A stretch of DNA of 64,000 bases from Propionibacteriales bacterium (GTDB lineage: Bacteria > Actinomycetota > Actinomycetes > Propionibacteriales > Nocardioidaceae), in the NCBI GenBank assembly GCA_026392455.1, contig JAPLCB010000008.1, positions 434,001 through 498,000 of the forward strand, in the 5' to 3' direction. The notes under the pieces were generated by a model. It was given only the letters and a program-made list of their open reading frames with translations, did no database searches and had not been told where the DNA came from. The position numbers and the translations under genes are program-made. The first letter of the stretch is position 1. Each line of letters begins with the position of its first letter. Below are positions 1 to 64,000 of the stretch, in pieces.

Positions 1-1335
1 CGGCACTCCGGGACCGTTGTCGCTCACGCTGAGGACGATCCCGTCGACCTCCTCCGCGGTCGAGATGGTCAGGACGTCTCCCCCGTACTTGACGGCATTG
101 GTGACCAGGTTGGTCAGGACCTGCGTCAGATGGACGGGATCCATCCAGGCAACGACCGGGCGTAGCCCGGAGATGTCGATCCTCTGGGTCGACGTGTCGA
201 GAGTCTTCAGGGCTTCACCTACCGCACGATCGAGCTCGATCGGTACGGGACTGGCGACGATGCCGTTCTCGTCGAGGGTCGACACCGTGAGCGAGTTGTC
301 CAGGAGCACCTGCAAGGAGTGGCTGGCAGCACCAATCCGCCGGACGTAGTCGCGGCGTTCGTCGTCGGAGTAGTCCTCCCAACCGATGGCCAGCGCCTCG
401 GAGAAGCCAGCGACCACCGTGGTCGGCGTCCGGAGATCGTGGGCCAGGATGCCGATGAGATCTCGAAGCGCGTCGTGCTGCAGCTTCCGCTCGCTGATGT
501 CCTGGATCTGCGAGATGAAGTAGAGAGGGGCCTGCTCGTCGTCCCGCACCAAGGTGACCGAGAGGAGTACCCAGACCGTCCCGCCCGCGGCCGTCCGATA
601 GCGCTTCTCCATCTGGTACGAGGAGATCTCGCCAGCGACGAGTCTCTTCAGGTGACTCAGGTCGAGATCGAGGTCGTCAGGGTGCGTGATGTCCTGGAAG
701 GACATCTCCAGGAGCTCGCCCTCGCTGTAGCCGGTCAACTCGGCCAACGCGGAGTTCACCGCACGCCACCGACCGTCGAGCTCCACCAGAGCCTGGCCGA
801 TCGGCGCGAAGTCGAAGGACAGCCGCATCCGTTGCTCGGACTCACGCATCGTCTGCTCAGCCACCCTGGCGTCGGTCACGTCCTGGGTGAACCCCAGACC
901 AGCGATCGGCAGTTCGTCGTCACCGAGCACCGGCGCCAGTCGCTGCAGGAAGACACGCCCCTCGAAGGGGACGTCGAACGACGTGCACTCTCCGCGCAGG
1001 GCAGCACGGTAGAGCGGCTCGATGACGGCCACGGTCTCGGGCGGGAAGACCTCGAAGATCGTGCGGCCCTCGAGCATCTCCCGCGACAGCCCCACGTCAG
1101 CGAGCCCCTGGCCACCCGCGGACAGGTAGCGCAGGTCCTGGTCGAAGGCGAAGAGGGCACCTTGGGGGAACGAACGCACCAGAGGGTGGTCCCCGGATCG
1201 AGCGAGCTGCGCGATCCGGCTCGACCGCTTGTCACCGTCGTCGAGGCGAGGTGGATCCCCATCCCCGGGGGCAGGTTCGCCATCCGTTGATGCGCCGACG
1301 CCAAGCGCCCGTTCGCGAGCGGATGAGTCGTGCAT
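1..1335 (-). CDS. PAS-PAS sensor histidine kinase (3' end cut off by window)
   Basis: Sensor histidine kinase read on the minus strand from an ATG at 1335 (MHDSSARERALGVG) to the window edge, 445 residues visible. After a short hydrophilic N-terminus come two PAS folds (roughly residues 60-165 and 170-290; the second contains GYSEGELLEMSF and ITHPDD), then an H-box ILAHDLRTPTT with the phosphoacceptor His near residue 299, then a HATPase_c domain whose DNGPGVP motif lies at the very edge. No membrane segment is seen, so it is probably a cytoplasmic redox/ligand sensor. The gene lies 46 bases downstream of the PAS-REC gene on the same strand and is probably co-transcribed with it, so the two may signal together. 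The signal sensed cannot be told from sequence. The C-terminal end of the ATPase is outside the window. Confidence 0.88.
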   Translation of the reverse strand, partial: MHDSSARERALGVGASTDGEPAPGDGDPPRLDDGDKRSSRIAQLARSGDHPLVRSFPQGALFAFDQDLRYLSAGGQGLADVGLSREMLEGRTIFEVFPPETVAVIEPLYRAALRGECTSFDVPFEGRVFLQRLAPVLGDDELPIAGLGFTQDVTDARVAEQTMRESEQRMRLSFDFAPIGQALVELDGRWRAVNSALAELTGYSEGELLEMSFQDITHPDDLDLDLSHLKRLVAGEISSYQMEKRYRTAAGGTVWVLLSVTLVRDDEQAPLYFISQIQDISERKLQHDALRDLIGILAHDLRTPTTVVAGFSEALAIGWEDYSDDERRDYVRRIGAASHSLQVLLDNSLTVSTLDENGIVASPVPIELDRAVGEALKTLDTSTQRIDISGLRPVVAWMDPVHLTQVLTNLVTNAVKYGGDVLTISTAEEVDGIVLSVSDNGPGVP

Positions 1336-1381
1336 CGATCACCACCGATCTCGTCAACGTTGCCTATTCGATCTGTTCAGG

Positions 1382-3184
1382 TCACGCGGCTTCGAGCACC
1401 CCGTTGATGGCGGCGACGAGGTCGCCCACCGTGCCGCCCTTCGTCAGGTAGCGGTCTGCTCCCGCGCTCAAGGCCTGGGCTTCCAGGTCGCCGGTGTTGA
1501 ACCCGGAGAGCACGATCACGCGTACGCCCGGAACCGCAGCACGGATCATCGGAAGGGCTTGGAGGCCATCCATGCGCGGCATCGCCAGATCCAGCAGCAC
1601 CAGGTCGGGGCGCAACGACCGCGCCTTGTCCACTCCGTCGAGACCATCAGCAGCCTCGCCGATGATGTCGAAACCGCCCACCCTGGTGAGCTGGAGCCGC
1701 AGCAAGGTCCTGATGTCCTCGGAGTCGTCGACGATCAACACCCTGGGCGAGGTGGGCTCCGGCACCGCGCGCCGAGGTTCCTCGACCCGCTCGGGGCCAC
1801 CTTCGGTACCTGGTGCCACCTGGGCACTCGTCGTGCGCACCAGGTCGCCTCCCGACAGAACACCGCCGCGGGGTTCGAGCAGGTTGCCCATCATGGTCCT
1901 CGCCGCTCCGAGCGTCACGTCGAGGTAGGACCGCGCGCCAACGAGGTCCGACTGGTCCAACGAGTAGCTCGCCGCAGCCAGTCCCTGCACCACGCTGTCG
2001 TTGAGCTCGAACGCCTGCCGGCGCCTGGCCCGGGACTCACCCAGTCTTTCGGCCAGAGCCTCGCGCTCCAGACGTGGCTTGGCGTCCGCCAGGAACATGG
2101 CTGCCGTCGCCTCGTTGTCGGTCTCGCTCAGGGCTACCCGGGTGATGTCGAGGATCAGATCGGTTCCGTCGAGTCCGACGGCCGCGACACCCGTCCCCAC
2201 CGTCGGACCGGGAAGGATCTGGTCGATCCTCTGCCCGGAGACCTCCCCGCCGAGAAGTTCGGAGGCTCTCGGATTCGACTGCACGATCCGCGAGTCCTTG
2301 TCGATCACCAAGATCGCCTCGGGCGAGGCAGCGACCAGAGCACTGAGTCGCTGTGCGACGAGCTCGCGCTCGTGCTCGGCCAGGATCCGCTCGGTCACGT
2401 CGATGCAGGTGCCGCGCATTCGTACCGGCGTACCGTTCGGATCCATGATCACTTCGCCGTTGGACGACAGGTAGCGGATCTCACCGTCAGGACGCACGAT
2501 CCGCTCGATCATCCCGTAGGGCTCACCGGTGGCATAGGCGCGCTGGTGGATCGCCTGGATGCGTTCACGATCCTCGGGATGGATGTTGCCCAGGAAGCGG
2601 TCGTAGGACGCGTTGAACGATTGCGGTTCGTACCCGTAGATCCGGTACAGCTGGTCCGACCACCGATTCGTGTCCGAGCTGATGTGCCAGTCGTAGTCAC
2701 CCATCCCAGCGAGTTGCTGGGCGCCCTGGACCCGCGCTGTCAGGTCCGCCAGCTCAGCCTCGACGACCATCCTGGCGAGCGATTCGACGAGAACCGATGT
2801 CAACGACGCCACCAGCGACTCAGCGGCGGGCTCCTGAGCAGGGGAATCGTGGTGGTCCCATCCCAGGACCAACATCCCGCTGTCCCCCGGCAGGGGGAGA
2901 ACCTTGATGGACCCGACGCCGGCTTCCCGCCACGCGCGGGGCACGGTTGCCTCCTGAAGCTCCGACCCAGCGGGGACCGCAACGTGGGCGGCCGCCACCT
3001 CGACTCCAGCCGCATGGGCCACGACAGGGGTCTGCGTCGATCCCCGCAGCACCAGCGCCAGCGGCACGCCCATCGAATCCACGAGACCGACGACGAACTG
3101 GGCCAGAAGTTCCTCCGGATCTCCCGCACGAGAGCCCCGGTGCAACTGCTCGAGCAACCCGCAGAACAGGTCGATGTCGTCCAT
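1382..3184 (-). CDS. PAS-PAS-response regulator protein with degenerate HisKA_3-like motif
   Basis: 600-residue cytoplasmic signalling protein. Residues 1-140 are a GAF-like N-terminus (MDDIDLFCGLLEQLHRG...). A PAS_3-type domain follows (GDYDWHISSDTNRWSD, IHPEDRERI, about 150-265), then a second PAS (about 275-380). A helical stretch holds FELNDSVVQGLAAASYSL. This resembles the HisKA_3 dimerisation motif ELHDxxxQ, but the phosphoacceptor His is Asn (residue 395), and no HATPase domain follows. The C-terminus is a complete receiver domain (VLIVDDSEDIRTLL; predicted phospho-Asp 532 in LLDLAMPRMDG; LTKGG near the end). It therefore looks like a phosphorylation-receiving sensor or output protein rather than a kinase. 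The kinase encoded downstream is the obvious candidate phosphodonor (inference from adjacency). Start at ATG 3184. Confidence 0.85.
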   Translation of the reverse strand: MDDIDLFCGLLEQLHRGSRAGDPEELLAQFVVGLVDSMGVPLALVLRGSTQTPVVAHAAGVEVAAAHVAVPAGSELQEATVPRAWREAGVGSIKVLPLPGDSGMLVLGWDHHDSPAQEPAAESLVASLTSVLVESLARMVVEAELADLTARVQGAQQLAGMGDYDWHISSDTNRWSDQLYRIYGYEPQSFNASYDRFLGNIHPEDRERIQAIHQRAYATGEPYGMIERIVRPDGEIRYLSSNGEVIMDPNGTPVRMRGTCIDVTERILAEHERELVAQRLSALVAASPEAILVIDKDSRIVQSNPRASELLGGEVSGQRIDQILPGPTVGTGVAAVGLDGTDLILDITRVALSETDNEATAAMFLADAKPRLEREALAERLGESRARRRQAFELNDSVVQGLAAASYSLDQSDLVGARSYLDVTLGAARTMMGNLLEPRGGVLSGGDLVRTTSAQVAPGTEGGPERVEEPRRAVPEPTSPRVLIVDDSEDIRTLLRLQLTRVGGFDIIGEAADGLDGVDKARSLRPDLVLLDLAMPRMDGLQALPMIRAAVPGVRVIVLSGFNTGDLEAQALSAGADRYLTKGGTVGDLVAAINGVLEAA

Positions 3185-3193
3185 CCCAACCCC

Positions 3194-3397
3194 TCACGTC
3201 TTCGCTGACGTTGCCCGCGAAGCGATCTCGCGCGGACGGTCGAGCCAGCAGACCTGGATCCCGGCGTTCCCTCCGACGCCGGGATGGTGGACGGGCGGAT
3301 CGGACATCAGCCGACCACGGCCACCATGCCCACCCCGGGCCCGCGGAACACCGAGCGACCCGATGCCGTCGAGGACGCCGCGCACAACTCGGTCCAC
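3194..3397 (-). CDS. possible small upstream ORF, hypothetical
   Basis: A 67-codon frame begins with GTG at 3397, directly preceded by a strong GGAGGGGAG ribosome-binding sequence at ideal spacing, and stops 9 bases before the ATG of the PAS-REC gene. The predicted peptide (VDRVVRGVLDGIG..., Gly/His/Arg-rich middle) resembles nothing I recognise and has no clear membrane segment. It may be a short leader ORF translationally coupled to the sensor gene, or a chance open frame in GC-rich DNA. The ribosome-binding site is the only real support. Confidence 0.25.
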   Translation of the reverse strand: MDRVVRGVLDGIGSLGVPRARGGHGGRGRLMSDPPVHHPGVGGNAGIQVCWLDRPREIASRATSAKT

Positions 3398-3578
3398 CTG
3401 CTCCCCTCCCAGAGAACTGACTACCTGGAAGGGACTTTATTCCGGTAGAGCCGGGTTTGTCCGTGGTCCGAATCCGATCAGGACGAACGGCCCGAAGCGG
3501 ACCTCGGGCGGCCCGGTGCCCGCCGGAAAGCAGACGCTGGACCTCCCGTCGCAACGTCGGTCCGGGGGTCGTGCCAGC
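3398..3578. other. intergenic, probable promoter region
   Basis: Together with 3185-3397 this is a 394-base stretch without an assured gene. It should carry the promoter for the PAS-REC/kinase pair, since an AT-richer patch (GGAATAAAGT read on the minus strand, near 3435-3445) lies just upstream of the strong ribosome-binding site at about 3400. I see no clear -35 element, terminator hairpin or RNA gene. Confidence 0.3.
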
Positions 3579-4514
3579 TCAGTAGTACCAGGGGTACGGC
3601 GACCAGTCCGGGTCGCGCTTCTCCAGGAACTGGTCGCGTCCTTCCTGGGCCTCGTCGGTCATGTAGGCCAGCCGGGTCGCCTCACCCGCGAACAGCTGCT
3701 GGCCGACCAGGCCGTCGTCGATCAGGTTGAACGAGTACTTCAGCATCCGCTGGGCGGTCGGGCTCTTGCCGTTGATCAACCGGCCCCACTCCAGGCCGAC
3801 CTTCTCCAGCTCGGCGTGCGGGACGGCCCGGTTGACCGCCCCCATCCGGACGCCGTCCTCGGCCGAGTACTCAGCAGCGAGGAAGAAGATCTCGCGGGCG
3901 AACTTCTGGCCGACCTGACGGGCCAGGTACGCCGACCCGAAGCCGCCGTCGAAGGAGCCCACGTCGGCGTCGGTCTGCTTGAACCGGCCGTGCTCGGCGC
4001 TCGCGATCGTCAGGTCGCTGACCACGTGCAGCGAGTGCCCGCCACCAGCGGCCCAGCCGTTGACCATCGAGATGACGACCTTCGGCATGAACCGGATCAG
4101 CCGCTGGCACTCCAGGATGTGCAGCCGGGCCAGCTTGGCCGCATCGATCGGGTTCGGGGGCGCACCTTCGTCAACATGCCCGTCGGTCTCGTACTGGTAG
4201 CCGGCCTTGCCGCGGATCCGCTGGTCGCCGCCGGTGCAGAACGCGTGCTTGCCGTTCTTGGTGCTCGGGCCGTTGCCGGTCAGCAGCACGCACCCGACGT
4301 CGCCGGACGTCCGGGCGTGCTCGAGGGTCCGGAGCAGCTCGTCGACCGTGTGCGGGCGGAACGCGTTCAGCACGTCCGGCCGGTCGAACGCGATCCGGAC
4401 GGTCCCGTGCGCCTTGGCCCGGTGGTAGGTCAGGTCGGTCAGGTTCTCGAAACCGGGGACGTCGTCCCAGTCCGCCGGGTCGAAGATGTCGCTGACTCCA
4501 TCCAGTGCGCTCAT
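3579..4514 (-). CDS. menB: 1,4-dihydroxy-2-naphthoyl-CoA synthase (MenB)
   Basis: Crotonase-fold enzyme of menaquinone biosynthesis that ring-closes o-succinylbenzoyl-CoA to 1,4-dihydroxy-2-naphthoyl-CoA. The 311-residue length is typical of actinobacterial MenB. Diagnostic stretches are FDRPDVLNAFRPHTVDEL, the oxyanion-hole region FCTGGDQRIRGKAGY, GWAAGGGHSLHVVSDLTIAS, the catalytic-loop segment TDADVGSFDGGFGS, and the MenB-type C-terminal tail FLEKRDPDWSPYPW. It stands alone here: no other men gene is in the window. The divergent neighbour at 4570 is an F420-type oxidoreductase. Start is ATG 4514. Confidence 0.96.
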   Translation of the reverse strand: MSALDGVSDIFDPADWDDVPGFENLTDLTYHRAKAHGTVRIAFDRPDVLNAFRPHTVDELLRTLEHARTSGDVGCVLLTGNGPSTKNGKHAFCTGGDQRIRGKAGYQYETDGHVDEGAPPNPIDAAKLARLHILECQRLIRFMPKVVISMVNGWAAGGGHSLHVVSDLTIASAEHGRFKQTDADVGSFDGGFGSAYLARQVGQKFAREIFFLAAEYSAEDGVRMGAVNRAVPHAELEKVGLEWGRLINGKSPTAQRMLKYSFNLIDDGLVGQQLFAGEATRLAYMTDEAQEGRDQFLEKRDPDWSPYPWYY

Positions 4515-4569
4515 GGGTGGGAATCTATCGGTCGGGAATGCGAGCCCCCGTTCCGGGCATTGACCAGGT

Positions 4570-5013
4570 ATGACTCTTCAAGGAACGTACGTCCCGAGCA
4601 AGGCCGACTGGGTGCGTGAGCAGGTCGCTGCCTTCGAGGCCTCCGACGGAGCCGAGGCCAACACCCTGCTCGACACCGGCTACCCGATCGTCGTGATCAC
4701 CTCGCTGGGCGCCAAGTCCGGCAACCTGCGCAAGAACCCGGTGATGCGGGTCGAGCGGGACGGCAAGTACGTCGCGGTCGCCTCCAAGGGCGGCGCCGAC
4801 GAGCAGCCCGAGTGGTACTACAACTTCGTCGCCCATCCGCTGGTCGACCTGCAGGACGGCGCCGTGCTGAAGACGTACGCGGCGCGGGTGCTGACCGGTG
4901 CCGAGCGCGCCGACTGGTGGGACCACGCGGTGGCGACCTGGGGGACGTACGCGTCGTACCAGGAGAAGACCGAGCGCGAGATCCCGGTGTTCCTGCTGGA
5001 GCCGATCGACTGA
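4570..5013 (+). CDS. deazaflavin (F420)-dependent nitroreductase family protein, Ddn-like
   Basis: 147-residue protein of the split-barrel Ddn/DUF385 family, which binds coenzyme F420 (some members bind FMN or fatty acids) and in mycobacteria reduces quinones and nitroimidazoles. The family signature runs through the middle: VITSLGAKSGNLRKNPVMRV, the conserved G-x-K-S/T-G basic motif for the F420 polyglutamate/phosphate region, then VASKGGADEQPEWYYNFVAHP. No signal peptide is present, so it is cytoplasmic or membrane-peripheral. It is divergent from menB (55-base gap). A functional link to menaquinone is tempting but only inferred. Substrate unknown. Confidence 0.9.
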   Translation: MTLQGTYVPSKADWVREQVAAFEASDGAEANTLLDTGYPIVVITSLGAKSGNLRKNPVMRVERDGKYVAVASKGGADEQPEWYYNFVAHPLVDLQDGAVLKTYAARVLTGAERADWWDHAVATWGTYASYQEKTEREIPVFLLEPID

Positions 5014-5024
5014 CCTCAGCAGCG

Positions 5025-5070
5025 GTGGTTTCGAGGCGAGCGCCAGAGCGCCCGCACCTCAACCAGCAGG
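5025..5070. repeat. dispersed hairpin repeat, GTTTCGAGG family, copy 1
   Basis: About 46 bases beginning GGTTTCGAGGCGAGCGCC and ending GCACCTCAACCAGCAGG. The GAGG...GCGC / GCGC...CCTC segments can fold into a hairpin. It lies between the stop of the Ddn-like gene (5013) and the stop of the ACT-domain gene (5086), so it may serve as a bidirectional terminator. The same element recurs near 24997, 25057, 37810, 41177 and 60385. Confidence 0.8.
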
Positions 5071-5085
5071 CCTGCCGGGTCGCGC

Positions 5086-5721
5086 TCAGGCGTTGCGGCG
5101 GAGGCTGGCGGCCATCGCCACCAGGTGGGCCAGCCGGGCGATCTCGGAGTCCAGGAACTCCGGGCCGCCCCGGCGCCCGACCACGACCAGCTCGTCGGCG
5201 TTCAACGGGGACGCGGCGACCACGAGCTCGGACCACTCCGGGACGTCGATGACCTGGGCCTTCTCCAGGTTCTCCGGCCAGACGACCCCGCTGGGCAGCT
5301 CGGTGGGAGCCGAGACGGTCCCGTGCACGATGGAAGCGCCGCCGTCGGCCCGGGTCATGTGGATGCCCCAGTCGACCCGGAAGACGTCGGGGACGGCGTC
5401 GACCAGCTTCTGGACCGCGGTCGAGGGGTCCTGGGTCATCGACTCGACGGCTTCGAGGTCGAGGAAGAGGTTCCCACCGGCGGCGTACCGGGAGATCCAG
5501 AGGACCTTCACGCCGTCCAGTGCCGTGCAGGCCGAGACGATGCTGTCCGGCATGATCCCGTCGGCGGCGATGAACACGTCATCGATGGCGAAGCCGCCGA
5601 CCGGGTCCTTGGCGACGATCTCCAGGGCATCGATGTTGGCCCCGGCCTCACCGATCGCGCTCGCCAGCCGTCCCAGGGAACCGGGGACGTCGGGGAGCTC
5701 GACGCGCAAGAGGTAGGACAT
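5086..5721 (-). CDS. ACT-domain protein
   Basis: 211-residue protein beginning MSYLLRVELPDVPGSLGRLA, a canonical ACT-domain opening (ligand-binding beta-alpha-beta fold with the PGSLGRLASAIGEAGANI loop). The ACT fold covers about residues 1-75. The remainder (FRVDWGIHMTRADGG, ELVVVGRRGGPEFLDSEIARLAHL) is conserved in actinobacterial homologues but of unknown function. No catalytic domain is attached, so a regulatory or amino-acid-sensing role is the best guess. The ATG at 5721 is chosen over a start 10 codons upstream because the ACT strand starts immediately after it. The next upstream gene (stop at 5767) is on the same strand 45 bases away. Confidence 0.8.
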   Translation of the reverse strand: MSYLLRVELPDVPGSLGRLASAIGEAGANIDALEIVAKDPVGGFAIDDVFIAADGIMPDSIVSACTALDGVKVLWISRYAAGGNLFLDLEAVESMTQDPSTAVQKLVDAVPDVFRVDWGIHMTRADGGASIVHGTVSAPTELPSGVVWPENLEKAQVIDVPEWSELVVAASPLNADELVVVGRRGGPEFLDSEIARLAHLVAMAASLRRNA

Positions 5722-5766
5722 GGCTTCGACCCTACTGAACCCGCGTTTCACGCGCGTTTCTGCGTC

Positions 5767-6390
5767 TCAGCGGACCAGCTTGAGGTTGAAGTCGGCCGTT
5801 CCCAGGGTCCCCATCAGGCGCACCCACAACGGGAGCCACATCTCCAGCCCCCGGGCCGCGTCCAGGGTGGCGAACTCGACGATGTCGCTCCAGCCGAGCT
5901 CGACCAGGACCGAACGCACCAGCATCCGCGCCTCGGCGTCGTCGCCGGCCACGAAGATCGTGGTCGGCTCCGGCAGCCGGGCCGGATCGACCATCACGGC
6001 CGCGTTGACGGTGTTCAGCGACTTCACCACCCGGGCCTCGGGGTGCGCCCGCTGGATCTGCTCGGCCAACGAGTCGGTGTCCTTGACGCTCAGGGTCGGC
6101 GGGAACCCCTGGGAGAAGTCGAGCGGGTTCGAGACGTCGAGCAGGACCTTGCCGACCAGGTCCACCTGGGTCAGCGCCTCCAGGCTCACCTGACCACCGG
6201 TGGCGTTGACCACCAGGTCGGCTCCGCGGCCGGCCTCGGCGAACGTGACCAGCTCACCACCGGACCAGTCATCGCGCACGGCGGTCGCAGCCGGGTCCCG
6301 GGTCCCGCTGACCACGTCGTGGCCGATCCGCCGCAGACCCGCCGCGAGCACCTGCCCGGCCGAGCCGGTCCCGATCACAGCCACTCTCAT
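5767..6390 (-). CDS. NADPH-dependent F420 reductase family protein
   Basis: 207-residue Rossmann protein starting MRVAVIGTGSAGQVLAAGLRRIGHDVVSGTRDP: a dinucleotide-binding GxGxxG at residues 7-12 followed by the Arg-containing strand end typical of NADP binders. The family (F420:NADP oxidoreductase/YqeC-like NAD-binding proteins) passes hydride between NADP and F420. Further family-like stretches are KVLLDVSNPLDFSQGFPPTL and VKSLNTVNAAVMVDP. With the Ddn-like protein 750 bases away it makes an F420-associated neighbourhood, though they are not in one operon. Actual F420 use is inferred from family; some members act on other substrates. Confidence 0.8.
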   Translation of the reverse strand: MRVAVIGTGSAGQVLAAGLRRIGHDVVSGTRDPAATAVRDDWSGGELVTFAEAGRGADLVVNATGGQVSLEALTQVDLVGKVLLDVSNPLDFSQGFPPTLSVKDTDSLAEQIQRAHPEARVVKSLNTVNAAVMVDPARLPEPTTIFVAGDDAEARMLVRSVLVELGWSDIVEFATLDAARGLEMWLPLWVRLMGTLGTADFNLKLVR

Positions 6391-6427
6391 CTGCAGCGCC
6401 TCATGGTGCCGACTCTAGGCTTTCGGC

Positions 6428-7759
6428 GTGACTTCCGTGCTCTGGTTCCGACGCGATCTCCGGATCAGCGACCACCCCGCTCTCAACGCCGCCGCCGACG
6501 CCGGTCCCGTCCTCGGCCTGTTCGTGATCGACCCGCTGGTCTGGGACCAGGCCGGCCCGGTCCGCCGCGCGTGGGTCGCCGCCTCGCTGCAGGCGCTGCG
6601 CGACGAGACCGGAGGCCACCTGGTGCTCCGGTACGGCGACCCGGTCGCGGTGCTGCCGGCCGTCGCCCGCGAGATCGGCGCCGGGACCGTGCACATCACC
6701 CGCGAGACGACGCCCTTCGGTCTGGCCCGCGACGCCCGGGTCGCGGCGGCCCTGGACGACGCCGGCCTCGCCCGGGTCGGGACCGGGACGCCGTACGCCG
6801 TGGACCCGGGTTCCGTGCGGTCCCAGAAGGGCGATCCCTACCAGGTCTTCACGCCGTTCTCCCGCGGCTGGCGCGAGATCGGCTGGGAGCCGCCGCTGCC
6901 GGCCCCGGACGTCAGCTGGCTCGACCTGCCCGAGGACACGGCTGCCGAGCAGGCCCTGGCCGACGCCCTCGCCGAGGCGCCGCTGACCCTGCCCACGGCC
7001 GGCACCGCGGCTGCGCTGGAGCGGATGACCTGGTTCCGCAACGAGGCGATCGGCGACTACGCCGACCTCCGCGACCGCCCCGGGGTGGACGGCACCTCGA
7101 GGATGTCGCCGTACCTGAAGATCGGCTCGGTGCACCCCCGCCAGCTCCTCGCCGAGGTCGACCCGGCCGGCAAGTTCGCCACCGAGATCGCCTGGCGGGA
7201 GTTCTACGCCGACGTGCTCTGGCACCGACCGGCCTCGGCGTGGACCGACCTGCGGGACCTGCCGCTGCGGTACGACGACCCCACCGACCTGATCGAGGCC
7301 TGGCGCCAGGGACGGACCGGCTTCCCGATCGTCGACGCCGGCATGCGCCAGCTGCTCGGCGAGGGCTGGATGCACAACCGGGTCCGGATGATCACGGCCA
7401 GCTTCCTGACCAAGGACCTGCACGCCTGGTGGCCGGTCGGCGCCCGACACTTCCTGGACCACCTGATCGACGGCGACGTCGCGTCGAACAGCCACGGCTG
7501 GCAGTGGACCGCCGGCACCGGCACCGATGCGTCGCCGTACTTCCGGGTCTTCAACCCGATCACCCAGGGCCTGAAGTTCGACTCCGACGGGGACTACATC
7601 CGACGCTGGGTCCCCGAGCTCGCGCACCTCCCGGGCTCGGCCGTCCACGAACCCTGGAAGCACCCGCTCGGCTACGAGGCCGACTACCCGCGGCCGGTCG
7701 TCGACCACGCCGTGGAACGACAGGTCGCCCTGGAGCGGTACGCCGAGCGCGGGGACTGA
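6428..7759 (+). CDS. phrB: deoxyribodipyrimidine photolyase (class I CPD photolyase)
   Basis: 443-residue FAD enzyme that uses blue light to split cyclobutane pyrimidine dimers in DNA. The N-terminal photolyase alpha/beta domain (TSVLWFRRDLRISDHPAL, about 1-130) binds the antenna chromophore. The C-terminal FAD domain (about 180-435) holds WREFYADVLWHRP, FPIVDAGMRQLLGEGWMHNR and WQWTAGTGTDASPYFRVFNP, including the Trp/Asn region that contacts FAD and the dimer. Start is GTG 6428, preceded by no strong ribosome-binding site. It is divergent from the F420 reductase-like gene (37-base gap). Function confident from motif conservation. Confidence 0.96.
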   Translation: MTSVLWFRRDLRISDHPALNAAADAGPVLGLFVIDPLVWDQAGPVRRAWVAASLQALRDETGGHLVLRYGDPVAVLPAVAREIGAGTVHITRETTPFGLARDARVAAALDDAGLARVGTGTPYAVDPGSVRSQKGDPYQVFTPFSRGWREIGWEPPLPAPDVSWLDLPEDTAAEQALADALAEAPLTLPTAGTAAALERMTWFRNEAIGDYADLRDRPGVDGTSRMSPYLKIGSVHPRQLLAEVDPAGKFATEIAWREFYADVLWHRPASAWTDLRDLPLRYDDPTDLIEAWRQGRTGFPIVDAGMRQLLGEGWMHNRVRMITASFLTKDLHAWWPVGARHFLDHLIDGDVASNSHGWQWTAGTGTDASPYFRVFNPITQGLKFDSDGDYIRRWVPELAHLPGSAVHEPWKHPLGYEADYPRPVVDHAVERQVALERYAERGD

Positions 7760-7767
7760 GCGCCAGG

Positions 7768-8490
7768 TCAGGACGTCGGGAGGTTCCCGTACGGCGCCAG
7801 CAGCACCCGCGGCCGGTCCGCCCCGTTGTCGGCGGCGTAGTACCGGTAGAGCACGGTCGGTCGCGACGTCAGCGGGAGGTCCAGCGGACCGAAGGCCCCG
7901 AAGTACTCCACGGCGCCGCCGGCCGGAATCCTCGGCCGCCCGGTGGTCCCCAGCCGGGAGGCGTCCGCGCAGGTGCTGACACCAGCGACCAGCGGGGTGA
8001 CCACGACCGCCTTGTTGGCCTGGGCGAAGCTCGGGGTCTTCTGCTGGAGCTTGCCGCCGCGGCCCAGGTCGGTGCCGAAGTCCAGGCGCGGCAGCGGCGC
8101 GGCGCGGTCGGACCTGTTCGTGACCACGATCCGGAACCGGAGATTCGTCATCCCGGCGGGAGGCGCCGCCAGGCAGCCCGAGCCTCCGTCGGAGGACCCC
8201 TGCACCAGGTCGTCGAGCGTCTCGATCGCCACCTCGTACGAGAACCCGTCGACGGTCATCCACCGGTCCCCGAAGGTCGCGTTGACCGCTCCCGGGAGCG
8301 TCGAGGAGCCCGGAGACTCCTCGGCACCACGGGTCAGGAGCTGGACGCCCACGGCCAGGACGACCAGGACGACGGCGGCCACCGCCAGGCCGGGGGTGGT
8401 CCGCATCCAGGCCAGGACCCTCCCGGGATTGCGCGCCGGCCGTGCGGCCCGTCTGGGCTCGGCCCTGCGGTGCTTGCTCGGCTCGGTCAT
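7768..8490 (-). CDS. membrane-anchored protein of unknown function
   Basis: 240 residues from ATG 8490, preceded by a GAGAGGCAGTG ribosome-binding site; a longer frame upstream has no support. The N-terminus is basic (KHRRAEPRRAARPARNPGR), then one membrane segment (LAVAAVVLVVLAVGVQLL, about 40-58), then an extracellular domain with a GSGC...VSTCAD cysteine pair and immunoglobulin-like strands (NLRFRIVVTNRSDRAAPLPRLDFG). This resembles DUF4352-type exported domains, but I cannot assign a family firmly. It is the gene directly downstream of the giant delta-60 repeat gene, separated by a strong terminator hairpin, so it probably has its own promoter. Confidence 0.75.
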   Translation of the reverse strand: MTEPSKHRRAEPRRAARPARNPGRVLAWMRTTPGLAVAAVVLVVLAVGVQLLTRGAEESPGSSTLPGAVNATFGDRWMTVDGFSYEVAIETLDDLVQGSSDGGSGCLAAPPAGMTNLRFRIVVTNRSDRAAPLPRLDFGTDLGRGGKLQQKTPSFAQANKAVVVTPLVAGVSTCADASRLGTTGRPRIPAGGAVEYFGAFGPLDLPLTSRPTVLYRYYAADNGADRPRVLLAPYGNLPTS

Positions 8491-8520
8491 CACTGCCTCT
8501 CGAACGTGCCGTCGGTGACG

Positions 8521-8563
8521 TGACCAGGACCGCCCCGGAGGTGAGCCGGGACGGTCCTGGTCA
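8521..8563 (-). terminator. strong hairpin terminator after the giant repeat gene
   Basis: TGACCAGGACCG (8521-8532) pairs perfectly with CGGTCCTGGTCA (8552-8563). The stem extends inward by CCCGG/CCGGG after one mismatch. It lies 18 bases past the stop codon of the gene ending at 8582. There is no U-tract, as usual for actinobacterial terminators. Confidence 0.75.
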
Positions 8564-8581
8564 AGGTCGTGCTGGTGGAGA

Positions 8582-11500
8582 TCAGCCTCCGAAGAAGCCG
8601 AGCGCCGGTGCTGCCTGGCCCGCGATGATGGTGAACGAGCCACCCACCGTGATCGAGCCGCCGCTGGTCCGGCTGAGCGCCTTGACCGCCCCGTTCGGGT
8701 CGGGCTTGAAGCTCAGGGCGGAGTCGCTGCCGGCGTCGAGCGCTGCCAGGTTCGACCGCGACGCACCACCGGCGGAGGTGAAGTCACCGCCGACGAACAC
8801 CTGGCTGCCGACCAGGTACAGCGCGTTCAGGACCCCGTTGACTCCCGGGTTCCACCCAGCGGCCAGTCCGGTGGTCGGGTCGACGAGCGCCACGTGGTCG
8901 CGAGCGTCGGGTCCGACGTGCGTGAACCCGCCACCGAGGTAGGCCCCGGCACCGTTGACCGCGATCGCGTTGACGACCCCGTCGGCGTTCGGGTCGAACC
9001 CGGTCGCCGTACCGCTGCTGTCGATCCCCGCCGCGTTGCTCCGCGGTGCACCACCGGCGTTGGCGAACAGACCGCCGACGTAGACCGTGCCGGCGTTGAC
9101 GGCCAAGGCCTTCACGACACCGTCCGTACCCGGGTTCCAGGCCGTGGCCGTGCCAGCGTTGTCGATCGCCGCCAGGTTGGCCCGAGCCTGTCCGCCGGCA
9201 CTGGTGAACGAACCGCCGACGTAGACGTTCGAGGCATCCGTGGCGAGCGCGTTGACCGTGCCGTTGGCACCCGGGTTCCAGCTGCCGACGGCACCTGTGG
9301 TTCCGTCGATGGCCGCCAGGTTGGCCCGGATCGCGCCACCCACGTTGCCGAAGGCGCCACCGGCGTAGACCGTGCCCGACCGGAAGGCCAGTGCGTTGAC
9401 GGGACCGTCAGCGCTCGGGTTCCAGCCGGTCACGCCGGTGTTCGGGTCGAACTCGGCCAGGTTGTTGCGGGTCTGGCCACCGAGGACCACGAAGTCACCA
9501 CCGACGGTGACGGTGCCGGTCGCTGCATCGCGCGACACGGTCCGGACCGTGCGACCGGCGTTGGGGTCCCAGGTGCCGTCGACGACCGGGAGGGTTGTGG
9601 AGCTCGCCGCTCCGAGGTTGATCTTGGCCAACCGGTGCCGCACCAGGGTCGTAGACGCCGTGGTCGTGTTCGGCCGACTGTCGATGGTCGTGAAGGCCCC
9701 GCCCACGATCAGCGAGCTGGTCGTGTTGTTGCCCGCCCAGGCCAGGCTGGTCACCGGACCGTTCGGGTTCGGAAGCCAGGTGTTCATCGGCCCGCTGGTG
9801 TTGTTGGTTCCGTTGGTGTTGCTGCCACCGGTTCCGCTGGCCCCGAACTGACCGAGGTTCTTGATCGCTACGCCGTTGATTGCGGTGAAGTCACCACCCA
9901 GGTAGACCGTGTAGCCGGAGATGAACGGAACCCCCAAGAAGCTCCCCATCGTCACCCCGCCCAGGGCGATCGCGTTGACCGTCTGGGCACCACCGGACAC
10001 ATTGGGGTTCCAGCCCAGGAGAGTCGGCGCGGCCCCGGTGTCACCCACGAGCAGCGCGTTGTTACGCGTTGCGGTGTTGGTGGGCGTGGCGTTGTTCACC
10101 ACGCGGTACTGCTGGTTGAACCGTCCACCGATCGCGACGAACCCGGAGGACAGCGAGGCGATCGTGTTCACCGACGCGGCGGGGTCCCCACAGGCCGACG
10201 TACCGGCCGGCGTCGTGGTCCCGACGCCGATGCAGACGCCCGCGGACCAGTTGTTCCGGGCCGCAGAGGCAAGCTGGCTTCCCGACCAGGTCAGCGTTGC
10301 CGCTGCCAGGTTGGAGGCCTGGGTCCCGCCGACCTGGCTGAACTTCCCACCCAGGTAGACGATGTTGTTGTTCGACGCCGTGGAGCTCAGGTTGTTCGCC
10401 ACGGTGTTGACAACCCCGTTCGGGTCGCCGCTCGCGAGGAACTGCGGCGAACCGGCGGCCTGCGGGTCGATGAACATCAGGTTCTGGTGTCCGGCGTAGG
10501 CGAAGTCGCCCCCGACGACCAGGACCTTGCTCGACCCGGCGAAGGTCCCCGAGGTACGGGCCAGCGACTTCACCGTGCCGGTGAGCCCGGCGTAGCAGTA
10601 GTTCGCGTCCACCGTTCCGTCGGCGAGGATGCGTGCCAGCGACGGGCACTGGACGCCCTTGACCTGGGTGAAGGAGCCACCGAGGAAGTAGCCGCCCGCA
10701 CCGTCAGGCACGGTCGCCATGACGCCACCGTTGGCCGCACCGGCCGTGGCCGAGGCCAGCGACACGGTCGAGCCGGTACCGCCGTCGGGGATCAGACCCG
10801 AACCTCCGGTCGGCGCACCAACGGTGTCGAAGGAACCACCGACGTAGGTGGTAGTCCCGGCACCGGGGGTGGTGGCACTGACCGTGCCGTCCGGGATCTG
10901 GGTGACCGTCTTCGCCGACAGGTCGTTGAAGAGGACCACACCGGTGACTCCGCTGGTGGCGGAGGTGTCGCCGTTCAGACCGTGGCCGGTCACGACGACG
11001 CGGACGGTGCCACCGTCGTCAGCGGGGTGCTGGAGCTGGTAGACCGCACCGGTCGCACCGGCGATGTCGGCGCAGTTCGTCCCGGCGGCATCACAGAGCT
11101 GCCACTGGTAGGTGAACGCGCTGGTGGTGAAGTCCCAGCTGCCGACGGTCGCGGACAGGTTGTCACCCGTGGCGACCGAGGCGCCGACCGCGTTGGCCGG
11201 GCCGTTCTTGATCCCCGGAGCAACGTTGTTCACCGGGTTCGGCGGGATGAAGGCGGTCGCACTCGGGTTCGGAGCCGAGGAACCACCGTGGTTGGTGCCC
11301 ACGACCACGGAGCGGATCGTCAGACCCTTGTCGGCAGCCTGGACGACGTACGACGACGACGTGGCGCCCCCGATGTCGGTGCAGCTGGCCGGCGTTCCGG
11401 CAGCGTCGCAACGCTGCCACCGGTAGGTGAAGGACGTGGCGCCGTTGGTGTAGGTGCCGTTGGTCGTGGTCGTCGCGACCCCGACCTTCCGGTTCCCGCT

Positions 11501-13894
11501 GAGCACCGGAGCCGTCGCGATCATCGGCGGCGGCGGCAGGGCCACCACAGCGGTCGGGGCTGACGTCGCCGTGGCGGTGCCGTCCAGGTTCGTGCCGGTC
11601 ACCTTGACGATGAACGTGTGACCGAAGTCGGTCGGCTCGGCCGGGTAGTTCCCGTACTGGAGCTCGTAGGTGTCACCGGTTGCTCCCGGGATCACCACGC
11701 AGTTGGCCCCCGCCGCGTCGCACTTGAACCACTGCTTGGTGTACGTCGGCGTGTTCGGGGCACCCGGGGTCCAGGTGCCGTTGCCGGCGGTCAGCGTGGC
11801 GTCGACCAGGGCCTGACCGGTGATCGCCGGGGCGACCGTGTTGACCGGGGGCACCGAGCAGATCACCGGAGCCAGCACGAAGGTGCCCAACGGCGACAGC
11901 GAGCTGTAACCGACAGCCGTCCCGGCGGGGCAGGTGATCGTGCCGGTCTTGGTGGCGATCGGCGTACCGGTGAGCAGGCCGAAGGTCGAGGTGTTGCTGT
12001 ACGTCGCCCGGCGGTTGTTCGCCGAGAAGCCGTTCGGCAGCGTGTACGTCGGCAGGCCGGTCAGGGCGAGCACCGATCCGCCGGCGATACAGCCCTCGGC
12101 AGGCGCACCAGCCGAGTCGAGCGCCAACCGACCGGAGCCGACCGTCGCGGTTGACGGAGTGGCACTGCCGTTGAATGACGTCCCCAGGATGTGGGTGGTC
12201 GCACCGAGTGCTGCGACGCCGGTGCAGGTGTTGGCCGGCGCACCCCCGATGGCCAGGTTCTGCTCGGCCAGCGTCTTGGAGCTCGCGGTGAACGACGTCG
12301 AGAACTTGTCGGTCGTGGCCGAGTTCGGCGAGCAGGTGCCGTCGGTGATCGACAGGCAGGACGAGAAGGCCTTCGGTGCGGTGGTGGCCCCCAGGTTCGG
12401 AACCTCCGTGGCGGCAGCGTCACGGCCGGCCGAAGCACTCAGCGTGATGCTGGTACCGAGGGAGAAGCTGTGGGTGAAGGAGTCGGACTCGCTCGGTGCC
12501 GAGTAGTTCGTCTTGACCCCGGCCGAGGCGAGCGGACCGTCGACGTGGGTCGACACGGGCACGTTCTCGAACCGGTCCCGGATCGCGATGCCCGAGCAGG
12601 CACCGATGCAGATCTCGTCGGTGACGATCGGCTTCGGTGCGTCGGTCAGCAACGGCGGGAAGGTCGGCAGCTGCGCAGTGGTCAGGTTCAGGGCCGCCAG
12701 CGAGAGCGGCGGGATCACCAGGTTCTTGCCGCGGTGCACCGAGTAGGTGTTGTCGATGCTCAGCCCGGAGCCCTCGAGGGTCGCGGCGGTCGTGTAGATG
12801 ACCGGGGCGGTCGACTCGGTGGTGTTGTAGCCGAAGTTGATGACGTTCAGCAGTCCGCCACCGATCTGGACCGGGAGCACCGGCTTGGCCAGCGGCATCT
12901 TGGTGATCGACTGGGTCAGCTTGATGCCGGAGATCGACGTGCCGGAACCAGAGAGCGCGAAGCTGGTCGTGCCGCACAGGTCGAAGAGCCCGTCGTTGTC
13001 GACGTCGATCGGCGTCGGGACGTTCATCAGCGCCTTGGTGGTGGTGACGATCGGGGTCGTCGACCCGGGCGCGGTGTAGGTCGTCGTCCAGTTGTACTTC
13101 AGCAGCAGCAGCAGCGCGCTGGCGACCGGGCCGGCGGTCGGGATGCTCGCCACCGACGCCAGGGTCTGGTCGTAGAGGTTCGAGTACGAGTCGCGTAGCA
13201 GCTTGTTGGTGGCCTGGTCGGTCTGCTGGATCACCGGAGCGGCAGCGGTCCACAGCCGGGTGGTGTCCACTCCGACACCGGGGATCAGCGACGACGGCAC
13301 CGCGGTCAGACCACAGACCGGCGTGACGATGTTCTGGACGACCTGCAGCCCGGTGGTCAGCGCGAGCGGGAGCAGACCGGCGACCTCTCCGAGCGCCTGG
13401 CCCTGGATGTCGGTGACGTTGGCCAGGAGCTCGTCCTGGGCACCCTGCAGGTCGAGCGCGGCAGCGGCGGCCACCGTGTTCTCGGCGCGGGTCTTGAGGT
13501 TGTTGATCGCGGTGGCCGAGGCCTCGGTGGCCTTCGCCTGGACCACGGGGGCCGCGACGGCCGCGCCACCGAAGAGTCCGCTGAGCAGCTGCGTCAGGCT
13601 GGTGCCGGCCTGGGTCAGGCCGCCGAGGAGGTTGGTCGTACCGAGCAGCCCGTCCACCGAGGCGTTGACCCCGCTGAGGTTCAGCGAGGAGTTCGGCGTG
13701 TAGTCGACCGGGGTGGTCTGGACGGTGATCGGGTCGGGCGACGTCACCGGCGGCAGCAACGGCGGCAAGGTGATGCCGAGGAGGGCCGAGGCCGGGGCTG
13801 CGAGGCCGAGGGCTCCCGCGACGACTCCGACGATGGCGAGCTTGCGCAGACGTGACCCACGCGAACGACGCGTGCCGGCAGAGTGCTGAGACAT
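8582..13894 (-). CDS. giant secreted protein with Ig-like domains and delta-60 (beta-propeller) repeats
   Basis: 1770-residue exported protein. The signal peptide is residues 1-37 (basic MSQHSAGTRRSRGSRLRK, hydrophobic AIVGVVAGALGLA, cleavage after PASA). Residues 38-675 are a Ser/Thr/Ala-rich region that I do not recognise. About 675-1000 hold three bacterial Ig-like modules (WFKCDAAGANCVVIPGAT, WQRCDAAGTPASCTDIGGAT, WQLCDAAGTNCADIAGAT), each with a Cys pair. About 1000-1770 carry some 14 repeats of the type VYVGGSFTSAGGQARANLAA(I/L)D, the delta-60/DUF5122 beta-propeller repeat. No sorting signal or C-terminal membrane segment is seen, so it is released or bound non-covalently. An alternative start is GTG 13909 (MGVIR before MSQ), which has its own AGGGGAAACC ribosome site; I prefer ATG 13894. 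Role unknown: adhesion or surface binding is a guess. Confidence 0.85.
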   Translation of the reverse strand: MSQHSAGTRRSRGSRLRKLAIVGVVAGALGLAAPASALLGITLPPLLPPVTSPDPITVQTTPVDYTPNSSLNLSGVNASVDGLLGTTNLLGGLTQAGTSLTQLLSGLFGGAAVAAPVVQAKATEASATAINNLKTRAENTVAAAAALDLQGAQDELLANVTDIQGQALGEVAGLLPLALTTGLQVVQNIVTPVCGLTAVPSSLIPGVGVDTTRLWTAAAPVIQQTDQATNKLLRDSYSNLYDQTLASVASIPTAGPVASALLLLLKYNWTTTYTAPGSTTPIVTTTKALMNVPTPIDVDNDGLFDLCGTTSFALSGSGTSISGIKLTQSITKMPLAKPVLPVQIGGGLLNVINFGYNTTESTAPVIYTTAATLEGSGLSIDNTYSVHRGKNLVIPPLSLAALNLTTAQLPTFPPLLTDAPKPIVTDEICIGACSGIAIRDRFENVPVSTHVDGPLASAGVKTNYSAPSESDSFTHSFSLGTSITLSASAGRDAAATEVPNLGATTAPKAFSSCLSITDGTCSPNSATTDKFSTSFTASSKTLAEQNLAIGGAPANTCTGVAALGATTHILGTSFNGSATPSTATVGSGRLALDSAGAPAEGCIAGGSVLALTGLPTYTLPNGFSANNRRATYSNTSTFGLLTGTPIATKTGTITCPAGTAVGYSSLSPLGTFVLAPVICSVPPVNTVAPAITGQALVDATLTAGNGTWTPGAPNTPTYTKQWFKCDAAGANCVVIPGATGDTYELQYGNYPAEPTDFGHTFIVKVTGTNLDGTATATSAPTAVVALPPPPMIATAPVLSGNRKVGVATTTTNGTYTNGATSFTYRWQRCDAAGTPASCTDIGGATSSSYVVQAADKGLTIRSVVVGTNHGGSSAPNPSATAFIPPNPVNNVAPGIKNGPANAVGASVATGDNLSATVGSWDFTTSAFTYQWQLCDAAGTNCADIAGATGAVYQLQHPADDGGTVRVVVTGHGLNGDTSATSGVTGVVLFNDLSAKTVTQIPDGTVSATTPGAGTTTYVGGSFDTVGAPTGGSGLIPDGGTGSTVSLASATAGAANGGVMATVPDGAGGYFLGGSFTQVKGVQCPSLARILADGTVDANYCYAGLTGTVKSLARTSGTFAGSSKVLVVGGDFAYAGHQNLMFIDPQAAGSPQFLASGDPNGVVNTVANNLSSTASNNNIVYLGGKFSQVGGTQASNLAAATLTWSGSQLASAARNNWSAGVCIGVGTTTPAGTSACGDPAASVNTIASLSSGFVAIGGRFNQQYRVVNNATPTNTATRNNALLVGDTGAAPTLLGWNPNVSGGAQTVNAIALGGVTMGSFLGVPFISGYTVYLGGDFTAINGVAIKNLGQFGASGTGGSNTNGTNNTSGPMNTWLPNPNGPVTSLAWAGNNTTSSLIVGGAFTTIDSRPNTTTASTTLVRHRLAKINLGAASSTTLPVVDGTWDPNAGRTVRTVSRDAATGTVTVGGDFVVLGGQTRNNLAEFDPNTGVTGWNPSADGPVNALAFRSGTVYAGGAFGNVGGAIRANLAAIDGTTGAVGSWNPGANGTVNALATDASNVYVGGSFTSAGGQARANLAAIDNAGTATAWNPGTDGVVKALAVNAGTVYVGGLFANAGGAPRSNAAGIDSSGTATGFDPNADGVVNAIAVNGAGAYLGGGFTHVGPDARDHVALVDPTTGLAAGWNPGVNGVLNALYLVGSQVFVGGDFTSAGGASRSNLAALDAGSDSALSFKPDPNGAVKALSRTSGGSITVGGSFTIIAGQAAPALGFFGG

Positions 13895-13946
13895 ACGGAT
13901 AACCCCCACGGTTTCCCCTGTCCCGTCGTCCGACGGGAGCCAGCGA

Positions 13947-13976
13947 ATAGTTCACCCGTTCGCGGAGAGGTGTCAA
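13947..13976 (-). promoter_or_regulatory. probable sigma-70-type promoter for the giant repeat gene
   Basis: On the minus strand a perfect TTGACA (13971-13976) is followed after 18 bases by AACTAT (13947-13952), about 53 bases upstream of the start codon. The -35 matches consensus and the -10 is weak. No start site is known. Confidence 0.4.
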
Positions 13977-14221
13977 CGGATTCCGTTAGAACCACCCGAC
14001 TGGGCCACCTGGCCGAAACCACGACACGTACGCGTGGGGTTTCCACCTGCTCAATCCTGGAGTCGTCACCCGTCGTCTGCTAGGCGCCGGAAAGACCGGC
14101 GCACAGCCAGAATGCGCACCGCGCGGCCCGATACGCCCTCAGGAGGGGTGGGACTGACGACACCAGTGGTGCCCGGGTTACGGGTGTGACCACATGGACT
14201 AGACAGGCGGTTGCGCGACGA
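13977..14221. other. intergenic, nothing recognised
   Basis: Part of a 379-base gap between the giant repeat gene and an acyl-CoA dehydrogenase whose transcript runs toward it. Apart from the promoter on one side and the terminator on the other, I see no open frame with a ribosome site, no RNA gene and no clear riboswitch. Confidence 0.5.
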
Positions 14222-14250
14222 AGCCCCCGCAATCCGAGACTGCGGGGGCT
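14222..14250 (-). terminator. hairpin terminator after acyl-CoA dehydrogenase
   Basis: AGCCCCCGCA (14222-14231) and TGCGGGGGCT (14241-14250) form a perfect 10-base-pair stem with a 9-base loop, 24 bases past the dehydrogenase stop. No U-tract follows. Confidence 0.75.
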
Positions 14251-14273
14251 GCGAAGGCGTGCCAGCTGAGGGC

Positions 14274-15419
14274 TCAGAAGCCCAGGTCGCGACCGATCAG
14301 TTCCTTCATGATCTCGTTCGAACCGGCCCAGATCTTGGTGACCCGGGCGTCGCGCCAGGCCCGAGCAACGCGGTACTCGTTCATGTACCCGTAGCCACCG
14401 TGCAGCTGGACGCAGTGGTCGATGACCTCGTTCTGGATCTGCGAGGTCCAGTACTTCGCCTTCGCCGCGTCGACCGCGGTGAGCTTGCCCTTCGTGTGCG
14501 CGAGCACGCACTGGTCGAGCCAGGACTCGGTGACCTCGATCTTGGTGACCTGCTCGGCGATCAGGAACTTGTTCCACTGGAAGCTGCCGATCGAACCGCC
14601 GAAGGCCTTGCGGTCGTGGGCGTACTGCACCGTCTCGGCCAGGATCTGCTTGGCGTGGGCGACGTTCGCGATCGCGCAGTTCAGCCGCTCCTGCGGCAGG
14701 AACTGCATCATCGAGATGAAGCCGGTGTCCAGCGGCCCGATCAGGTCGTCGTTGCTGACCCGCACGTTGGTGAACGCGAGCTCCGCGGTGTCCGACTCCG
14801 GCTGACCGACCTTGTCCAGCTTGCGGCCCAGCGAGAAGCCCTCGGTCGAGGTGTCGACGCCGAAGAGCGAGATCCCCTTGGCCTTCTTCTCCGGGGCCGT
14901 GCGGGCCGCGACCACCACGAGGTCGGCGCTGTAGCCGTTGGTGATGAACGTCTTCGACCCGTTGATCACCCAGTCGTCACCGTCCTTGACGGCCGTGGTC
15001 TTCAGGTTCGCCAGGTCCGAGCCGACACTGGGCTCGGTCATCCCGATCGCACCGAGAACCTCGCCGGCGGCGTACTGCGGCAGCCAGCGCTTCTTCTGCT
15101 CGTCGTTGGTCAGGTGCACCAGGTACGGCGCCACGATGTCGGCGTGGATGCCGACGCAGGAGGCGAGGGCCATGTTGACCTTCGCCATCTCCTCGGTGAG
15201 GACGGCGTTGAACCGGTAGTCACCGGCTTCCGAGCCGCCGAACTCCTCCGGGATCTCCAGGCCGAGGAACCCCTGCTTGCCCGCAGCGAGCCAGAACTCG
15301 CGCGGCAGCCCGTGAGCCTCGGCGTAGTCCTCGACGTGCGGGGTGACCTCACGATCGAGGAACTCGCGAACGGAGAGGCGGAAGGCCTCGTGGTCGTCTT
15401 CGTAGATGGTGCGTTCCAT
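14274..15419 (-). CDS. acyl-CoA dehydrogenase, long-chain/isovaleryl-type active-site arrangement
   Basis: 381-residue FAD flavoenzyme introducing the alpha-beta double bond in acyl-CoA. All three ACAD domains are present: N-terminal helices (FRLSVREFLDREVTPHVEDY), the beta domain with FAD-contact motif AIGMTEPSVGSDLANLKTTA and WVINGSKTFITNG, and a C-terminal helical domain with LHGGYGYMNEYRVARAWRD and IWAGSNEIMKELI. The usual short-chain catalytic Glu before G-S/T is Ala here (IWAGSN). The probable base is instead the Glu in PQERLNCAIA, as in long-chain and isovaleryl-CoA dehydrogenases. Single gene, divergent from an M15-like lipoprotein gene, with a possible TetR-type operator between them. 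Chain-length preference cannot be told. Confidence 0.93.
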   Translation of the reverse strand: MERTIYEDDHEAFRLSVREFLDREVTPHVEDYAEAHGLPREFWLAAGKQGFLGLEIPEEFGGSEAGDYRFNAVLTEEMAKVNMALASCVGIHADIVAPYLVHLTNDEQKKRWLPQYAAGEVLGAIGMTEPSVGSDLANLKTTAVKDGDDWVINGSKTFITNGYSADLVVVAARTAPEKKAKGISLFGVDTSTEGFSLGRKLDKVGQPESDTAELAFTNVRVSNDDLIGPLDTGFISMMQFLPQERLNCAIANVAHAKQILAETVQYAHDRKAFGGSIGSFQWNKFLIAEQVTKIEVTESWLDQCVLAHTKGKLTAVDAAKAKYWTSQIQNEVIDHCVQLHGGYGYMNEYRVARAWRDARVTKIWAGSNEIMKELIGRDLGF

Positions 15420-15438
15420 GAGCCCACTGTAGGCGAGA

Positions 15439-15457
15439 CCTACTGGTCGGTAATAGG
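15439..15457. promoter_or_regulatory. possible TetR-type operator
   Basis: CCTACTGGTCGGTAATAGG lies between the divergent starts of the acyl-CoA dehydrogenase (15419) and the lipoprotein (15486). It contains a TACTGGTCGGTA core resembling the TAC-x-GACC-x-GTA operators of actinobacterial TetR regulators, and CCTA/TAGG outer arms. The symmetry is imperfect and no regulator gene is adjacent. Confidence 0.3.
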
Positions 15458-15485
15458 ACGTACGCCACGGTCGTACGCTGGGACG

Positions 15486-16367
15486 GTGACCCGGAATCGT
15501 GCGGCACGGGCCGTCGGCTGGTCGTTGCTCGCGGCCCTGCTCGCTGGCTGCGGGGCATCCGCGCCCGACGCTGCGCGACCCTCCGCAGCGGCGACGCCTA
15601 CCCCGACCCGTCCGTCGTCGGCACCACCCACGTCTGCACCCGCGGCAGACCCGGCGCCCGGGACGGTGCCGCCGTCCTGGCTGGGCACCCGGCCACTGGC
15701 GCGCACCGCCGACGGGTTCGGCGTCCAGCAGCCCACTCCCCCCGCCCTGCGAAACCGGCGGTTCACCCTGCCCGACACCCTGGATCCCCTGCCGGGCAGA
15801 GGATTCGCCGCCCAGGTGACGTCACCTCCACCCACGTCGGTGGTCGCGCGGTCGACGTGGGCGCCGGGCTGCCCGGTCTCCGTCGCCGATCTCGCCTGGA
15901 TCCGGTTGACGTTCTGGGGCTTCGACGACCGGCGCCACACCGGCGAGCTGTTGGTCAACACCAAGAGCGCCGACGACCTGGTGACGGTGTTCCGCGCGTT
16001 GTACGCCGCCCGTTTCCCGATCGAGGAGATGCGGATCACCACCAAGGCCGAGCAGACCGCCGCACCGACCGGCGACGGCAACGACACCGGCGCCTTCGAC
16101 TGCCGCCCGGTACGCGGCGAGACCGTGTTCAGCCAGCACGCCTACGGGCGGGCGGTCGACCTCAATCCGTTCCAGAACCCCTACGTCAAGGGGGATCTGG
16201 TACTCCCCGAGCTCGCGGGCGCCTACACCGACCGCAACCGGGAACGACCCGGGATGATCCTTCCCGGGGGTCCCGTGGTGCGCGCCTTCGACCGCATCGG
16301 GTGGACCTGGGGCGGCACCTGGAACTCGCTGAAGGACTTCCAGCACTTCTCCGCCAACGGCCGCTAG
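15486..16367 (+). CDS. lipoprotein with M15-like (D-Ala-D-Ala carboxypeptidase type) domain
   Basis: 293 residues from GTG 15486. A lipoprotein signal peptide (AVGWSLLAALLAGC, lipobox LAGC, lipid-modified Cys at about residue 22) is followed by a Pro/Ser/Thr/Ala-rich linker and then a C-terminal domain of about 170 residues. That domain has the zinc-peptidase pattern SQHAYGRAVDLNP (His and Asp ligands) and DFQHFS near the end (third His), as in M15C/CwlK-type peptidoglycan peptidases. Probable role: outer-face cell-wall hydrolysis. The typical family ending WTWGGTWNSLKDFQHF is complete. Its TAG stop interlocks with that of the convergent recD gene. The precise cleavage specificity is not predictable. 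Confidence 0.85.
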   Translation: MTRNRAARAVGWSLLAALLAGCGASAPDAARPSAAATPTPTRPSSAPPTSAPAADPAPGTVPPSWLGTRPLARTADGFGVQQPTPPALRNRRFTLPDTLDPLPGRGFAAQVTSPPPTSVVARSTWAPGCPVSVADLAWIRLTFWGFDDRRHTGELLVNTKSADDLVTVFRALYAARFPIEEMRITTKAEQTAAPTGDGNDTGAFDCRPVRGETVFSQHAYGRAVDLNPFQNPYVKGDLVLPELAGAYTDRNRERPGMILPGGPVVRAFDRIGWTWGGTWNSLKDFQHFSANGR

Positions 16368-18172
16368 GAGCTGCCGGCGATCCGGCCGGCAAGACCGGAC
16401 GCACGCTGCACCCGGTGCGCGATCGCGCCCCGGACCGCGCTCTCGGACCCGACGATCGTCACCCGCTCCCGGGCCCGGGTGACGGCGGTGTAGAAGAGCT
16501 CACGGGTCAGCAGCGCCGAGTCGTTGTCCGGCAGCACCACGGTGACGGCCCGGGCCTCGGAGCCCTGGCTCTTGTGCACGGTCATCGCGTACACGGTCTC
16601 GATCCCCGAGAGCCGGGTCGGCGCGAAGAGCTTGGTCTCGGTACCGGTCCGGATCACCACCCGGTGCCGTCGGTCGGGCAGCCGGACCACGACGCCGATG
16701 TCACCGTTGGAGATCCCGAGCCCGCGGTCGTTGGAGGTCACCAGGACCTGTCGGCCGGCGTACCACTCGTCGTAGATGCTGACGCCGGTCCGGTCGCCGA
16801 CGAGCTGCTCGACCTGGCGGTTCCAGCTGCCCACACCGAACGGTCCCTCGCGATGGGCGCAGAGCAGCCGGTGCTCGTCGAGCTGACGGGTGATCGCCGT
16901 CCGGTCGTCAGGGTCGTTGAAGGCCAGCGCGTTGCGGGTGACCGCGATCGCAGCCTCGGCGACCTCGGCCCGTACGCCGGCCAGCGCCTCGGCATCGTTC
17001 GGCTCCACCCACCGGGTCACCGCGCTGCCACCGCGCAAGAGGTCCAGGACCAGGTCGGCGTTGCCGTCGCGCAACGCGTCGGCGAGCTCGTCGAGCTCGA
17101 CCGCGGCAGTGCCGTCGGCCGCTCGGGTGCGGTGCCGCTCGGTCAGCCGGACCACCGGGGAGTCGGCCCGGTCGGAGAACCCAGCCACCAGGTCGGCGAG
17201 CACCGCCCCGGCCTCGACGGAGGCCAGCTGGTCGGGGTCGCCGACCAGGACGAGCCGGGTGGTCGGGCGCAACGCCTCCAGCAGGCGGGCCATCTGCGAG
17301 AGCGAGACCATGGAGACCTCGTCGACGACGACCACGTCGTAGGGCAACGGGTTGCCGCGGTGGTGCCGAAACCGGGTGCCGCTGTCGGGTCGCCATCCCA
17401 GCAGCCGGTGCAGGGTGCTCGAACGGAGCCCGTCGACGCGGGCACGGTCCTGCGGCTCGAGGGCCTCGGCCTCGCGCGCCACCGACTCCTGGAGCCGGGC
17501 GGACGCCTTGCCGGTGGGGGCGGCCAGCGCGATCCGCGGCGCACGGCCACCGTGCTCGAGCTGCTCGGCGACCAGGGCCACCATCCGGGCGACCGAGGCC
17601 GTCTTGCCGGTGCCAGGTCCGCCGGTCAGGACGGTCGTCCACTGGCCGACCGCCGTCACGGCGGCCGCACGCTGCTGCTCCCAACCGGGTTTGAACAGAC
17701 GCGCCACGCCCGCGTCCCGTACGACGGGGTCGACCTCGGGCGGTCGCTGCCGCAACCGGGTGATCAGGTCGTCGCAGACCTGGCGCTCCTCGCGGTGGTG
17801 CCGGTCGAGATAGAGCAGCGAGCCCTCGAGCCGCAGCACGCCGCGCACCGTCAGCGCACTGGCGGCGACCGCCGCGCCCCACCCCGGCTGGGTCGGCCAG
17901 GGCAGCTCGGCAGTCGTCTCCACCGGTTGCTCGGCGATCGCGGCCAGGTCCACGCAGACGGCACCGGACCGGGCTGCTCGGACGGCGAGGGCGACCGCGA
18001 GCAGGACAGCTGGGTCGGCCTCCTCACCGAGGGCACCGAGCCGGGTCGCGACGTGCACGTCGGAGGCCTCGATCACGCTGGCGCGGTTGAAGGTGGCGAG
18101 CAGGCCGGGGGCGCGCCGCGCGACCCGACGGTCGTGGTCGTCGAGCAGGAGCTCGTCAGGTCCGGTCGTCAT
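16364..18172 (-). CDS. recD: exodeoxyribonuclease V subunit alpha (RecD helicase)
   Basis: 602-residue SF1 5'-3' DNA helicase subunit of RecBCD. Walker A is VLTGGPGTGKTASVARM, Walker B/DExx is VVVDEVSMVSLSQMARLL, motif III VLVGDPDQLASVEAGAVL, and the C-terminal motif V/VI region AMTVHKSQGSEARAVTVVLP and LLTRELFYTAVTRARERV. The start ATG 18172 overlaps the recB stop by 4 bases (ATGA), showing translational coupling; longer upstream frames run into recB. Order on the strand is recC-recB-recD. Works with RecB and RecC in double-strand-break end resection and degradation of linear foreign DNA. Confidence 0.96.
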   Translation of the reverse strand: MTTGPDELLLDDHDRRVARRAPGLLATFNRASVIEASDVHVATRLGALGEEADPAVLLAVALAVRAARSGAVCVDLAAIAEQPVETTAELPWPTQPGWGAAVAASALTVRGVLRLEGSLLYLDRHHREERQVCDDLITRLRQRPPEVDPVVRDAGVARLFKPGWEQQRAAAVTAVGQWTTVLTGGPGTGKTASVARMVALVAEQLEHGGRAPRIALAAPTGKASARLQESVAREAEALEPQDRARVDGLRSSTLHRLLGWRPDSGTRFRHHRGNPLPYDVVVVDEVSMVSLSQMARLLEALRPTTRLVLVGDPDQLASVEAGAVLADLVAGFSDRADSPVVRLTERHRTRAADGTAAVELDELADALRDGNADLVLDLLRGGSAVTRWVEPNDAEALAGVRAEVAEAAIAVTRNALAFNDPDDRTAITRQLDEHRLLCAHREGPFGVGSWNRQVEQLVGDRTGVSIYDEWYAGRQVLVTSNDRGLGISNGDIGVVVRLPDRRHRVVIRTGTETKLFAPTRLSGIETVYAMTVHKSQGSEARAVTVVLPDNDSALLTRELFYTAVTRARERVTIVGSESAVRGAIAHRVQRASGLAGRIAGSS

Positions 18173-21100
18173 GGTCCCTCCCCGTCGCCCCTGGCTCCGT
18201 CGAGCGCGGCTCCGTCGAGGATGGCGGAGAGCTCGCGGACGAGCGCTGCCGGCGGCTTCCAGGAGAAGACCCCGCACGGCACCCCGTCGACGACCGGCGT
18301 CTGCGGTCCGACCATCCCGCGCAGGTAGAGGTAGAGGACACCACCGAGGTGCTGGTCGGGGTCGTACCCGGGGAGCCGCCAGCGCAGGAAGCGGTGCAGC
18401 ACCACCGAGTAGAGCAGCGCCTGCAGCGGGTAGTGCGAGTGCAGCATCGCGTCAGCGACCTTGGCCGGGGTGTAGTCCAGGGCGGTCAGCGGCCGCCCGG
18501 GCTCGCCGAGGGTGTTGGTCTTGTAGTCGACGACGACGAACTTCTCGCCGCCGCCGATCCGCAGGACCACGTCGATCGAGCCGCTGAGGTAGCCGCGCAG
18601 CACCTGCTCACCGAGCACACTGCCGTCGAGCCGGTCGGCGTACGAGCGCATCGGGTCGCCGGCGGGCAGGTGCCGGCGCAGGGCGTCCGCGAACAGGCCG
18701 AGCGTGGTGGTCGAGCCGCCGCCGGCCAGGTCCCCGCCCCCCATCGGGAACTCGAAGTCGAGCTCGCGGAGCCGGTCGGGCAGACCGATCTGGGCCAGGG
18801 TCAGGTCGTTCGCCAGCGGTCCCAGCGGGGTGTGCTGCAGCGGCAGCATCGCCTCGGCGAGCTCCTCGGTCGTCGCCGGCACCGACCACCACCGACGCTC
18901 CTCCTCGATCCGGGCGAGCAGCTCGGCGCGGAGATCCGGGGCTTGCGGGTCAGCGTGCTCGAGCACGGCGTGCACCAACGACCCGAAGGTGGCACCGGCG
19001 ACGAGCCCGTCCATCGGTGAAAGCAGGGCGGGGTCTACGTCCTCGGGCGTGGGGAGCTCCGCTGCGACCAGCTCGTCGTCAGGCTCGTGCTCGTCGTCGG
19101 TGCCGCGGTTCTCCGGCTCGCTCTGCGTCGGCGGTCCGGCCGCCTCCTCCGCACGGATCAACCCGCTGTACGACGTCCGGCGCCACACGGTGTCGACCTC
19201 GCGGCCGAAGACGCGCGCGGAGAGGGCGAGCGCCGGCTCGGCGATCCGGACCGAGTCGGTGCCGATGGTGCTCGGCTCGAGCCGGAAGGCGCCGAGCCCG
19301 GCCCAGCGACCGAGCACCTCGTCGACCTCGTCGTCGGTCCCTCCGAACGCTGCCCGCTCGCGGACCACCGGCTCACCGGGGGCACGCGCGAAGAGCAGCC
19401 GGGTGAGCGCGCCGTTGGGGGCGTTGAAGGTGGGCGCCCACCAGGTGGTGACCTGGGAGCGTGCCCGGGTGAGGGCGACGTACGCGAGCCGGAGCTCCTC
19501 CTGGGCCTCCTCGCGACGTGCGGCCGCCTTGGCCGCCGGGGAGTCCGCGACGTCGAGGCAGCGCAGCCCGTCCTCGTGGTACGCGTGCACGGTCGGCCAG
19601 TCCTTCACCGCGCGGTCGAAGAGCTGCGGCAGGTAGACGACCGGGTACTCCAGGCCCTTGGAACCGTGGATGGTCACGAATTGGACCGCTTTGGCGTCGA
19701 CGTCGAGGCGGCGCCGGCGGGTGTCGTTGCGGTTGCCCTCCTCGATCGCTCCACGCAGCCAGACCACCAAGCCCGAGACGCCGAGACGCTGCTCGGCCCC
19801 GGCCCGGTGCAGCAGCTGGCCGATGTGGTTGAGGTCGGTGAGCTGCCGCTCACCGCTCTCGGTGGCCAGCACCCGCGCGGCCAGACCACCGGCGAGCGCG
19901 GCACTGTGCACGGCAGCGACCCCGCGCGAACGGAGCAGGTCGAGCCAGGAACGCACCCGCTCGGCGAGCTCGTCGGTGAGGTCGTCGCCGCCGGCGAGCA
20001 GGTCGTCGGGAGTCGTCGCGAAGAAGGGAGTGAGGGCCACCGCGCGGATCCGGCCCGGGAGCTGCGGCTTCTCCATCGCGGCCAGCAGCCGCATCCAGTG
20101 CCCGGCAGCGGGGCTCGTCATCACGCTCTCGGCCGCGTTGATCACCGAGGGGATGCCGCGCTTGGTCAGCTCGGCCTTGATCCGCGGGGCGTCGTCACGC
20201 ACCGAGTGCAGCAGCACCGCGATGTCACCCGGGTCGAGGGGTCGGGACGGCTCGCCGTACGGGAGGTTGGTCAGGACCGGAGCCTCCGCGAGCTGGCGGG
20301 CGATGTCGGCAGCGAGGTCGGCAGCGATGTGGTCGCGGACCTTGCCGATGTTGATGGTGCCGGACTTGGTCAGCGCGAAGCCGTCGCGGCGTACCTGGCG
20401 CAGGCGCACCCCGCCACCGACCGAGAGCGAGGAACCCTTCCGGTGGGCGCCGACCTCGTGCACGGTGATCCGCTCGTCGCCGAGCGCGGCGTGCCGGGTC
20501 AGCACCTGGAGTGCCTCGACGACCGCCTCGTCGGAACGGAAGTTGGTGTCCAGGGTCCGGGTCGGCCGGTCCGCCACCGCCTTCAGGTACGTCGGGGTGT
20601 CACCGCCGCGGAAGGCGTAGATCGCCTGCTTCGGGTCGCCGATCAGCACCAGCCGGACGCTCTCGGCGAAAGCACTCTCCAGCACCTTCCACTGCACCGG
20701 GTCGGTGTCCTGGAACTCGTCGACCAGGACGACCTTCCAGCGCGCCTGCATCCGCTCGGCGGCCGGCGATCCCTCAGGATGGGTCGCCGGGTCGACGGCG
20801 TCGGCGAGCCGGGAGAGCATGTCGTCGAAGGTGAAGATCCGCGACCGACGTTTGCGCAGGTCGATCTCCTCGCGGACGGCGGCGACGAAGTCGACCATCG
20901 CGGCCGCGGCCGGATCGGTGGAGTCGACCGGGCGCAGCGTGGCGTGCCGGTTGTCGACGGCGTGCCGGGCTGCGTTGCGCGCGGGGCGGTACTCGATCGG
21001 TGGGTCGACCGGCTGGTCGGCGAACCGGGCGAGGTACTGGTCGTCGACCACCTCGTCGCGCAGGTCGGCGATGTCCTCGCGCAGGGCCTCGCCCGAGTCG

Positions 21101-21555
21101 GAGTCGCCGGCGACCCCGAGCGAGCGCAGCACCGCGTTGCAGAACTCGTGGGTGGTCGCGATCGTGGCAGCGTCGAAGTCGGTCACCGCGTCGAGCAGCC
21201 GACGGCGGCGCTCGGCGACCACCGTGTCATCGAGCCCAGCGCCGTCCGGTCCCCGGGTGAGGACCGCGAGGTGCGGCGCGGCCGTCCGCGCGTGGTCCGG
21301 GTCCTCGAGCGCCTCCGCGGCCTCGACGAACGCCTTGCGCACCCGGTCGCGCAGCTCCTGGGTGGCCGCCCGGCTGAAGGTGATCACCAAGAGCTGGTCG
21401 AGGTCGGCGACACCCTCGGCGACGAACCGGGTCGCCAAGGCCGCGACGGTGTGCGTCTTGCCCGTCCCGGCGCTGGCCTCGAGCACGGTGGTGCCGGGCT
21501 CGGGCAGCGGTGTGGTGATGTCGAAGGCGGCGGGCTCCGGGGCAGAAGGCGTCAT
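18169..21555 (-). CDS. recB: exodeoxyribonuclease V subunit beta (RecB helicase-nuclease)
   Basis: 1128-residue UvrD-type 3'-5' helicase with a C-terminal nuclease. Walker A VLEASAGTGKTHTVAALATR (about residues 21-40), motif II VVLVDEFQDTDPVQW, motif III VLIGDPKQAIYAFRGGD, and helicase motifs FVTIHGSKGLEYPVVYLPQ and ELRLAYVALTRAR. The nuclease domain near the C-terminus has the catalytic KFVVVDYKTNTLG and the following QALLYSVVLHRFLRWR. The ATG at 21555 overlaps the last base of the recC stop (TGATG), so this start is preferred over one 11 codons upstream. Complete, no frameshift. Confidence 0.96.
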   Translation of the reverse strand: MTPSAPEPAAFDITTPLPEPGTTVLEASAGTGKTHTVAALATRFVAEGVADLDQLLVITFSRAATQELRDRVRKAFVEAAEALEDPDHARTAAPHLAVLTRGPDGAGLDDTVVAERRRRLLDAVTDFDAATIATTHEFCNAVLRSLGVAGDSDSGEALREDIADLRDEVVDDQYLARFADQPVDPPIEYRPARNAARHAVDNRHATLRPVDSTDPAAAAMVDFVAAVREEIDLRKRRSRIFTFDDMLSRLADAVDPATHPEGSPAAERMQARWKVVLVDEFQDTDPVQWKVLESAFAESVRLVLIGDPKQAIYAFRGGDTPTYLKAVADRPTRTLDTNFRSDEAVVEALQVLTRHAALGDERITVHEVGAHRKGSSLSVGGGVRLRQVRRDGFALTKSGTINIGKVRDHIAADLAADIARQLAEAPVLTNLPYGEPSRPLDPGDIAVLLHSVRDDAPRIKAELTKRGIPSVINAAESVMTSPAAGHWMRLLAAMEKPQLPGRIRAVALTPFFATTPDDLLAGGDDLTDELAERVRSWLDLLRSRGVAAVHSAALAGGLAARVLATESGERQLTDLNHIGQLLHRAGAEQRLGVSGLVVWLRGAIEEGNRNDTRRRRLDVDAKAVQFVTIHGSKGLEYPVVYLPQLFDRAVKDWPTVHAYHEDGLRCLDVADSPAAKAAARREEAQEELRLAYVALTRARSQVTTWWAPTFNAPNGALTRLLFARAPGEPVVRERAAFGGTDDEVDEVLGRWAGLGAFRLEPSTIGTDSVRIAEPALALSARVFGREVDTVWRRTSYSGLIRAEEAAGPPTQSEPENRGTDDEHEPDDELVAAELPTPEDVDPALLSPMDGLVAGATFGSLVHAVLEHADPQAPDLRAELLARIEEERRWWSVPATTEELAEAMLPLQHTPLGPLANDLTLAQIGLPDRLRELDFEFPMGGGDLAGGGSTTTLGLFADALRRHLPAGDPMRSYADRLDGSVLGEQVLRGYLSGSIDVVLRIGGGEKFVVVDYKTNTLGEPGRPLTALDYTPAKVADAMLHSHYPLQALLYSVVLHRFLRWRLPGYDPDQHLGGVLYLYLRGMVGPQTPVVDGVPCGVFSWKPPAALVRELSAILDGAALDGARGDGEGP

Positions 21556-24500
21556 CACTCCACCTCCGCCAGCAGTGCCGGCGACCACAGCCGGACGGCG
21601 ATCTCACCGAACAGGTGCTCGGCTCCCGGCTCGGTCGCGGCCTCCGCGGTGATGTCGGCCCACGAAGGGCGGGCACCCCACGCCGTCACCATCTCGATGC
21701 CCGCGTTGTCCTTGCGCCACTGGTCGCCCAGGTCGCGGTCGAGCATCCAGCGAGGCCGCGACGAGGTTGCCGTCCGGGCGTACAGCCGGGCGCACTCGGC
21801 GCCGAACGGGAGCACCCGGGAGAGCGCCAGGTCGTGCAGGGCCACCAGGTCGGTCAGCACCGTCGAGGGGTCGTCGACCACGCCGTAAGTGCCGCGAGCC
21901 GGAGCATCGCCCTCACCGCCGCGGCCGATCACCCGTGCGATCCACTCGCCCGGCGCCTGGGCACTCAGGGCGACCAGGCTGACCCAGGCCTCCAACCGCT
22001 GCCGGGCGCCGAGCCGCGAGAAGCCGACCCGGACCAGGCGGTTCTCGTGCAGACCGGTGACGGCGCCGACCAACCGGCGCCCGCCACCGAGGTCGACCTC
22101 GAGGTCGCGCGCCTTGGCCGGAGCGCCCTGGGTGGAGGCGGCGTACTGCTCGGTCAGCGGCCCGGCCGCGGCCACGATCTCGCCGGTACGACGCCAGCCG
22201 TAGCGGCCCGGAGGCATCGTGCCTCGGCGCCACTCGGCCTGCATGGCGTCGGCCGGGGTGCGGCCGGCGTTCAGCGCCGCGAGCATCCGGTCCCCGACCT
22301 GCCAGCGCGCGAGCCCGCCGAGCTCGACCGGCATCGAGTCGCTGATCTCGTCCTCCTCGCGGGGCAGCTCGATCTCGAGCCGGCGCCGCAGGAAGCCGGC
22401 GACCGGGTTCTGCAGGATGCTGACCAGGTCGGCGAGCTCGATGTCGGCGACCGGCGCCGGACCGGGACGGAGGTCGGCGAGCACCGTGACCGGGGTCCGT
22501 TCTCCGGCGGCCGCCTGCGCCGCTCGGGCCGCGTCGGGGTCGAAGGAGAACGGCGGCCGGTCGGTGACGGTGAGGTAGTCGGAGTGGAAAGCCTGCGACC
22601 GGTGCTCGGTGACGACGTCGTCACGCGGCGTGGTCCGCTCGACCACGTCGAGGAACTCGCGCAGCGGAACCGAGGGCGGCCGCTCCTGACCGGTCGACTC
22701 GCTGAAACCGGTGTAGGTGATCACCAGGTGGTCGGTCGCGGCCATCACCGCGTCGAGGAACAGCTGCCGGTCCTGGCTGCGCACGTCGCGCTCGCCGACC
22801 CGCGGCAGCCGGGACAGCACGTCGTCGCCGTCGAGCGAACCGCCGCGCGGGAACACGCCGTCGTCGAGGCCGAGCAGGCAGACGACACGGTGCGGCACCG
22901 AACGCATCGGGGTCATCGTGCAGACCGTCAGGGTGCCGGTCCGGAAGCTCGCGCGGGTCGGACGACCGGCCAGCTGCTGGTGCAGCATCGCCCGCACGTC
23001 GGGCAGTCGCAGGGTGAGGTCGTCACCGGCGGAGCGTCCCAGGACGGCCAGCTCACGACGCACCTGCGCCAGCTGCCACTCCTCGCCGTAGGGGACGTCG
23101 GCGATCTGCTCGACCCCGTCGCTGAGCAGGTCGAGCCAGTGGGCGACGCCGTGCGTTCCGTGCAGCTGGTCGGTGAGCGCCTCGAGCCGGTCGACGGCCT
23201 CGGCGAAGCGTCCGACCAGTCCGATGTCGGTGCTGGAGACGTCGTCCAGCGGCAGGGTCGGGCCGAGCCAGAGTCCTGAGTCGTCCGACAGCGCCACCCC
23301 GGCGAGCACCCGGTCCAGGCCGAACCGCCAGGTGTTCTGCGGGAAGGCCTCCAGGCCGTAGCGCTCGCGCCCGGACGCGTCCCAGGCCCAGCGCACTCCG
23401 GCAGCAGCGACCCACTCGGTCATCGTCTCGAGGTCGGCCTCGGTGAAGCCGAACCGCCGACGAACCGGGTCGGTCGCCAGCAGGTCGAGCACCCGGCTTG
23501 CCTCCGCCCGGCCGTCGGCCAGGTCGAGGAGCCCGGAGAGCACGGCCAGCAACGGGTTGGTCTGGGTGGGCGAGCGGTCGGCGAGCATCACCCGCAGCTG
23601 GTGGCCCGGGTGACTCCCGGCCACGGCGTCGCCGAGGCCGAAGGCGCCGCTGATCAACGGTGCGTACTCGTCGATGTCCGGGCACATCACCAGGACGTCG
23701 CGCGGCTCCAGGGTCGGGTCGTCGGCGAGCAACCCGAGGACGACCTCGCGGAGGACCTCGACCTGGCGCGACGGGCCGTGGCAGGCGTGCACCTGGACGG
23801 AGGAGTCGACCAGCGTGGTCGGCTCGGGGGGCCGGTTCGCCGCGATGTCGGCCTGGACCCGAGCGAGCACGGTGTCCCCTCGCGCCGGCGACGCCAGCGC
23901 GGGGGCCTCGACCGCTCCGACGGCGAGCAGGGTCGCCTGCCCCTCCCGGACGTCACGACCCATCGCGGCCAGCAACGGGTGCTCGACCTCGACGTGACTG
24001 CGGTCGTCCTTGCGCCAACCCGCGGAGGCCTTCCCCCGCAGGCTCTGCCACAGCACCTCGGAGGGGTGCGGGAGCCAGAGGTGGACGTCGCGGTGCTCGC
24101 CCAGAGCGGCGAGGAGCTCGGCCTCGGTCGGGTTGATCCGGGTGTGCCCGAAGAGCGAGAGCCGCTCGGGCAGGTCGACGACCAGCGAGCCGGCCCGCAG
24201 GGCCGCGACGGCCTGGGCGTGCCGCTGCCCCGGCGTCGGCAAGCCGATCCGGGCGACCGTACGGCGCCACAGCTCGGGCTGCCACGCGAGGTCGTCGGGA
24301 AGGTCGCGGCCGCCACCGTCGCCCCGGCCACCGCTCTCCCAGTCGGCGAGCATGGCGGGACGCTGGGCGGCGTAGGAGAGGAAGATCCGGGAGAGCCGGC
24401 GCGCCACGGCGAGACGTCGGCCTCGCCGCAGCTCCCCTTCCTCCCCCTCGATGCCGTGCCCGAGGTGGCGGGCGAGGACCTGCGCCCACGGCTCGTCGAC

Positions 24501-24815
24501 GCACTGGTCGATGGTCCGCAGCAACGGCCACATCACCGCGTCCGGCGACCACGGGTCCTCCTCGCGGGTGCCGAGGACCTCGGCGACCAACGAACCGGGC
24601 GAGCGGAAGTCGACGCCGGCGCAGACCCCGTCGCCGCGACCGGGTGCGTTGCCGAGCCGGTGCGAGAGCGTCTGGGAGAGCCAGCGCTCGATCCCCCGCG
24701 CAGGCACGATCACCAGCTCGGTGGCGAACGGGTCGGGCAGCGGCGTGCGCACGAGGTCGGCCAGACCCTCGGCCAGGAGGTCGGCCCGCTCGGCCCGGTG
24801 TACTAGGAACGCCAC
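21555..24815 (-). CDS. recC: exodeoxyribonuclease V subunit gamma (RecC)
   Basis: 1086-residue RecC, the catalytically dead helicase/nuclease-fold subunit that splits the strands and scans for Chi. It opens with GTG 24815 (AFLVHRAERADLLAEGLADL) and the characteristic ELVIVPARGIERWLSQTLSHRLG. Other family stretches: GVCAGVDFRSPGSLVAEVLG, LSLFGHTRINPTEAELL, VHACHGPSRQVEVLREVVLG, TLTVCTMTPMRSVPHRVVCLLGLDDGVFPR. First gene of the recCBD operon. The start has only a weak ribosome site, and the upstream 290 bases are occupied by a repeat array, so the promoter must lie in or beyond the repeats. Confidence 0.94.
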   Translation of the reverse strand: MAFLVHRAERADLLAEGLADLVRTPLPDPFATELVIVPARGIERWLSQTLSHRLGNAPGRGDGVCAGVDFRSPGSLVAEVLGTREEDPWSPDAVMWPLLRTIDQCVDEPWAQVLARHLGHGIEGEEGELRRGRRLAVARRLSRIFLSYAAQRPAMLADWESGGRGDGGGRDLPDDLAWQPELWRRTVARIGLPTPGQRHAQAVAALRAGSLVVDLPERLSLFGHTRINPTEAELLAALGEHRDVHLWLPHPSEVLWQSLRGKASAGWRKDDRSHVEVEHPLLAAMGRDVREGQATLLAVGAVEAPALASPARGDTVLARVQADIAANRPPEPTTLVDSSVQVHACHGPSRQVEVLREVVLGLLADDPTLEPRDVLVMCPDIDEYAPLISGAFGLGDAVAGSHPGHQLRVMLADRSPTQTNPLLAVLSGLLDLADGRAEASRVLDLLATDPVRRRFGFTEADLETMTEWVAAAGVRWAWDASGRERYGLEAFPQNTWRFGLDRVLAGVALSDDSGLWLGPTLPLDDVSSTDIGLVGRFAEAVDRLEALTDQLHGTHGVAHWLDLLSDGVEQIADVPYGEEWQLAQVRRELAVLGRSAGDDLTLRLPDVRAMLHQQLAGRPTRASFRTGTLTVCTMTPMRSVPHRVVCLLGLDDGVFPRGGSLDGDDVLSRLPRVGERDVRSQDRQLFLDAVMAATDHLVITYTGFSESTGQERPPSVPLREFLDVVERTTPRDDVVTEHRSQAFHSDYLTVTDRPPFSFDPDAARAAQAAAGERTPVTVLADLRPGPAPVADIELADLVSILQNPVAGFLRRRLEIELPREEDEISDSMPVELGGLARWQVGDRMLAALNAGRTPADAMQAEWRRGTMPPGRYGWRRTGEIVAAAGPLTEQYAASTQGAPAKARDLEVDLGGGRRLVGAVTGLHENRLVRVGFSRLGARQRLEAWVSLVALSAQAPGEWIARVIGRGGEGDAPARGTYGVVDDPSTVLTDLVALHDLALSRVLPFGAECARLYARTATSSRPRWMLDRDLGDQWRKDNAGIEMVTAWGARPSWADITAEAATEPGAEHLFGEIAVRLWSPALLAEVE

Positions 24816-24850
24816 TCGGGCAGCCTAGGGGGAAGGTGCGACAGACGCCT

Positions 24851-24968
24851 GTGCTGGTTGAGGTGCGCCACGGGCTTGTGCTGGTTGAGGTGCGCCACGG
24901 GCTTGTGGCGGTTGAGGTGCGCCACAGGCTTGTGGTGGTTGAGGTGCGAGCGCAGCGAGCCTCGAAAC
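24851..24968. repeat. 27-base tandem repeat array, GTTTCGAGG family (reverse orientation)
   Basis: Three consecutive 27-base units (24851, 24878, 24905), each GTGCTGGTTGAGGTGCGCCA plus CGGGCTT with small changes. A fourth partial unit then runs into GTGCGAGCGCAGCGAGCCTC and GAAACC. These are reverse-orientation copies of the CTCAACCAGCA end of the dispersed hairpin repeat, tandemly amplified. They sit upstream of recC. No spacers or cas genes, so this is not a CRISPR. Confidence 0.8.
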
Positions 24969-24996
24969 CTGGTGACGCTCTGCGCGGACCCTGCGA

Positions 24997-25116
24997 GGTT
25001 TCGAGGCCGGCGCCAGAGCGCCGACACCTCCACCAGCAGGAGCCGACTCAGGCAAAGGTTTCGAGGCCGGCGCCAGAGCGCCGGCACCTCCACCAGCAGG
25101 AACCGGCTCAGGCGAA
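24997..25116. repeat. 60-base direct duplication, GTTTCGAGG family
   Basis: Two 60-base units starting at 24997 and 25057, each GGTTTCGAGGCCGGCGCCAG, then an inverted GCGCCGGCACCTC arm, then CCACCAGCAGG and CTCAGGC. The second unit covers the stop codon of the stress-protein gene (25108-25110); the first unit is a degenerate copy that repeats the same gene end. Each can fold into a GC-rich hairpin and could terminate transcription. Confidence 0.85.
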
Positions 25117-25614
25117 GGGGTTGGGGGTGGCACCGGGCAGCTGCCGCAGCAGCTCCTGGGCCCGGCCCAACAGCTTGTGCTCGACCAGCACCTCGTACCG
25201 GGTCGCGACGACCGCCGTCACCGACGAGAAGTCCCGACGGCCCCGGGTGGCCAGGTAACCGAGCAGCGACCAGATCACCCCGAAGGCAGCACCCATCACC
25301 GCGGTCGCAGCGATCATCGCCAGGCCGTTCCCGTCCTCACCGAAGAAGGACAGGATCAGGCCGACGAAGAGCCCCAGCCAGAGGCCTGACACCGCGCCGA
25401 GGCCGGCCACACGGCCGTTGGTCAGCCGGCCGGTGATCCGCTCGATCTGCTTGAGGTCGGTGCCGACGATCATGCAGTTCTGCACCGGGAACTCCTGGTC
25501 GGAGAGGAAGTCCACCGACTTCTGCGCGTCGGCGTACTCGTCGTACACCGCCAGGGACTGGGGGAATTCCAGGCTCAGGGGCTTGGGGGAACGGATCTGC
25601 TGCGGGTTGGCCAT
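25108..25614 (-). CDS. general stress protein 17M-like (YflT domain) membrane protein
   Basis: 168 residues. The N-terminal half (SLAVYDEYADAQKSVDFLSDQEFPVQNCMIVGTDLKQIERITGRL) matches the YflT/GSP17M-like heat-induced stress domain, a small ferredoxin-like fold. It is followed by two membrane segments (GLWLGLFVGLILSFFG and GLAMIAATAVMGAAFGVIWSLL) and a short cytoplasmic tail ending NPFA. The family is common next to stress or transport genes in actinobacteria, but its biochemical role is unknown. The last codons and stop lie inside the repeat duplication. Start ATG 25614. Confidence 0.82.
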   Translation of the reverse strand: MANPQQIRSPKPLSLEFPQSLAVYDEYADAQKSVDFLSDQEFPVQNCMIVGTDLKQIERITGRLTNGRVAGLGAVSGLWLGLFVGLILSFFGEDGNGLAMIAATAVMGAAFGVIWSLLGYLATRGRRDFSSVTAVVATRYEVLVEHKLLGRAQELLRQLPGATPNPFA

Positions 25615-25638
25615 GGCTCCATTGTGCTCCGCGACTGG

Positions 25639-25995
25639 TCAGGAGCCGGCAGAGCCGCCGGCGACCTCGTAGCTCCACAGCTCGCTGGCCACGCTGACCG
25701 GTGCCTGACCCTCGCCGTGACCGTGGCCGTGCCCGTGACCGGTGCCACCCTCGGCCGCGGCCCCGCGGTGTCCCTCGGCGAAGGACGGCCCGTTCAGCCA
25801 CGCAGCGAAGGCGTCCTCGTCACGCCACCGGGTCAGTACCAACCACTGGGTGCGCTCGTCGGTCGGCTTGAGGAGCTCGAAGCCCTCGAACCCGTCCTGG
25901 CCGTCGACGGCACCGGCCCGCGCCGCGAAGCGACGGGCGAGCTCGTCCCCGCTGTCCGCGGGAACCGTGATGGCGTTGATCTTGATGATGCTCAT
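25639..25995 (-). CDS. mhuD: MhuD-like heme-degrading monooxygenase (IsdG/ABM fold) with His-Gly loop
   Basis: 118 residues from ATG 25995. It is colinear with mycobacterial MhuD: IIKINAITVPADSGDELARR, FEGFELLKPT, LVLTRWRDEDAFAAWLNGP. The MhuD heme-pocket residues Asn7 and Trp66 fall at the same positions. The axial His75 is probably His76 here, in AEGHRG. MhuD enzymes open heme to mycobilin-type products and release iron without CO. A His/Gly-rich run (TGHGHGHGHGEGQ, about residues 86-98) is inserted before the last strand. It is not a typical MhuD feature and could bind metal. It is upstream of the stress gene (24-base gap) and downstream of the FMN reductase gene; nearby flavin enzymes are plausible electron donors only by inference. 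Confidence 0.8.
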   Translation of the reverse strand: MSIIKINAITVPADSGDELARRFAARAGAVDGQDGFEGFELLKPTDERTQWLVLTRWRDEDAFAAWLNGPSFAEGHRGAAAEGGTGHGHGHGHGEGQAPVSVASELWSYEVAGGSAGS

Positions 25996-26030
25996 GGCCC
26001 CATCCTGGCAGCCTCCCCGGAGCCGAGGGG

Positions 26031-26642
26031 TCACTGCCCGTTGAGCAGGCTCTCGAAGTCGCCCATCGCAGCCAGGTCGCGGTCGAACTGGTCGAGCCTG
26101 ACCGTCTGCCGGGAGCCGGCAACCAGCGCCGCCAGCTCACCTGCAGCCCGGTCGATCCGGCGGCGCAGCTCACCACCGGCACCGCCGGCACCCCAGTCCG
26201 CACTGGCCGCGAACACCCCCGTCGGTACGACGACCGCGTGCAGGTAGCTGAAGAGCGGCCGAAGCGCGTGCTCGAGCACCAGGCTGTGCCGGGCGGTGCC
26301 GGCGGTCGCGGCGACCAGGACCGGGGTGCCGTCGAGCGCCCCGGTCTCCAGGACGTCGAAGAAGGTTTTGAACAGACCGCTGTACGACGCGCTGAAGACC
26401 GGGGTCACCGCGATCACGGCATCGGCGTCGGTGACCGTCTGCAGCGCCGCTGCCAGGTCACCGGTCGCGAACCCGGTGAGCAGGTGGTCGGTCAGCGCGT
26501 GCGCCAGCGGGCGGAGCTCGACGACCTCGACCCGGGCGTCCTGCCCGAGGGCCGCCACCGTGGCGGTGCTGAGCAGGTCGGCCAGCAACCGCGTCGAGGA
26601 CGGGTCGGAGAGCCCGGCGGTGACCACGGCAACGGTCCTCAT
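26031..26642 (-). CDS. NADPH-dependent FMN reductase, CE1759-type
   Basis: 203-residue flavodoxin-fold reductase: MRTVAVVTAGLSDPSSTRLL (flavin phosphate loop at residues 9-16), DAVIAVTPVFSASYSGLFKT, and VLVAATAGTARHSLVLEHAL. Its start overlaps the stop of the LLM monooxygenase gene by 4 bases, so the two are co-translated. This pairing corresponds to the conserved CE1759/CE1758 'LLM duo' of actinobacteria, where the reductase supplies FMNH2 to the monooxygenase. Longer frames on this strand extend into the monooxygenase and are not real. Confidence 0.88.
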   Translation of the reverse strand: MRTVAVVTAGLSDPSSTRLLADLLSTATVAALGQDARVEVVELRPLAHALTDHLLTGFATGDLAAALQTVTDADAVIAVTPVFSASYSGLFKTFFDVLETGALDGTPVLVAATAGTARHSLVLEHALRPLFSYLHAVVVPTGVFAASADWGAGGAGGELRRRIDRAAGELAALVAGSRQTVRLDQFDRDLAAMGDFESLLNGQ

Positions 26643-27679
26643 GCGGACACCTCTTCCTCGACCCGCGCGGGGGCCTCGTGCTGGCGCAGCTCCGCCACCA
26701 CCTCGCCGAGCAGGTCGAGCTGCCGGAGCACGGCGTCCAGCGGCAGACCCGCGTGGTCGACCAGGAACAGCTGACGGTCGTAGTCGCCGGCGTACTCCTT
26801 GAACCCGAGGGTCTTCTCGACGGCCTGGGCGACCGATCCGACGGTCAGCGGCGTCTGCGCGGTGAAGTCCTCCAACGAGGGGCCGTGACCGTAGACCGGG
26901 GCCCGGTCGAAGTACGGCCGGAACTGGTTGACCGCGTCCTGGCTGTTCTTGGCCAGGTAGACCTGACCGCCGAGGCCGACGACGGCGTCCTGCGCCGTGC
27001 CGTGGCCGTAGTGCTCGAACCGGGCGCGGTAGAGGGCAACCATCCGGGCGGTGTGCTCGGCGGGCCAGAAGATGTGGTTGGAGAAGAAGCCGTCGCCGTA
27101 GTACGCCGCCTGCTCGGCAATCTCGGGGCTGCGGATCGAGCCGTGCCAGACGAACGGGGGCTTGTCGTCGAGCGGGCGGGGGGTCGAGGTGAAGCCCTGC
27201 AGCGGGGTGCGGAACCGGCCCTCCCAGTCGACGTTCTCCTCGCGCCAGAGCCGGTGCAGCAGCGCGTAGTTCTCGATGGCGAGCGGAATGCCCTCGCGGA
27301 TGTCCTTCCCGAACCACGGGTAGACCGGGCCGGTGTTGCCGCGGCCGAGCATCAGGTCCATCCGCCCGTCTGCGATGTGCTGGAGGTAGGCGTAGTCCTG
27401 CGCGATCCGGACCGGGTCGTTGGTGGTGATCAGCGTGGTCGAGGTCGACAGCTTGATCCGCTGGGTCAGCGCGGCGATGTGCGCCAGCAGCACCGGCGGG
27501 TTGGCGGGAGCGGCGAACGGCGGGTTGTGGTGCTCACCGGTGGCGAAGACGTCGAGGCCGACCTCCTCGGCCTTGAGCGCGATCGCGACGGTCGCCTTGA
27601 TGCGGTCGTTCTCGGTCGGCGTACGGCCGGTGGTCGGGTCGGTGGTGATGTCACCGACGGTGAAGATTCCGTACTCCAT
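26639..27679 (-). CDS. luciferase-like FMN-dependent monooxygenase, CE1758-type
   Basis: 346-residue (beta/alpha)8 bacterial-luciferase-family protein: MEYGIFTVGDITTDPTTGRT, AEEVGLDVFATGEHHNPPF (flavin-pocket His pair), LSTSTTLITTNDPVRIAQDY, DLMLGRGNTGPVYPWFGKD, and FVWHGSIRSPEIAEQAAYYG. Complete length. First gene of a two-gene operon with the FMN reductase. Substrate unknown: family members oxidise aldehydes, alkanesulfonates, or are of unknown physiology. A palindromic operator candidate (TAGTTAACTA) lies 21 bases upstream of the ATG. Confidence 0.9.
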   Translation of the reverse strand: MEYGIFTVGDITTDPTTGRTPTENDRIKATVAIALKAEEVGLDVFATGEHHNPPFAAPANPPVLLAHIAALTQRIKLSTSTTLITTNDPVRIAQDYAYLQHIADGRMDLMLGRGNTGPVYPWFGKDIREGIPLAIENYALLHRLWREENVDWEGRFRTPLQGFTSTPRPLDDKPPFVWHGSIRSPEIAEQAAYYGDGFFSNHIFWPAEHTARMVALYRARFEHYGHGTAQDAVVGLGGQVYLAKNSQDAVNQFRPYFDRAPVYGHGPSLEDFTAQTPLTVGSVAQAVEKTLGFKEYAGDYDRQLFLVDHAGLPLDAVLRQLDLLGEVVAELRQHEAPARVEEEVSA

Positions 27680-27699
27680 GGGGTGCCTCCCTGGCAGGT

Positions 27700-27709
27700 T
27701 AGTTAACTA
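27700..27709. promoter_or_regulatory. palindromic operator candidate of the LLM-duo operon
   Basis: Perfect 10-base palindrome TAGTTAACTA in an AT-rich island (GGTTAGTTAACTATTCAACC) unlike the surrounding GC-rich DNA. On the minus strand it reads TTGAATAGTTAACTAACC, the type of site MarR regulators bind. No marR gene is adjacent in the window. Confidence 0.45.
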
Positions 27710-27780
27710 TTCAACCACATGGCGCTCCGGCGCATTCCCTGGCCGCGTAACCGGGGTCTGTCCGGGATCGTTGATCCGGC

Positions 27781-29610
27781 ATGCTCCGCTTCTCACCACG
27801 CCGTGCCGTTCCGGCCACCGCCCTCGCGCTGGTTGCCGGCAGCCTCGGCCTGCTTGCCACCCCCGCCTCCGAGGCAGCCCTGCTCTACAAGGTGCAGACG
27901 CTGCACTTCAAGGTCAAGGTCGGACCCGGGGCAGCGAAGACCTGCGACATCGTCGGCGACCTCTACACCCCGGTCGGCGCGAGCGCCACCAACCGTGTCC
28001 CGGCCATCATGGCCACCAACGGGTTCGGCGGGTCCAAGGAGGACCAGGCACCCATCGGCAAGGCGTTCGCCCAGCGCGGCTACGCGGTCCTCTCCTACTC
28101 GGGCCTCGGGTTCGGCGGCTCGGGCTGCCAGATCACCTTGGACGACCCCGACTGGGACGGCGTCGCCGGGCGCCAGCTGGTCAGCTACCTCGGCGGTGCC
28201 CGCGGCATCGCGTTCCTGGACGCAGCCCACACCAAGGCAGCACCAGCCCTGGCCGTGGTCAAGCGCGACAGCGTCGCCCACAACGGCAAGACCCTGGCCA
28301 ACGACCCGAGGGTCGGCATGGTCGGCGGCTCGTACGGCGGCCAGGTCCAGTTCGCGATCGCCTCGGTCGACCCGCGGCTGGACGCGATCGTGCCGATCAT
28401 CACCTGGAACGACCTGAGCTACTCGCTCGGCCCGAACAACACCGACCGGACCGGTCGCGGCGTGAGCACCCGAACCCCGGGCGCCACCAAGCTCACCTGG
28501 GGGCTGGGCTTCTCCGCCCTGGGCATCGCGAACGGCATCAACAACGCCCAGACCGACCCGGGCCGGCTGCTGCCGTGCCCCAACTTCGCCGACTTCGTCT
28601 GCCCGGCCCTCGTCCAGGCCGGCACCTTCGGCTACTTCGACGACGCCGCGACCCAGAGCCTGCGGCACGCCTCGGTGGGGTCCTACATCTCCCGGATCCG
28701 GATCCCGACGCTGGTCATCCAGGGCGAGAGCGACACCCTCTTCAACCTCAACGAGGGCATCGCCAACTACCAGGCGCTGCAGGCGCAGGGCACCGAGACG
28801 AAGATGATCTGGCAGTCCTGGGGACACTCGCAGGGCACTCCGGCACCCGGCGAGTACAGCCGGGACTCGCTGAACCCGGTCACCCAGTACGAGACCGGGC
28901 GGATCCTGAGCTGGTTCGAGAAGCACCTCAAGGGCCGCGACGTCGACACCGGACCCGAGTTCGCCTACTTCCGGGACTGGATCACCTACCAGGGCAACGC
29001 CAGGCCGGCGTACGCGACAGCCGCCAGCTTCCCGGTCGGCCAGGAGAAGCCGTTCTACCTCTCCGGGAAGAACCTGGTCAGCTCGCCCGTCGGCCTGACC
29101 GCAACGGACCAGTCCATCGTCACGGCCCCTGCCGGCGTACCCACGAACCTGAACACCGTGGACGCGATCGGCTTCTTCGCCGAAGCGCCGGCGCTCGAGG
29201 GGGACCTCCCGGGCACCACCGCGACCTGGAACACCGGCGCCCTGGCCCGAAGCCTCACGGTCGTCGGCTCACCCCGGCTGAACCTGCGGGTCTCCTCGCC
29301 GATCGCTGCCGCGACCCAGGCGGCCGGGGCCCCGGGCGAGCTGGTCCTCTTCATCCGTGTCCAGGACGTCGGGCCCGACGGCACCGCCACCGACGTCAAC
29401 GACCTGACCGCGCCGGTACGGATCCCGGACGTCACGGTGCCGTTCACCACCACCCTGCCGGCCTTCGTGCACCAGTTCGCCGCCGGCCACCAGCTCCGCC
29501 TGGTGGTCTCCTCGAGCTCGGTGAACTACCGCGGCGGCCTGCTGTCGAACGTGGTCACCATCAGCTCAGGCAGCGCCGGCCAGGTCCTGCGGCTCCCGGT
29601 CGTCAACTAA
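27781..29610 (+). CDS. exported CocE/NonD-type alpha/beta hydrolase (X-Pro dipeptidyl-peptidase family)
   Basis: 609 residues. Sec signal peptide MLRFSPRRAVPATALALVAG...TPASEA (about 1-36). The alpha/beta-hydrolase core runs to about residue 400: GDLYTPVGASATNRVPAIM, nucleophile elbow GMVGGSYGGQVQFAIASVD (Ser near 184), the acid candidate IQGESDTLFNLNEG, and a His in SWGHSQGTP. A C-terminal jelly-roll domain of the X-Pro dipeptidyl-peptidase/CocE kind follows (RSLTVVGSPRLNLRVSSP...FVHQFAAGHQLRLVVSSSSV). Secreted esterase or peptidase; substrate unknown. It stands alone, followed by the convergent MMPL transporter gene. Confidence 0.88.
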   Translation: MLRFSPRRAVPATALALVAGSLGLLATPASEAALLYKVQTLHFKVKVGPGAAKTCDIVGDLYTPVGASATNRVPAIMATNGFGGSKEDQAPIGKAFAQRGYAVLSYSGLGFGGSGCQITLDDPDWDGVAGRQLVSYLGGARGIAFLDAAHTKAAPALAVVKRDSVAHNGKTLANDPRVGMVGGSYGGQVQFAIASVDPRLDAIVPIITWNDLSYSLGPNNTDRTGRGVSTRTPGATKLTWGLGFSALGIANGINNAQTDPGRLLPCPNFADFVCPALVQAGTFGYFDDAATQSLRHASVGSYISRIRIPTLVIQGESDTLFNLNEGIANYQALQAQGTETKMIWQSWGHSQGTPAPGEYSRDSLNPVTQYETGRILSWFEKHLKGRDVDTGPEFAYFRDWITYQGNARPAYATAASFPVGQEKPFYLSGKNLVSSPVGLTATDQSIVTAPAGVPTNLNTVDAIGFFAEAPALEGDLPGTTATWNTGALARSLTVVGSPRLNLRVSSPIAAATQAAGAPGELVLFIRVQDVGPDGTATDVNDLTAPVRIPDVTVPFTTTLPAFVHQFAAGHQLRLVVSSSSVNYRGGLLSNVVTISSGSAGQVLRLPVVN

Positions 29611-29643
29611 CCACCCAGGACGGGGAAACACCGATGCACCGGT

Positions 29644-31821
29644 TCAGGACTCGCGAATCCCGTACCGCTCCCAGAAACGTCGGAGCGGGCCGGGCGCCCA
29701 CCAGTTCCATCTGCCGAGCAGCTTCATCGTCGCGGGCACGAGCAGCGCGCGGACAATGGTTGCGTCGACCAGGAGCGCGACCAGCATGCCCACCCCGATC
29801 ATCTTCATGAAGACGATCCCGCTGGTGGAGAAGCCGCCGATCACCACCGCGAGCAGCAGCGCGGCCGAGGTGATGATCCGTCCGGTCTTCTGAACGCCGA
29901 CCGCCACCGCATCGGTGTTGCGCTCGGTCGGGGTGAGACCTGAGCCGGCCGTCCTGTCCCACTGCTCCCGGACCCGGCTGAGCAGGAAGACCTCGTAGTC
30001 CATCGACAGACCGACCAGGATCGCCAGCATGAAGATCGGCTGGGTGGCGTCCAGGAAGCCGGTCGCGCTGTAGTCGAGGAAGCCCTCCAGGCGCCCGCCG
30101 CCGAAGATCCAGGTGATCACCCCGAACGAGGCGCTGATCGAGAGCACGTTCATCAGCACCGCCTTGATCGGCAGCACCACCGACCCGAACGCCAGGAACA
30201 GCAGCACCAGCATCACCGCGACGATGATCCCGGCCATCCACGGCAGGTGCGTCTTGATCGACCCCAGCAGGTCGACGGTGTCGGCGGTCAGGCCGCCGAC
30301 CAGGACCTTCTCCTCCCCCGGTCCCGGCACGTCGCGCAGGTCCCGGACGATGTCGAGCGAGGTCTCGTCCTGGCTGTTGCCGGACCAGGTGGCGCGCAGG
30401 AGGGTCTTGCCGTTCTCGGAGGCGACCGGGAGGACGGCAGCGGCCGGGACAGCGGCGCGGGCGCGCTCGACGTACTGGTCGACCTGGGTCTGGTCACCGG
30501 TGCTCAGCAGCAGGTTGGCCGAGGACTTCTCCCCGGCGAACTGCTCGTTGATCTTCTCGGCGGCGACGTGGGCCGGGTGGTCGGGCGGGAGCACCCGGTA
30601 GTCGACCGAGCCCCACTTCACCCCGAGGAAGGGCGAGGCCACCAGCAGCAGGAGACCGACGACGGCGACCATCACCACCACCGGCCGCTTCATCACCGCG
30701 TGCGCCAAGCGGGCCCAGGCGCCGTGCTCGGTATCGGTCTCGACCGGCCGGTGACGCCGCCACGGCATCCGGCCGTTGTCGATCCGGCGACCGAGCAGCA
30801 CCAGCACGGCCGGCAGGATCGTCAACGCGGTGACGACACCGACCAAGGTCGCGGCGATCCCGCCGTACCCGAGGCTCCGCAGGAAGTTCTGCGGGAACAC
30901 CAGCAGCGCCGACATCGCCGCCGCGACCGTGAAGCCGGAGAACAGCACGGTCCGGCCGGCCGTCGCGAGGGTGATCCTCATGGCCTTCCTCGAGGCGTCC
31001 GGGTCGTCGGTGGGCAGCTCGGCGAGCTCCTCGCGGAAACGGCTGATGACGAAGAGCGCGTAGTCGATCGCCAGCCCCATGCCGAGCAGGGAGATCACGT
31101 TGATCGAGAAGATCGAAACCTCGCCGACGTTGGTGATCAGCCGCACGATCGCGAGCGCACCGAGGACCGAGATTGCGCCGACCATCACCGGCATCAGCGC
31201 GGCGACCAGGCTGCCGAAGATGAGCAGCGACAGGATCAGCACGATCGGAAGCGTGATCAGCTCGGCGCGCGCCAGGTCTGCGCTGACGGTTTCGTTGACG
31301 CCGGTGTACACCGCCCACGGCCCGGCGATGTCCAGGCTGAGGCCGTCGTCGACGGGCCGCTCGAGCAACGGCAGGATGCGTTCGTTGTTGTCGCTCTGGT
31401 CGTCCTGGCCGGCACCGGCCAGGGAGATCAGCACCTGGACGGCGTGCTGGTCGTCACTGACCAGCCCGGCGTCGCGACCGGCCGGCATCCAGGGAGTGAG
31501 CACCGAGGTGACCGCGTCGCCCGGGATCACTGCCAGACGTGCCGCCACGTCCCGGGCGAACTCGGAGTCCGCCGCGGCCGGGTCGGCCTTCAGGGTGTCG
31601 CTGCGGTAGAGCAGCACCACGTCGATGGCCTTGTTCCCGAAGGCAGCCTGTTCGGCGACGAGCTCCTTGGCCGAGTCGGTCGCCGGGTCGTCGAACCCGC
31701 CCTTGCCCAGCGAGTCGAACACGCCGAGGCCGTACGCCGACGCAGCGATCGTGACGATGACGCCGGTCACGAGGACGGCCTTCGCGCGGTGCAGCAGGAC
31801 CCGGGTCCAACGGTTCAACAT
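29644..31821 (-). CDS. MMPL/RND family transporter
   Basis: 725-residue membrane transporter with two repeated halves. Each half has one membrane helix, a large extracellular loop and a five-helix bundle. Half one: KAVLVTGVIVTIAASAYGLG, then LITLPIVLILSLLIFGSL to GMGLAIDYALFVISRFREEL, with the intramembrane Asp-Tyr proton-relay pair. Half two: PVVVMVAVVGLLLLVASPFL ... GLSMDYEVFLLSRVREQWDR. The family exports lipids or drugs. It is divergent from a TetR gene with a perfect 31-base operator between them, so it is very likely repressed by that TetR. Start ATG 31821 (MLNRWTRVLLHRAK). Confidence 0.93.
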   Translation of the reverse strand: MLNRWTRVLLHRAKAVLVTGVIVTIAASAYGLGVFDSLGKGGFDDPATDSAKELVAEQAAFGNKAIDVVLLYRSDTLKADPAAADSEFARDVAARLAVIPGDAVTSVLTPWMPAGRDAGLVSDDQHAVQVLISLAGAGQDDQSDNNERILPLLERPVDDGLSLDIAGPWAVYTGVNETVSADLARAELITLPIVLILSLLIFGSLVAALMPVMVGAISVLGALAIVRLITNVGEVSIFSINVISLLGMGLAIDYALFVISRFREELAELPTDDPDASRKAMRITLATAGRTVLFSGFTVAAAMSALLVFPQNFLRSLGYGGIAATLVGVVTALTILPAVLVLLGRRIDNGRMPWRRHRPVETDTEHGAWARLAHAVMKRPVVVMVAVVGLLLLVASPFLGVKWGSVDYRVLPPDHPAHVAAEKINEQFAGEKSSANLLLSTGDQTQVDQYVERARAAVPAAAVLPVASENGKTLLRATWSGNSQDETSLDIVRDLRDVPGPGEEKVLVGGLTADTVDLLGSIKTHLPWMAGIIVAVMLVLLFLAFGSVVLPIKAVLMNVLSISASFGVITWIFGGGRLEGFLDYSATGFLDATQPIFMLAILVGLSMDYEVFLLSRVREQWDRTAGSGLTPTERNTDAVAVGVQKTGRIITSAALLLAVVIGGFSTSGIVFMKMIGVGMLVALLVDATIVRALLVPATMKLLGRWNWWAPGPLRRFWERYGIRES

Positions 31822-31847
31822 GGCGACTCCTGGGAGGGAAGCTCGAG

Positions 31848-31878
31848 GTTTACACCGTTAACTGTAAACGGTGTAAAC
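31848..31878. promoter_or_regulatory. TetR operator between MMPL transporter and tetR
   Basis: Perfect 12-base inverted repeat GTTTACACCGTT ... AACGGTGTAAAC with a 7-base spacer (AACTGTA), centred in the divergent promoter region. AT-rich for this genome. Almost surely the binding site of the TetR protein encoded at 31933, controlling both genes. Confidence 0.85.
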
Positions 31879-31932
31879 TAGGTTTCGTCAAGTCGTACCG
31901 TTGTGACCCACGTCGCCTGACCCGGAGTAGCC

Positions 31933-32661
31933 GTGACCCTCACCCGCGCAGAAGCCCACGCCGCCACCACGGCCCGGATCGTCGCGGCCGCCCGGACGCT
32001 GCTGGCTCAGCGGGCCGACGTTTCCCTCCGTGCGGTCGCCCGCGAGCTCGGCCTGACCGCACCGGCGCTCTACCGGTACGCCGCCAGCCACGAGGACCTG
32101 ATCCTGATGGTGGCGCTGAACATCGACGCCGACGTCGGCGAGCGGATCACCGCCGCCGCCGACGCCCAGCCGGCCGGCGACACGGCGGCCCGACTCGTCG
32201 CCGCGACGGTCGAGTTCCGGCAGTGGGCGCTGGAGAACCGCGAGGAGTTCGCCCTCGTCTTCACCAACGTCGACGTCGAGTGCCTCGAGGCCCTCAACAG
32301 CGTCACGTCGGTCGGGGTGAAGTTCTCCGAGATGCTCTTCGAGCTCTGGGGGGAGAAGCAGTTCCCGATCCCGCAGCTCGCCGACCTCGACCCCGCCCTG
32401 GCCGAGATCCTGCGAGACCCGCAGACCCCGGCCGACGTGTCCGGCGTACCCGATCAGCTCCGGGGCCTGATCTGGGTCCTCGAGCGCGCCTGGTCACGGC
32501 TCTACGGGACGGTCACCCTCGAGGTCTTCCGGCACATCGACCCGCGCCTGGTCGAGCAGGCGCACCTGTTCCGGGCCATGATCGAGGACCAGGCCGAGCC
32601 CCTCGGACTGGTCGACGACCTCCCCCGGCTCCGCGCCCTGATCACCGACCTGCTCCGTTGA
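31933..32661 (+). CDS. TetR/AcrR regulator with WHG-type C-terminal domain
   Basis: 242 residues from GTG 31933, with GGAG six bases upstream. N-terminal DNA-binding helices: TTARIVAAARTLLAQRADVS, LRAVARELGLTAPALYRYAA (recognition helix), SHEDLILM. The ligand-binding C-terminal domain has the WHG pattern (EFRQWALENREEFALVFTN...GLIWVLERAWSRLYGTVTLE). Divergent from the MMPL transporter; likely a local repressor released by the transporter's substrate or a toxic lipophile (inference). It ends within a symmetrical terminator shared with the convergent VOC gene. Confidence 0.93.
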   Translation: MTLTRAEAHAATTARIVAAARTLLAQRADVSLRAVARELGLTAPALYRYAASHEDLILMVALNIDADVGERITAAADAQPAGDTAARLVAATVEFRQWALENREEFALVFTNVDVECLEALNSVTSVGVKFSEMLFELWGEKQFPIPQLADLDPALAEILRDPQTPADVSGVPDQLRGLIWVLERAWSRLYGTVTLEVFRHIDPRLVEQAHLFRAMIEDQAEPLGLVDDLPRLRALITDLLR

Positions 32662-32752
32662 GAAGGGCCTGACGCGCGTTCGACATGGGCCCTACGCACC
32701 GAGAGCCCGACCAGAAGGCCCTGCTCAAGCGTGCGGCGGGCCCTTCTCAACG
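32656..32752. terminator. bidirectional terminator; both arms include a stop codon
   Basis: CGTTGAGAAGGGCC (32656-32669) is exactly repeated in inverse as GGCCCTTCTCAACG (32739-32752). The first arm contains the TGA of tetR, the second the TGA of the convergent VOC gene. The roughly 69-base loop contains further GGGCC-type inverted bits (ATGGGCCCTAC, AGAAGGCCCTG). Confidence 0.65.
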
Positions 32753-33127
32753 AGCTTGGAACAGGCCCATCAAGTTGCCCTCGACGTCCTTGAAGTACGC
32801 CGCGTAGCCGATGTCGCCGACCTCCTGGCGACCCAGGACCGCCATCCCCCCGAGGGACTCGATCTTGGCGATCGCCGCGTCGATGTCGTCGACGTCGATC
32901 GTCACCACGGGCCGATCGGTCGGGGACTCGCGCTTGACCATGCCACCGCCGATGTAGCCGGACTCGGTCGGGAAACCGGTCGCCTTGTCGGTGGGACCGG
33001 ACTGCACGATCGAGTAGTGCGCCTCGGGGAAGTCGAGGATCCGCCAGCCGAAGGCGTCAGCGTAGAACTTCTGCGCCCGGGCCTTATCGTCGTAGGGAAT
33101 CTCGAAGTGCACGACACGTCCAGTCAT
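32747..33127 (-). CDS. VOC (glyoxalase/bleomycin-resistance) family protein
   Basis: 126 residues from ATG 33127 (MTGRVVHFEIPYDD); a longer start upstream lacks the fold. Two beta-alpha-beta-beta-beta modules are visible: VVHFEIPYDDKARAQKFYADAFGWRILDF and VVTIDVDDIDAAIAKIESLGG, ending in the typical AAYFKDVEGNLMGLFQ. His and Glu positions suit a metal site. The exact reaction is unknown. Single gene ending in the shared terminator. Confidence 0.85.
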   Translation of the reverse strand: MTGRVVHFEIPYDDKARAQKFYADAFGWRILDFPEAHYSIVQSGPTDKATGFPTESGYIGGGMVKRESPTDRPVVTIDVDDIDAAIAKIESLGGMAVLGRQEVGDIGYAAYFKDVEGNLMGLFQAR

Positions 33128-33249
33128 GGGGCCCAGAGTAGCGGCCCGCACGTGCGCTCCAACATGCACAACCTCGATCCGGACCTGCCGCCCGCACAGA
33201 TCGGGAGGTTGGGCCTGTTCCCCGGAGCACGACCCCCCACCCTGCCGAC

Positions 33250-34122
33250 ATGAGACCCGAAGAAGCAGTGGCCCGCCTCGGCGGGATCACCACCCGGGCG
33301 GCGATTCTCGAGCTCGTCTCTGCCCGGGCACTCAAGCACGCAGTCGACGAGGGTCGGGTGACCCGCGACGGTCTCGGTCGGTACTCGTCCCGCCTGATCG
33401 GCGATGCCCTGCATGCAGCTCACGCGCTCTCGGGGACGGTGTCCCACCTCAGTGCAGCCCTGCACTGGGGTTGGGAGGTGAAGACTCCACCGACCGAGCC
33501 CCACGTCACCGTTCGGCGCAAGCGGAACATCCGCCCAGACCGACGCAGCGAGGTCGTCCTCCACTGGTCCGACCTGCAGCCGGCCGATGTGCGCGGGCAC
33601 GTCACCTCGCCCTCCCGGACCCTCACCGACTGTCTGGCCACGCTGCCGTTCGACGAGGGTCTCGCGGTGGCTGACTCCGCCCTGCGGCACGGCGCTCTCA
33701 CACCCTGCGAGCTGCAGCGGCTTGTCGCTGCGCTGGGTGGCCGCGGGTCGGGGACGGCGCGGCGGGTCGCCGCGGCGGCGGACGCGAGAGCAGCGAACCC
33801 GTTCGAATCGACGCTGCGCGCGATCGCCCTCGGCGTCCCGCGGCTGAACTGCGTTCCTCAGGTCCGGATCGGCGAGTTCCGACCCGATCTCGTCGACGAG
33901 GCGCGGCGCCTCGTGCTGGAGGCGGACTCGCACACCTGGCACAGCTCCAGGTCCGCGCTCCGCAACGACTGCCGTCGCTACAACGCGCTGGTCCTGCGCG
34001 GGTGGACGGTGCTGCGCTTCGCGTGGGAAGACGTGATGCTGCGACCCGACCTGGTGGAAACCGATATCCGGCGCTTCGCTGAACAGGCACTACCTGTTCG
34101 CGGCGCCCGGCAGCGGCCGTGA
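33250..34122 (+). CDS. AbiEi-like winged-helix plus DUF559 (Vsr-like endonuclease fold) protein
   Basis: 290 residues. The N-terminal part (PEEAVARLGGITTRAAILEL, DEGRVTRDGLGRYSS, HALSGTVSHLSAALHWGW) resembles the AbiEi-type antitoxin winged helix and its following domain. The C-terminal 100 residues have a restriction-endonuclease-like DUF559 pattern: NPFESTLRAIAL (Glu), FRPDLVDEARRLVLEADS (Asp...Glu-x-Asp), and YNALVLRGWTVLRFAWEDVM. The three acidic positions match a PD-(D/E)xK active site. Such orphan proteins are common in actinobacteria. No AbiEii-type toxin gene is next to it, so a toxin-antitoxin role is not supported here. Single gene with no clear promoter. Confidence 0.75.
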   Translation: MRPEEAVARLGGITTRAAILELVSARALKHAVDEGRVTRDGLGRYSSRLIGDALHAAHALSGTVSHLSAALHWGWEVKTPPTEPHVTVRRKRNIRPDRRSEVVLHWSDLQPADVRGHVTSPSRTLTDCLATLPFDEGLAVADSALRHGALTPCELQRLVAALGGRGSGTARRVAAAADARAANPFESTLRAIALGVPRLNCVPQVRIGEFRPDLVDEARRLVLEADSHTWHSSRSALRNDCRRYNALVLRGWTVLRFAWEDVMLRPDLVETDIRRFAEQALPVRGARQRP

Positions 34123-34139
34123 GGCGAGGTAGTGCCCGC

Positions 34140-35798
34140 TCAGCCGATCGCTGCCGCCGCGGCCCGAGCGGCGGTCCGGCCGGAGAAGATGCAGCCACCC
34201 AGGAAGGTCCCCTCCAGCGCGTTGTAGCCGTGAACGCCACCGCCACCGAACCCCGCTACCTCGCCTGCGGCGTAGACACCAGGCAGGGGCGCTCCGCCGG
34301 GCTGGAGCACGCGGGCATCGAGGTCGGTGTGCAGGCCGCCGAGGGTCTTGCGGGTCAGGATGTTCAGCCGTACGGCGATCAGCGGGCCGTTCTTCGGGTC
34401 ACCGAACTTGTGCGGGCTCGCCGTCCTGATCAGCTTGTCGCCGCGGTAGTGGCGGTGCCCGCGCATGTAGGTGATCTGGATGTCCTTGGTGAACTCGTTG
34501 TCGAGCTCGCGGTCGCGCTCGGTGATGGTCCTGGTCAGTCCCTCGACGGTGATCAGGTCGGAGCCGGCGACCTTGTTCATCCCGGCCACCAGATCGGTGA
34601 CGTTGTCGGCGACCACGAAGTCCTCGCCGTGCTGCTTGAACGCCTCGACCGGGCCCGGGGCACCGGGCCTGACGCGGGAGAGCAGCAGCTTGATGTCCTT
34701 GCCGGTCAGGTCCGGGTTCTGCTCGGACCCCGAGAGCGCGAACTCCTTCTCGATCACCTTCTGGGTCAGCACGAACCACGAGTAGTCGTAGCCGGTACGC
34801 ATGATCGCGCCCAAGGTGCCGAGGGTGTCGAAGCCCGGCAGGTACGGCGCCGGGAAGCGTGCGCCGGTGGCCGAGAGCCAGAGCGACGACGGACCGGGCA
34901 GGATCCGGATGCCGTGGTTCTCCCAGATCGGGTCCCAGTTCCGCAGGCCCTCGGTGTAGTGCCACATCCGGTCGGGATTGATGATCTCGGCCCCCGCGGC
35001 TTCGGTGATGAACTGCATCCGGCCGTCCACGTGGGCCGGCACGCCGGCGACCATCGTCCTCGGCGGCTCGCCGAGCCGCTCGACCGGCCACTGCTTGCGG
35101 ACCTGCTCGTGGTTGCCGCCGATGCCGCCCGAGGTGACGATCACGGCTTGGGCGCTGTAGGTGAAGTCGCCGATCTCGGTTCGGTTGGACGCCTTGCCGC
35201 GCTCCATGGCGTCGTCGGCCAGCAGCGCTCCGGTCACGCCGGTGCAGGTGCCGTCGGTCATCACCAGGTCGTCGACGCGGTGGCGGAAGCAGAGCTCGAT
35301 CCGGCCCCGGGCGACCGCCTCGCGGACCCGTCGCTCGAACGGCGCCACGACCCCCGGGCCGGTGCCCCAGGTCAGGTGGAACCGCGGGACCGAGTTGCCG
35401 TGACCCCCGGCGAGACCGCCGCCGCGCTCGGCCCAGCCCACCACCGGGAACAGCCGCAGGCCCTGGTCGTGGAGCCACTGCCGCTTCTCGCCGGCCGCGA
35501 ACCCGACGTACGCCTCGGCCCACCGGCGCGGCCAGTAGTCGGACTCACGGTCGAACTGAGCGCTGCCCAGCCAGTCCTGGAGGGCGAGGTCGTAGGAGTC
35601 CTTGATGCCCATCCGACGCTGCTCGGGCGAGTCGACCAGGAAGAGACCGCCCAGGGACCAGAACGCCTGTCCGCCCAGACTCTGGGAGGGCTCCTGGTCG
35701 AGGAGGAGCACCTTCTTGCCGAGGTCGGCGAGCTCCGCGGCAGCGACGAGTCCGGCCAGGCCGGCTCCGACGACGATGACGTCGGCATCAGTGGTCAT
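34140..35798 (-). CDS. FAD-binding dehydrogenase, 3-ketosteroid dehydrogenase/fumarate reductase-like
   Basis: 552-residue flavoprotein of the FAD-binding-2 family. The N-terminal Rossmann motif is DVIVVGAGLAGLVAAAELAD with LLLDQE. Then come SLGGQAFWSLGGLFLVDSPEQ, QAVIVTSGGIGGNHEQVRKQW, and the C-terminal FAD loop LPGVYAAGEVAGFGGGGVHG with NALEGTFLGGCIFSGRTAAR. It is close to the family of KstD-like 'FAD-binding dehydrogenases' in actinobacteria that are usually annotated without substrate. Single gene, convergent with the DUF559 gene (17-base gap). Steroid activity is not shown by context. Confidence 0.88.
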   Translation of the reverse strand: MTTDADVIVVGAGLAGLVAAAELADLGKKVLLLDQEPSQSLGGQAFWSLGGLFLVDSPEQRRMGIKDSYDLALQDWLGSAQFDRESDYWPRRWAEAYVGFAAGEKRQWLHDQGLRLFPVVGWAERGGGLAGGHGNSVPRFHLTWGTGPGVVAPFERRVREAVARGRIELCFRHRVDDLVMTDGTCTGVTGALLADDAMERGKASNRTEIGDFTYSAQAVIVTSGGIGGNHEQVRKQWPVERLGEPPRTMVAGVPAHVDGRMQFITEAAGAEIINPDRMWHYTEGLRNWDPIWENHGIRILPGPSSLWLSATGARFPAPYLPGFDTLGTLGAIMRTGYDYSWFVLTQKVIEKEFALSGSEQNPDLTGKDIKLLLSRVRPGAPGPVEAFKQHGEDFVVADNVTDLVAGMNKVAGSDLITVEGLTRTITERDRELDNEFTKDIQITYMRGHRHYRGDKLIRTASPHKFGDPKNGPLIAVRLNILTRKTLGGLHTDLDARVLQPGGAPLPGVYAAGEVAGFGGGGVHGYNALEGTFLGGCIFSGRTAARAAAAAIG

Positions 35799-35836
35799 AG
35801 AGGGAGGCTAATCCACCGTCCCCCTAGGCTGGCGGC

Positions 35837-36328
35837 ATGGTGGAACCGACCGGCGTCCTGCGCGACCCGGCGAACCTGGTCTCGACACGGGCGCCGTACC
35901 TCTGGCGGCTCGGGGCGCTCACCCGTTCCCTGGTGCTCGGCGCCGGCGCAGGACTGGCCGAGCTGCTCTGGGACGTCGACGTCCCGCTCTGGCTCTGGGC
36001 CGGGTACGCCGCCGCCGCGCTCGGGTACGTCACGGTGATGCCTCAGTTCCGCTACCGGGTCCACCGCTGGGAGACGACCGGGACGGCGGTCTACACCCAG
36101 AGCGGCTGGCTCACCCGGGAGCGCCGGATCGCGCCGATGTCCCGGGTCCAGACCGTCGACTTCGAGCAGAGCGCGGTCGCTCGCGCCTTCGGCCTGGCCT
36201 CGGTCACCGTCACGACGGCGTCGGCGGCGGGACCGCTGCGGATAGACGACCTCGACGTCGCGGTCGCCCAGCAGCTGGTCGACGAGCTGACCCGGCGGGC
36301 CGAGGCCGAGCACGGCGACGCCACGTGA
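35837..36328 (+). CDS. bacterial PH-domain (DUF304/YdbS-type) membrane protein
   Basis: 163 residues. Two membrane segments near the N-terminus (SLVLGAGAGLAELLW and PLWLWAGYAAAALGYVTVM) precede a bPH_2 domain: TGTAVYTQSGWLTRERRIAPMSRVQTVDFEQS, FGLASVTVTTAS. The stop overlaps the start of the next PH gene by 4 bases. Such YdbS/YdbT pairs are widespread in Gram-positive bacteria, with a suspected role in envelope stress; the molecular role is unproven. Confidence 0.88.
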   Translation: MVEPTGVLRDPANLVSTRAPYLWRLGALTRSLVLGAGAGLAELLWDVDVPLWLWAGYAAAALGYVTVMPQFRYRVHRWETTGTAVYTQSGWLTRERRIAPMSRVQTVDFEQSAVARAFGLASVTVTTASAAGPLRIDDLDVAVAQQLVDELTRRAEAEHGDAT

Positions 36329-37794
36329 CCGAGCTCGAGCACGACCAGGAGTGGCGGCGGCTGGACCTGCGGATGCTGCTGGTCCACCCGGTCAACGAGG
36401 TGGTCCGGTTCCTGCCCTTCCTGATCGGCCTCTTCGTGCTCGGCTCCGGCGGGCAGGACGGTGGGCCGTGGCACTACCTGGGCGTTGCGGTGCCGGTCGC
36501 CATCGGTGTGGTCCGGTTCGCCTCCACCCGGTTCCGGATCACCGGCGCCCAGATCGAGCTGAGGCGCGGGGTCCTGGGTCGGGAGATCCGCACCGCCCGC
36601 CTCGACCGGGTGCGGACCGTCGAGCTGACGGCCTCACCGATCCACCGGGTGCTGCGCCTGGAGAAGGTCAAGATCGGCACCGGTAGCACCGAGGACGGCA
36701 CCCTGGAGCTGGACTCGCTGGGCACGGTCGAGGCCGCCCGGCTGCGCCGCGAGCTCCTCGACCGCGCCGGCGCGGTCCACCCGGCGGAGGGCGGGTCCGC
36801 CGACGCCGAGGTGCTGGTCCGGTTCGATCCGGGCTGGGCGAGGTTCGCGCCGCTGACCACGTCCGGCCTGGTGGTCGCGGTGGCTGCTCTGGGTGCCGCG
36901 ACCGGCCCCTTCCTCGGCAGCAACCTCGAGCTCCGGCTGGCGGACGCCAGCGTCGTCGAGCAGGTCCGCAACGTCGCCCTCCCGGCGGTGGTCGTGCTGG
37001 GCGGGATCACGCTCCTGCTGATCGCCTCCACGCTCGGGATCGTCGGCTACCTGCTGGCGAACTGGAACTTCACCCTGACCCGCGACGTCGCGCAACGCAC
37101 CTTCCACGTGCACCGCGGTGCCCTGACCACCCGGTCGACCAGCATCGACCTGGACCGGCTGCGCGGGGTGGAGATCCACGAGCCCCTCGGCCTCCGGGTG
37201 GCCGGCGGCGGTCGGCTGACCGCGATCGCGACCGGGTTCGCCCGGCGCAGCGACGAGAACACCGCACCCCTGGTCCCGGCCGCGCCCCTCGCCGTCGTCC
37301 GGGCCGTGGCCGGTGCGGTGATCGGTGAGGAGCCGGGGTCCCCCGGTACGTTCCACCAGCACGGGCCGCAAGCCCGTCGGCGTCGCTACCTCCGAGCCGT
37401 GCTGCCCGCGCTGCTGGCTCCCGTGGCCCTGGGCCTCGCGGCCGCTGCCGGGGACTGGCCGTGGACCCTGGCCGGTGCCGCCGTTCTGGTCCCGGTCGCC
37501 GCGGCTGCACTGGCCCGGGACCGCTACGCGCGACTCGGGCACGCCCTGACCAGCAGCCACGTGCTGGTCCGCTGGGGCTCGTTGCGGGGACGCACCGACG
37601 TCCTGCAGCGCAGCGGGATCATCGGCTGGAACCTGCGCCAGACCTACTTCCAACGTCGGGCCGGACTTGTCAGCCTGACCGCGACCACCGCGGCCGGCCA
37701 GCAGGCCTACGAGATCCTCGACGTCCGCGAGGATGTAGCCGTCGGGTTCGCCGCCGCGGCGGTGCCGGGGTTGGTGGAGCAGTTCGTTCGGTAG
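36325..37794 (+). CDS. multi-PH-domain membrane protein (YdbT-type)
   Basis: 489 residues with three PH (DUF304) modules interleaved with membrane segments: RFRITGAQIELRRGVLGREI, RDVAQRTFHVHRGALTTRST, and HALTSSHVLVRWGSLRGRTD, each followed by the DxDRLRGVE / RVRTVELTASP pattern. Membrane segments are at about 30-60, 175-200, 215-245 and 350-395. Translationally coupled to the smaller PH protein, with which it presumably forms a complex. Function unknown beyond family association with membrane stress. Followed by a hairpin repeat. Confidence 0.88.
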   Translation: MTELEHDQEWRRLDLRMLLVHPVNEVVRFLPFLIGLFVLGSGGQDGGPWHYLGVAVPVAIGVVRFASTRFRITGAQIELRRGVLGREIRTARLDRVRTVELTASPIHRVLRLEKVKIGTGSTEDGTLELDSLGTVEAARLRRELLDRAGAVHPAEGGSADAEVLVRFDPGWARFAPLTTSGLVVAVAALGAATGPFLGSNLELRLADASVVEQVRNVALPAVVVLGGITLLLIASTLGIVGYLLANWNFTLTRDVAQRTFHVHRGALTTRSTSIDLDRLRGVEIHEPLGLRVAGGGRLTAIATGFARRSDENTAPLVPAAPLAVVRAVAGAVIGEEPGSPGTFHQHGPQARRRRYLRAVLPALLAPVALGLAAAAGDWPWTLAGAAVLVPVAAAALARDRYARLGHALTSSHVLVRWGSLRGRTDVLQRSGIIGWNLRQTYFQRRAGLVSLTATTAAGQQAYEILDVREDVAVGFAAAAVPGLVEQFVR

Positions 37795-37809
37795 GAGACC
37801 TCGGCCCGG

Positions 37810-37852
37810 GGTTCCGAGGCCGGCACCAGGGCGCCGGCACCTCGACCAGCAG
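37810..37852. repeat. dispersed hairpin repeat, GTTTCGAGG family
   Basis: GGTTCCGAGGCCGGCACCAG followed by GGCGCCGGCACCTC and GACCAGCAG. The inverted GAGGCCGGC / GCCGGCACCTC arms form a hairpin. It lies between the convergent stops at 37794 and 37874, probably acting as a terminator. Confidence 0.8.
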
Positions 37853-37873
37853 TGCCGCTCGCCGCCCGCAGCC

Positions 37874-38623
37874 TCAGATCAGCTTCTTGAAGACCGGCAT
37901 CGGGGCGTGCTTCATCACGAAGCCCAGCGGAGCCCACGGCAGTCCCGGGACGGCGGCCGAGTCGACCTCCCGCTCGATCGCGGAGACCATCGACCTCACG
38001 CCCTTCTCGGTGCTCGCCATCAGCGGCGTGCTCTGCTCGACCTTGTCGTTCATCTCCGAGGCGATGTAGCCCGGGTACAGGACGGTCACCTTGATCGGCT
38101 TGCCGTAGAGCTCGGCGCGCAGACCCTCGGCCAGGTGCGCGACCCCGGCCTTGGTGGCGGCGTACGTCGTCAGCGCCTTGGGCATCCCGCGGACCGCTGA
38201 CATCGACGAGATCATCACGTAGTGCCCGGCGTTCTGCTCCCGGAAGATCTCCATGGCCGCCTCGGACTGGCAGAGCGCCGCGACGAAGTTCGTCATCGCG
38301 GTCTCCCGGTTGGCGTCGTACCGGCCGGTGCCGAGCGGGGCGCCCTTGCCGAGGCCCGCGTTGATGACGATCCGGTCGAGGGTGCCGAAGTCGGCCTTGA
38401 ACGCCCGGAAGACCTCGAAGACCTGGTCGTCGTCGGTCACGTCGAGGGCGCGGAGCTCGACGCGACGCGCCGGCGAGGCGGCCAGGATCTCCGCCTTCAA
38501 CGACTCCAGCTTCTCGGTACGGCGCGCGCAGAGCGCCAGGTCGTAGCCCAACGCTGCGAACTGCCGGGCCATCTCGGCACCCAGCCCACTGCTCGCGCCG
38601 GTGATCAGGATCGTCCGTGCCAT
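37874..38623 (-). CDS. short-chain dehydrogenase/reductase (last gene of the five-gene operon)
   Basis: 249-residue classical SDR: cofactor motif ILITGASSGLGAEMARQFA (TGxxxGxG, residues 8-15), NAG motif VINAGLGKG, Ser in MISSMSAVRGMPKALTT, catalytic YAATK. The substrate region ends FVMKHAPMPVFKKLI. Start ATG 38623 with AGGT upstream, 8 bases past the stop of the phosphatase gene, so it belongs to the operon starting at 42470. Probably an NAD(P)-dependent oxidoreductase acting on a hydroxyacyl or keto intermediate; the real substrate is unknown. A longer same-strand frame extends into the phosphatase gene and is not real. Confidence 0.88.
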   Translation of the reverse strand: MARTILITGASSGLGAEMARQFAALGYDLALCARRTEKLESLKAEILAASPARRVELRALDVTDDDQVFEVFRAFKADFGTLDRIVINAGLGKGAPLGTGRYDANRETAMTNFVAALCQSEAAMEIFREQNAGHYVMISSMSAVRGMPKALTTYAATKAGVAHLAEGLRAELYGKPIKVTVLYPGYIASEMNDKVEQSTPLMASTEKGVRSMVSAIEREVDSAAVPGLPWAPLGFVMKHAPMPVFKKLI

Positions 38624-38631
38624 CGTGAGAC

Positions 38632-39306
38632 CTATCGGTAGGACAGCGTGCCGGGCACGCTGTCGAGGTGGGACTGCTCGTTGTACGAGAGCAGGTTGAC
38701 GCCGCGCGAGCCGGAAACCAGGCGGGTGAGGCCCGAGTTGACGCTCATCCGGTTGAGCTTGGTCCACAGGTCGGCCCGCGGTGCGGCACCGCCGAGGACC
38801 GAGGCGACGGCCCAGGCGACCGGACCGCCGGACGTGAAGACAGCGACGGTGCCGGACCCGGCGAGCGCGACCGTCCGGTCCAGCGCCGCGGCGACCCGCT
38901 CGGTGAAGGCGACGAAGGTCTCCTCGTACGGCCGGTCGTCGCCGGCGATCCACCCGGCGGTCGCGGCCTCGAACCAGCGCTGGAACTCGGCCTTGGTGGG
39001 CTCCGGACCGACGTGGGCGGCGGTCTCCTCGGGGTGCGCCGCCAGGACGGCCAGGAAGTCGAACTCGTCCCAACCAGCGTCGACCACCAGGTCACCGGCC
39101 GACCAGCCCGCGGCGGCCGCGCAGGTCTCGGCGGTCTCCCGGTGCCGTCGCATCCGGCCACCCACGATCGTGGTGGCCTCGATGTTGCGGGCGGCCAGCG
39201 CCACGCCCAGCAGGCGCGCCTGCTCGAAACCGAGCGGCGACAGCGCGTCGTAGTCAGCGGCGCCGAAGGAGGCCTGGCCGTGCCGGACCAGCACGATCTG
39301 ACCCAC
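38632..39306 (-). CDS. histidine phosphatase family protein
   Basis: 224 residues from GTG 39306, which directly abuts the TAA stop of the kinase gene. Phosphoglycerate-mutase-like fold with the phospho-His motif VLVRHGQASFG (His at residue 9), the second basic motif MRRHRETAETC, and the later catalytic His replaced in context by VAVFTSGGPVAWAVA, where Gly-Gly-Pro stands where many members have SHGG. This may alter activity. Operon position next to an APH-type kinase suggests it removes phosphate from a side product or balances the kinase (inference). Confidence 0.85.
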   Translation of the reverse strand: MGQIVLVRHGQASFGAADYDALSPLGFEQARLLGVALAARNIEATTIVGGRMRRHRETAETCAAAAGWSAGDLVVDAGWDEFDFLAVLAAHPEETAAHVGPEPTKAEFQRWFEAATAGWIAGDDRPYEETFVAFTERVAAALDRTVALAGSGTVAVFTSGGPVAWAVASVLGGAAPRADLWTKLNRMSVNSGLTRLVSGSRGVNLLSYNEQSHLDSVPGTLSYR

Positions 39307-40392
39307 TTAGATCTCTCCCGCGATGACCCGCAGGCACCGGTCCTCGTAGTAGTGCACGGCCTGGCCGAACATCGCGTACATCTCGTTGGTGGTCTGGCCG
39401 TGGAAGTAGCGGTAGTAGATCTGCTGGGCGATCACCGCGAACCGGAAGAGCCCGTAGACCTCGTAGAACTTCCACTCCTCCTCGGTGACGCTGTAGCCCA
39501 TCTGCTCGCAGTAGTAGGCCACGAACTCCCGCCGGTCGAACATCCCGGGCAGGTTGCTCGGCTGGCGGCGGACCAGCTGGAAGCCCTCGTCGTCGTCCGG
39601 GGTGACCCAGTACGCCAGCGTGCCGCCGAGGTCCATCAGCGGATCGCCGAGGGTGGCCATCTCCCAGTCCAGGACCCCGATGATCCGGCTGGGGTCCTCC
39701 CGGCTCAGGATGACGTTGTCGAACCGGTAGTCGTTGTGGATCACGCAGTTGGCGACATCGGCCGGCATCCGCTCGACGAGCCAGTCCATCACCGCGGTGA
39801 ACGCCGGCGCGTCCTCGGTGATCGCGTTGCGGTAGCGGCCCGACCACCCGGTGATCTGCCGCTCGACGTAGCCCGAGCCCTTGCCCATCGCCGCGATCTC
39901 CGGGATCGCGGTGTCGACCCGGTGCAGCTTGATCAGAGTGTCGATGAAGGTCCTGTTCAGCGCCCGGGCCGAGGTCTCGTCGAGGTCGAGCTCAGCGGGC
40001 AGGTCGCGCCGCGGGATGATCCCGTCGAGCCGCTGCATCACGTAGAACTCCGAGCCGATCACCGACTCGTCGTCACAGAAGGCCACCATGTCGGGCACCA
40101 GCCCGAAGGGCCCCTTGAGCGCGGACTGGATCCGGAACTCGCGGCCCATGTCGTGGGCACCGGCCGCCTTCTTGCCGCGCGGCGGTCGCCGCAGGATCAG
40201 GTCCTGGTCGGCGGTCCGCAGCGAGTAGGTGAGGTTGGAGGCACCGCCGCCGAACTGCTGGATCTCCACGTCGCCGACGAGGTCGACGCCGTGCCCGGCG
40301 AGCCAGGTCCGGACGGCGTCGAGGTCGAACGAGTCCTCCTCACGAACCGAGCTGGCGCCTTCGATGGCCGAACCGCTGGGGTTGTCAGGCAC
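39307..40392 (-). CDS. APH-fold phosphotransferase, ACAD10/11- and LvaA-like
   Basis: 361-residue kinase-like protein, start GTG 40392 with GGAG 8 bases upstream. Nucleotide-binding N-lobe (IQQFGGGASNLTYSLRT, LILRRPPRG), catalytic loop CVIHNDYRFDNVIL (Brenner motif; catalytic Asp 221) and the metal-binding VLDWEMATLGDPLMDLG. This APH subfamily is associated with acyl-CoA dehydrogenases. In animals it is fused to them (ACAD10, ACAD11), and in Pseudomonas levulinate catabolism LvaA phosphorylates the hydroxyl of 4-hydroxyvaleryl-CoA. It lies between SDR and phosphatase genes in a compact operon that also contains such a dehydrogenase. Probable role: 4-hydroxyacyl-CoA kinase. Confidence 0.85.
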   Translation of the reverse strand: MPDNPSGSAIEGASSVREEDSFDLDAVRTWLAGHGVDLVGDVEIQQFGGGASNLTYSLRTADQDLILRRPPRGKKAAGAHDMGREFRIQSALKGPFGLVPDMVAFCDDESVIGSEFYVMQRLDGIIPRRDLPAELDLDETSARALNRTFIDTLIKLHRVDTAIPEIAAMGKGSGYVERQITGWSGRYRNAITEDAPAFTAVMDWLVERMPADVANCVIHNDYRFDNVILSREDPSRIIGVLDWEMATLGDPLMDLGGTLAYWVTPDDDEGFQLVRRQPSNLPGMFDRREFVAYYCEQMGYSVTEEEWKFYEVYGLFRFAVIAQQIYYRYFHGQTTNEMYAMFGQAVHYYEDRCLRVIAGEI

Positions 40393-40395
40393 GTT

Positions 40396-41223
40396 TCACT
40401 CCATCGCGTTCAGTCGGGCGGCCTGCTTGCGCATGACCGCGTTGTAGCCGTCACGGTCCGCGACCTTGAACCCGTACGCCGCCCGGGCGGCTTCGTCGGG
40501 AAGGATCACCTCGTCACCGTTGTCGAGCCCGGCGAGCACCGCGGCAGCGATGTCGTCGGCGCTGACCGGCGAGTTCGCGACCAGGGCGCCGATCACGGTC
40601 CCGACCGCGACGTCGGTGCCCTGCATGGTGTCGATCAGCGGCGTCCGGAAGTAGGACGGGCAGACCACGCTGACCGCGATGCCGTACTCGGCCAGCTCGT
40701 GCGCGGCAGTCTCGCTGAACGCGACGACCGCGGCCTTGGTCGCGTTGTACGACGCCATCCCCGCCGGGTGCACCAGGCCGGCCAGCGACGCGGTGTTCAC
40801 GATCGTGCCGCTGCCCTGGGCCTTCATCAGGCCCACGAAGGTCCTGGTCCCGCGGACCACCCCGAAGAGGTTGATCTCGGTGATCCACTGCCACTCGTCC
40901 AGGCCCGCCACGTCGAGGCGCCCGCCGCCGGCCACGCCGGCAGTGTTGAAGAGCAGGTCCAGGCTCCCCCACTTCGCGAGCACGCGTTCGTGCGCGGCGG
41001 CCCAGTCGGCATCGGAACGGACGTCGAGGGTCAGGTACTCGACCCCGTCGATCGGCCCGAACTCAGCCGACGGCGGGTTCACGTCGGCACTGATGACCTC
41101 GTCGCCCCGGGCGACCAGCGCCCGGCAGAGAGCAGCCCCCAGACCGGACGCGCCGCCGGTGACCAGAGCACGTCGTGGTCTCGAGGCTCGCTCCGCTCGC
41201 ACCTCGACCGGCGGAGCGTCCAT
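40396..41223 (-). CDS. short-chain dehydrogenase/reductase (second gene of operon)
   Basis: 275 residues. SDR core: ALVTGGASGLGAALCRALVA (TGxxxGxG), FNTAGVAGGG, NTASLAGLVHPAGMAS with Ser, and YNATK (Tyr, Lys). The start ATG 41223 overlaps the last base of the acyl-CoA dehydrogenase stop. The first 16 residues (PPVEVRAERASRP...) are encoded by a copy of the dispersed GTTTCGAGG repeat and precede the first beta strand, an acquired extension. The family can reduce or oxidise hydroxy/keto acyl-CoA. It is comparable by context to LvaD, the ketone reductase of levulinate catabolism. Confidence 0.88.
   Translation of the reverse strand: MDAPPVEVRAERASRPRRALVTGGASGLGAALCRALVARGDEVISADVNPPSAEFGPIDGVEYLTLDVRSDADWAAAHERVLAKWGSLDLLFNTAGVAGGGRLDVAGLDEWQWITEINLFGVVRGTRTFVGLMKAQGSGTIVNTASLAGLVHPAGMASYNATKAAVVAFSETAAHELAEYGIAVSVVCPSYFRTPLIDTMQGTDVAVGTVIGALVANSPVSADDIAAAVLAGLDNGDEVILPDEAARAAYGFKVADRDGYNAVMRKQAARLNAME
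41177..41214. repeat. dispersed hairpin repeat, GTTTCGAGG family, inside coding sequence
   Basis: GGTCTCGAGGCTCGCTCCGC then TCGCACCTCGACCGGCGG. It matches the repeat copies near 60385 and 24951 (GAGGCTCGCTGCGCTCGCACCTC type) but lies within codons 4-16 of the SDR gene, right at its start and 9 bases from the overlapping dehydrogenase stop. Confidence 0.75.
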
Positions 41224-42470
41224 CAGAGGTGCTTCCCGATCTCGATCCGGGCCACGACGCCGCGGTGCACCTCGTCCGGACCGTCCGCCAGCCGCAGGGC
41301 GCGGGCGTTGGTCCACATCCCGGCGAGCGGGAAGTCCTGGGACATGCCGCCGCCACCGTGCAGCTGGATCGCCATGTCGATCACGTTCTGGGCCACGTTC
41401 GGCACGATCACCTTGATCTGGCTGACCTCGGACAGGGCGTTCAGCGGCCCACCGACGTCGAGCTTCCAGGCTGCGTTCAGGACCAGCAGCCGGGCCTGGT
41501 CGATCGCGATCCGGGCGTCCGCGATCCGCTCCATGTTCCCACCGAGCCGGACCAGCGGCTTGCCGAAGGCGCTGCGCGAGGTGCCGCGCTTGATGGCCAT
41601 CTCGAGCGCGACCTCGGCCTGGCCGATCAGCCGCATGCAGTGGTGGATCCGGCCGGGACCGAGACGGCCCTGGGCGATCTCGAAGGCGCGGCCCTCACCG
41701 AGCAGGATGTTCGCCTTCGGCACCCGGACGTTGTCGAAGGAGACCACGCCGTGGCCGACGGGCTCGTCGTACACGTTCATCGTGGAGAGCATCCGGTCGA
41801 TCGTCACGCCCGGGGTGTCCAGCGGGACCAGCACCATGGTGTGCCGGTGGTGACGGTCGGCGTCAGGGTCGGTGAGCCCCATGAAGATCATGATCTTGCA
41901 GTCCGGGTGGCCGACGCCGGTGGAGAACCACTTGGTGCCGTTGATCAGCACCTCGTCACCGTCGACGATCGCGGTCGCCGCCATGTTGGTGGCGTCCGAG
42001 GACGCCACGCCCGGCTCGGTCATCCCGAAGGCCGAGCGGATCTGTCCGTCGAGCAGCGGCTCGAGCCACTGCTTCTTCTGCTCGTCGGTGCCGTACTTGA
42101 GCAGCACCTCCATGTTGCCGGTGTCCGGGGCGTTGCAGTTGAAGACGTACGGCGCCAGGAAGGTGGCCCGCCCCATCAGCTCGGCCAGCGGCGCGTAGTC
42201 GGAGTTGCTCAGACCGGCGCCGCCGTGGGTGCCGTACTGCTCGGCGTACGGCTGGTCGTGACCGACCGGGAGGAAGAGGTTCCACAGGCCCTGGGCCCGG
42301 GCCTTGGCGCGGAGCTCGTCCATGATCGGCGACTCCGCCCAGGTCCCGGCGGCACGGGCCGCTGCCACGTCGTGGTGGTAGGCGTCGTGGACGGGTTCGA
42401 TCTCGTGGGTGACGAAGTCGGAGACCAGTCCAGCGAGTTCCTGGGCGCGCGGCGAGTGCGAGAAATCCAT
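41223..42470 (-). CDS. acyl-CoA dehydrogenase, ACAD10/11- and LvaC-like
   Basis: 415-residue ACAD-family enzyme, first gene of the operon. Complete domains: AFGMTEPGVASSDATNMAAT (FAD-binding), VLINGTKWFSTGVGHPDCKI, SFDNVRVPKANILLGEGRAF, and C-terminal LHGGGGMSQDFPLAGMWTNARALRLADGPDEVHRG. This is the RLADGPDEVH type seen in ACAD10/ACAD11 relatives, not the beta-oxidation IYEGT type. In related systems it acts on a phosphorylated 4-hydroxyacyl-CoA. Start ATG 42470 has no recognisable Shine-Dalgarno sequence and a palindromic operator ends only 5 bases upstream, so the transcript may be leaderless. Confidence 0.92.
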   Translation of the reverse strand: MDFSHSPRAQELAGLVSDFVTHEIEPVHDAYHHDVAAARAAGTWAESPIMDELRAKARAQGLWNLFLPVGHDQPYAEQYGTHGGAGLSNSDYAPLAELMGRATFLAPYVFNCNAPDTGNMEVLLKYGTDEQKKQWLEPLLDGQIRSAFGMTEPGVASSDATNMAATAIVDGDEVLINGTKWFSTGVGHPDCKIMIFMGLTDPDADRHHRHTMVLVPLDTPGVTIDRMLSTMNVYDEPVGHGVVSFDNVRVPKANILLGEGRAFEIAQGRLGPGRIHHCMRLIGQAEVALEMAIKRGTSRSAFGKPLVRLGGNMERIADARIAIDQARLLVLNAAWKLDVGGPLNALSEVSQIKVIVPNVAQNVIDMAIQLHGGGGMSQDFPLAGMWTNARALRLADGPDEVHRGVVARIEIGKHL

Positions 42471-42475
42471 GACGC

Positions 42476-42492
42476 TGACAGTAGCGCTGTCA
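42476..42492. promoter_or_regulatory. operator TGACAG-N5-CTGTCA (acyl-CoA operon)
   Basis: TGACAGTAGCGCTGTCA, perfect 6-base arms (7 with the flanking C/G), 5 bases upstream of the operon's first start codon. Identical half-sites and spacing occur at 51056 (fadA) and 58731 (AMACR). Confidence 0.8.
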
Positions 42493-42514
42493 GGGTTGCC
42501 GCGCGACGGGTGGC

Positions 42515-44380
42515 CTAGCTGCAGGCGCTGGCGATCGTGCGTCCGTTGACGACCGGGACCGCGTTGCCGTTCACGTCGGTCGACTCCAGACCGGGAGTGA
42601 AGTTCAGGACGCCGTCGGCGGGCTGGTTCTCCCCGGAGCGCACCTTGGCCACCACGGTGAGCTCCTGACCCGGCTTCAGGGTGATCGGCACGTACGCGAC
42701 CTGGCGACCGAAGTGCCGGTCGGCGGTGATGACCACCGGTTCGCCGTCGACCTGCAGGTCGAGGACCTCACCTCCGGCCGGCGCGTAGATCCGCAGGTTC
42801 ACCCCGATCTGGCCCTGGGGCACGTAGATCCCCTGGCCCAGCACCGAGATGCCCAGGTTCGCGAAGCTCTTCGGCATCGTCGACCGCAGGACCACCGTCG
42901 TCCGCAGGTCCTGGGCACCCTTGCGCCGGCACTCGGTCGCGGTCGCGGTCGCCACGTACTGGAGGTAGTAGTCCATCTTGCTGGCCGTGGTGTCGTTGAG
43001 GTAGACGCCGATCTCGGGCGAGCGTCCGCGTTCGCGGTTGAGCTGGCCGCTGACCGCCGTCCCGGCCAGGCGGGCCTGCTCGTCGGGGTGCCGTGACCAG
43101 AGCAGGATCCGGTGCTGGTTGGTACCGTCGCCGAGCGCCCGGATCGCCTGCTGCTGGTCGCCCTGTCCCTGGGTGATCACTGCGTCGAAGATGTCCTTGG
43201 CGCTCGCCTCGAAGAACGCGTCCTGGAGCGCCAGCTTGCGCTGGATGCAGCTGTTGTCCTGGCCGCACGTGCCCGGGTCCTGCTGGACGTAGACCTGGTT
43301 CAGCAGGGCCTTGACGGCCGTCCTGGCGGTCAGCGGAACCGTGGCCACCAGGTTGCCGCCGTCATCCCTGACCTTGACGTCGACCGGGCCGGTGGCGCGC
43401 AGCAGGCCGGTCAGCACGATCGGGTCCACCGAGACCACCCCGTCGATGTCACCGAGCCCGAGCTTCTCCTTGACCAGGGCCACCGCGGCCTGGGCGGCCG
43501 TCGGGAAGTCCGGGGTGAAGTTGATGTCGCGGAAGTCCTCGGCCGGGGACTCGCCGTACATCCGGCGGGTCTCGTCGTCCAGCTTCAGGACCGGGGTCGC
43601 GGTCGGCTTGACGTCGGCGGCCGAGAACTGGTCGGTCATGGCGAGCTGCCCGTTGACCGCCTTGAGGATCGCGACCGAACCGGGCAGTCCGCCGGTCGAC
43701 CGCAGCTCGGCGGGGTTCTGGACCATCAGCAGGTAGGTGCGAGGTCCGTCCTGACCGAGCATCGTCGGGAGCAGGTCGAACGCCGTCGCCGTCGCCCGGG
43801 AGGCGGACCTGGCTCCGCCGAGCGGTTCCTGGATCTCGGCGACCATGTCGTTGAACGGGAAGACCAGGGAGTTCGGCCTGATCCGGTCGAGGCGTCGACC
43901 GGCCTCCTCGATCGAGGTGGCAGCCCGGCGCACGTCGGGAGTGAGCTTCTCGACCTCGGCCAGGTTGATCCGTCCGTTGACCGGCTTGAACGTCCCGGAC
44001 CGCAACGCCGCACTCAGCTTCAGCGCGATCGGAGCGTTGACCTCGGTCGCGGTGTCCAGCACCGCAGCGACGGTCTGGACCGCCTCGACGTTCCGGCCGA
44101 CCCAGGGGATCTTCCCGGCGGCGTCCCAGAGCAGGTTGGCAGTCCGCCCGTGGGCACGGTCGGCCTTGTCCTGCAGGTTCGCCAAGGTCCGGTTGGCGGC
44201 GTCGAAGTCTCCGGCGGCGACCTGGTCCTGCACCCGGGCTGCGTCCCGACCTGCGTCCTTGAGCGCCAGCCCCGCCGTGACGGCCTGCCACCCGAAGATC
44301 AGGAACAGGACGGCGCCGCTCAGGCCGAGTCCGATCAGCAGGCGGCGACGGGTGATGTTGAGCTTCTCGGTGATCCCCAC
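42515..44380 (-). CDS. DUF4012 domain membrane protein
   Basis: 621 residues from GTG 44380. One N-terminal membrane anchor (RRLLIGLGLSGAVLFLIFGW), a helical stretch (AARVQDQVAAGDFDAANRTL) and the DUF4012 domain: YLLMVQNPAELRSTGGLPGS, DINFTPDFPTAAQAAVALV, DGVVSVDPIVLTGLLRATGP. Two Cys (GTCGQDNSCIQRK) and a C-terminal beta domain (QIGVNLRIYAPAGGEVLDLQ) are extracellular. DUF4012 proteins occur in actinobacterial cell-surface polysaccharide and LytR-type contexts; the function is unknown. The upstream gene is an LAxTG surface protein ending 9 bases before, so they form a two-gene unit. Confidence 0.88.
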   Translation of the reverse strand: MGITEKLNITRRRLLIGLGLSGAVLFLIFGWQAVTAGLALKDAGRDAARVQDQVAAGDFDAANRTLANLQDKADRAHGRTANLLWDAAGKIPWVGRNVEAVQTVAAVLDTATEVNAPIALKLSAALRSGTFKPVNGRINLAEVEKLTPDVRRAATSIEEAGRRLDRIRPNSLVFPFNDMVAEIQEPLGGARSASRATATAFDLLPTMLGQDGPRTYLLMVQNPAELRSTGGLPGSVAILKAVNGQLAMTDQFSAADVKPTATPVLKLDDETRRMYGESPAEDFRDINFTPDFPTAAQAAVALVKEKLGLGDIDGVVSVDPIVLTGLLRATGPVDVKVRDDGGNLVATVPLTARTAVKALLNQVYVQQDPGTCGQDNSCIQRKLALQDAFFEASAKDIFDAVITQGQGDQQQAIRALGDGTNQHRILLWSRHPDEQARLAGTAVSGQLNRERGRSPEIGVYLNDTTASKMDYYLQYVATATATECRRKGAQDLRTTVVLRSTMPKSFANLGISVLGQGIYVPQGQIGVNLRIYAPAGGEVLDLQVDGEPVVITADRHFGRQVAYVPITLKPGQELTVVAKVRSGENQPADGVLNFTPGLESTDVNGNAVPVVNGRTIASACS

Positions 44381-44389
44381 AGGGGAAGG

Positions 44390-44935
44390 TTAGACGGTCT
44401 GTGCGGTGAGCTCGGCTTGTTCGGCACGCCGGCGAGCAGCGACCGCGACGACGGCCCCGGCGAGGAGCAGGCCGACACCGCCGACCAGCACCAGCCTGTC
44501 GGGGCCGCCGGTGCCGGCAAGTGATGCTGCGGCAGTCCCGGCCGTGGTCGCGGTCCCGGCGGGTCGCACGGTGAAGACGAGGTCGTCCGGGGTGACCGAG
44601 GACGAGTCCGCCGACGTGCCGGTGCCGCTGGGGTCCGCGTACCTGCAGACACCGGACAGGGCGAGCTCGGTGGCGCGGGTGACGGTCGGGGCGACGAAGG
44701 TGGTCTGGAACTGGGTTCCGCGGACCTCGCGGTGCGCCCCGTCCCAGCTGAGGTCCCACGCGCACTCGGCCGAGGACGACGCGACGACCGTGAACTGCTG
44801 ACCGCTCGCGAGGACCTGCTCGGGGGCGCTGAGGCTGGCCTGGACGTTCGGGTAGGCCTGCGCAGGGTTGGACCCGACGAGCACGGCGACGACCGCCGCG
44901 AAAACCCCCACAGCAGCAATTGCGTGTTTCTTCAT
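44390..44935 (-). CDS. surface protein with LAxTG sortase signal
   Basis: 181 residues. Signal peptide MKKHAIAAVGVFAAVVAVLV...AQA. A beta-rich domain follows with a Cys pair (SAECAWDLSWDG...SGVCRYADP). A short Thr/Ala linker leads to SLAGTGG, then a membrane segment (RLVLVGGVGLLLAGAVVAVA) and RRR. LAxTG is the recognition motif of class E sortases of high-GC Gram-positives, so the protein is probably attached to peptidoglycan. The GGAG ribosome site is well placed. No sortase gene lies in the window. Function of the exported domain is unknown. Confidence 0.82.
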   Translation of the reverse strand: MKKHAIAAVGVFAAVVAVLVGSNPAQAYPNVQASLSAPEQVLASGQQFTVVASSSAECAWDLSWDGAHREVRGTQFQTTFVAPTVTRATELALSGVCRYADPSGTGTSADSSSVTPDDLVFTVRPAGTATTAGTAAASLAGTGGPDRLVLVGGVGLLLAGAVVAVAARRRAEQAELTAQTV

Positions 44936-45078
44936 GCTCGGACTCCCAGAAAGAACGTCATGACGACGACTCAGAGATCCCCCCGGATTCTCTGGTGCTT
45001 CATCACGCTCAACGAGCCCGTGTGACCGAAGTTACGCGCGCGGCGTCAGCACCCGCGTACGGGCGCCCGGAACCTGGA

Positions 45079-46596
45079 TCAGGTCGCCACGACGGCGACG
45101 ACCCGGGCCCGGTTCTGCGGCACGGCCCAGAGCTGTGCCGTACGCCGCAACCGGTACGCCGACCAGCAGCCGAACGGGACCGCGAGCAGCACCGGCACCC
45201 GCCAGTCCGGCCCCAGCGCAGCCAGCCAGAAGCACAGTCCGACCACGGTGGTCCGCACCGAGAGCCGGGCGCTGTACCCGACCATCACGACCGGCGGAGC
45301 CGGCGTGGCCCGGGCGCTCCGCATGTCCACGGCGTACGGGCTGGTCACCGACCACTGCAACGACGCCGCCACCACCTGGGCGGTCACCACCAACGCGACC
45401 ATCACGACCGCGGCGAGCTCCGTCGCGGTCGGCCTCCCGGCCCTGACGGAGGCGAGCAGGACGGTGACGGCGACCGAGGCCAGCAGCACCTCGAACAGCA
45501 CGATCGCCTTCGCCGCGAACCCGAGCCGTGGGTCGGTCGGCAGCGAGTCCCGCCAGAGCGCTCCGCGCCCGTCCAGGCACCAGGCGTTGACCCCGAACAG
45601 CAGGGCTCCGCCGGAGGCGACCAGGCCCGGGAGGACGGTGATCATCCCCCACTCCAACGAACCGGTGAGGGCAACAGCCCCGGGCATCAGTCCCAGGACG
45701 AGCAAGCCGCGACGCAGCGGGACGGCCCGCCAGATGGAGGCCCGGTCGATGCGCAGGAGCGCGGCCAGGTCAGACCCAGGGGAAGGCCGGGATCGCTGGT
45801 AGCCGGACTCGAGGCGGACCTCCTCCCGCAGCGGCCGGAGCAGCGCCCAGCGAGCAGGCACCAGACCGACCAGCACCACGACGGCCAGCAGCGCCGCGAG
45901 GACGCCGACGGCCAGCAGCCAGCGCGACCAGACCGCGGCGGAGCCGTACACCGCACCGAGGTACACCTGCACGGTCGGGCTGTTGTCGAGCAGCGCGGTC
46001 AGCTGGTCGGTGGCCACCAGCGCGGCGATCGTCGCCGAGAGGACCAGCACCATGCCCCGGGCGACCAGGGTCCCGTTCGGCCCGCGGCGGATCGCCTCGA
46101 AGGCCCACCCCACGACCTGGCCGAGCGCGGTCGCGACGGCGACCCAGAGCAGGAGCGGGACCACCACCAGCACCAGGTTCCGCGGACCCAGCACGTAGGT
46201 GGTCGTCCCCAGCAAGGCCCAGGTCTGCAGCAACCAGGCGATGTTCAGCGGGGCGAGCAGCAGTGCGCCGGCGTGCTCGGTCACCGCGGAGACCGGGAAG
46301 GCGACCAGCTGCTCGCGCGGAACCACTTCCCGACCACCGCCGGACCCGATCGCCGCCAGCGCGGCCAGGACGGCGAACCCGAGGTAGAGCGACGGCAGCA
46401 CCGCCACCAGGTCCCGGGCGTGCTCCGCCTGGAGCGGTTCACGCAGGTAGGCGGGCACCACCGCCGCCGCGACGGTCAGCACCAGGACCGTTGCTGCGGC
46501 GATCCGCAGCCGACGCCGGGAGCGGGCGTTGAGTCCGGAGCTGCGGAAGGCCAGCAGAGCGCGCAGGTCCACGACGCCGGCCGCCAGCTGGCGCAC
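45079..46596 (-). CDS. ABC transporter permease, ABC-2-like
   Basis: 505-residue polytopic membrane protein with roughly 10-12 helices (IAAATVLVLTVAAAVVPAYL, YLGFAVLAALAAIGS, NLVLVVVPLLLWVAVATALG, WLLAVGVLAALLAVVVLVG, and more). It starts at GTG 46596, 4 bases after the ATPase stop, which argues against any start inside the ATPase. Pairs with the ATP-binding protein as an exporter of unknown substrate. No other domain. Confidence 0.85.
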   Translation of the reverse strand: MRQLAAGVVDLRALLAFRSSGLNARSRRRLRIAAATVLVLTVAAAVVPAYLREPLQAEHARDLVAVLPSLYLGFAVLAALAAIGSGGGREVVPREQLVAFPVSAVTEHAGALLLAPLNIAWLLQTWALLGTTTYVLGPRNLVLVVVPLLLWVAVATALGQVVGWAFEAIRRGPNGTLVARGMVLVLSATIAALVATDQLTALLDNSPTVQVYLGAVYGSAAVWSRWLLAVGVLAALLAVVVLVGLVPARWALLRPLREEVRLESGYQRSRPSPGSDLAALLRIDRASIWRAVPLRRGLLVLGLMPGAVALTGSLEWGMITVLPGLVASGGALLFGVNAWCLDGRGALWRDSLPTDPRLGFAAKAIVLFEVLLASVAVTVLLASVRAGRPTATELAAVVMVALVVTAQVVAASLQWSVTSPYAVDMRSARATPAPPVVMVGYSARLSVRTTVVGLCFWLAALGPDWRVPVLLAVPFGCWSAYRLRRTAQLWAVPQNRARVVAVVAT

Positions 46597-46600
46597 GGCG

Positions 46601-47320
46601 TCAGTCCAGGAGCGCACGGTAGGTATCCGCTCCGGCGTCACCGACCAGCGCCACCGCTGGCATCCCGGCGACCGCCGCTCCGCCGCGCAGCACCAGGGCG
46701 TCCTGGCAGACCTCGACCGCAAGGTCCCGCAGGTGGGTCGACACCAGGACCGCGGCGCCGCGCGTGCGCGCATCGGCGATGACCTGCTGGGTGGCGTCGA
46801 CGCCGAGCGGATCGACCCCGTCGAACGGTTCGTCGAGGAGCAGGACGTCAGGGCGGTGGAAGGCGGCGAGCACGACCGAGAGCCGACGTCCCATCCCGTG
46901 GCTGAACCCCCCGGTGACCCGGTGCGCAACCCCACCGAGCTCGAACTGGTCCAGCGCGTCGCGGGCCCGCTCCTTCCAGTCGTCGAGCCGGCGCAGTCGC
47001 GCCGCCAGCTGGAGGTGCTCCCAGGGCGTCGCCCGCGGCACCAGGCCGCCGACGTCGGGGCAGTACCCGGTGACCCGCTTGGCCCCGACCGGGTCGTGGC
47101 GGACGTCGATCCCGTTGACCAGCACGCTGCCCTCGGTCGGCGGGATCACCCCGGCGAGCACGCGCATGGTGGTGGACTTCCCGGCGCCGTTGCGGCCGAG
47201 CAACGCCGTGGCCCGGCCGGCGAGGACCGAGAGGTCGATCCCGCGGACCGCTTCCACCGTCCCGAAGCGCACGCGCAGCCCTCGGACCGCGATCCGTTCG
47301 CCTTCCCCGTCGTTACCCAC
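46601..47320 (-). CDS. ABC transporter ATP-binding protein
   Basis: 239 residues. Walker A LLGRNGAGKSTTMRVLAG, Q-loop YCPDVGGLVPRATPWEHLQL, signature FSHGMGRRLSVVLA (the SxGMxxRL variant usual in ABC-2-type exporters), Walker B VLLLDEPFDGVDPLG, switch His in VLVSTHLRDLAVEV. Drives the permease encoded immediately downstream. Start ATG or GTG at 47320 (MGNDGEGERIAVRGLRVRFG). Substrate unknown. Confidence 0.92.
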   Translation of the reverse strand: MGNDGEGERIAVRGLRVRFGTVEAVRGIDLSVLAGRATALLGRNGAGKSTTMRVLAGVIPPTEGSVLVNGIDVRHDPVGAKRVTGYCPDVGGLVPRATPWEHLQLAARLRRLDDWKERARDALDQFELGGVAHRVTGGFSHGMGRRLSVVLAAFHRPDVLLLDEPFDGVDPLGVDATQQVIADARTRGAAVLVSTHLRDLAVEVCQDALVLRGGAAVAGMPAVALVGDAGADTYRALLD

Positions 47321-47371
47321 TGGTTGATTGTCGGTGAGCGGTGTCCGTTTTGCATACTTTTGGGAAAACGA

Positions 47372-47406
47372 AGCACCGCGCCCGGCCAGGAGCCGGACGC
47401 GGTGCT
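47372..47406 (-). terminator. intrinsic terminator after fadB
   Basis: AGCACCGCG-C-CCGGC (47372-47386) pairs with GCCGG-A-CGCGGTGCT (47392-47406), one mismatch, 5-base loop. On the minus strand it is followed by TTCGTTTTCCC, a real T-rich tail, rare in this genome. It lies 17 bases past the fadB stop. Confidence 0.85.
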
Positions 47407-47422
47407 GAGGGTCGTACGTGGA

Positions 47423-49612
47423 TCAGGCAGCCGGGAAGGTGCCACCGCTCTCGGCGACGGCGACCAGGCTGGCCGGGGGCTCGAAGCGCTCGCCGTACTT
47501 GGCCGCGAGCTCACGGGCCCGGGCGACGAAGCCGGCCGGGCCGCGGCCCGCCTTGCCCTCGAAGCCGTTGATGTACTGGATCGCCCCGCCCTTGACGGCC
47601 GGGAAGCCGATGCCGAAGATCGAGCCGATGTTGGCCTCGGCGGCGGAGTGCAGGACTCCCTCGTCGAAGCACTTCACGGTCTCGATCGCCTCGACGACGA
47701 GCTGACGGTCCTGGATGTCCTCGACCGGGATCTGCTCCGCGGCGACCGGGAACACCTCGGCGAGGCCCTCCCACAGCCCGGTGCGGTTGCCGGCCTCGTC
47801 GTAGGAGTAGAAGCCCTTGCCGACCAGCTTGCTGGAGCGGCCGAGCTCGATCATCTTGTCGATGACCGCCTCGGACGGGTGGGTGACCCAGGTGCCGCCG
47901 TCGCGCTCGGTCGCCTCGATCGACGCCTTGCGGATCTTGTACATCAGCTCCATGTTCAGCTCGTCGCTGATCTGGAGCGGACCGACCGGGTAGCCGGCCA
48001 TGGTGGTGGCGCGGTCGATGCTCTGCGGGTGGACGCCCTCGGCGAGCATCGAGATGCCCTCGTTGATCTGGGTCCCGATCACCCGCGAGGTGTAGAAGCC
48101 ACGGCTGTCGCTGACCACGATCGGGGTCTTCTTGATGAGCTGCACGATGTCGATCGCCTTGGCGGTCGTCTCGTCGGTCGTCTCGGCACCGCGGATGATC
48201 TCCACCAGCGGCATCTTGTCGACCGGCGAGAAGAAGTGCAGACCGATGAAATCGGCCGGCCGGTCGACACCGGCAGCCAGCTCGGTGATCGGCAGCGTCG
48301 AGGTGTTGGAGCACAGCAGCGCGTCGGCGTTGATGTGCTCGGCGATCTCGGCGAAGACCTTGGCCTTCAGGGCCGGGTCCTCGAAGACGGCCTCGATGAC
48401 CAGGTCGCAGCCCTTGGCGTCGGCCGGGTTGTCGGTCGCGTGGATCCGGCCGAGCAGCGCGTCGGACTTCTCCTGCGTCAGCTTGCCGCGGGAGACGGCC
48501 TTCTCGTTCAGCTTCTGCGTGTACGACTTGCCCTTCTCGGCAGCCTCGATCGAGATGTCCTTGAGGACCACGTCGAGCCCGGCGCGTGCACAGACGTACG
48601 CGATGCCCGCGCCCATCATGCCGGCGCCGAGGACGAGCACCTTGGTGGGCTGGAACTTGTCCACGCCCTGGGGACGCAGCGAGCCCGAGTTGATCGCCTG
48701 CAGGTCGAAGAAGAACGCCTGGATCATGTTCTTCGCGGTCTGGCCGGTGGCCAGGGACGCGAAGTAGCGCGACTCGATCTTCTCGGCGTTGGCGAAGTCG
48801 ACCTGGGCGCCCTCGACCGCAGCGGCCATGATCGCCTCAGGGGCCGGCATGTGCACGCCCTTGAGCTGCTTGCGCAGGATCGCCGGGAAGGCCGGAAGCA
48901 TGCCCGCCAGGCCGGGGCTGGCCGGGGTACCGCCGGGCATCTTGTAGCCCTTCTGGTCCCACGGCTGCGCCTTGGCATCGTCGTTGTCCTTGTTGTCCAG
49001 CACCCACTTCTTCGCCGCGGCGAGCAGCTCGTCGGCCGGGACGATCTCGTGGATCAGGCCCTTCTCCTTGGCGGCAGCCGGCTGGTAGCGGGTGCCCTGG
49101 AGCAGCACGTCCATCAGCGCGGACTGGATGCCGAGGAGGCGGACCGTACGGGTGACGCCGCCGCCGCCCGGCAGCAGGCCGAGGGTGGACTCCGGGAGAC
49201 CGATCTCCAGGCGGGCGTCGGCCGCGATCCGGTGCCGGAAGGCGAGCGCGATCTCCAGGCCGCCGCCGAGCGCGGCGCCGTTGATCGCGGCCACGGTCGG
49301 GACACCGAGGAGCTCGACGCGACGCAGCTGGGCCTTGATGGCCTGGCTCTGGTCGAAGATCTCCTGGGCCTGCTCCGGCTGCACCTGCTGGAGCGTGGTC
49401 AGGTTGCCACCGGCGAAGAACGTCTTCTTCGCGCTGGTGATGACGACACCCGTGATCGAGTCCTTCTCGGACTCCAGGCGGGCGACCGCTTCCTCCATCG
49501 AACGGCCGTACAGCTCGTTCATGGTGTTGGCGCTGGCGGTCGGGTCGTCGAGCGTGAGGACGACGATCCCGTCGGCATCCTTCTCGTACTTCACTGCGGA
49601 TTCTTCAGACAT
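47423..49612 (-). CDS. fadB: bifunctional enoyl-CoA hydratase/3-hydroxyacyl-CoA dehydrogenase (FadB-type)
   Basis: 729-residue fatty-acid beta-oxidation multienzyme. The N-terminal crotonase domain (about 1-270) has the two catalytic glutamates in GGGLEIALAFRHR and IGLPESTLGLLPGGGGV. The middle Rossmann 3-hydroxyacyl-CoA dehydrogenase domain starts with VLVLGAGMMGAGIAYVCARA and holds SNTSTLPITELAAGVDRPAD and IGLHFFSPVDKMPLVEII (catalytic His near HFFSP). The C-terminal 3HCDH domain ends AAVESGG. Partner thiolase fadA lies upstream, separated by a 135-base gap with a repeat; together they form the trifunctional complex. Followed by a U-tailed terminator. Confidence 0.95.
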   Translation of the reverse strand: MSEESAVKYEKDADGIVVLTLDDPTASANTMNELYGRSMEEAVARLESEKDSITGVVITSAKKTFFAGGNLTTLQQVQPEQAQEIFDQSQAIKAQLRRVELLGVPTVAAINGAALGGGLEIALAFRHRIAADARLEIGLPESTLGLLPGGGGVTRTVRLLGIQSALMDVLLQGTRYQPAAAKEKGLIHEIVPADELLAAAKKWVLDNKDNDDAKAQPWDQKGYKMPGGTPASPGLAGMLPAFPAILRKQLKGVHMPAPEAIMAAAVEGAQVDFANAEKIESRYFASLATGQTAKNMIQAFFFDLQAINSGSLRPQGVDKFQPTKVLVLGAGMMGAGIAYVCARAGLDVVLKDISIEAAEKGKSYTQKLNEKAVSRGKLTQEKSDALLGRIHATDNPADAKGCDLVIEAVFEDPALKAKVFAEIAEHINADALLCSNTSTLPITELAAGVDRPADFIGLHFFSPVDKMPLVEIIRGAETTDETTAKAIDIVQLIKKTPIVVSDSRGFYTSRVIGTQINEGISMLAEGVHPQSIDRATTMAGYPVGPLQISDELNMELMYKIRKASIEATERDGGTWVTHPSEAVIDKMIELGRSSKLVGKGFYSYDEAGNRTGLWEGLAEVFPVAAEQIPVEDIQDRQLVVEAIETVKCFDEGVLHSAAEANIGSIFGIGFPAVKGGAIQYINGFEGKAGRGPAGFVARARELAAKYGERFEPPASLVAVAESGGTFPAA

Positions 49613-49662
49613 ACCTGTTCCTTCTCAAGATGTTGTGGAGACCTCGGTCGGCCGTCTCACCC

Positions 49663-49730
49663 GGTTTCGACACGCTCCTCGCGAGCTCGTTCCTCGCTCG
49701 CGGACGCTGCTCAACCACCGATGAACCGGG
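49663..49730. repeat. second dispersed repeat family, GTTTCGACACGCTCCTCGC type
   Basis: GGTTTCGACACGCTCCTCGC then GAGCTCGTTCCTCGCTCGCG then GACGCTGCTCAACCACC. Self-complementary GCGAG/CTCGC parts fold into a hairpin. It shares the GTTTCGA start and CTCAACCA end with the first repeat family but has a different core. Located between fadA and fadB. Confidence 0.7.
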
Positions 49731-49747
49731 CTGACCTCGTTCCTCGT

Positions 49748-50962
49748 TCAGACCAGTTCGACGATGGTGGCGATGCCCATGCCGCCGCCGACGCAGAGCG
49801 TGGCCAGGCCGCGCTTCTGGCCGCGACGCTCGAGCTCGTCGATCAACGTGCCGAGGATCATCGCGCCGGTAGCACCCAGCGGGTGACCCATCGCGATCGC
49901 GCCGCCGTTGACGTTGGTGATCTCGTCGGAGATGCCCATGTCGCGCATGAACCGCATCGCGACTGCGGCGAACGCCTCGTTGATCTCGAAGAGGTCGATG
50001 TCCTTGGTCTCCAGGCCGGCCTTGGCCAGCGCCTTGCGGGCGGCCGGGGCCGGACCGGTGAGCATGATCGTCGGGTCGGCGCCGGAGACGGCCGCGGAGA
50101 TGATCCGGGCGCGCGGGGTCAGACCGAGGTCCTTGCCGACCTGCTCGGTACCCAGCGCGACCAGGGCCGCGCCGTCCACGATGCCCGAGCTGTTGCCGGC
50201 GTGGTGGACGTGGTTGATCTTCTCGACCCAGTGGTACTTCTGCAGGGCGACGTCGTCGAAGCCCATGTCGCCGTGCATCTGGAAGGACGGCTTCAGGCCG
50301 GACAGCGACTCGACGCTGGTGCCGGGCTTGATGAACTCGTCACGCGCCAGGATGGTCAGGCCGTTGCGGTCCTTGACCGGGATGACGGAGTTGTCGAAGA
50401 GGCCGTTGGCCTGCGCCTTGGCGGCGCGCTCCTGGGACTGCGAGGCGTACGCGTCGACGTCCTCACGGCTCCAGCCCTCGAGGGTGGCGATCAGGTCGGC
50501 GCCGATGCCCTGCGGGACGAAGCTCGCGGCGAACGCGGTCGCCGGGTCGGACGCCCAGGCGCCACCGTCGGAGCCCATCGCGACGCGGGACATCGACTCG
50601 ACACCACCGGCGAGGATCAGGTCCTCGAACCCGCTGCGGACCCGGCCGGCGGCCTGGTTGACGGCCTCGAGGCCGGAGGCGCAGAACCGGTTCAGCTGGA
50701 CGCCGGCAACGGTGTCGGGCAGGCCTGCGGCGAGCGCAGCGGTCTTGGCGATGTCGCCACCCTGGTCACCGATCGGCGAGACGACGCCGAGGACGAGGTC
50801 GTCGATCCGGTTCGGGTCCAGGTTCGGGTTGCGCTCCTGGATCGCGTCCAGCAGACCGACGACGAGGTCGACCGGCTTGGTCGCGTGCAGCGAGCCGTCC
50901 TTCTTGCCCTTTCCGCGCGGCGTGCGGATGGCGTCGTACACAAAAGCTTCGGGTTGTGCCAT
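49748..50962 (-). CDS. fadA: acetyl-CoA acyltransferase (thiolase, FadA)
   Basis: 404 residues from ATG 50962; a longer frame upstream begins with unrelated sequence. Catalytic Cys in [18 protein letters not shown], active-site His in [18 protein letters not shown], second Cys in [12 protein letters not shown], and the family opening [18 protein letters not shown]. It cleaves 3-ketoacyl-CoA to acetyl-CoA and a shortened acyl-CoA. First gene of fadA-fadB. Operator TGACAG-N5-CTGTCA lies 94 bases upstream, inside a likely promoter. Confidence 0.95.
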
Positions 50963-51055
50963 GACCGTCCCAACTAGTCGTTGAATAGGTAGAGCGTTGA
51001 TGCTCCGGAACTGCTCGGAGGCGCGCCGGATCGACGCCGACCTCCCACCCCATTG

Positions 51056-51072
51056 TGACAGTAAGACTGTCA
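51056..51072. promoter_or_regulatory. operator TGACAG-N5-CTGTCA (fadA promoter)
   Basis: TGACAGTAAGACTGTCA, 7-base perfect arms (TGACAGT/ACTGTCA) with a 3-base centre. On the minus strand TTGACG precedes it and CAATGG follows at 18 bases spacing, so the operator fills the spacer of a sigma-70-like promoter. Same site as at 42476 and 58731. Confidence 0.8.
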
Positions 51073-51140
51073 ACGTCAATGGGCGGCTTGTTGTGGGTTA
51101 ACTCACCCGCCGGAATTGGAACGACCCGGACACTGGAGGA

Positions 51141-51887
51141 ATGCCGAGACGCCGGACCCGCCTCACCCGCCGCGGCACTGCTGCGCTCGCCGTCCTGGCC
51201 GTGGTCTCGGTCGGGGTCGTCGCCGCCGTGACCCGGTCCTGGGGGGCCGACTGCACCGTCACCGCCGCAGACCGCGAGGTGTCGCTGGACCGGACCGACG
51301 CCGAAGCGTCGTCCCGGGCGGTTGCCGACGTCGTACGACGCTCCGGCACCGCGAACCAGGCGACCGCGGCCGTGCTCGGCGAGATCGACCTGGACGTCGC
51401 GGACGCCGCGGTGATCGGCAACGCGCTCAGCGGCCGGACCCGCAGCGCGCTGGTCTGCCGGTACGGCGGCGCCCGCGACGGCGAGGAGGACCGGCTCGGC
51501 GCGACCGGGCTCACCCACCGGGCCGAGGCCGTCCGCGACGACGTCCAGACCCGGTTCGGGAAGCTCCCCCTGGGCGGGTTCGCCCCGGGTGGGGTGTCCG
51601 ACGGTCACATGCCCGGGTCCGCGCACTACGACGGCAGGGCGGTCGACATCTTCTTCCGGCCCGTCAACGCGGCCAACAAGCAGCACGGGTGGGCGGTGGC
51701 GCAGTACCTGGTCGCCAACGCCGAACGGCTCAAGGTCAACACCGTCATCTTCGACGCGAAGATCTGGACCAGCCGGCGCAGTGGCTCGGGTTGGCGGGAC
51801 TACACCGTGGACCGTGGGGCGAGATCCGCCGCAACGGTCAAGATCCTCGAGCACCGCGACCACGTCCACGTGGACGTGGCGGACTGA
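51141..51887 (+). CDS. exported protein with M15-like metallopeptidase motif
   Basis: 248 residues, ATG 51141 with GGAGGA just upstream. A twin basic N-terminus (MPRRRTRLTRRG) and membrane/signal segment (TAALAVLAVVSVGVVAAV) precede an extracellular domain. It has a Cys pair (ADCTVTAADREV...LVCRYGG), the His/Asp pattern DGHMPGSAHYDGRAVDIFFR (like SxHxxGxAxD of M15 peptidases), and a C-terminal HRDHVHVDV that could supply the third zinc ligand. This widespread actinobacterial family is normally annotated as hypothetical; peptidoglycan activity is inferred only from the motif. Followed by the DM13 gene 54 bases on. Confidence 0.75.
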   Translation: MPRRRTRLTRRGTAALAVLAVVSVGVVAAVTRSWGADCTVTAADREVSLDRTDAEASSRAVADVVRRSGTANQATAAVLGEIDLDVADAAVIGNALSGRTRSALVCRYGGARDGEEDRLGATGLTHRAEAVRDDVQTRFGKLPLGGFAPGGVSDGHMPGSAHYDGRAVDIFFRPVNAANKQHGWAVAQYLVANAERLKVNTVIFDAKIWTSRRSGSGWRDYTVDRGARSAATVKILEHRDHVHVDVAD

Positions 51888-51940
51888 TCCGTAAGGATCT
51901 CGTGAGGTGTAGATCCGGATCTCGTGCCTAGGCTGGTCCC

Positions 51941-52558
51941 ATGAAGAAACGTGTGCTGTCGACCCTGGCAGCGATCGGTGCCGTCCTGGCAGTCGCCGCG
52001 CTCGCCTTCTTCGAGCCGTGGCGAGCATTCACCAGCAGCACGCTGGACGAGGCCGCGCCCAGCTCGGTGGTCGGCGCGCCGGCCGCGAGGACCACCCCTC
52101 CAGCCCCCGCCGCATCCTCCGGGACCCCGGCATCCACGCCGCGGTCAACCACAGCCCCTGACCCCGCGCCGGCTGCCGCGGCCACCCCGGCGCCGAGCCC
52201 GGCACCGGTCGATCGGGACCTCAGCGTCGGGAGGTTCGTGAACGCCGAGCACGAGACGAACGGGACCGCCCGGATCATCGAGCTCGCTGACGGTCGGCGC
52301 TACCTCCGCCTCGAGGGGTTCTCCACCTCGGACGGCCCCGACGTCCACGTGTGGCTCTCCGAGGCGACCGCGGGCGGTAGCTGGGGCAAGTACGACGACA
52401 ACGGTTACGTGAAGCTCGGCGAGCTGAAGGCCACCGACGGGAACCAGAACTACCTGATCCCCGCCGGAGCGGACATCAGCTCGATGCGCTCGGCAGTGAT
52501 CTGGTGCGACCGGTTCAACGTGGCGTTCGGTGCGGCTCCGGTGAAGCTGGCTGCCTGA
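51941..52558 (+). CDS. DM13 domain exported protein
   Basis: 205 residues. The membrane anchor near the N-terminus (LSTLAAIGAVLAVAALAFFEPW, about 5-26) is followed by an Ala/Pro/Thr-rich spacer (about 45-85). A DM13 domain follows (about 90-205): ARIIELADGRRYLRLEGFST, DVHVWLSEATAG, QNYLIPAGADISSMRSAVIWC, DRFNVAFGAA. DM13 is a small beta-sandwich with a nearly invariant Cys (here in IWCDRFNVAFG), proposed to take part in redox or electron transfer at membranes. Function of this protein is unknown. It is possibly in one unit with the M15-like gene upstream. Confidence 0.87.
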   Translation: MKKRVLSTLAAIGAVLAVAALAFFEPWRAFTSSTLDEAAPSSVVGAPAARTTPPAPAASSGTPASTPRSTTAPDPAPAAAATPAPSPAPVDRDLSVGRFVNAEHETNGTARIIELADGRRYLRLEGFSTSDGPDVHVWLSEATAGGSWGKYDDNGYVKLGELKATDGNQNYLIPAGADISSMRSAVIWCDRFNVAFGAAPVKLAA

Positions 52559-52631
52559 CGGTCTGCTCCGCGGCAGGCGCCGGCACGGCCCACCGAACCC
52601 TTGTCCACAGATGTCGAACCACCCCTGGCGA

Positions 52632-52647
52632 TCGAACATCTGTTCGA
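52632..52647. promoter_or_regulatory. LexA/SOS box
   Basis: TCGAACATCTGTTCGA, a perfect palindrome matching the actinobacterial/Bacillus-type LexA operator (CGAAC-N4-GTTCG), 13 bases upstream of the DUF222/HNH start codon and overlapping its likely -10 region (AATAATCT). Confidence 0.85.
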
Positions 52648-52660
52648 ATAATCTGGGGTC

Positions 52661-53911
52661 ATGACCTCGACTCCCGGCACCACCTCCGCAACCGCGGACC
52701 TGCAGGCGTGCCTGGATCGCCTCGGGGAGCTCGACCTGACGCGGCTGGAGGAGCCCGAGCACGCGGAGCTCCTGCGGACAGTCGGCAGTGCCGTTTCCCG
52801 GTTGTCGGCTTTCCGGATGGCCCTGATCCGCAACGCCGAGTCCGCCGGCCTCGCCCGCAAGGCCGGCCTGGCCAGCACCGGTCAGTGGACGGCGAACGCC
52901 ACGAACGCCGACTCCGCGGCTGCTGAGCGCGAGGCCCGCTTGGCCCACGACCTGGCTCGACTTTCACTGACCGAACAGGCGTTGAGCTGCGGCACGATCA
53001 GCACCGAGCACGCCGCTGTGATCGTCGAGGCCGACCGACAGCTGCCCGCCGCGGTGACGCCGGGGCAACGCGAAGTCGTGGAGACGGCGCTCTTGGGAAA
53101 GGCCCGGGACCTCACTCCGGGAGCGCTGCGGAAGGCAGCCCGCCGCGCCGTCGCCGCCATCGAACCGGATCCGGTCGTAGTCGACGCGCACGAGGACGGG
53201 GTCCTCGCCGCGGAGGAGCGGTTGGCCCGCAGTCGCACCCGCCTCACCCTGCACGACAACGGCGACGGCACCATGACCGGCCGCTTCACGCTGCCGACCC
53301 TGCAGGGTCAACTTCTCCGCAAAATCCTGGAGACCATGACGGCCCCGCGTCGCGGACGGCTCGGCGCGTCCCAGGCCCAGGCCGGGGAGAACACCGGCGA
53401 CGACACCGACTGGGGTCGTGCACGGGGCGAAGCGTTCGGCGAGCTCATCGAGCACCTCCCGACCGAGTACCTGCACCCACGGACGGCTGCAACGCTGGTG
53501 GTCACCTTGAACGACGACACCATGCGCGGAGCCTTGCGCGCCGGACACCTCGACACGGGAGAGTCGCTCAGCTCCGGAGAAGTGCGCCGACTGCTCTGTG
53601 GTGCGGGACTGGTCCCGGCCGTGCTGGGAGGACAGTCACTACCGCTGGATCTTGGCCGCTCCTCGCGGTTGTTCACCGAACCCCAGCGGACGGCCCTCGG
53701 CTTGACGCACTCCTCGTGCGCCGCAGACGGGTGCGACCGTCCGTTTGCCTGGTGCGAGCTGCACCACCGAGATCCGTGGGGCCGAGGCGGTCAGACGAAT
53801 CTCGCGGACGCAATCCCGCTGTGCCACTTCCACCACCAACGGATTCACGATCGGGACTACCAGCATCGCTTCGAGCCCGACGGCTCGGTGACCTTCCGAC
53901 GGCGCTGGTGA
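52661..53911 (+). CDS. DUF222/HNH endonuclease family protein (13E12-like), SOS-controlled
   Basis: 416 residues. The N-terminal helical DUF222 domain (about 10-300: LSAFRMALIRNAESAGLARK, ARLAHDLARLSLTEQALSCG, TLQGQLLRKILETMTAPRRG) is followed by a C-terminal HNH domain: SSCAADGCDRPFAWCELHHRD, then TNLADAIPLCHFHHQRIHD, with the Cys pairs and HH motifs of the zinc-stabilised betabetaalpha-metal nuclease. The family corresponds to the mycobacterial 13E12 repeat proteins, several of which have LexA boxes, as this one does. Intact, so probably active. Role unproven: repair or mobile-element nuclease. The convergent gene is the desaturase. Confidence 0.88.
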   Translation: MTSTPGTTSATADLQACLDRLGELDLTRLEEPEHAELLRTVGSAVSRLSAFRMALIRNAESAGLARKAGLASTGQWTANATNADSAAAEREARLAHDLARLSLTEQALSCGTISTEHAAVIVEADRQLPAAVTPGQREVVETALLGKARDLTPGALRKAARRAVAAIEPDPVVVDAHEDGVLAAEERLARSRTRLTLHDNGDGTMTGRFTLPTLQGQLLRKILETMTAPRRGRLGASQAQAGENTGDDTDWGRARGEAFGELIEHLPTEYLHPRTAATLVVTLNDDTMRGALRAGHLDTGESLSSGEVRRLLCGAGLVPAVLGGQSLPLDLGRSSRLFTEPQRTALGLTHSSCAADGCDRPFAWCELHHRDPWGRGGQTNLADAIPLCHFHHQRIHDRDYQHRFEPDGSVTFRRRW

Positions 53912-53933
53912 GTGCGCCGTGAAACGAATCGAA

Positions 53934-55166
53934 CTACGCAGCGAGCGTCTGCTCGCGCTTCTTGCGCTGGTCGTTCAGCTCGATCGCGCGGCGTACCTTC
54001 TTGCCGCCCGTGGTCATCTTGTAGAGCTTGACCAGCTGGCTGGGCAGGTTGCTCGCCTTGGTCTCCTCGACGAACCCGTTCGGGAGCGAGAGCCGGACGA
54101 TCTTGTGCCAGGCCGAGTAGACCTGCTTCGGCAGCGGGGCCGAGATGTAGGTCAGCTGGTACTTGTCGAAGAGCGCCTGCACCTGCGGGGCGATCTCGGC
54201 GTACCGGTTGCTCGGCAGGTCGGGGAAGAGGTGGTGCTCGATCTGGAAGGAGAGGTTCCCGGTCATCAGGTGCAGCAGCGGACCACCGGAGATGTTGGCC
54301 GAGCCGAGCATCTGGCGCAGGTACCACTCGCCACGGGTCTCGCCCTCGATCGAGGCCTTCTCGAAGGTCTCGACACCCTCGGGGAAGTGACCGCACATGA
54401 TCACCGAGTGCGTCCAGAGGTTGCGGACCACGTTGGCCGTGAAGTTCGCGGCCAACGTCGGCACGAACGAGCCGGTCGGGATCGAGAGGGCCGGGTGGAT
54501 CAGGTAGTCCTTGGTGGCCTGCTGGCGGATCTTCCGACCGGTCTGCGCCAGGCGGGCCTTGAAGTCCTCGCTGCGCTTCTCCTTCGGGATCGCCAGGTTC
54601 TTGCCCAGCTCCAGGTCGTAGGCCGCGATGCCGTACTCGAAGAAGCACGCGTTGATGAAGTTCCACAGCGGCTGGGCCAGGTAGAACGGCTGCCAGCGCT
54701 GGTCCTCGTCGACCCGCATGATCCCGTAGCCGAGGTCGTTGTCCTTGCCGACGACGTTCGTGTAGGTGTGGTGCAGCTCGTTGTGCCCGTGCTTCCACTG
54801 GTCCGACGGGCTGGCGTTGTCCCACTCCCAGGTCGTCGAGTGGATCTTCGGGTCGCGCATCCAGTCCCACTGGCCGTGCATGATGTTGTGCCCGATCTCC
54901 ATGTTCTCCAGGATCTTGGCGATGCTCAAGCCGGTGGTCCCGGCGAGCCAGGCCGGCGGGAAGATCGAGAAGAGCAGCAGCGCACGGCTGCCGGCCTCAA
55001 GGCCTCGCTGGGCCTTGATCACCGTGCGGATGTACGCCGCGTCGTCAGCACCGCGGGTGTCCAGGACCCCCTGGCGGATCGCGTCGAGCTCGCGGCCGAG
55101 GGTCTCGATGTCCTCGGCGCTCAGGTGCGCGATCGGGTTGTCGGACTTCTTCTGGATCGTGGTCAT
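53934..55166 (-). CDS. membrane acyl-CoA/fatty acid desaturase, DesA3-like
   Basis: 410-residue di-iron integral membrane desaturase. His boxes: EIGHNIMHGQWDW (HxxxH), WKHGHNELHHTYTN (HxxHH), and FQIEHHLFPDLPSNRYAEI (xxHH). Helical membrane stretches include RALLLFSIFPPAWLAGTT. It is co-translated with a ferredoxin-type reductase (4-base overlap), as in the mycobacterial Rv3230c-DesA3 pair that makes delta-9 oleoyl chains from stearoyl-CoA. The start ATG 55166 is preferred over a frame extending into the reductase. Likely membrane-fluidity role. Confidence 0.92.
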   Translation of the reverse strand: MTTIQKKSDNPIAHLSAEDIETLGRELDAIRQGVLDTRGADDAAYIRTVIKAQRGLEAGSRALLLFSIFPPAWLAGTTGLSIAKILENMEIGHNIMHGQWDWMRDPKIHSTTWEWDNASPSDQWKHGHNELHHTYTNVVGKDNDLGYGIMRVDEDQRWQPFYLAQPLWNFINACFFEYGIAAYDLELGKNLAIPKEKRSEDFKARLAQTGRKIRQQATKDYLIHPALSIPTGSFVPTLAANFTANVVRNLWTHSVIMCGHFPEGVETFEKASIEGETRGEWYLRQMLGSANISGGPLLHLMTGNLSFQIEHHLFPDLPSNRYAEIAPQVQALFDKYQLTYISAPLPKQVYSAWHKIVRLSLPNGFVEETKASNLPSQLVKLYKMTTGGKKVRRAIELNDQRKKREQTLAA

Positions 55167-56290
55167 CGTGCCGCCTTCTCTCCGAGGGTGCACGGCCCTG
55201 CGGCCGCACTGATGCAGGTCTGGATCGGAACTCCGCCGTTGGCCGACGAGATCGGGTCCGCGGTGGTGATGGTGCCGTTGCGCAGGTCGCGGACGGCACC
55301 TTCCTTCAAGGGCAGGACGCAGCCGAAGCAGACGCCCATCCGGCAGCCGCTCGGCATCAAGGCCCCGGCTGCCTCGGCGACGTCGAGCAGCGGGGTGGAG
55401 CCGTCGGCGTCGACGGTGATGCCACCGACGGTCAAGGTGCCGCCGTCGCCGGCTTCGACCCAGGCGGCCCGGAACTGCTCGGTGAACAACGGAGTGGTCA
55501 GGTACGCCGTGAGCGCATCCAGAAGCCCTCCGGGACCGCACGCGTACGTCGTCCGCTCAGCCAGGTCCGGGACCAGGGTGCCGAGGTCGTTGACGTCGAG
55601 GATGCCGTGCTGGTCGTCGTACCGGGGGACCAGGGTGATCGCGCCGTGGGTGGCGAGCTCGCGCAGGTTGTCGAGGAAGATCGAGTCAGGCTCGGTCGGG
55701 GCGATGTGCACGACGACGATGTCGAGGTGGGCGCTGCGGGGCAGGTCGACCACACCGGAGTCCGTGACCGGGAACAGGTTGCGCAGCATGCCGATCACCG
55801 GCGTGACGCCGGATCCGGCGGTGACGAAGAGAAGCTTCGTGGCCGAGGGGTCCAGGACGAAGTCGCCGGTCGCCTGCTCGAGGTGGACCAGCGTGCCCGG
55901 TCGGGCCACGTGGACCAGGTGGTTGCTGACCTTGCCGTCCGGCACCGCCTTGACGGTGATCGAGATCAGGCCGTCGGCGCGAGGCCCGTGGGTCAGCGAG
56001 TAGGCGCGCCACTCACGGACGCCGTCGACGTCGATGCCGATCCGGACGTACTGGCCGGGCACGTGGCCGGCCCAGTCGACTCCGGGCTTGAGCACGATGG
56101 TCGCGGCATCCTTGGTCTCCGGCTGAACAGCCACGATGCGGGCGCGCAGGTCGGTGCCGGAGCGGAGCGGGGCGACGAGGTCGAGGTAGTCGGCCGGCAG
56201 CAGCGGAGTGGTCGCTGCCTCGGCGAGGCGTCCCAGCCGGGAGCGCAGGGAAGCGTTCCGCGCGGCGGGGCGAAGAAGGGTGTCGGTCAT
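55163..56290 (-). CDS. FAD/NAD(P)-[2Fe-2S] ferredoxin reductase partner of the desaturase
   Basis: 375 residues from ATG 56290. An FAD-binding barrel (VPGQYVRIGID, REWRAYSLTHGP) and an NAD(P) domain (LLFVTAGSGVTPVIGMLRNL, TYACGPGGLLDAL) are followed by a plant-type 2Fe-2S domain (SGCRMGVCFGCVLPL and a later Cys in IQTCIS). It passes electrons to the desaturase di-iron centre, like Rv3230c. First gene of the two-gene operon; divergent from a PucR regulator with an operator between them. Confidence 0.92.
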   Translation of the reverse strand: MTDTLLRPAARNASLRSRLGRLAEAATTPLLPADYLDLVAPLRSGTDLRARIVAVQPETKDAATIVLKPGVDWAGHVPGQYVRIGIDVDGVREWRAYSLTHGPRADGLISITVKAVPDGKVSNHLVHVARPGTLVHLEQATGDFVLDPSATKLLFVTAGSGVTPVIGMLRNLFPVTDSGVVDLPRSAHLDIVVVHIAPTEPDSIFLDNLRELATHGAITLVPRYDDQHGILDVNDLGTLVPDLAERTTYACGPGGLLDALTAYLTTPLFTEQFRAAWVEAGDGGTLTVGGITVDADGSTPLLDVAEAAGALMPSGCRMGVCFGCVLPLKEGAVRDLRNGTITTADPISSANGGVPIQTCISAAAGPCTLGEKAAR

Positions 56291-56354
56291 GTACCAAGAG
56301 TGACGGGACGGATCGTCCAAAGCCTGACCCAGGGACGTGAATCTAGGCGTACTA

Positions 56355-56373
56355 TTTGTTCTCTCCGAACAAA
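56355..56373. promoter_or_regulatory. inverted-repeat operator between the desaturase operon and pucR
   Basis: TTTGTTCTCTCCGAACAAA: perfect 7-base arms with a 5-base centre, 13 bases upstream of the PucR start and 65 bases upstream of the reductase start. Likely site of autoregulation and control of the desaturase pair. Confidence 0.65.
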
Positions 56374-56385
56374 AGAACCGAGGCG

Positions 56386-57552
56386 ATGATGAAGGCCGAG
56401 GAAGTGCCTCTCCGGCTTCCGGTGGAGATCGTCGACGCCATGCGCACCGGCATGGCGGGCGTCGCCGAGCAGACCATCGCGGTCGTCATCAGCGAGGTCC
56501 CCAGCTACCGCGACCCGTTCGCCGGCGAGATGGGCCGCAACATCGAGGTCGCCGTGAAGGTCGCCCTCGACGGCTTCCTCGATCTCGCGTCACGCACCGA
56601 GGGCATCGGCGCGGGCGACCAGATCGAGGCAGTTCTCGAGGCGGCGTACGCGCTGGGGCGCGGCGAGGCCCGCAGCGGCCGGACGATGGACGCGCTCGCC
56701 CAGGCCTACCGGGTCGGCGCCCGCGTCGCCTGGCGGGAGATGAGCGCGGCGGCCGTCAGCAACGGACTGCCCGCGACCACCGTGGCCCGGCTCGCCGAGC
56801 TGGTCTTCGCCTACATCGACGAGCTCTCGGACGCGAGCGTCAGCGGGCACGCCGAGGAGCTCGCCACGTCGGGGCGGCTCCGACAGCAGCGGCTGGACCG
56901 GCTCTCCGCGCGGCTGCTCGACGGATCGCCGGAGGTCGACCTGGTCGCCGCCGCCGAGAGGGCTGACTGGGATCCGCCGAAGTTCCTGACCGGGGTGATC
57001 CTGGCGGAGGCGAAGGTCCGCTCCCTGCGCAAGCTGCTCGACACCCGCACGCTGCACCTGCCCGACGACCTCGCGGCGCTCGACCTCGAGGACGGCTTCA
57101 CCTCGCTGCTGGTGCCGGCCGGTTCGGGACGGGAACGACGGGTGCTGCTGCGCGTGCTCGCCGACGCCCAGGCCGTTCTCGGACCGCCGCGGCCGTGGAC
57201 CCGGGCCGGGTCGTCGTACCAGCGCGCCCGGCAGGCGCACCGCCTCGGGCTGCGCGGCGATACCGATCTGCACCTCGCCCAGCTGATCGTCGGTGCCGAC
57301 AACGACGCGCTCACGGACCTGCGCGAGCGGGTGCTCGGGCCCCTGGCGGAGCTGACTCCCGCGTCCCGGGAGAAGCTGGTCGACACCTTGCGCGCCTGGT
57401 TGCTGCACCAGGGCCGCCGTGACGACATCGCCGGTTCGTTGTTCGTGCACCCGCAGACGGTCCGGTACCGGATGGGCCAGCTCCGCGACCTGTACGGCGA
57501 CCGGCTCACCGACCCGGAGTTCGTCCGGGACGCGACGGTCGCCCTGGCCTGA
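56386..57552 (+). CDS. PucR family transcriptional regulator
   Basis: 388 residues from ATG 56386 (ATG 56389 is equally possible); GAGG lies 4-7 bases upstream. A long N-terminal sensing region (RLPVEIVDAMRTGMAGVAEQ, GRTMDALAQAYRVGARVAWR) and middle GGDEF-like CdaR/PucR region precede the C-terminal PucR HTH: RAWLLHQGRRDDIAGSLFVH, PQTVRYRMGQLRDLYGDRL. The family often senses purine or fatty-acid-related ligands. Divergent from the desaturase-reductase operon; likely its regulator (inference from the shared inverted repeat). Confidence 0.88.
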   Translation: MMKAEEVPLRLPVEIVDAMRTGMAGVAEQTIAVVISEVPSYRDPFAGEMGRNIEVAVKVALDGFLDLASRTEGIGAGDQIEAVLEAAYALGRGEARSGRTMDALAQAYRVGARVAWREMSAAAVSNGLPATTVARLAELVFAYIDELSDASVSGHAEELATSGRLRQQRLDRLSARLLDGSPEVDLVAAAERADWDPPKFLTGVILAEAKVRSLRKLLDTRTLHLPDDLAALDLEDGFTSLLVPAGSGRERRVLLRVLADAQAVLGPPRPWTRAGSSYQRARQAHRLGLRGDTDLHLAQLIVGADNDALTDLRERVLGPLAELTPASREKLVDTLRAWLLHQGRRDDIAGSLFVHPQTVRYRMGQLRDLYGDRLTDPEFVRDATVALA

Positions 57553-57559
57553 CCGCTGG

Positions 57560-58720
57560 TTACTCCGGCTGGACCGCCGCGCCGCTCTCGATCAGCGCGT
57601 CGACATCGTCGATGCCCCACGCGGCCAGTGCCTCCCGGGTGTGCTGCCCGGCACCGGCCGACGGCGGCAGGCCGAGGGTCGCGCCGGTGCGCGAGAACCG
57701 CGGGGCCGGCGCCGGCTGCATCCGGCCGTGGTGCTCGACGAAGATCTCGCGGCTCTTCATGTGCGGGTGCTCGAAAGCCTCGGTCAGCGGGATGATCGGC
57801 GCGACGCAGGCGTCGGTGCCGTCAAAGATCTCGCACCACTCGGCCTGGGTCTTCTCGGCGAACTTCGCGGTGAAGACCGCGCGCAGCTCGTCGACCTTCG
57901 AGAAGTCCCAGCGGTCCGGCGCGCTCTCGCGTACGTCGAGCAGGTCGAGCAGGATCTCGTAGAACTGCGGCTCCAGCGCACCGACCGACATGTGCCGGCC
58001 GTCGGCGGTCTCGTAGATGTCGTAGTACGGGGCGCCCCCGTCCAGGAGGTTCGCGGCGCGTTTCTCCTGGTAGTTGCCACCCTCGAGGAACGCGGCCGTC
58101 ATCGCGTTCAGGTTCGCGGTGCCGTCGACGATCGCCGCGTCGACGACCTGGCCCTGGCCGGAGACCTTGGCCTCCAGCAGGGCGGCCAGGATCCCGATCA
58201 CCAGGTACGTCGAACCACCACCGAAGTCACCGACCAGGTTCGCCGGGAACTGGGGCTTGCCGGGCACCTGACCGAGCCCGAAGAGGGTCCCGGTGATGGC
58301 GATGTAGTTCATGTCGTGGCCGGCGGCCTGCGACCACGCGCCGGTCTGGCCCCACCCGGTCATCCGCCCGTAGACGAGCTTCGGGTTGCGGGCGAAGCAG
58401 TCGTCGGGGCCGAGGCCCATCCGCTCGGTGACGCCGGGGCGCATGCCCTCGACCAGGACGTCGGCGGTCTCGACGAGCTTGAGGACGGTCTCGACCGCGG
58501 CCGGGTCCTTGAGGTTGAGCGCGACGCTGGGACGGCCGCGGTTGAGGAAGTCGTGGGTGCCGCCGGTGAGGGCCTGACCCCCCGGACGCTCGACGCGGAT
58601 GATGTCCGCGCCGAGGTCGGCGAGGATCATGCAGGCGTGCGGGCTCGGGCCGATGCCGGCGATCTCGACGACCTTGATTCCCTTGAGCGGGCCGGTGCCC
58701 TGTCCCAGTTCGATAGTCAT
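57560..58720 (-). CDS. mcr: alpha-methylacyl-CoA racemase (CaiB/BaiF family)
   Basis: 386-residue CoA-transferase III fold enzyme that epimerises 2-methylacyl-CoAs for branched-chain/sterol side-chain oxidation. Catalytic signature residues of MCR/AMACR are present: His in GHDMNYIAITG, Asp in NLVGDFGGGS, Glu in YDIYETADGRHMSVGALEPQ. Other typical segments: ILADLGADIIRVERPG, FLNRGRPSVALNLKDPA, VLVEGMRPGVTERMGLGP. Start ATG 58720. It carries the TGACAG-N5-CTGTCA operator 10 bases upstream, tying it to fadA-fadB and the five-gene acyl-CoA operon. Confidence 0.94.
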   Translation of the reverse strand: MTIELGQGTGPLKGIKVVEIAGIGPSPHACMILADLGADIIRVERPGGQALTGGTHDFLNRGRPSVALNLKDPAAVETVLKLVETADVLVEGMRPGVTERMGLGPDDCFARNPKLVYGRMTGWGQTGAWSQAAGHDMNYIAITGTLFGLGQVPGKPQFPANLVGDFGGGSTYLVIGILAALLEAKVSGQGQVVDAAIVDGTANLNAMTAAFLEGGNYQEKRAANLLDGGAPYYDIYETADGRHMSVGALEPQFYEILLDLLDVRESAPDRWDFSKVDELRAVFTAKFAEKTQAEWCEIFDGTDACVAPIIPLTEAFEHPHMKSREIFVEHHGRMQPAPAPRFSRTGATLGLPPSAGAGQHTREALAAWGIDDVDALIESGAAVQPE

Positions 58721-58730
58721 GGCGGGATCA

Positions 58731-58747
58731 TGACAGATTCACTGTCA
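58731..58747. promoter_or_regulatory. operator TGACAG-N5-CTGTCA (AMACR)
   Basis: TGACAGATTCACTGTCA, same half-sites and spacing as at 42476 and 51056, 10 bases before the AMACR start codon. Confidence 0.8.
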
Positions 58748-58763
58748 GCGTCCAGGGGCGGTC

Positions 58764-59225
58764 TCAGTGCAGCGCGTGCGCCGCTGCGTGTCCCTTGCCG
58801 CGCGCGATCATCCACCGGTTGACCGGGACGGTGACCACGAACGCGATCGCCAGCGCGGCGACCAGGCTCGACCAGAACAGGGCGGAGGAGAGCCCGGCCT
58901 CCATGGCGCCGGGCACGGTCAGCATGAAGCCGTTGTCGATCACTTCCATGACCAGGATCGACACCGTGTCGGCCGCGAGCGCCAACCGGACCGCCGCGGG
59001 TACGGCGAGCCCGGAGCGACGAGCAGCCCCGAAGGTCAGCAGGTAGCCGAAGAAGAACGCCAGCCCGACGGCCAGGGCGATGCTCGCGGTGTCGCCCCAG
59101 CCCCACCAGGTGGCGAGCACCAGGCCGAGGACCTCGCCGATGGCGCAGCCGGTGAGGCAGTGCAGGGTCGCGTTGGCGGCGGTGCGCCAGGACGAGTCGT
59201 GATGAGTGTGGTGATGAGCTTCCAT
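58764..59225 (-). CDS. DUF4396 membrane protein with His-rich N-terminus
   Basis: 153 residues. It begins MEAHHHTHHDSSWR, a metal-binding-looking His cluster, followed by about four membrane helices (IALAVGLAFFFGYLLTF, LALAADTVSILVMEVIDNGF, WSSLVAALAIAFVVTV) typical of DUF4396. Directly upstream is a CsoR-like palindrome and a strong GGAGGTGG ribosome site. Family of unknown function, sometimes found near copper-handling genes. A copper-related role is therefore plausible but rests on the operator and His cluster only. Confidence 0.85.
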   Translation of the reverse strand: MEAHHHTHHDSSWRTAANATLHCLTGCAIGEVLGLVLATWWGWGDTASIALAVGLAFFFGYLLTFGAARRSGLAVPAAVRLALAADTVSILVMEVIDNGFMLTVPGAMEAGLSSALFWSSLVAALAIAFVVTVPVNRWMIARGKGHAAAHALH

Positions 59226-59237
59226 GCCACCTCCAAC

Positions 59238-59254
59238 ATACCCCTAGGGGGTAT
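59238..59254. promoter_or_regulatory. CsoR/RcnR-type operator
   Basis: ATACCCCTAGGGGGTAT: near-perfect palindrome (ATACCCC/GGGGTAT arms) matching the C/G-run operators recognised by copper-sensing CsoR repressors. It starts right after the OsmC stop and ends 12 bases before the DUF4396 start. No csoR gene is in the window. Confidence 0.6.
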
Positions 59255-59773
59255 CTATTCCAGGATTCCGCTCCCGGTCCTGACGATCTCGATCCGGGGC
59301 GCCTCGGCCAGCGAGCGACCGACGACGCAGTAGCGCTCGACGGAGACCGCGAGCCGTCCCAGGGTCGCGTCGTCCGCGTCGGTGTCGAGCTCGAACCGGA
59401 CCAGCACGTCGGCGATCCCGACCGGCGCCTCGCGGTCGACACCGAGGGTGCCGCGGGCGTCGAAGGTGCCGGTCGCCGTACCCGTCGCCGAGCGCAACCC
59501 GATGCCCATCGCGGTGGCCACCGACCGCAGCGTCACCCCGGCGCAGCCGAGCAACGCCTCCATCAGCATGTCGCCCGAGCAGGCGTCGGTCCCGTCGCCG
59601 CCGGTCGCGGCGTGCAGGCCGGCTCGGGTGCTGCCGGGGAACTGGTCGACGTCGAAGGCGATCCCCTCCACGACCCGGCCGGTCGCGCCGACCGGGGTGA
59701 TCGCCGTACCGGGGTTCTCGCGGTAGCGGTCCTTGAGCGGGGCCTGACTCGCGCGCAGCTCAGCAGCGTCCAT
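59255..59773 (-). CDS. OsmC/Ohr family protein
   Basis: 172 residues. OsmC fold with the two reactive cysteines of peroxide-reducing members: ACSGDMLMEALLGCAGVTLR (Cys in LLGCAGVT) and VERYCVVGRSLAEAP. Catalyses thiol-dependent reduction of organic peroxides or binds small thiols; cytoplasmic. It lies directly upstream of the CsoR-like box and DUF4396, in the same direction. Start ATG 59773. Confidence 0.88.
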   Translation of the reverse strand: MDAAELRASQAPLKDRYRENPGTAITPVGATGRVVEGIAFDVDQFPGSTRAGLHAATGGDGTDACSGDMLMEALLGCAGVTLRSVATAMGIGLRSATGTATGTFDARGTLGVDREAPVGIADVLVRFELDTDADDATLGRLAVSVERYCVVGRSLAEAPRIEIVRTGSGILE

Positions 59774-59809
59774 GGCCTGGACGCTACTCCGGCCGTGACG
59801 TGCGAGATA

Positions 59810-59848
59810 TGTGCAACGAGTTGCATAGGGTATGCAACTCGTTGCACA
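59810..59848. promoter_or_regulatory. PadR operator (double palindrome)
   Basis: Inverted repeat of 18-base arms, TGTGCAACGAGTTGCATA and its complement, around a GGG centre. Each arm is itself palindromic (TGCAAC-N2-GTTGCA), so two adjacent dimer sites. It ends 8 bases before the padR GTG start: strong sign of autorepression, and of control of the coupled fadH gene. Confidence 0.85.
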
Positions 59849-59856
59849 CTAGCTCG

Positions 59857-60525
59857 GTGGCCCTCGAACACGCACTCCTGGTCGCGCTCAGCGAACGCCC
59901 GGCCGCCGGGCTCGAGCTGGCGCGACGGTTCGACCGCTCGATCGGGTTCTTCTGGAGCGCGACCCACCAGCAGATCTACAAGGTGCTGCGGCGGATGGAG
60001 TCCGACGGCCTCGTCACCGCCGAGGCGATCGAGCAGACCGGCCGGCCGGAGAAGCGCGAGTACACCGTCACCGATCTCGGCCGCCAGGAGCTCGGCGCGT
60101 GGATCGCGACCACCACCCCGCGGGCCGGTTTCCGCAGCGAGATCGCGGTCAAGATGCGCGCCGCCTCGTACGGCGACCGGGCCGCCCTGCTGGCGAACAT
60201 CCGTGAGCTGATCGACGACCACCGCACCCGACTGGCCCACTACGACGGCATGGCCGCGCGCGACTACCCCGACACGAGCACCCTGTCCGGGCAGGAGCTC
60301 GACACCTACCTGGTGCTGCGTGGCGGAATCCTCCAGGAGACCTTCTGGATCGCCTGGCTCACCGAGTACCTCGAGGCCCACGGGGTTTCGAGGCTTCCTT
60401 CGCTCGCACCTCAACCAGCAGCCGAACACCCGCTCGCACCTCAACCAGCAGCCGAGCACCCGCTCGCACCTCAACCAGCAGCCGAGCACCCGCTCGCACC
60501 TCGACCCGCAACGGAGACCTCATGA
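59857..60525 (+). CDS. PadR family regulator with repeat-derived C-terminal extension
   Basis: 222 residues from GTG 59857 (VALEHALLVALSERPAAGLE). Winged-helix PadR domain (IYKVLRRMESDGLVTAEAIE, KREYTVTDLGRQELGAWI) and Vir-type C-terminal helices (IRELIDDHRTRLAHYDGMAA, DTYLVLRGGILQETFWIAWL). The last ~45 residues, starting VSRLPSLAPQPAAEHPLAPQ, are an in-frame translation of a 30-base tandem repeat (three LAPQPAAEHP copies), not part of the family fold. Its stop overlaps the fadH start by 4 bases. An upstream start at 59800 is within the operator and is rejected. Confidence 0.9.
   Translation: MALEHALLVALSERPAAGLELARRFDRSIGFFWSATHQQIYKVLRRMESDGLVTAEAIEQTGRPEKREYTVTDLGRQELGAWIATTTPRAGFRSEIAVKMRAASYGDRAALLANIRELIDDHRTRLAHYDGMAARDYPDTSTLSGQELDTYLVLRGGILQETFWIAWLTEYLEAHGVSRLPSLAPQPAAEHPLAPQPAAEHPLAPQPAAEHPLAPRPATETS
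60385..60510. repeat. 30-base tandem repeat of the GTTTCGAGG family within padR
   Basis: Head GTTTCGAGGCTTCCTT (60385-60400), then three 30-base units (60401, 60431, 60461), each CGCTCGCACCTCAACCAGCA plus GCCGAACACC or GCCGAGCACC, then a 20-base partial unit. Read in frame by padR as LAPQPAAEHP repeats. Confidence 0.9.
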
Positions 60526-62531
60526 CTTCCCCGTACCCGCACCTCCTCGAGCCGATCACCATCGGCGACCTGACGCTGCGCAACCGGGCCGTGATGGGCT
60601 CGATGCACACCGGCCTCGAGGACTTCTTCTGGGACATCCCCAAGCTGGCGAAGTACTTCGCCGACCGGGCCTCCGGTGGAGTCGGGCTGATCATCACCGG
60701 GGGCTACGCGCCCAACAAGCGCGGCTGGCTCAAGCCGTTCGCCAGCGAGATGACCAACCGGCTGCAGGCGCAGCGGCACCAGCAGATCACCGGCGAGGTG
60801 CACGAGGCAGGCGGGGCGATCGCGATGCAGATCCTGCACGCGGGGCGCTACGGGTACACGCCCTTCTCGGTCTCGGCGTCGTCGATCAAGGCCCCGATCA
60901 ACCCCTTCAAGCCGACTGCGCTGTCGACCAAGGGCGTGGAGCAGACCGTCAACGACTTCGCCCGGGCGGCTGGCCTGGCCCAGAAGGCCGGGTACGACGC
61001 CGTCGAGATCATGGGCTCCGAGGGCTACCTGATCAACCAGTTCCTCGCCGAGCGCACCAACCAGCGCGACGACATCTGGGGTGGCACCTCGGCTCGCCGG
61101 ATGCGCTTCCCGATCGAGATCGTCCGGCGCACCAGGGAGACCGTCGGCGCGGGGTTCCCGATCATCTACCGGCTCTCCCTGCTCGACCTGGTCGAGGGCG
61201 GCCAGACCTGGGACGAGGTGATGGAGCTCGCGCTGCTGATCGAGGACGCCGGCGCCACCGTGATCAACACCGGCATCGGCTGGCACGAGGCCCGGGTGCC
61301 GACGATCATCACCCAGGTCCCGCGCGGCGCCTGGGCCTGGACCACCGCCCGGCTCCGGAAGGAGATGGCGATCCCGGTCTGCGCCTCCAACCGGATCAAC
61401 ACCCCGGAACTGGCCGATCGACTAATTGCCGAGGGAACCGCCGACCTGGTCTCGATGGCCCGGCCACTGCTGGCCGACCCCGAGTTCATCAACAAGGCGG
61501 CCGCCGAGCGCGCCGACGAGATCAACACCTGCATCGCCTGCAACCAGGCCTGCCTGGACCACGTCTTCAAGAACAAGCTGGCGTCGTGCCTGGTGAACCC
61601 GCGCGCCTGCCACGAGACCGAGATCGTGCTGACCCCCAGCCGGCGCAAGCGCGAGATCGCCGTCGTCGGTGCCGGGCCGGCCGGGCTCAGCGCGGCTGTC
61701 TCGTTGGCCGAGGCCGGCAACAAGGTGACCCTGTTCGAGAAGAACCCGCACCTGGGCGGACAGTTCCGGCTCGCGATGGCCATCCCGGGCAAGGAGGAGT
61801 TCGCCGAGACGCTGCGCTACTTCACCCGCCGGCTCGAGGTGCTCGGGGTCGACGTACGCCTGGGCACGACAGCCGACGTCACGACGGTGGCCGGCTTCGA
61901 CGAGGTCGTCATCTCCACCGGCGTCGAGCCGCGGGTACCGAGCATCCCGGGGATCGAGCACCCCAAGGCGGTGCTCTACTCCGAGGTCCTCGACGGGTCC
62001 GTCGTCCCGGGCAAGAAGGTCGCCGTGATCGGCGCCGGGGGGATCGGCGTGGACGTCTCGGTCTTCCTGACCCACGACCCGTCCGAGACCCTCGAGGACT
62101 GGCTCGCGCACTGGGGCGTCGGCGACCCCGACCTGCACCGGGGCGGCCTCACGGACCACAAGGACCGCGAACCGGTCCGCGAGGTCACCCTGGTCCAGCG
62201 GAAGACCGGGATGATCGGCGCCGGGCTGGGCAAGACGTCGGGCTGGGCCCACCGGGCGGTGCTCAAGCAGTCCGCGGTCACCCAGATCAGCGGTGCGACG
62301 TACGACCTGATCGACGACGCCGGGCTGCACCTGACCGTGAACGGCCAGCCCCAGGTCCTCGACGTCGACCACGTGGTGATCTGCGCAGGCCAGGAGTCCG
62401 TGCGCGGCCTCTACAACGAGCTGGTCGCAGCAGGGCGACCGGTGACGGTCATCGGCGGTGCCGACGTGGCCGCCGAGCTGGACGCCAAGCGGGCCATCGA
62501 GCAGGGCGTCCGGCTGGCCGCAACGGTGTAG
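60522..62531 (+). CDS. fadH: NADPH-dependent 2,4-dienoyl-CoA reductase (FadH)
   Basis: 669-residue iron-sulfur flavoenzyme for oxidation of unsaturated fatty acids. An N-terminal Old-Yellow-Enzyme TIM barrel (LRNRAVMGSMHTGLEDFF, QILHAGRYGYTPFSVSAS, HEARVPTII) carries FMN. A 4Fe-4S motif CIACNQACLDHVFKNKLASC (Cx2Cx3Cx11C) follows. The C-terminal FAD and NADPH domains hold IAVVGAGPAGLSAAVSLAEA and VAVIGAGGIGVDVSVFL. It starts 4 bases inside padR (ATGA), so the two are co-translated under the PadR operator. Confidence 0.94.
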   Translation: MTSPYPHLLEPITIGDLTLRNRAVMGSMHTGLEDFFWDIPKLAKYFADRASGGVGLIITGGYAPNKRGWLKPFASEMTNRLQAQRHQQITGEVHEAGGAIAMQILHAGRYGYTPFSVSASSIKAPINPFKPTALSTKGVEQTVNDFARAAGLAQKAGYDAVEIMGSEGYLINQFLAERTNQRDDIWGGTSARRMRFPIEIVRRTRETVGAGFPIIYRLSLLDLVEGGQTWDEVMELALLIEDAGATVINTGIGWHEARVPTIITQVPRGAWAWTTARLRKEMAIPVCASNRINTPELADRLIAEGTADLVSMARPLLADPEFINKAAAERADEINTCIACNQACLDHVFKNKLASCLVNPRACHETEIVLTPSRRKREIAVVGAGPAGLSAAVSLAEAGNKVTLFEKNPHLGGQFRLAMAIPGKEEFAETLRYFTRRLEVLGVDVRLGTTADVTTVAGFDEVVISTGVEPRVPSIPGIEHPKAVLYSEVLDGSVVPGKKVAVIGAGGIGVDVSVFLTHDPSETLEDWLAHWGVGDPDLHRGGLTDHKDREPVREVTLVQRKTGMIGAGLGKTSGWAHRAVLKQSAVTQISGATYDLIDDAGLHLTVNGQPQVLDVDHVVICAGQESVRGLYNELVAAGRPVTVIGGADVAAELDAKRAIEQGVRLAATV

Positions 62532-62549
62532 CCGGACGCTGGCCGACGG

Positions 62550-62735
62550 TCACCGCGCCAGGTAGCCGCGGAGGTCGTCCAGGCCGTGCTCGGCCGGGGG
62601 CGGGTTCACGTCCGCGCCGGCGGGCGCGTCGATCCGTTCGGGCACCAGGTCGATGCTCCGGACGCCGAAGGCGAGCATCGCGACGAGCACGACCACCTGG
62701 ATGGTCAGGATGAAGGCGTACTGGGTGGTGCGCAA
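62550..62735 (-). CDS. small single-span membrane protein
   Basis: 61 residues starting at TTG 62735 (MRTTQYAFILTIQVVVLVAM), with GGAG a few bases upstream. One membrane helix (about 7-27) followed by a cytoplasmic or periplasmic tail IDAPAGADVNPPPAEHGLDD. Unknown family. Convergent with fadH (18-base gap). Confidence 0.5.
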   Translation of the reverse strand: MRTTQYAFILTIQVVVLVAMLAFGVRSIDLVPERIDAPAGADVNPPPAEHGLDDLRGYLAR

Positions 62736-62810
62736 CGGAAGGCTCCCGCGTTCTTCCCTCGCAGGTTGGTCACGTCTCTTGCCGTGATCAACGGGTACGC
62801 CGGGGAATCG

Positions 62811-63182
62811 TTACGCGAGCAGGGCCACCCCGGCCGCCACCAGCACCACGATCGAGACCAGGTCGGCCCGCAGCACCCGCCCGAGCTGGCCGTTGTGATC
62901 GCGGTGCACCCAGCACAAGGCCGCGTACGCCAGGTCGCTGACCAGCACGGCCACCACCGCGACGTCCCGGACCCCGTGCTCGAGCACCCCGGCGACCAGC
63001 AGGCCGCCGAGAATCCCGAAGAGCACCGCGCGGTGACGCAGCAGGACGGCGAGATCCGGTCCGCCGACCTCGACCCCGTAGAGCTTCTCGAGGTGCCCGA
63101 CCGAGAGCACCCCCAGGACCGGGGCCAGGTGGATCAGGGCACTGACCCCGAGCAGCGCGTCGATCAGGACGTCGCGGTCCAT
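62811..63182 (-). CDS. small polytopic membrane protein
   Basis: 123 residues with about four membrane helices (ALLGVSALIHLAPVLGVL, AVLFGILGGLLVAGVL, VAVVAVLVSDLAYAALCW, LVSIVVLVAAGVALLA). Unknown family; similar small proteins exist in actinobacteria. Its ribosome site GGAG overlaps the stop of the CDF gene (9-base spacing), so it is co-expressed with the metal exporter. Confidence 0.72.
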   Translation of the reverse strand: MDRDVLIDALLGVSALIHLAPVLGVLSVGHLEKLYGVEVGGPDLAVLLRHRAVLFGILGGLLVAGVLEHGVRDVAVVAVLVSDLAYAALCWVHRDHNGQLGRVLRADLVSIVVLVAAGVALLA

Positions 63183-63191
63183 CGCCGGCTC

Positions 63192-64000
63192 CTAAGCATG
63201 TTCGGTGTCGTGCTCGTGGTCGCGGTGCGACTCGGGCTCGATCTGCAGCGTCGCGTGGTCGATCCCGAATTGCGTGCCCACGCACGCGGTCAGCTCGTCG
63301 AGGATCTCCCCGACCCCGCGTTCGGCAAGCGCGCTGTCGGTGACGGTGACGTGGGCCGACAGCGCCGGCATCCCGCTGGTGATGGTCCACGCGTGCAGGT
63401 CGTGGACGTCGACGACACCGCTGACGCCCCGGAGGTGCTGGCGGACGTTCTCGATGTCGAGCCCGGCCGGGGTCGCCTCCAGCAGCACACCGAGGGCCTC
63501 GCGCAGCAGGGCCGCAGCGCGAGGCAGCACCAGGACCGCGATCAGCAGCGAGGCGATCGAGTCCGCCCGGTAGAAGTCGGTGGTCACCACCACGATGCCC
63601 GCCACGATCGCCGCTACCGAGCCGAGGGCGTCACTGAGCACCTCCAGGTAGGCGCCCTTCATGTTCAGCGAGTTGTCCTTGCTCCGCGTCAGGACGGCCA
63701 CCGAGAGCAGGTTCGCCGCGAGACCGACGGCGGCGAACACCAGCATCTGCCCGGCCTCGACCTCGACCGGGTCCAGCAGCCGCCGGACGCCGGCGTACGC
63801 GAGGTAGCCGCAGAGGCCGAGGAGGACCAGGGCGTTGACGATCGCGGCCAGGATCTCGACGCGGTGGTACCCGAAGGTCCGTTCCGGGCTCGCCGGCCGC
63901 GCCGCGATCAGGGACGCCGACAGCGCGATCAGGATCCCGGCGGCATCGGTGAGCATGTGGCCCGCGTCGGCCAGCAGTGCCAGCGAGCCGCTCACCCAGG
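63192..64000 (-). CDS. cation diffusion facilitator (Zn/Co/Cd exporter), N-terminus outside window
   Basis: C-terminal ~269 residues of a CDF-family metal exporter; the frame continues open to the window edge. TM2 has the metal motif LADAGHMLTDA (HxxxD). TM5 reads YLEVLSDALGSV, where the first ligand is Glu rather than His (ExxxD). Membrane helices: ILAAIVNALVLLGLCGYLAY, MLVFAAVGLAANLLSVAVL, VAAIVAGIVVVT. The cytoplasmic domain (VDVHDLHAWTITSGMPALSA, HATLQIEPESHRDHEH) is complete with a His-rich tail. Metal not assignable. Confidence 0.9.
   Translation of the reverse strand, partial: WVSGSLALLADAGHMLTDAAGILIALSASLIAARPASPERTFGYHRVEILAAIVNALVLLGLCGYLAYAGVRRLLDPVEVEAGQMLVFAAVGLAANLLSVAVLTRSKDNSLNMKGAYLEVLSDALGSVAAIVAGIVVVTTDFYRADSIASLLIAVLVLPRAAALLREALGVLLEATPAGLDIENVRQHLRGVSGVVDVHDLHAWTITSGMPALSAHVTVTDSALAERGVGEILDELTACVGTQFGIDHATLQIEPESHRDHEHDTEHA

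Follow-up and report, generated by a model that had tools for sequence, protein, structure and literature searches.

Organization and promoter region of the operon

The window, by which we mean the whole 64,000-nt stretch of DNA that was analysed, comes from a soil-type actinobacterium (Nocardioides) and carries a minus-strand operon (37874–42470) that encodes an acyl-CoA dehydrogenase (ACAD), a short-chain dehydrogenase/reductase (SDR1), an APH-fold kinase, a histidine phosphatase family protein, and a second SDR (SDR2, Table 1). All five open reading frames were confirmed at the positions claimed for them, and the ACAD/SDR1, SDR1/kinase, kinase/phosphatase, and phosphatase/SDR2 junctions measure −1, +3, 0, and +8 bases, respectively. 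Coordinates and Pfam domains thus bear out an earlier, sequence-only reading of the locus, which had described five co-directional genes spaced by −1 to +8 bases; as that reading had also stated, no acyl-CoA synthetase is present among the five.

Table 1. Genes of the operon, promoter element, and copies of the palindrome in the window
Feature	Coordinates	Strand	Details
LvaC/ACAD10-11-type acyl-CoA dehydrogenase (ACAD)	41223..42470	-	415 aa; Pfam Acyl-CoA_dh domains
SDR1, short-chain dehydrogenase/reductase	40396..41223	-	275 aa; Pfam adh_short
APH-fold putative 4-hydroxyacyl-CoA kinase	39307..40392	-	361 aa; GTG start; Pfam APH, E 1.4e-47
Histidine phosphatase family protein	38632..39306	-	224 aa; GTG start; Pfam His_Phos_1, E 6.7e-19
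SDR2, PRK08251-family short-chain dehydrogenase/reductase	37874..38623	-	249 aa; Pfam adh_short
−10 box, candidate leaderless promoter	42478..42483	-	TACTGT
Palindrome over promoter, candidate operator	42475..42493		CTGACAG-N5-CTGTCAG; core TGACAG-N5-CTGTCA
Palindrome, second copy	51055..51073		upstream of fadA (thiolase, 49748-50962, -) and fadB (47423-49612, -)
Palindrome, third copy	58730..58748		upstream of AMACR-like CoA-transferase family III gene (57560-58720, -)

The ACAD gene is the first gene of the operon, because a −10 box lies 7 nt 5′ of its ATG and the DUF4012 gene upstream is a neighbour at the genus level only. The DUF4012 gene, bPH_2 genes, an ABC transporter, and a PRK12834 gene were considered as members of the system and rejected, since they show within-genus synteny and are missing from more distant loci. 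The sole exception among these neighbours at distant loci is one PRK12834 gene adjoining a Rhodobacteraceae operon.

A TAnnnT element 6–9 nt 5′ of the ATG is present in 28 of 40 G+C-rich upstream regions, compared with 2.5% of shuffles. The palindrome overlying the promoter was searched for by pattern, the only means by which operator sites were located: its exact core occurs at five sites in the genome, and a reversed-pattern control gave zero. The palindrome is kept 5′ of the same genes (the operon, fadA, and the AMACR-like gene) in four related genomes, and, in Nocardioides genomes, the core is common to the operon, fadA(B), the AMACR-like gene, another ACAD gene, and a gene for a luciferase-like oxidoreductase. 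A one-mismatch site at C3:759456 has no plausible promoter position and was taken as a chance occurrence. We propose that the palindrome is a putative operator of a lipid-catabolism regulon. A search of the accessible literature found no published TGACAG-N5-CTGTCA regulon, and a candidate leaderless promoter within a palindrome that is common to fadA(B) and other lipid genes appears to be new.

Distribution of the operon

The operon is not confined to the window and occurs in at least four phyla. A neighbourhood survey of 80 kinase-matched loci in four phyla found the ACAD at 72, the histidine phosphatase at 69, SDR2 at 54, and SDR1 at 46, with kinase and phosphatase genes as immediate neighbours at most of the 80. 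The full order ACAD–SDR1–kinase–phosphatase–SDR2 is found again in the genus (Nocardioides), in the order, in Gammaproteobacteria, and in Alphaproteobacteria; the five-gene arrangement is therefore far beyond chance. The phosphatase had been read as a special addition to this operon, a view that its regular presence at these loci in several phyla contradicts. When 15 phosphatases from a gammaproteobacterial sample were taken as the starting point, 13 had a kinase or ACAD of the module type no more than 1.5 kb away. Phosphatases of the same family also stand alone in other Actinomycetota, away from kinase and ACAD genes.

Residue signatures of the dehydrogenase and kinase

The ACAD is 48% identical to the ACAD domain of mouse ACAD11 and carries the complete ACAD10/11–LvaC signature, comprising equivalents of R626, R631, H634-C-M-R637, and D753 (mouse ACAD11 numbering), residues that are required for ACAD11 activity (PMC12440821). 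Specifically, the phosphate-pocket residues R626, R631, H634, and R637 (HCMR motif) read as RLGPGRIHHCMR in an alignment to 8V3U and are retained across 26 aligned relatives, with the cysteine present in at least 90%; the catalytic Asp (D753 equivalent, segment LADGPDEVH) replaces the usual Glu. Among the 15 aligned ACADs of the genome, the signature is missing from all 14 others. The nearest solved structure, PDB 4HR3 (a putative acyl-CoA dehydrogenase, 605 bits), has the motif HHAMR, in contrast to HHCMR in the window ACAD. Residue-by-residue comparison with ACAD11 thus upholds the original description of the dehydrogenase as ACAD10/11-like.

The best solved relatives of the kinase are 9o56, 3dxp, and mouse ACAD11. 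The kinase has equivalents of the ACAD11 catalytic residues D220 and N225 and of the CoA-contacting residues R86 and R176, and its HND-x4-N, GREF, and ERQ motifs, defined by alignment to 8V3V, are kept in relatives. A phylogenetic tree places it with other ACAD-linked kinases in a supported clade (98/99), to which neither ACAD11 nor the other APH proteins of the genome belong. NCBIfam matches are weak (thiamine kinase, drug phosphotransferases) and all far below cut-offs. The comparison with ACAD11 suggested at the outset therefore came out in favour of a 4-hydroxyacyl-CoA kinase, with matching signature residues and no grouping with the genome's other APH kinases. The assignment of the protein to the ACAD10/11–LvaA type, predicted to phosphorylate 4-hydroxyacyl-CoA, is well supported by sequence. 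Bacterial kinase/ACAD pairs of this type, from B. pseudomallei, substitute for the ACAD10 domains in vitro (PMC11342911).

Histidine phosphatase and SDRs

The phosphatase has the fold, the RHG nucleophile, the second Arg, and the acid Glu of branch 1 of the histidine phosphatase superfamily, and lacks the second catalytic histidine of that branch. Specifically, nucleophile H9, arginines R8 and R54, and acid E81 are retained in 101/101 examined relatives, and the second catalytic His is replaced by Ser159, with Ser at that column in all 101. Eight other family members in the genome retain the second His, and the solved structures 9mmh, 6e4b, and 4ij5, when aligned, carry His at the Ser159 column. 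An AlphaFold model of the protein (pLDDT 93.7) matches PGAM5/PhoE at Z ~22. The missing histidine may impair phosphatase activity, and its invariant change to Ser in the phosphatase of this operon appears to be new.

SDR2 matches NCBIfam PRK08251 (389.6 bits, cut-off 253). Solved-structure searches with SDR1 and SDR2 returned generic SDRs only, and we propose SDR1 as a candidate 4-oxo/4-hydroxyacyl-CoA oxidoreductase.

Proposed pathway and alternatives

With gene order, residue signatures, conservation, and the common operator sequence directly established, we consider the operon a probable bacterial ACAD10/11 (LvaA/LvaC) module through which 4-hydroxyacyl-CoAs would gain access to β-oxidation. 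The earlier proposal of a γ-hydroxyacyl-CoA route is supported at the level of the ACAD and kinase residue signatures. In the predicted scheme, the kinase would use ATP to phosphorylate a 4-hydroxyacyl-CoA at its C4 hydroxyl. In the LvaC-type flavoenzyme, the Asp would take the α proton, the phosphate, bound in the Arg/His/Arg pocket, would be expelled, and the FAD electrons would be given back, yielding a 2-enoyl-CoA that would be processed further by FadBA, whose genes follow the same putative operator. One or both SDRs would interconvert 4-oxoacyl-CoA and 4-hydroxyacyl-CoA, either feeding in 4-oxo acids or setting the stereochemistry that the kinase prefers. All of these reactions, the substrate chain length, and the roles of the SDRs and phosphatase are predictions. 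Points that weigh against the scheme are the 31% identity, and no more, between the kinase and the ACAD11 kinase domain, the lack of an acyl-CoA synthetase in the operon, and a phosphatase that is without its second catalytic histidine and has solitary family members in other Actinomycetota.

The least certain step is that of the phosphatase, which might dephosphorylate stray 4-phosphoacyl-CoA or free 4-phospho acid as a protective drain against a trapped intermediate; we give this slightly less than an even chance. In animal cells, free 4-phospho acids arise while the pathway runs (PMC11342911), so a drain would have a substrate. We further suggest, tentatively, that the phosphatase-like protein, its catalytic core eroded or retuned, is dedicated to guarding the 4-phosphoacyl-CoA step and is a bacterial counterpart of the incomplete HAD domain found in ACAD10. 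If this is true, two unrelated phosphatase folds have independently joined the same kinase to check a trapped phospho-intermediate.

Alternatively, within the same module, the phosphatase-like protein may not be a working phosphatase; it would then hold back phosphorylation by binding either the kinase or the phospho-intermediate, in the way that the incomplete HAD domain does in ACAD10. The loss of the second His in every relative, set beside its retention in the eight other family members, and the abutting phosphatase and kinase genes at most loci are consistent with this, as are findings that the ACAD10 HAD domain, which is without one DxD Asp, has negligible phosphatase activity and that its mutation increases kinase activity (PMC11342911). 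However, H9, both arginines, and E81 are invariant, which a dead enzyme need not retain, and some relatives occur without a kinase; we regard restraint as rather unlikely. It is unlikely, too, that the natural substrate is not a simple 4-hydroxy fatty acid but another hydroxyacyl-CoA (for example, one with a branched, terpenoid- or sterol-derived chain, or a 5-hydroxy compound), handled by unchanged phosphate-elimination chemistry: the AMACR-like and luciferase-like oxidoreductase genes in the regulon suggest branched or unusual chains, and the kinase clade is separate from ACAD11, but every ACAD11 pocket residue that holds the C4 phosphate is retained.

Removal of the phosphate by the phosphatase on the main route, with ordinary dehydrogenation by the ACAD, has been put forward for the P. 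citronellolis phosphatase beside an LvaA homologue (PMC6692424). We consider it very improbable here, since hydrolysis merely reverses the kinase step, and LvaC and ACAD10/11 themselves expel the phosphate (PMC11342911, PMC12440821) with residues that are present in the window ACAD. Finally, an aminoglycoside, other antibiotic, or choline kinase in an incidental operon position, suggested by the APH fold and the sub-cut-off NCBIfam matches, is excluded for practical purposes by the residue match, ACAD11 among the best solved relatives, ACAD linkage at nine-tenths of the surveyed loci (72/80), and the tree.

The animal 4-hydroxy-acid pathway, in which ACAD10/11 phosphorylate 4-hydroxy fatty acids and thereby open them to ordinary β-oxidation, was assigned as late as 2024–2025, and, to our knowledge, its bacterial relatives have hardly been studied apart from lva. 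The occurrence of the module in at least four phyla and a candidate operator in common with fadBA suggest that bacterial β-oxidation commonly includes phosphate-assisted removal of a 4-hydroxyl, which would not be a levulinate speciality. The loss of the phosphatase His, for which the incomplete HAD domain in ACAD10 offers a parallel, raises the question of why a phosphatase-like partner is retained, which can be tested with small bacterial proteins.

Comparison with known systems

Compared by description, the operon resembles P. putida lvaABCDE in having separate genes for an APH-type kinase, an LvaC-type ACAD, and an SDR in a single operon, with the same predicted phosphorylation and phosphate-elimination steps, and differs in having no LvaE synthetase and in having a histidine phosphatase and two SDRs. 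The genome of the window contains no match to DUF6285, the probable family of LvaB.

The phosphatase had been considered foreign to lva sets, but one adjacent to an LvaA homologue is already known from Pseudomonas citronellolis, where it replaces LvaB (PMC6692424). In particular, P. citronellolis LA18T, like the window, has an LvaA homologue, a histidine phosphatase, an LvaC homologue, and an SDR together, without lvaB; its cluster differs in adjoining a levulinyl-CoA synthetase gene and LvaR, in its order kinase–phosphatase–ACAD–SDR, and in the single SDR listed (PMC6692424).

Mammalian ACAD10 and ACAD11 share the kinase and ACAD signature residues (PMC12440821, PMC11342911), and in ACAD10 the kinase likewise has a degenerate partner with a phosphatase fold (PMC11342911). 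ACAD10 and ACAD11 are fused polypeptides, whereas the window has separate genes, and the partner in ACAD10 has a HAD fold, which bears no relation to that of the window histidine phosphatase.

Operon layout and neighbourhood survey

The five-gene operon proposed by the sequence-only reading is present on the minus strand at the place and with the domains claimed, as judged from coordinates and Pfam, with junctions of -1, +3, 0, and +8 bases in gene order. The host genome is a Nocardioides of 3.55 Mb, with nearest named loci in N. marmorisolisilvae and N. marmoriginsengisoli.

Operon genes and palindromes in the window
Feature	Position	Strand	Remark
ACAD	42470-41223	minus	Pfam domain as expected
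SDR1	41223-40396	minus	Pfam domain as expected
Kinase	40392-39307	minus	Pfam domain as expected
Histidine phosphatase	39306-38632	minus	Pfam domain as expected
SDR2	38623-37874	minus	Pfam domain as expected
Palindrome	42475-42493		exact CTGACAG-N5-CTGTCAG; predicted ACAD promoter
Palindrome	51055-51073		before fadA, fadB behind
Palindrome	58730-58748		before AMACR-like CoA transferase gene

A survey of gene neighbourhoods recovered all five genes in related members of both the genus and the order. We scanned a kinase alignment against 84,980 species genomes and took the best 80 loci, a sample biased towards such kinases, since the query was built from them and the best 80 alone were returned; within it, an ACAD of the type of LvaC (the Pseudomonas putida lva dehydrogenase) is present at 72 loci, the phosphatase at 69, SDR2 at 54, and SDR1 at 46. 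Plasmid records added loci from Azospirillum, Ideonella, a Rhodobacteraceae, Deinococcus, Pseudoalteromonas, Acinetobacter, and Streptomyces; the Acinetobacter baumannii record (NZ_CP064203.1, L080; 3.97 Mb) is labelled a plasmid and has the size of a chromosome. A PRK12834 FAD-binding dehydrogenase adjoins the operon in the Rhodobacteraceae plasmid (L077:1-1610) and lies near it in the window's genus (window 34140-35798). On megaplasmids of Deinococcus grandis and D. radiodurans (L076, L078), MaoC dehydratase, PaaI-type thioesterase, and SDR genes are joined upstream of the operon.

The kinase and the dehydrogenase

The window kinase is the top APH match among ten in its genome, and its closest solved relatives are 9o56, 3dxp, and ACAD11. 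Comparison with the mouse ACAD11 kinase domain bears out the proposed resemblance: equivalents of catalytic D220 and N225, and of R86 and R176, are kept and are conserved among relatives. A maximum-likelihood tree built from 34 kinases, with several long rows and poorly resolved deep branching, puts the window kinase in a supported clade (98/99) whose members come from Actinomycetota, Pseudomonadota, Myxococcota, and Bacteroidota; neither ACAD11/3dxp nor the genome's remaining APH proteins fall in this clade.

The window ACAD is nearest to the solved chains 4HR3 and human and mouse ACAD11, with 48% identity to the mouse ACAD domain. In mouse ACAD11, R626, H634, and R637 hold the 4-phosphate, R631 is common to all ACADs, and D753 is the catalytic base (PMC12440821). 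The aligned window stretches, RLGPGRIHHCMR and LADGPDEVH, contain equivalents of all five residues. As a control, we aligned 14 further ACADs of the genome: all 14 keep the common arginine, and the His-Cys-Met-Arg motif, its upstream Arg, and the Asp are each found in none of them.

The histidine phosphatase

The AlphaFold model of the phosphatase is confident (mean pLDDT 93.7) and matches PGAM5, PhoE, RosC, and phosphoserine phosphatases (Foldseek E ~1e-11; VIA-align Z ~22). The R8-H9 nucleophile pair, second arginine R54, and acid E81 are invariant in 101 relatives. The superfamily's second catalytic histidine falls at Ser159 (HMMER alignments to 9mmh, 6e4b, and 4ij5), which is likewise invariant in the 101 relatives, within a TSGG or SSGG motif. 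At this column, eight other phosphatases of the genome have His (one, L222, aligned less well), and the window phosphatase alone has Ser. Judged by its predicted fold and aligned residues, the protein belongs to the family and keeps most of the catalytic core, and one of the defining residues is replaced. Neither a survey of this phosphatase nor a report of its missing histidine was found in the literature searched.

From the phosphatase side, 14 of 185 genomes spread over the class of one gammaproteobacterium hold 15 such phosphatases; such a kinase and/or ACAD lies within 1.5 kb of 13 of the 15 (11/13 without the seeding genome). In a 246-genome spread of Actinomycetota, the ACAD type is common (107 genomes) and the phosphatase rare (8), and neither kinase nor ACAD lies near any of the six phosphatase copies examined. 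The phosphatase is therefore a strong, non-exclusive partner of the kinase and ACAD. In other Actinomycetota, phosphatases with the TSGG motif lie away from such genes at loci L166, L167, L169, L170, and L171. An Azoarcus sp. KH32C plasmid has ACAD, SDR, kinase, DUF6285, and histidine phosphatase genes in a single run (L193:2621-6678), so a DUF6285 protein and the phosphatase can co-occur.

A putative operator shared with fadBA

TACTGT, seven bases before the ACAD ATG, is a predicted leaderless promoter layout; among 40 G+C-rich upstream regions, 28 carry TAnnnT at a distance of 6-9 bases ahead of the ATG, versus 2.5% of shuffles. In the window's clade, this promoter lies inside the palindrome. 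Exact TGACAG-N5-CTGTCA has five sites in the genome (reversed control, none), three of them in the window; a further site precedes a luciferase-like oxidoreductase gene, and a one-mismatch site precedes another ACAD gene, divergent from a MerR gene. Outside the window, the palindrome lies at L201:3105, L201:14038, and L200:3980, and a peroxiredoxin/acyl-CoA ligase region is among the loci that have it. Among related Nocardioides genomes, it precedes fadA and the AMACR-like gene in 4/4, and the ACAD operon, oxidoreductase, and second ACAD in those genomes where these loci were examined.

TGACAG-N5-CTGTCA is a candidate operator of a likely beta-oxidation regulon comprising, beside the operon, fadBA, the AMACR-like gene, the ACAD by the MerR gene, the luciferase-like oxidoreductase, and the peroxiredoxin/acyl-CoA ligase region. 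No published operator of this sequence was found in the literature searched. An operator common to the operon and fadBA would fit the proposed pathway, because FadB takes 2-enoyl-CoA, the product of the proposed reaction. In other Actinomycetota, the same promoter has TTGAGCA-N-TGCTCAA, ~36 bases before the ACAD start (L067, L092, L098-L101, L106, L112, and others), often with a divergent TetR gene; a TetR-type gene is nearby in 19 of the best 80 kinase-matched loci.

Comparison with known systems

ACAD10/11 are known to phosphorylate 4-hydroxyacyl-CoA and then to eliminate the phosphate (PMC12440821, PMC11342911), and a B. pseudomallei pair can replace the ACAD10 domains in vitro (PMC11342911). 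The ACAD10 HAD domain, lacking one catalytic aspartate, acts as a restraint on the kinase, and its own phosphatase activity is negligible (PMC11342911). In P. citronellolis, a histidine phosphatase adjoins an LvaA homologue, without lvaB, and the authors suggest that it may strip phosphate off 4-phosphovaleryl-CoA (PMC6692424). The related gamma-hydroxyacid route of the sequence-only reading is supported by the ACAD10/11-type residues of kinase and ACAD; the phosphatase is a regular member of such operons rather than peculiar to this one. The operon lies outside the P. putida lva operon proper and, as claimed, is missing an acyl-CoA synthetase (LvaE). A search of the genome for DUF6285, probably the family of the small LvaB partner, gave no match. 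Because both defining enzymes keep the expected residues in every comparison that could be run, the module can be classed, on sequence grounds, as an LvaA/LvaC (ACAD10/11) variant, and its point of interest is the phosphatase with its serine.
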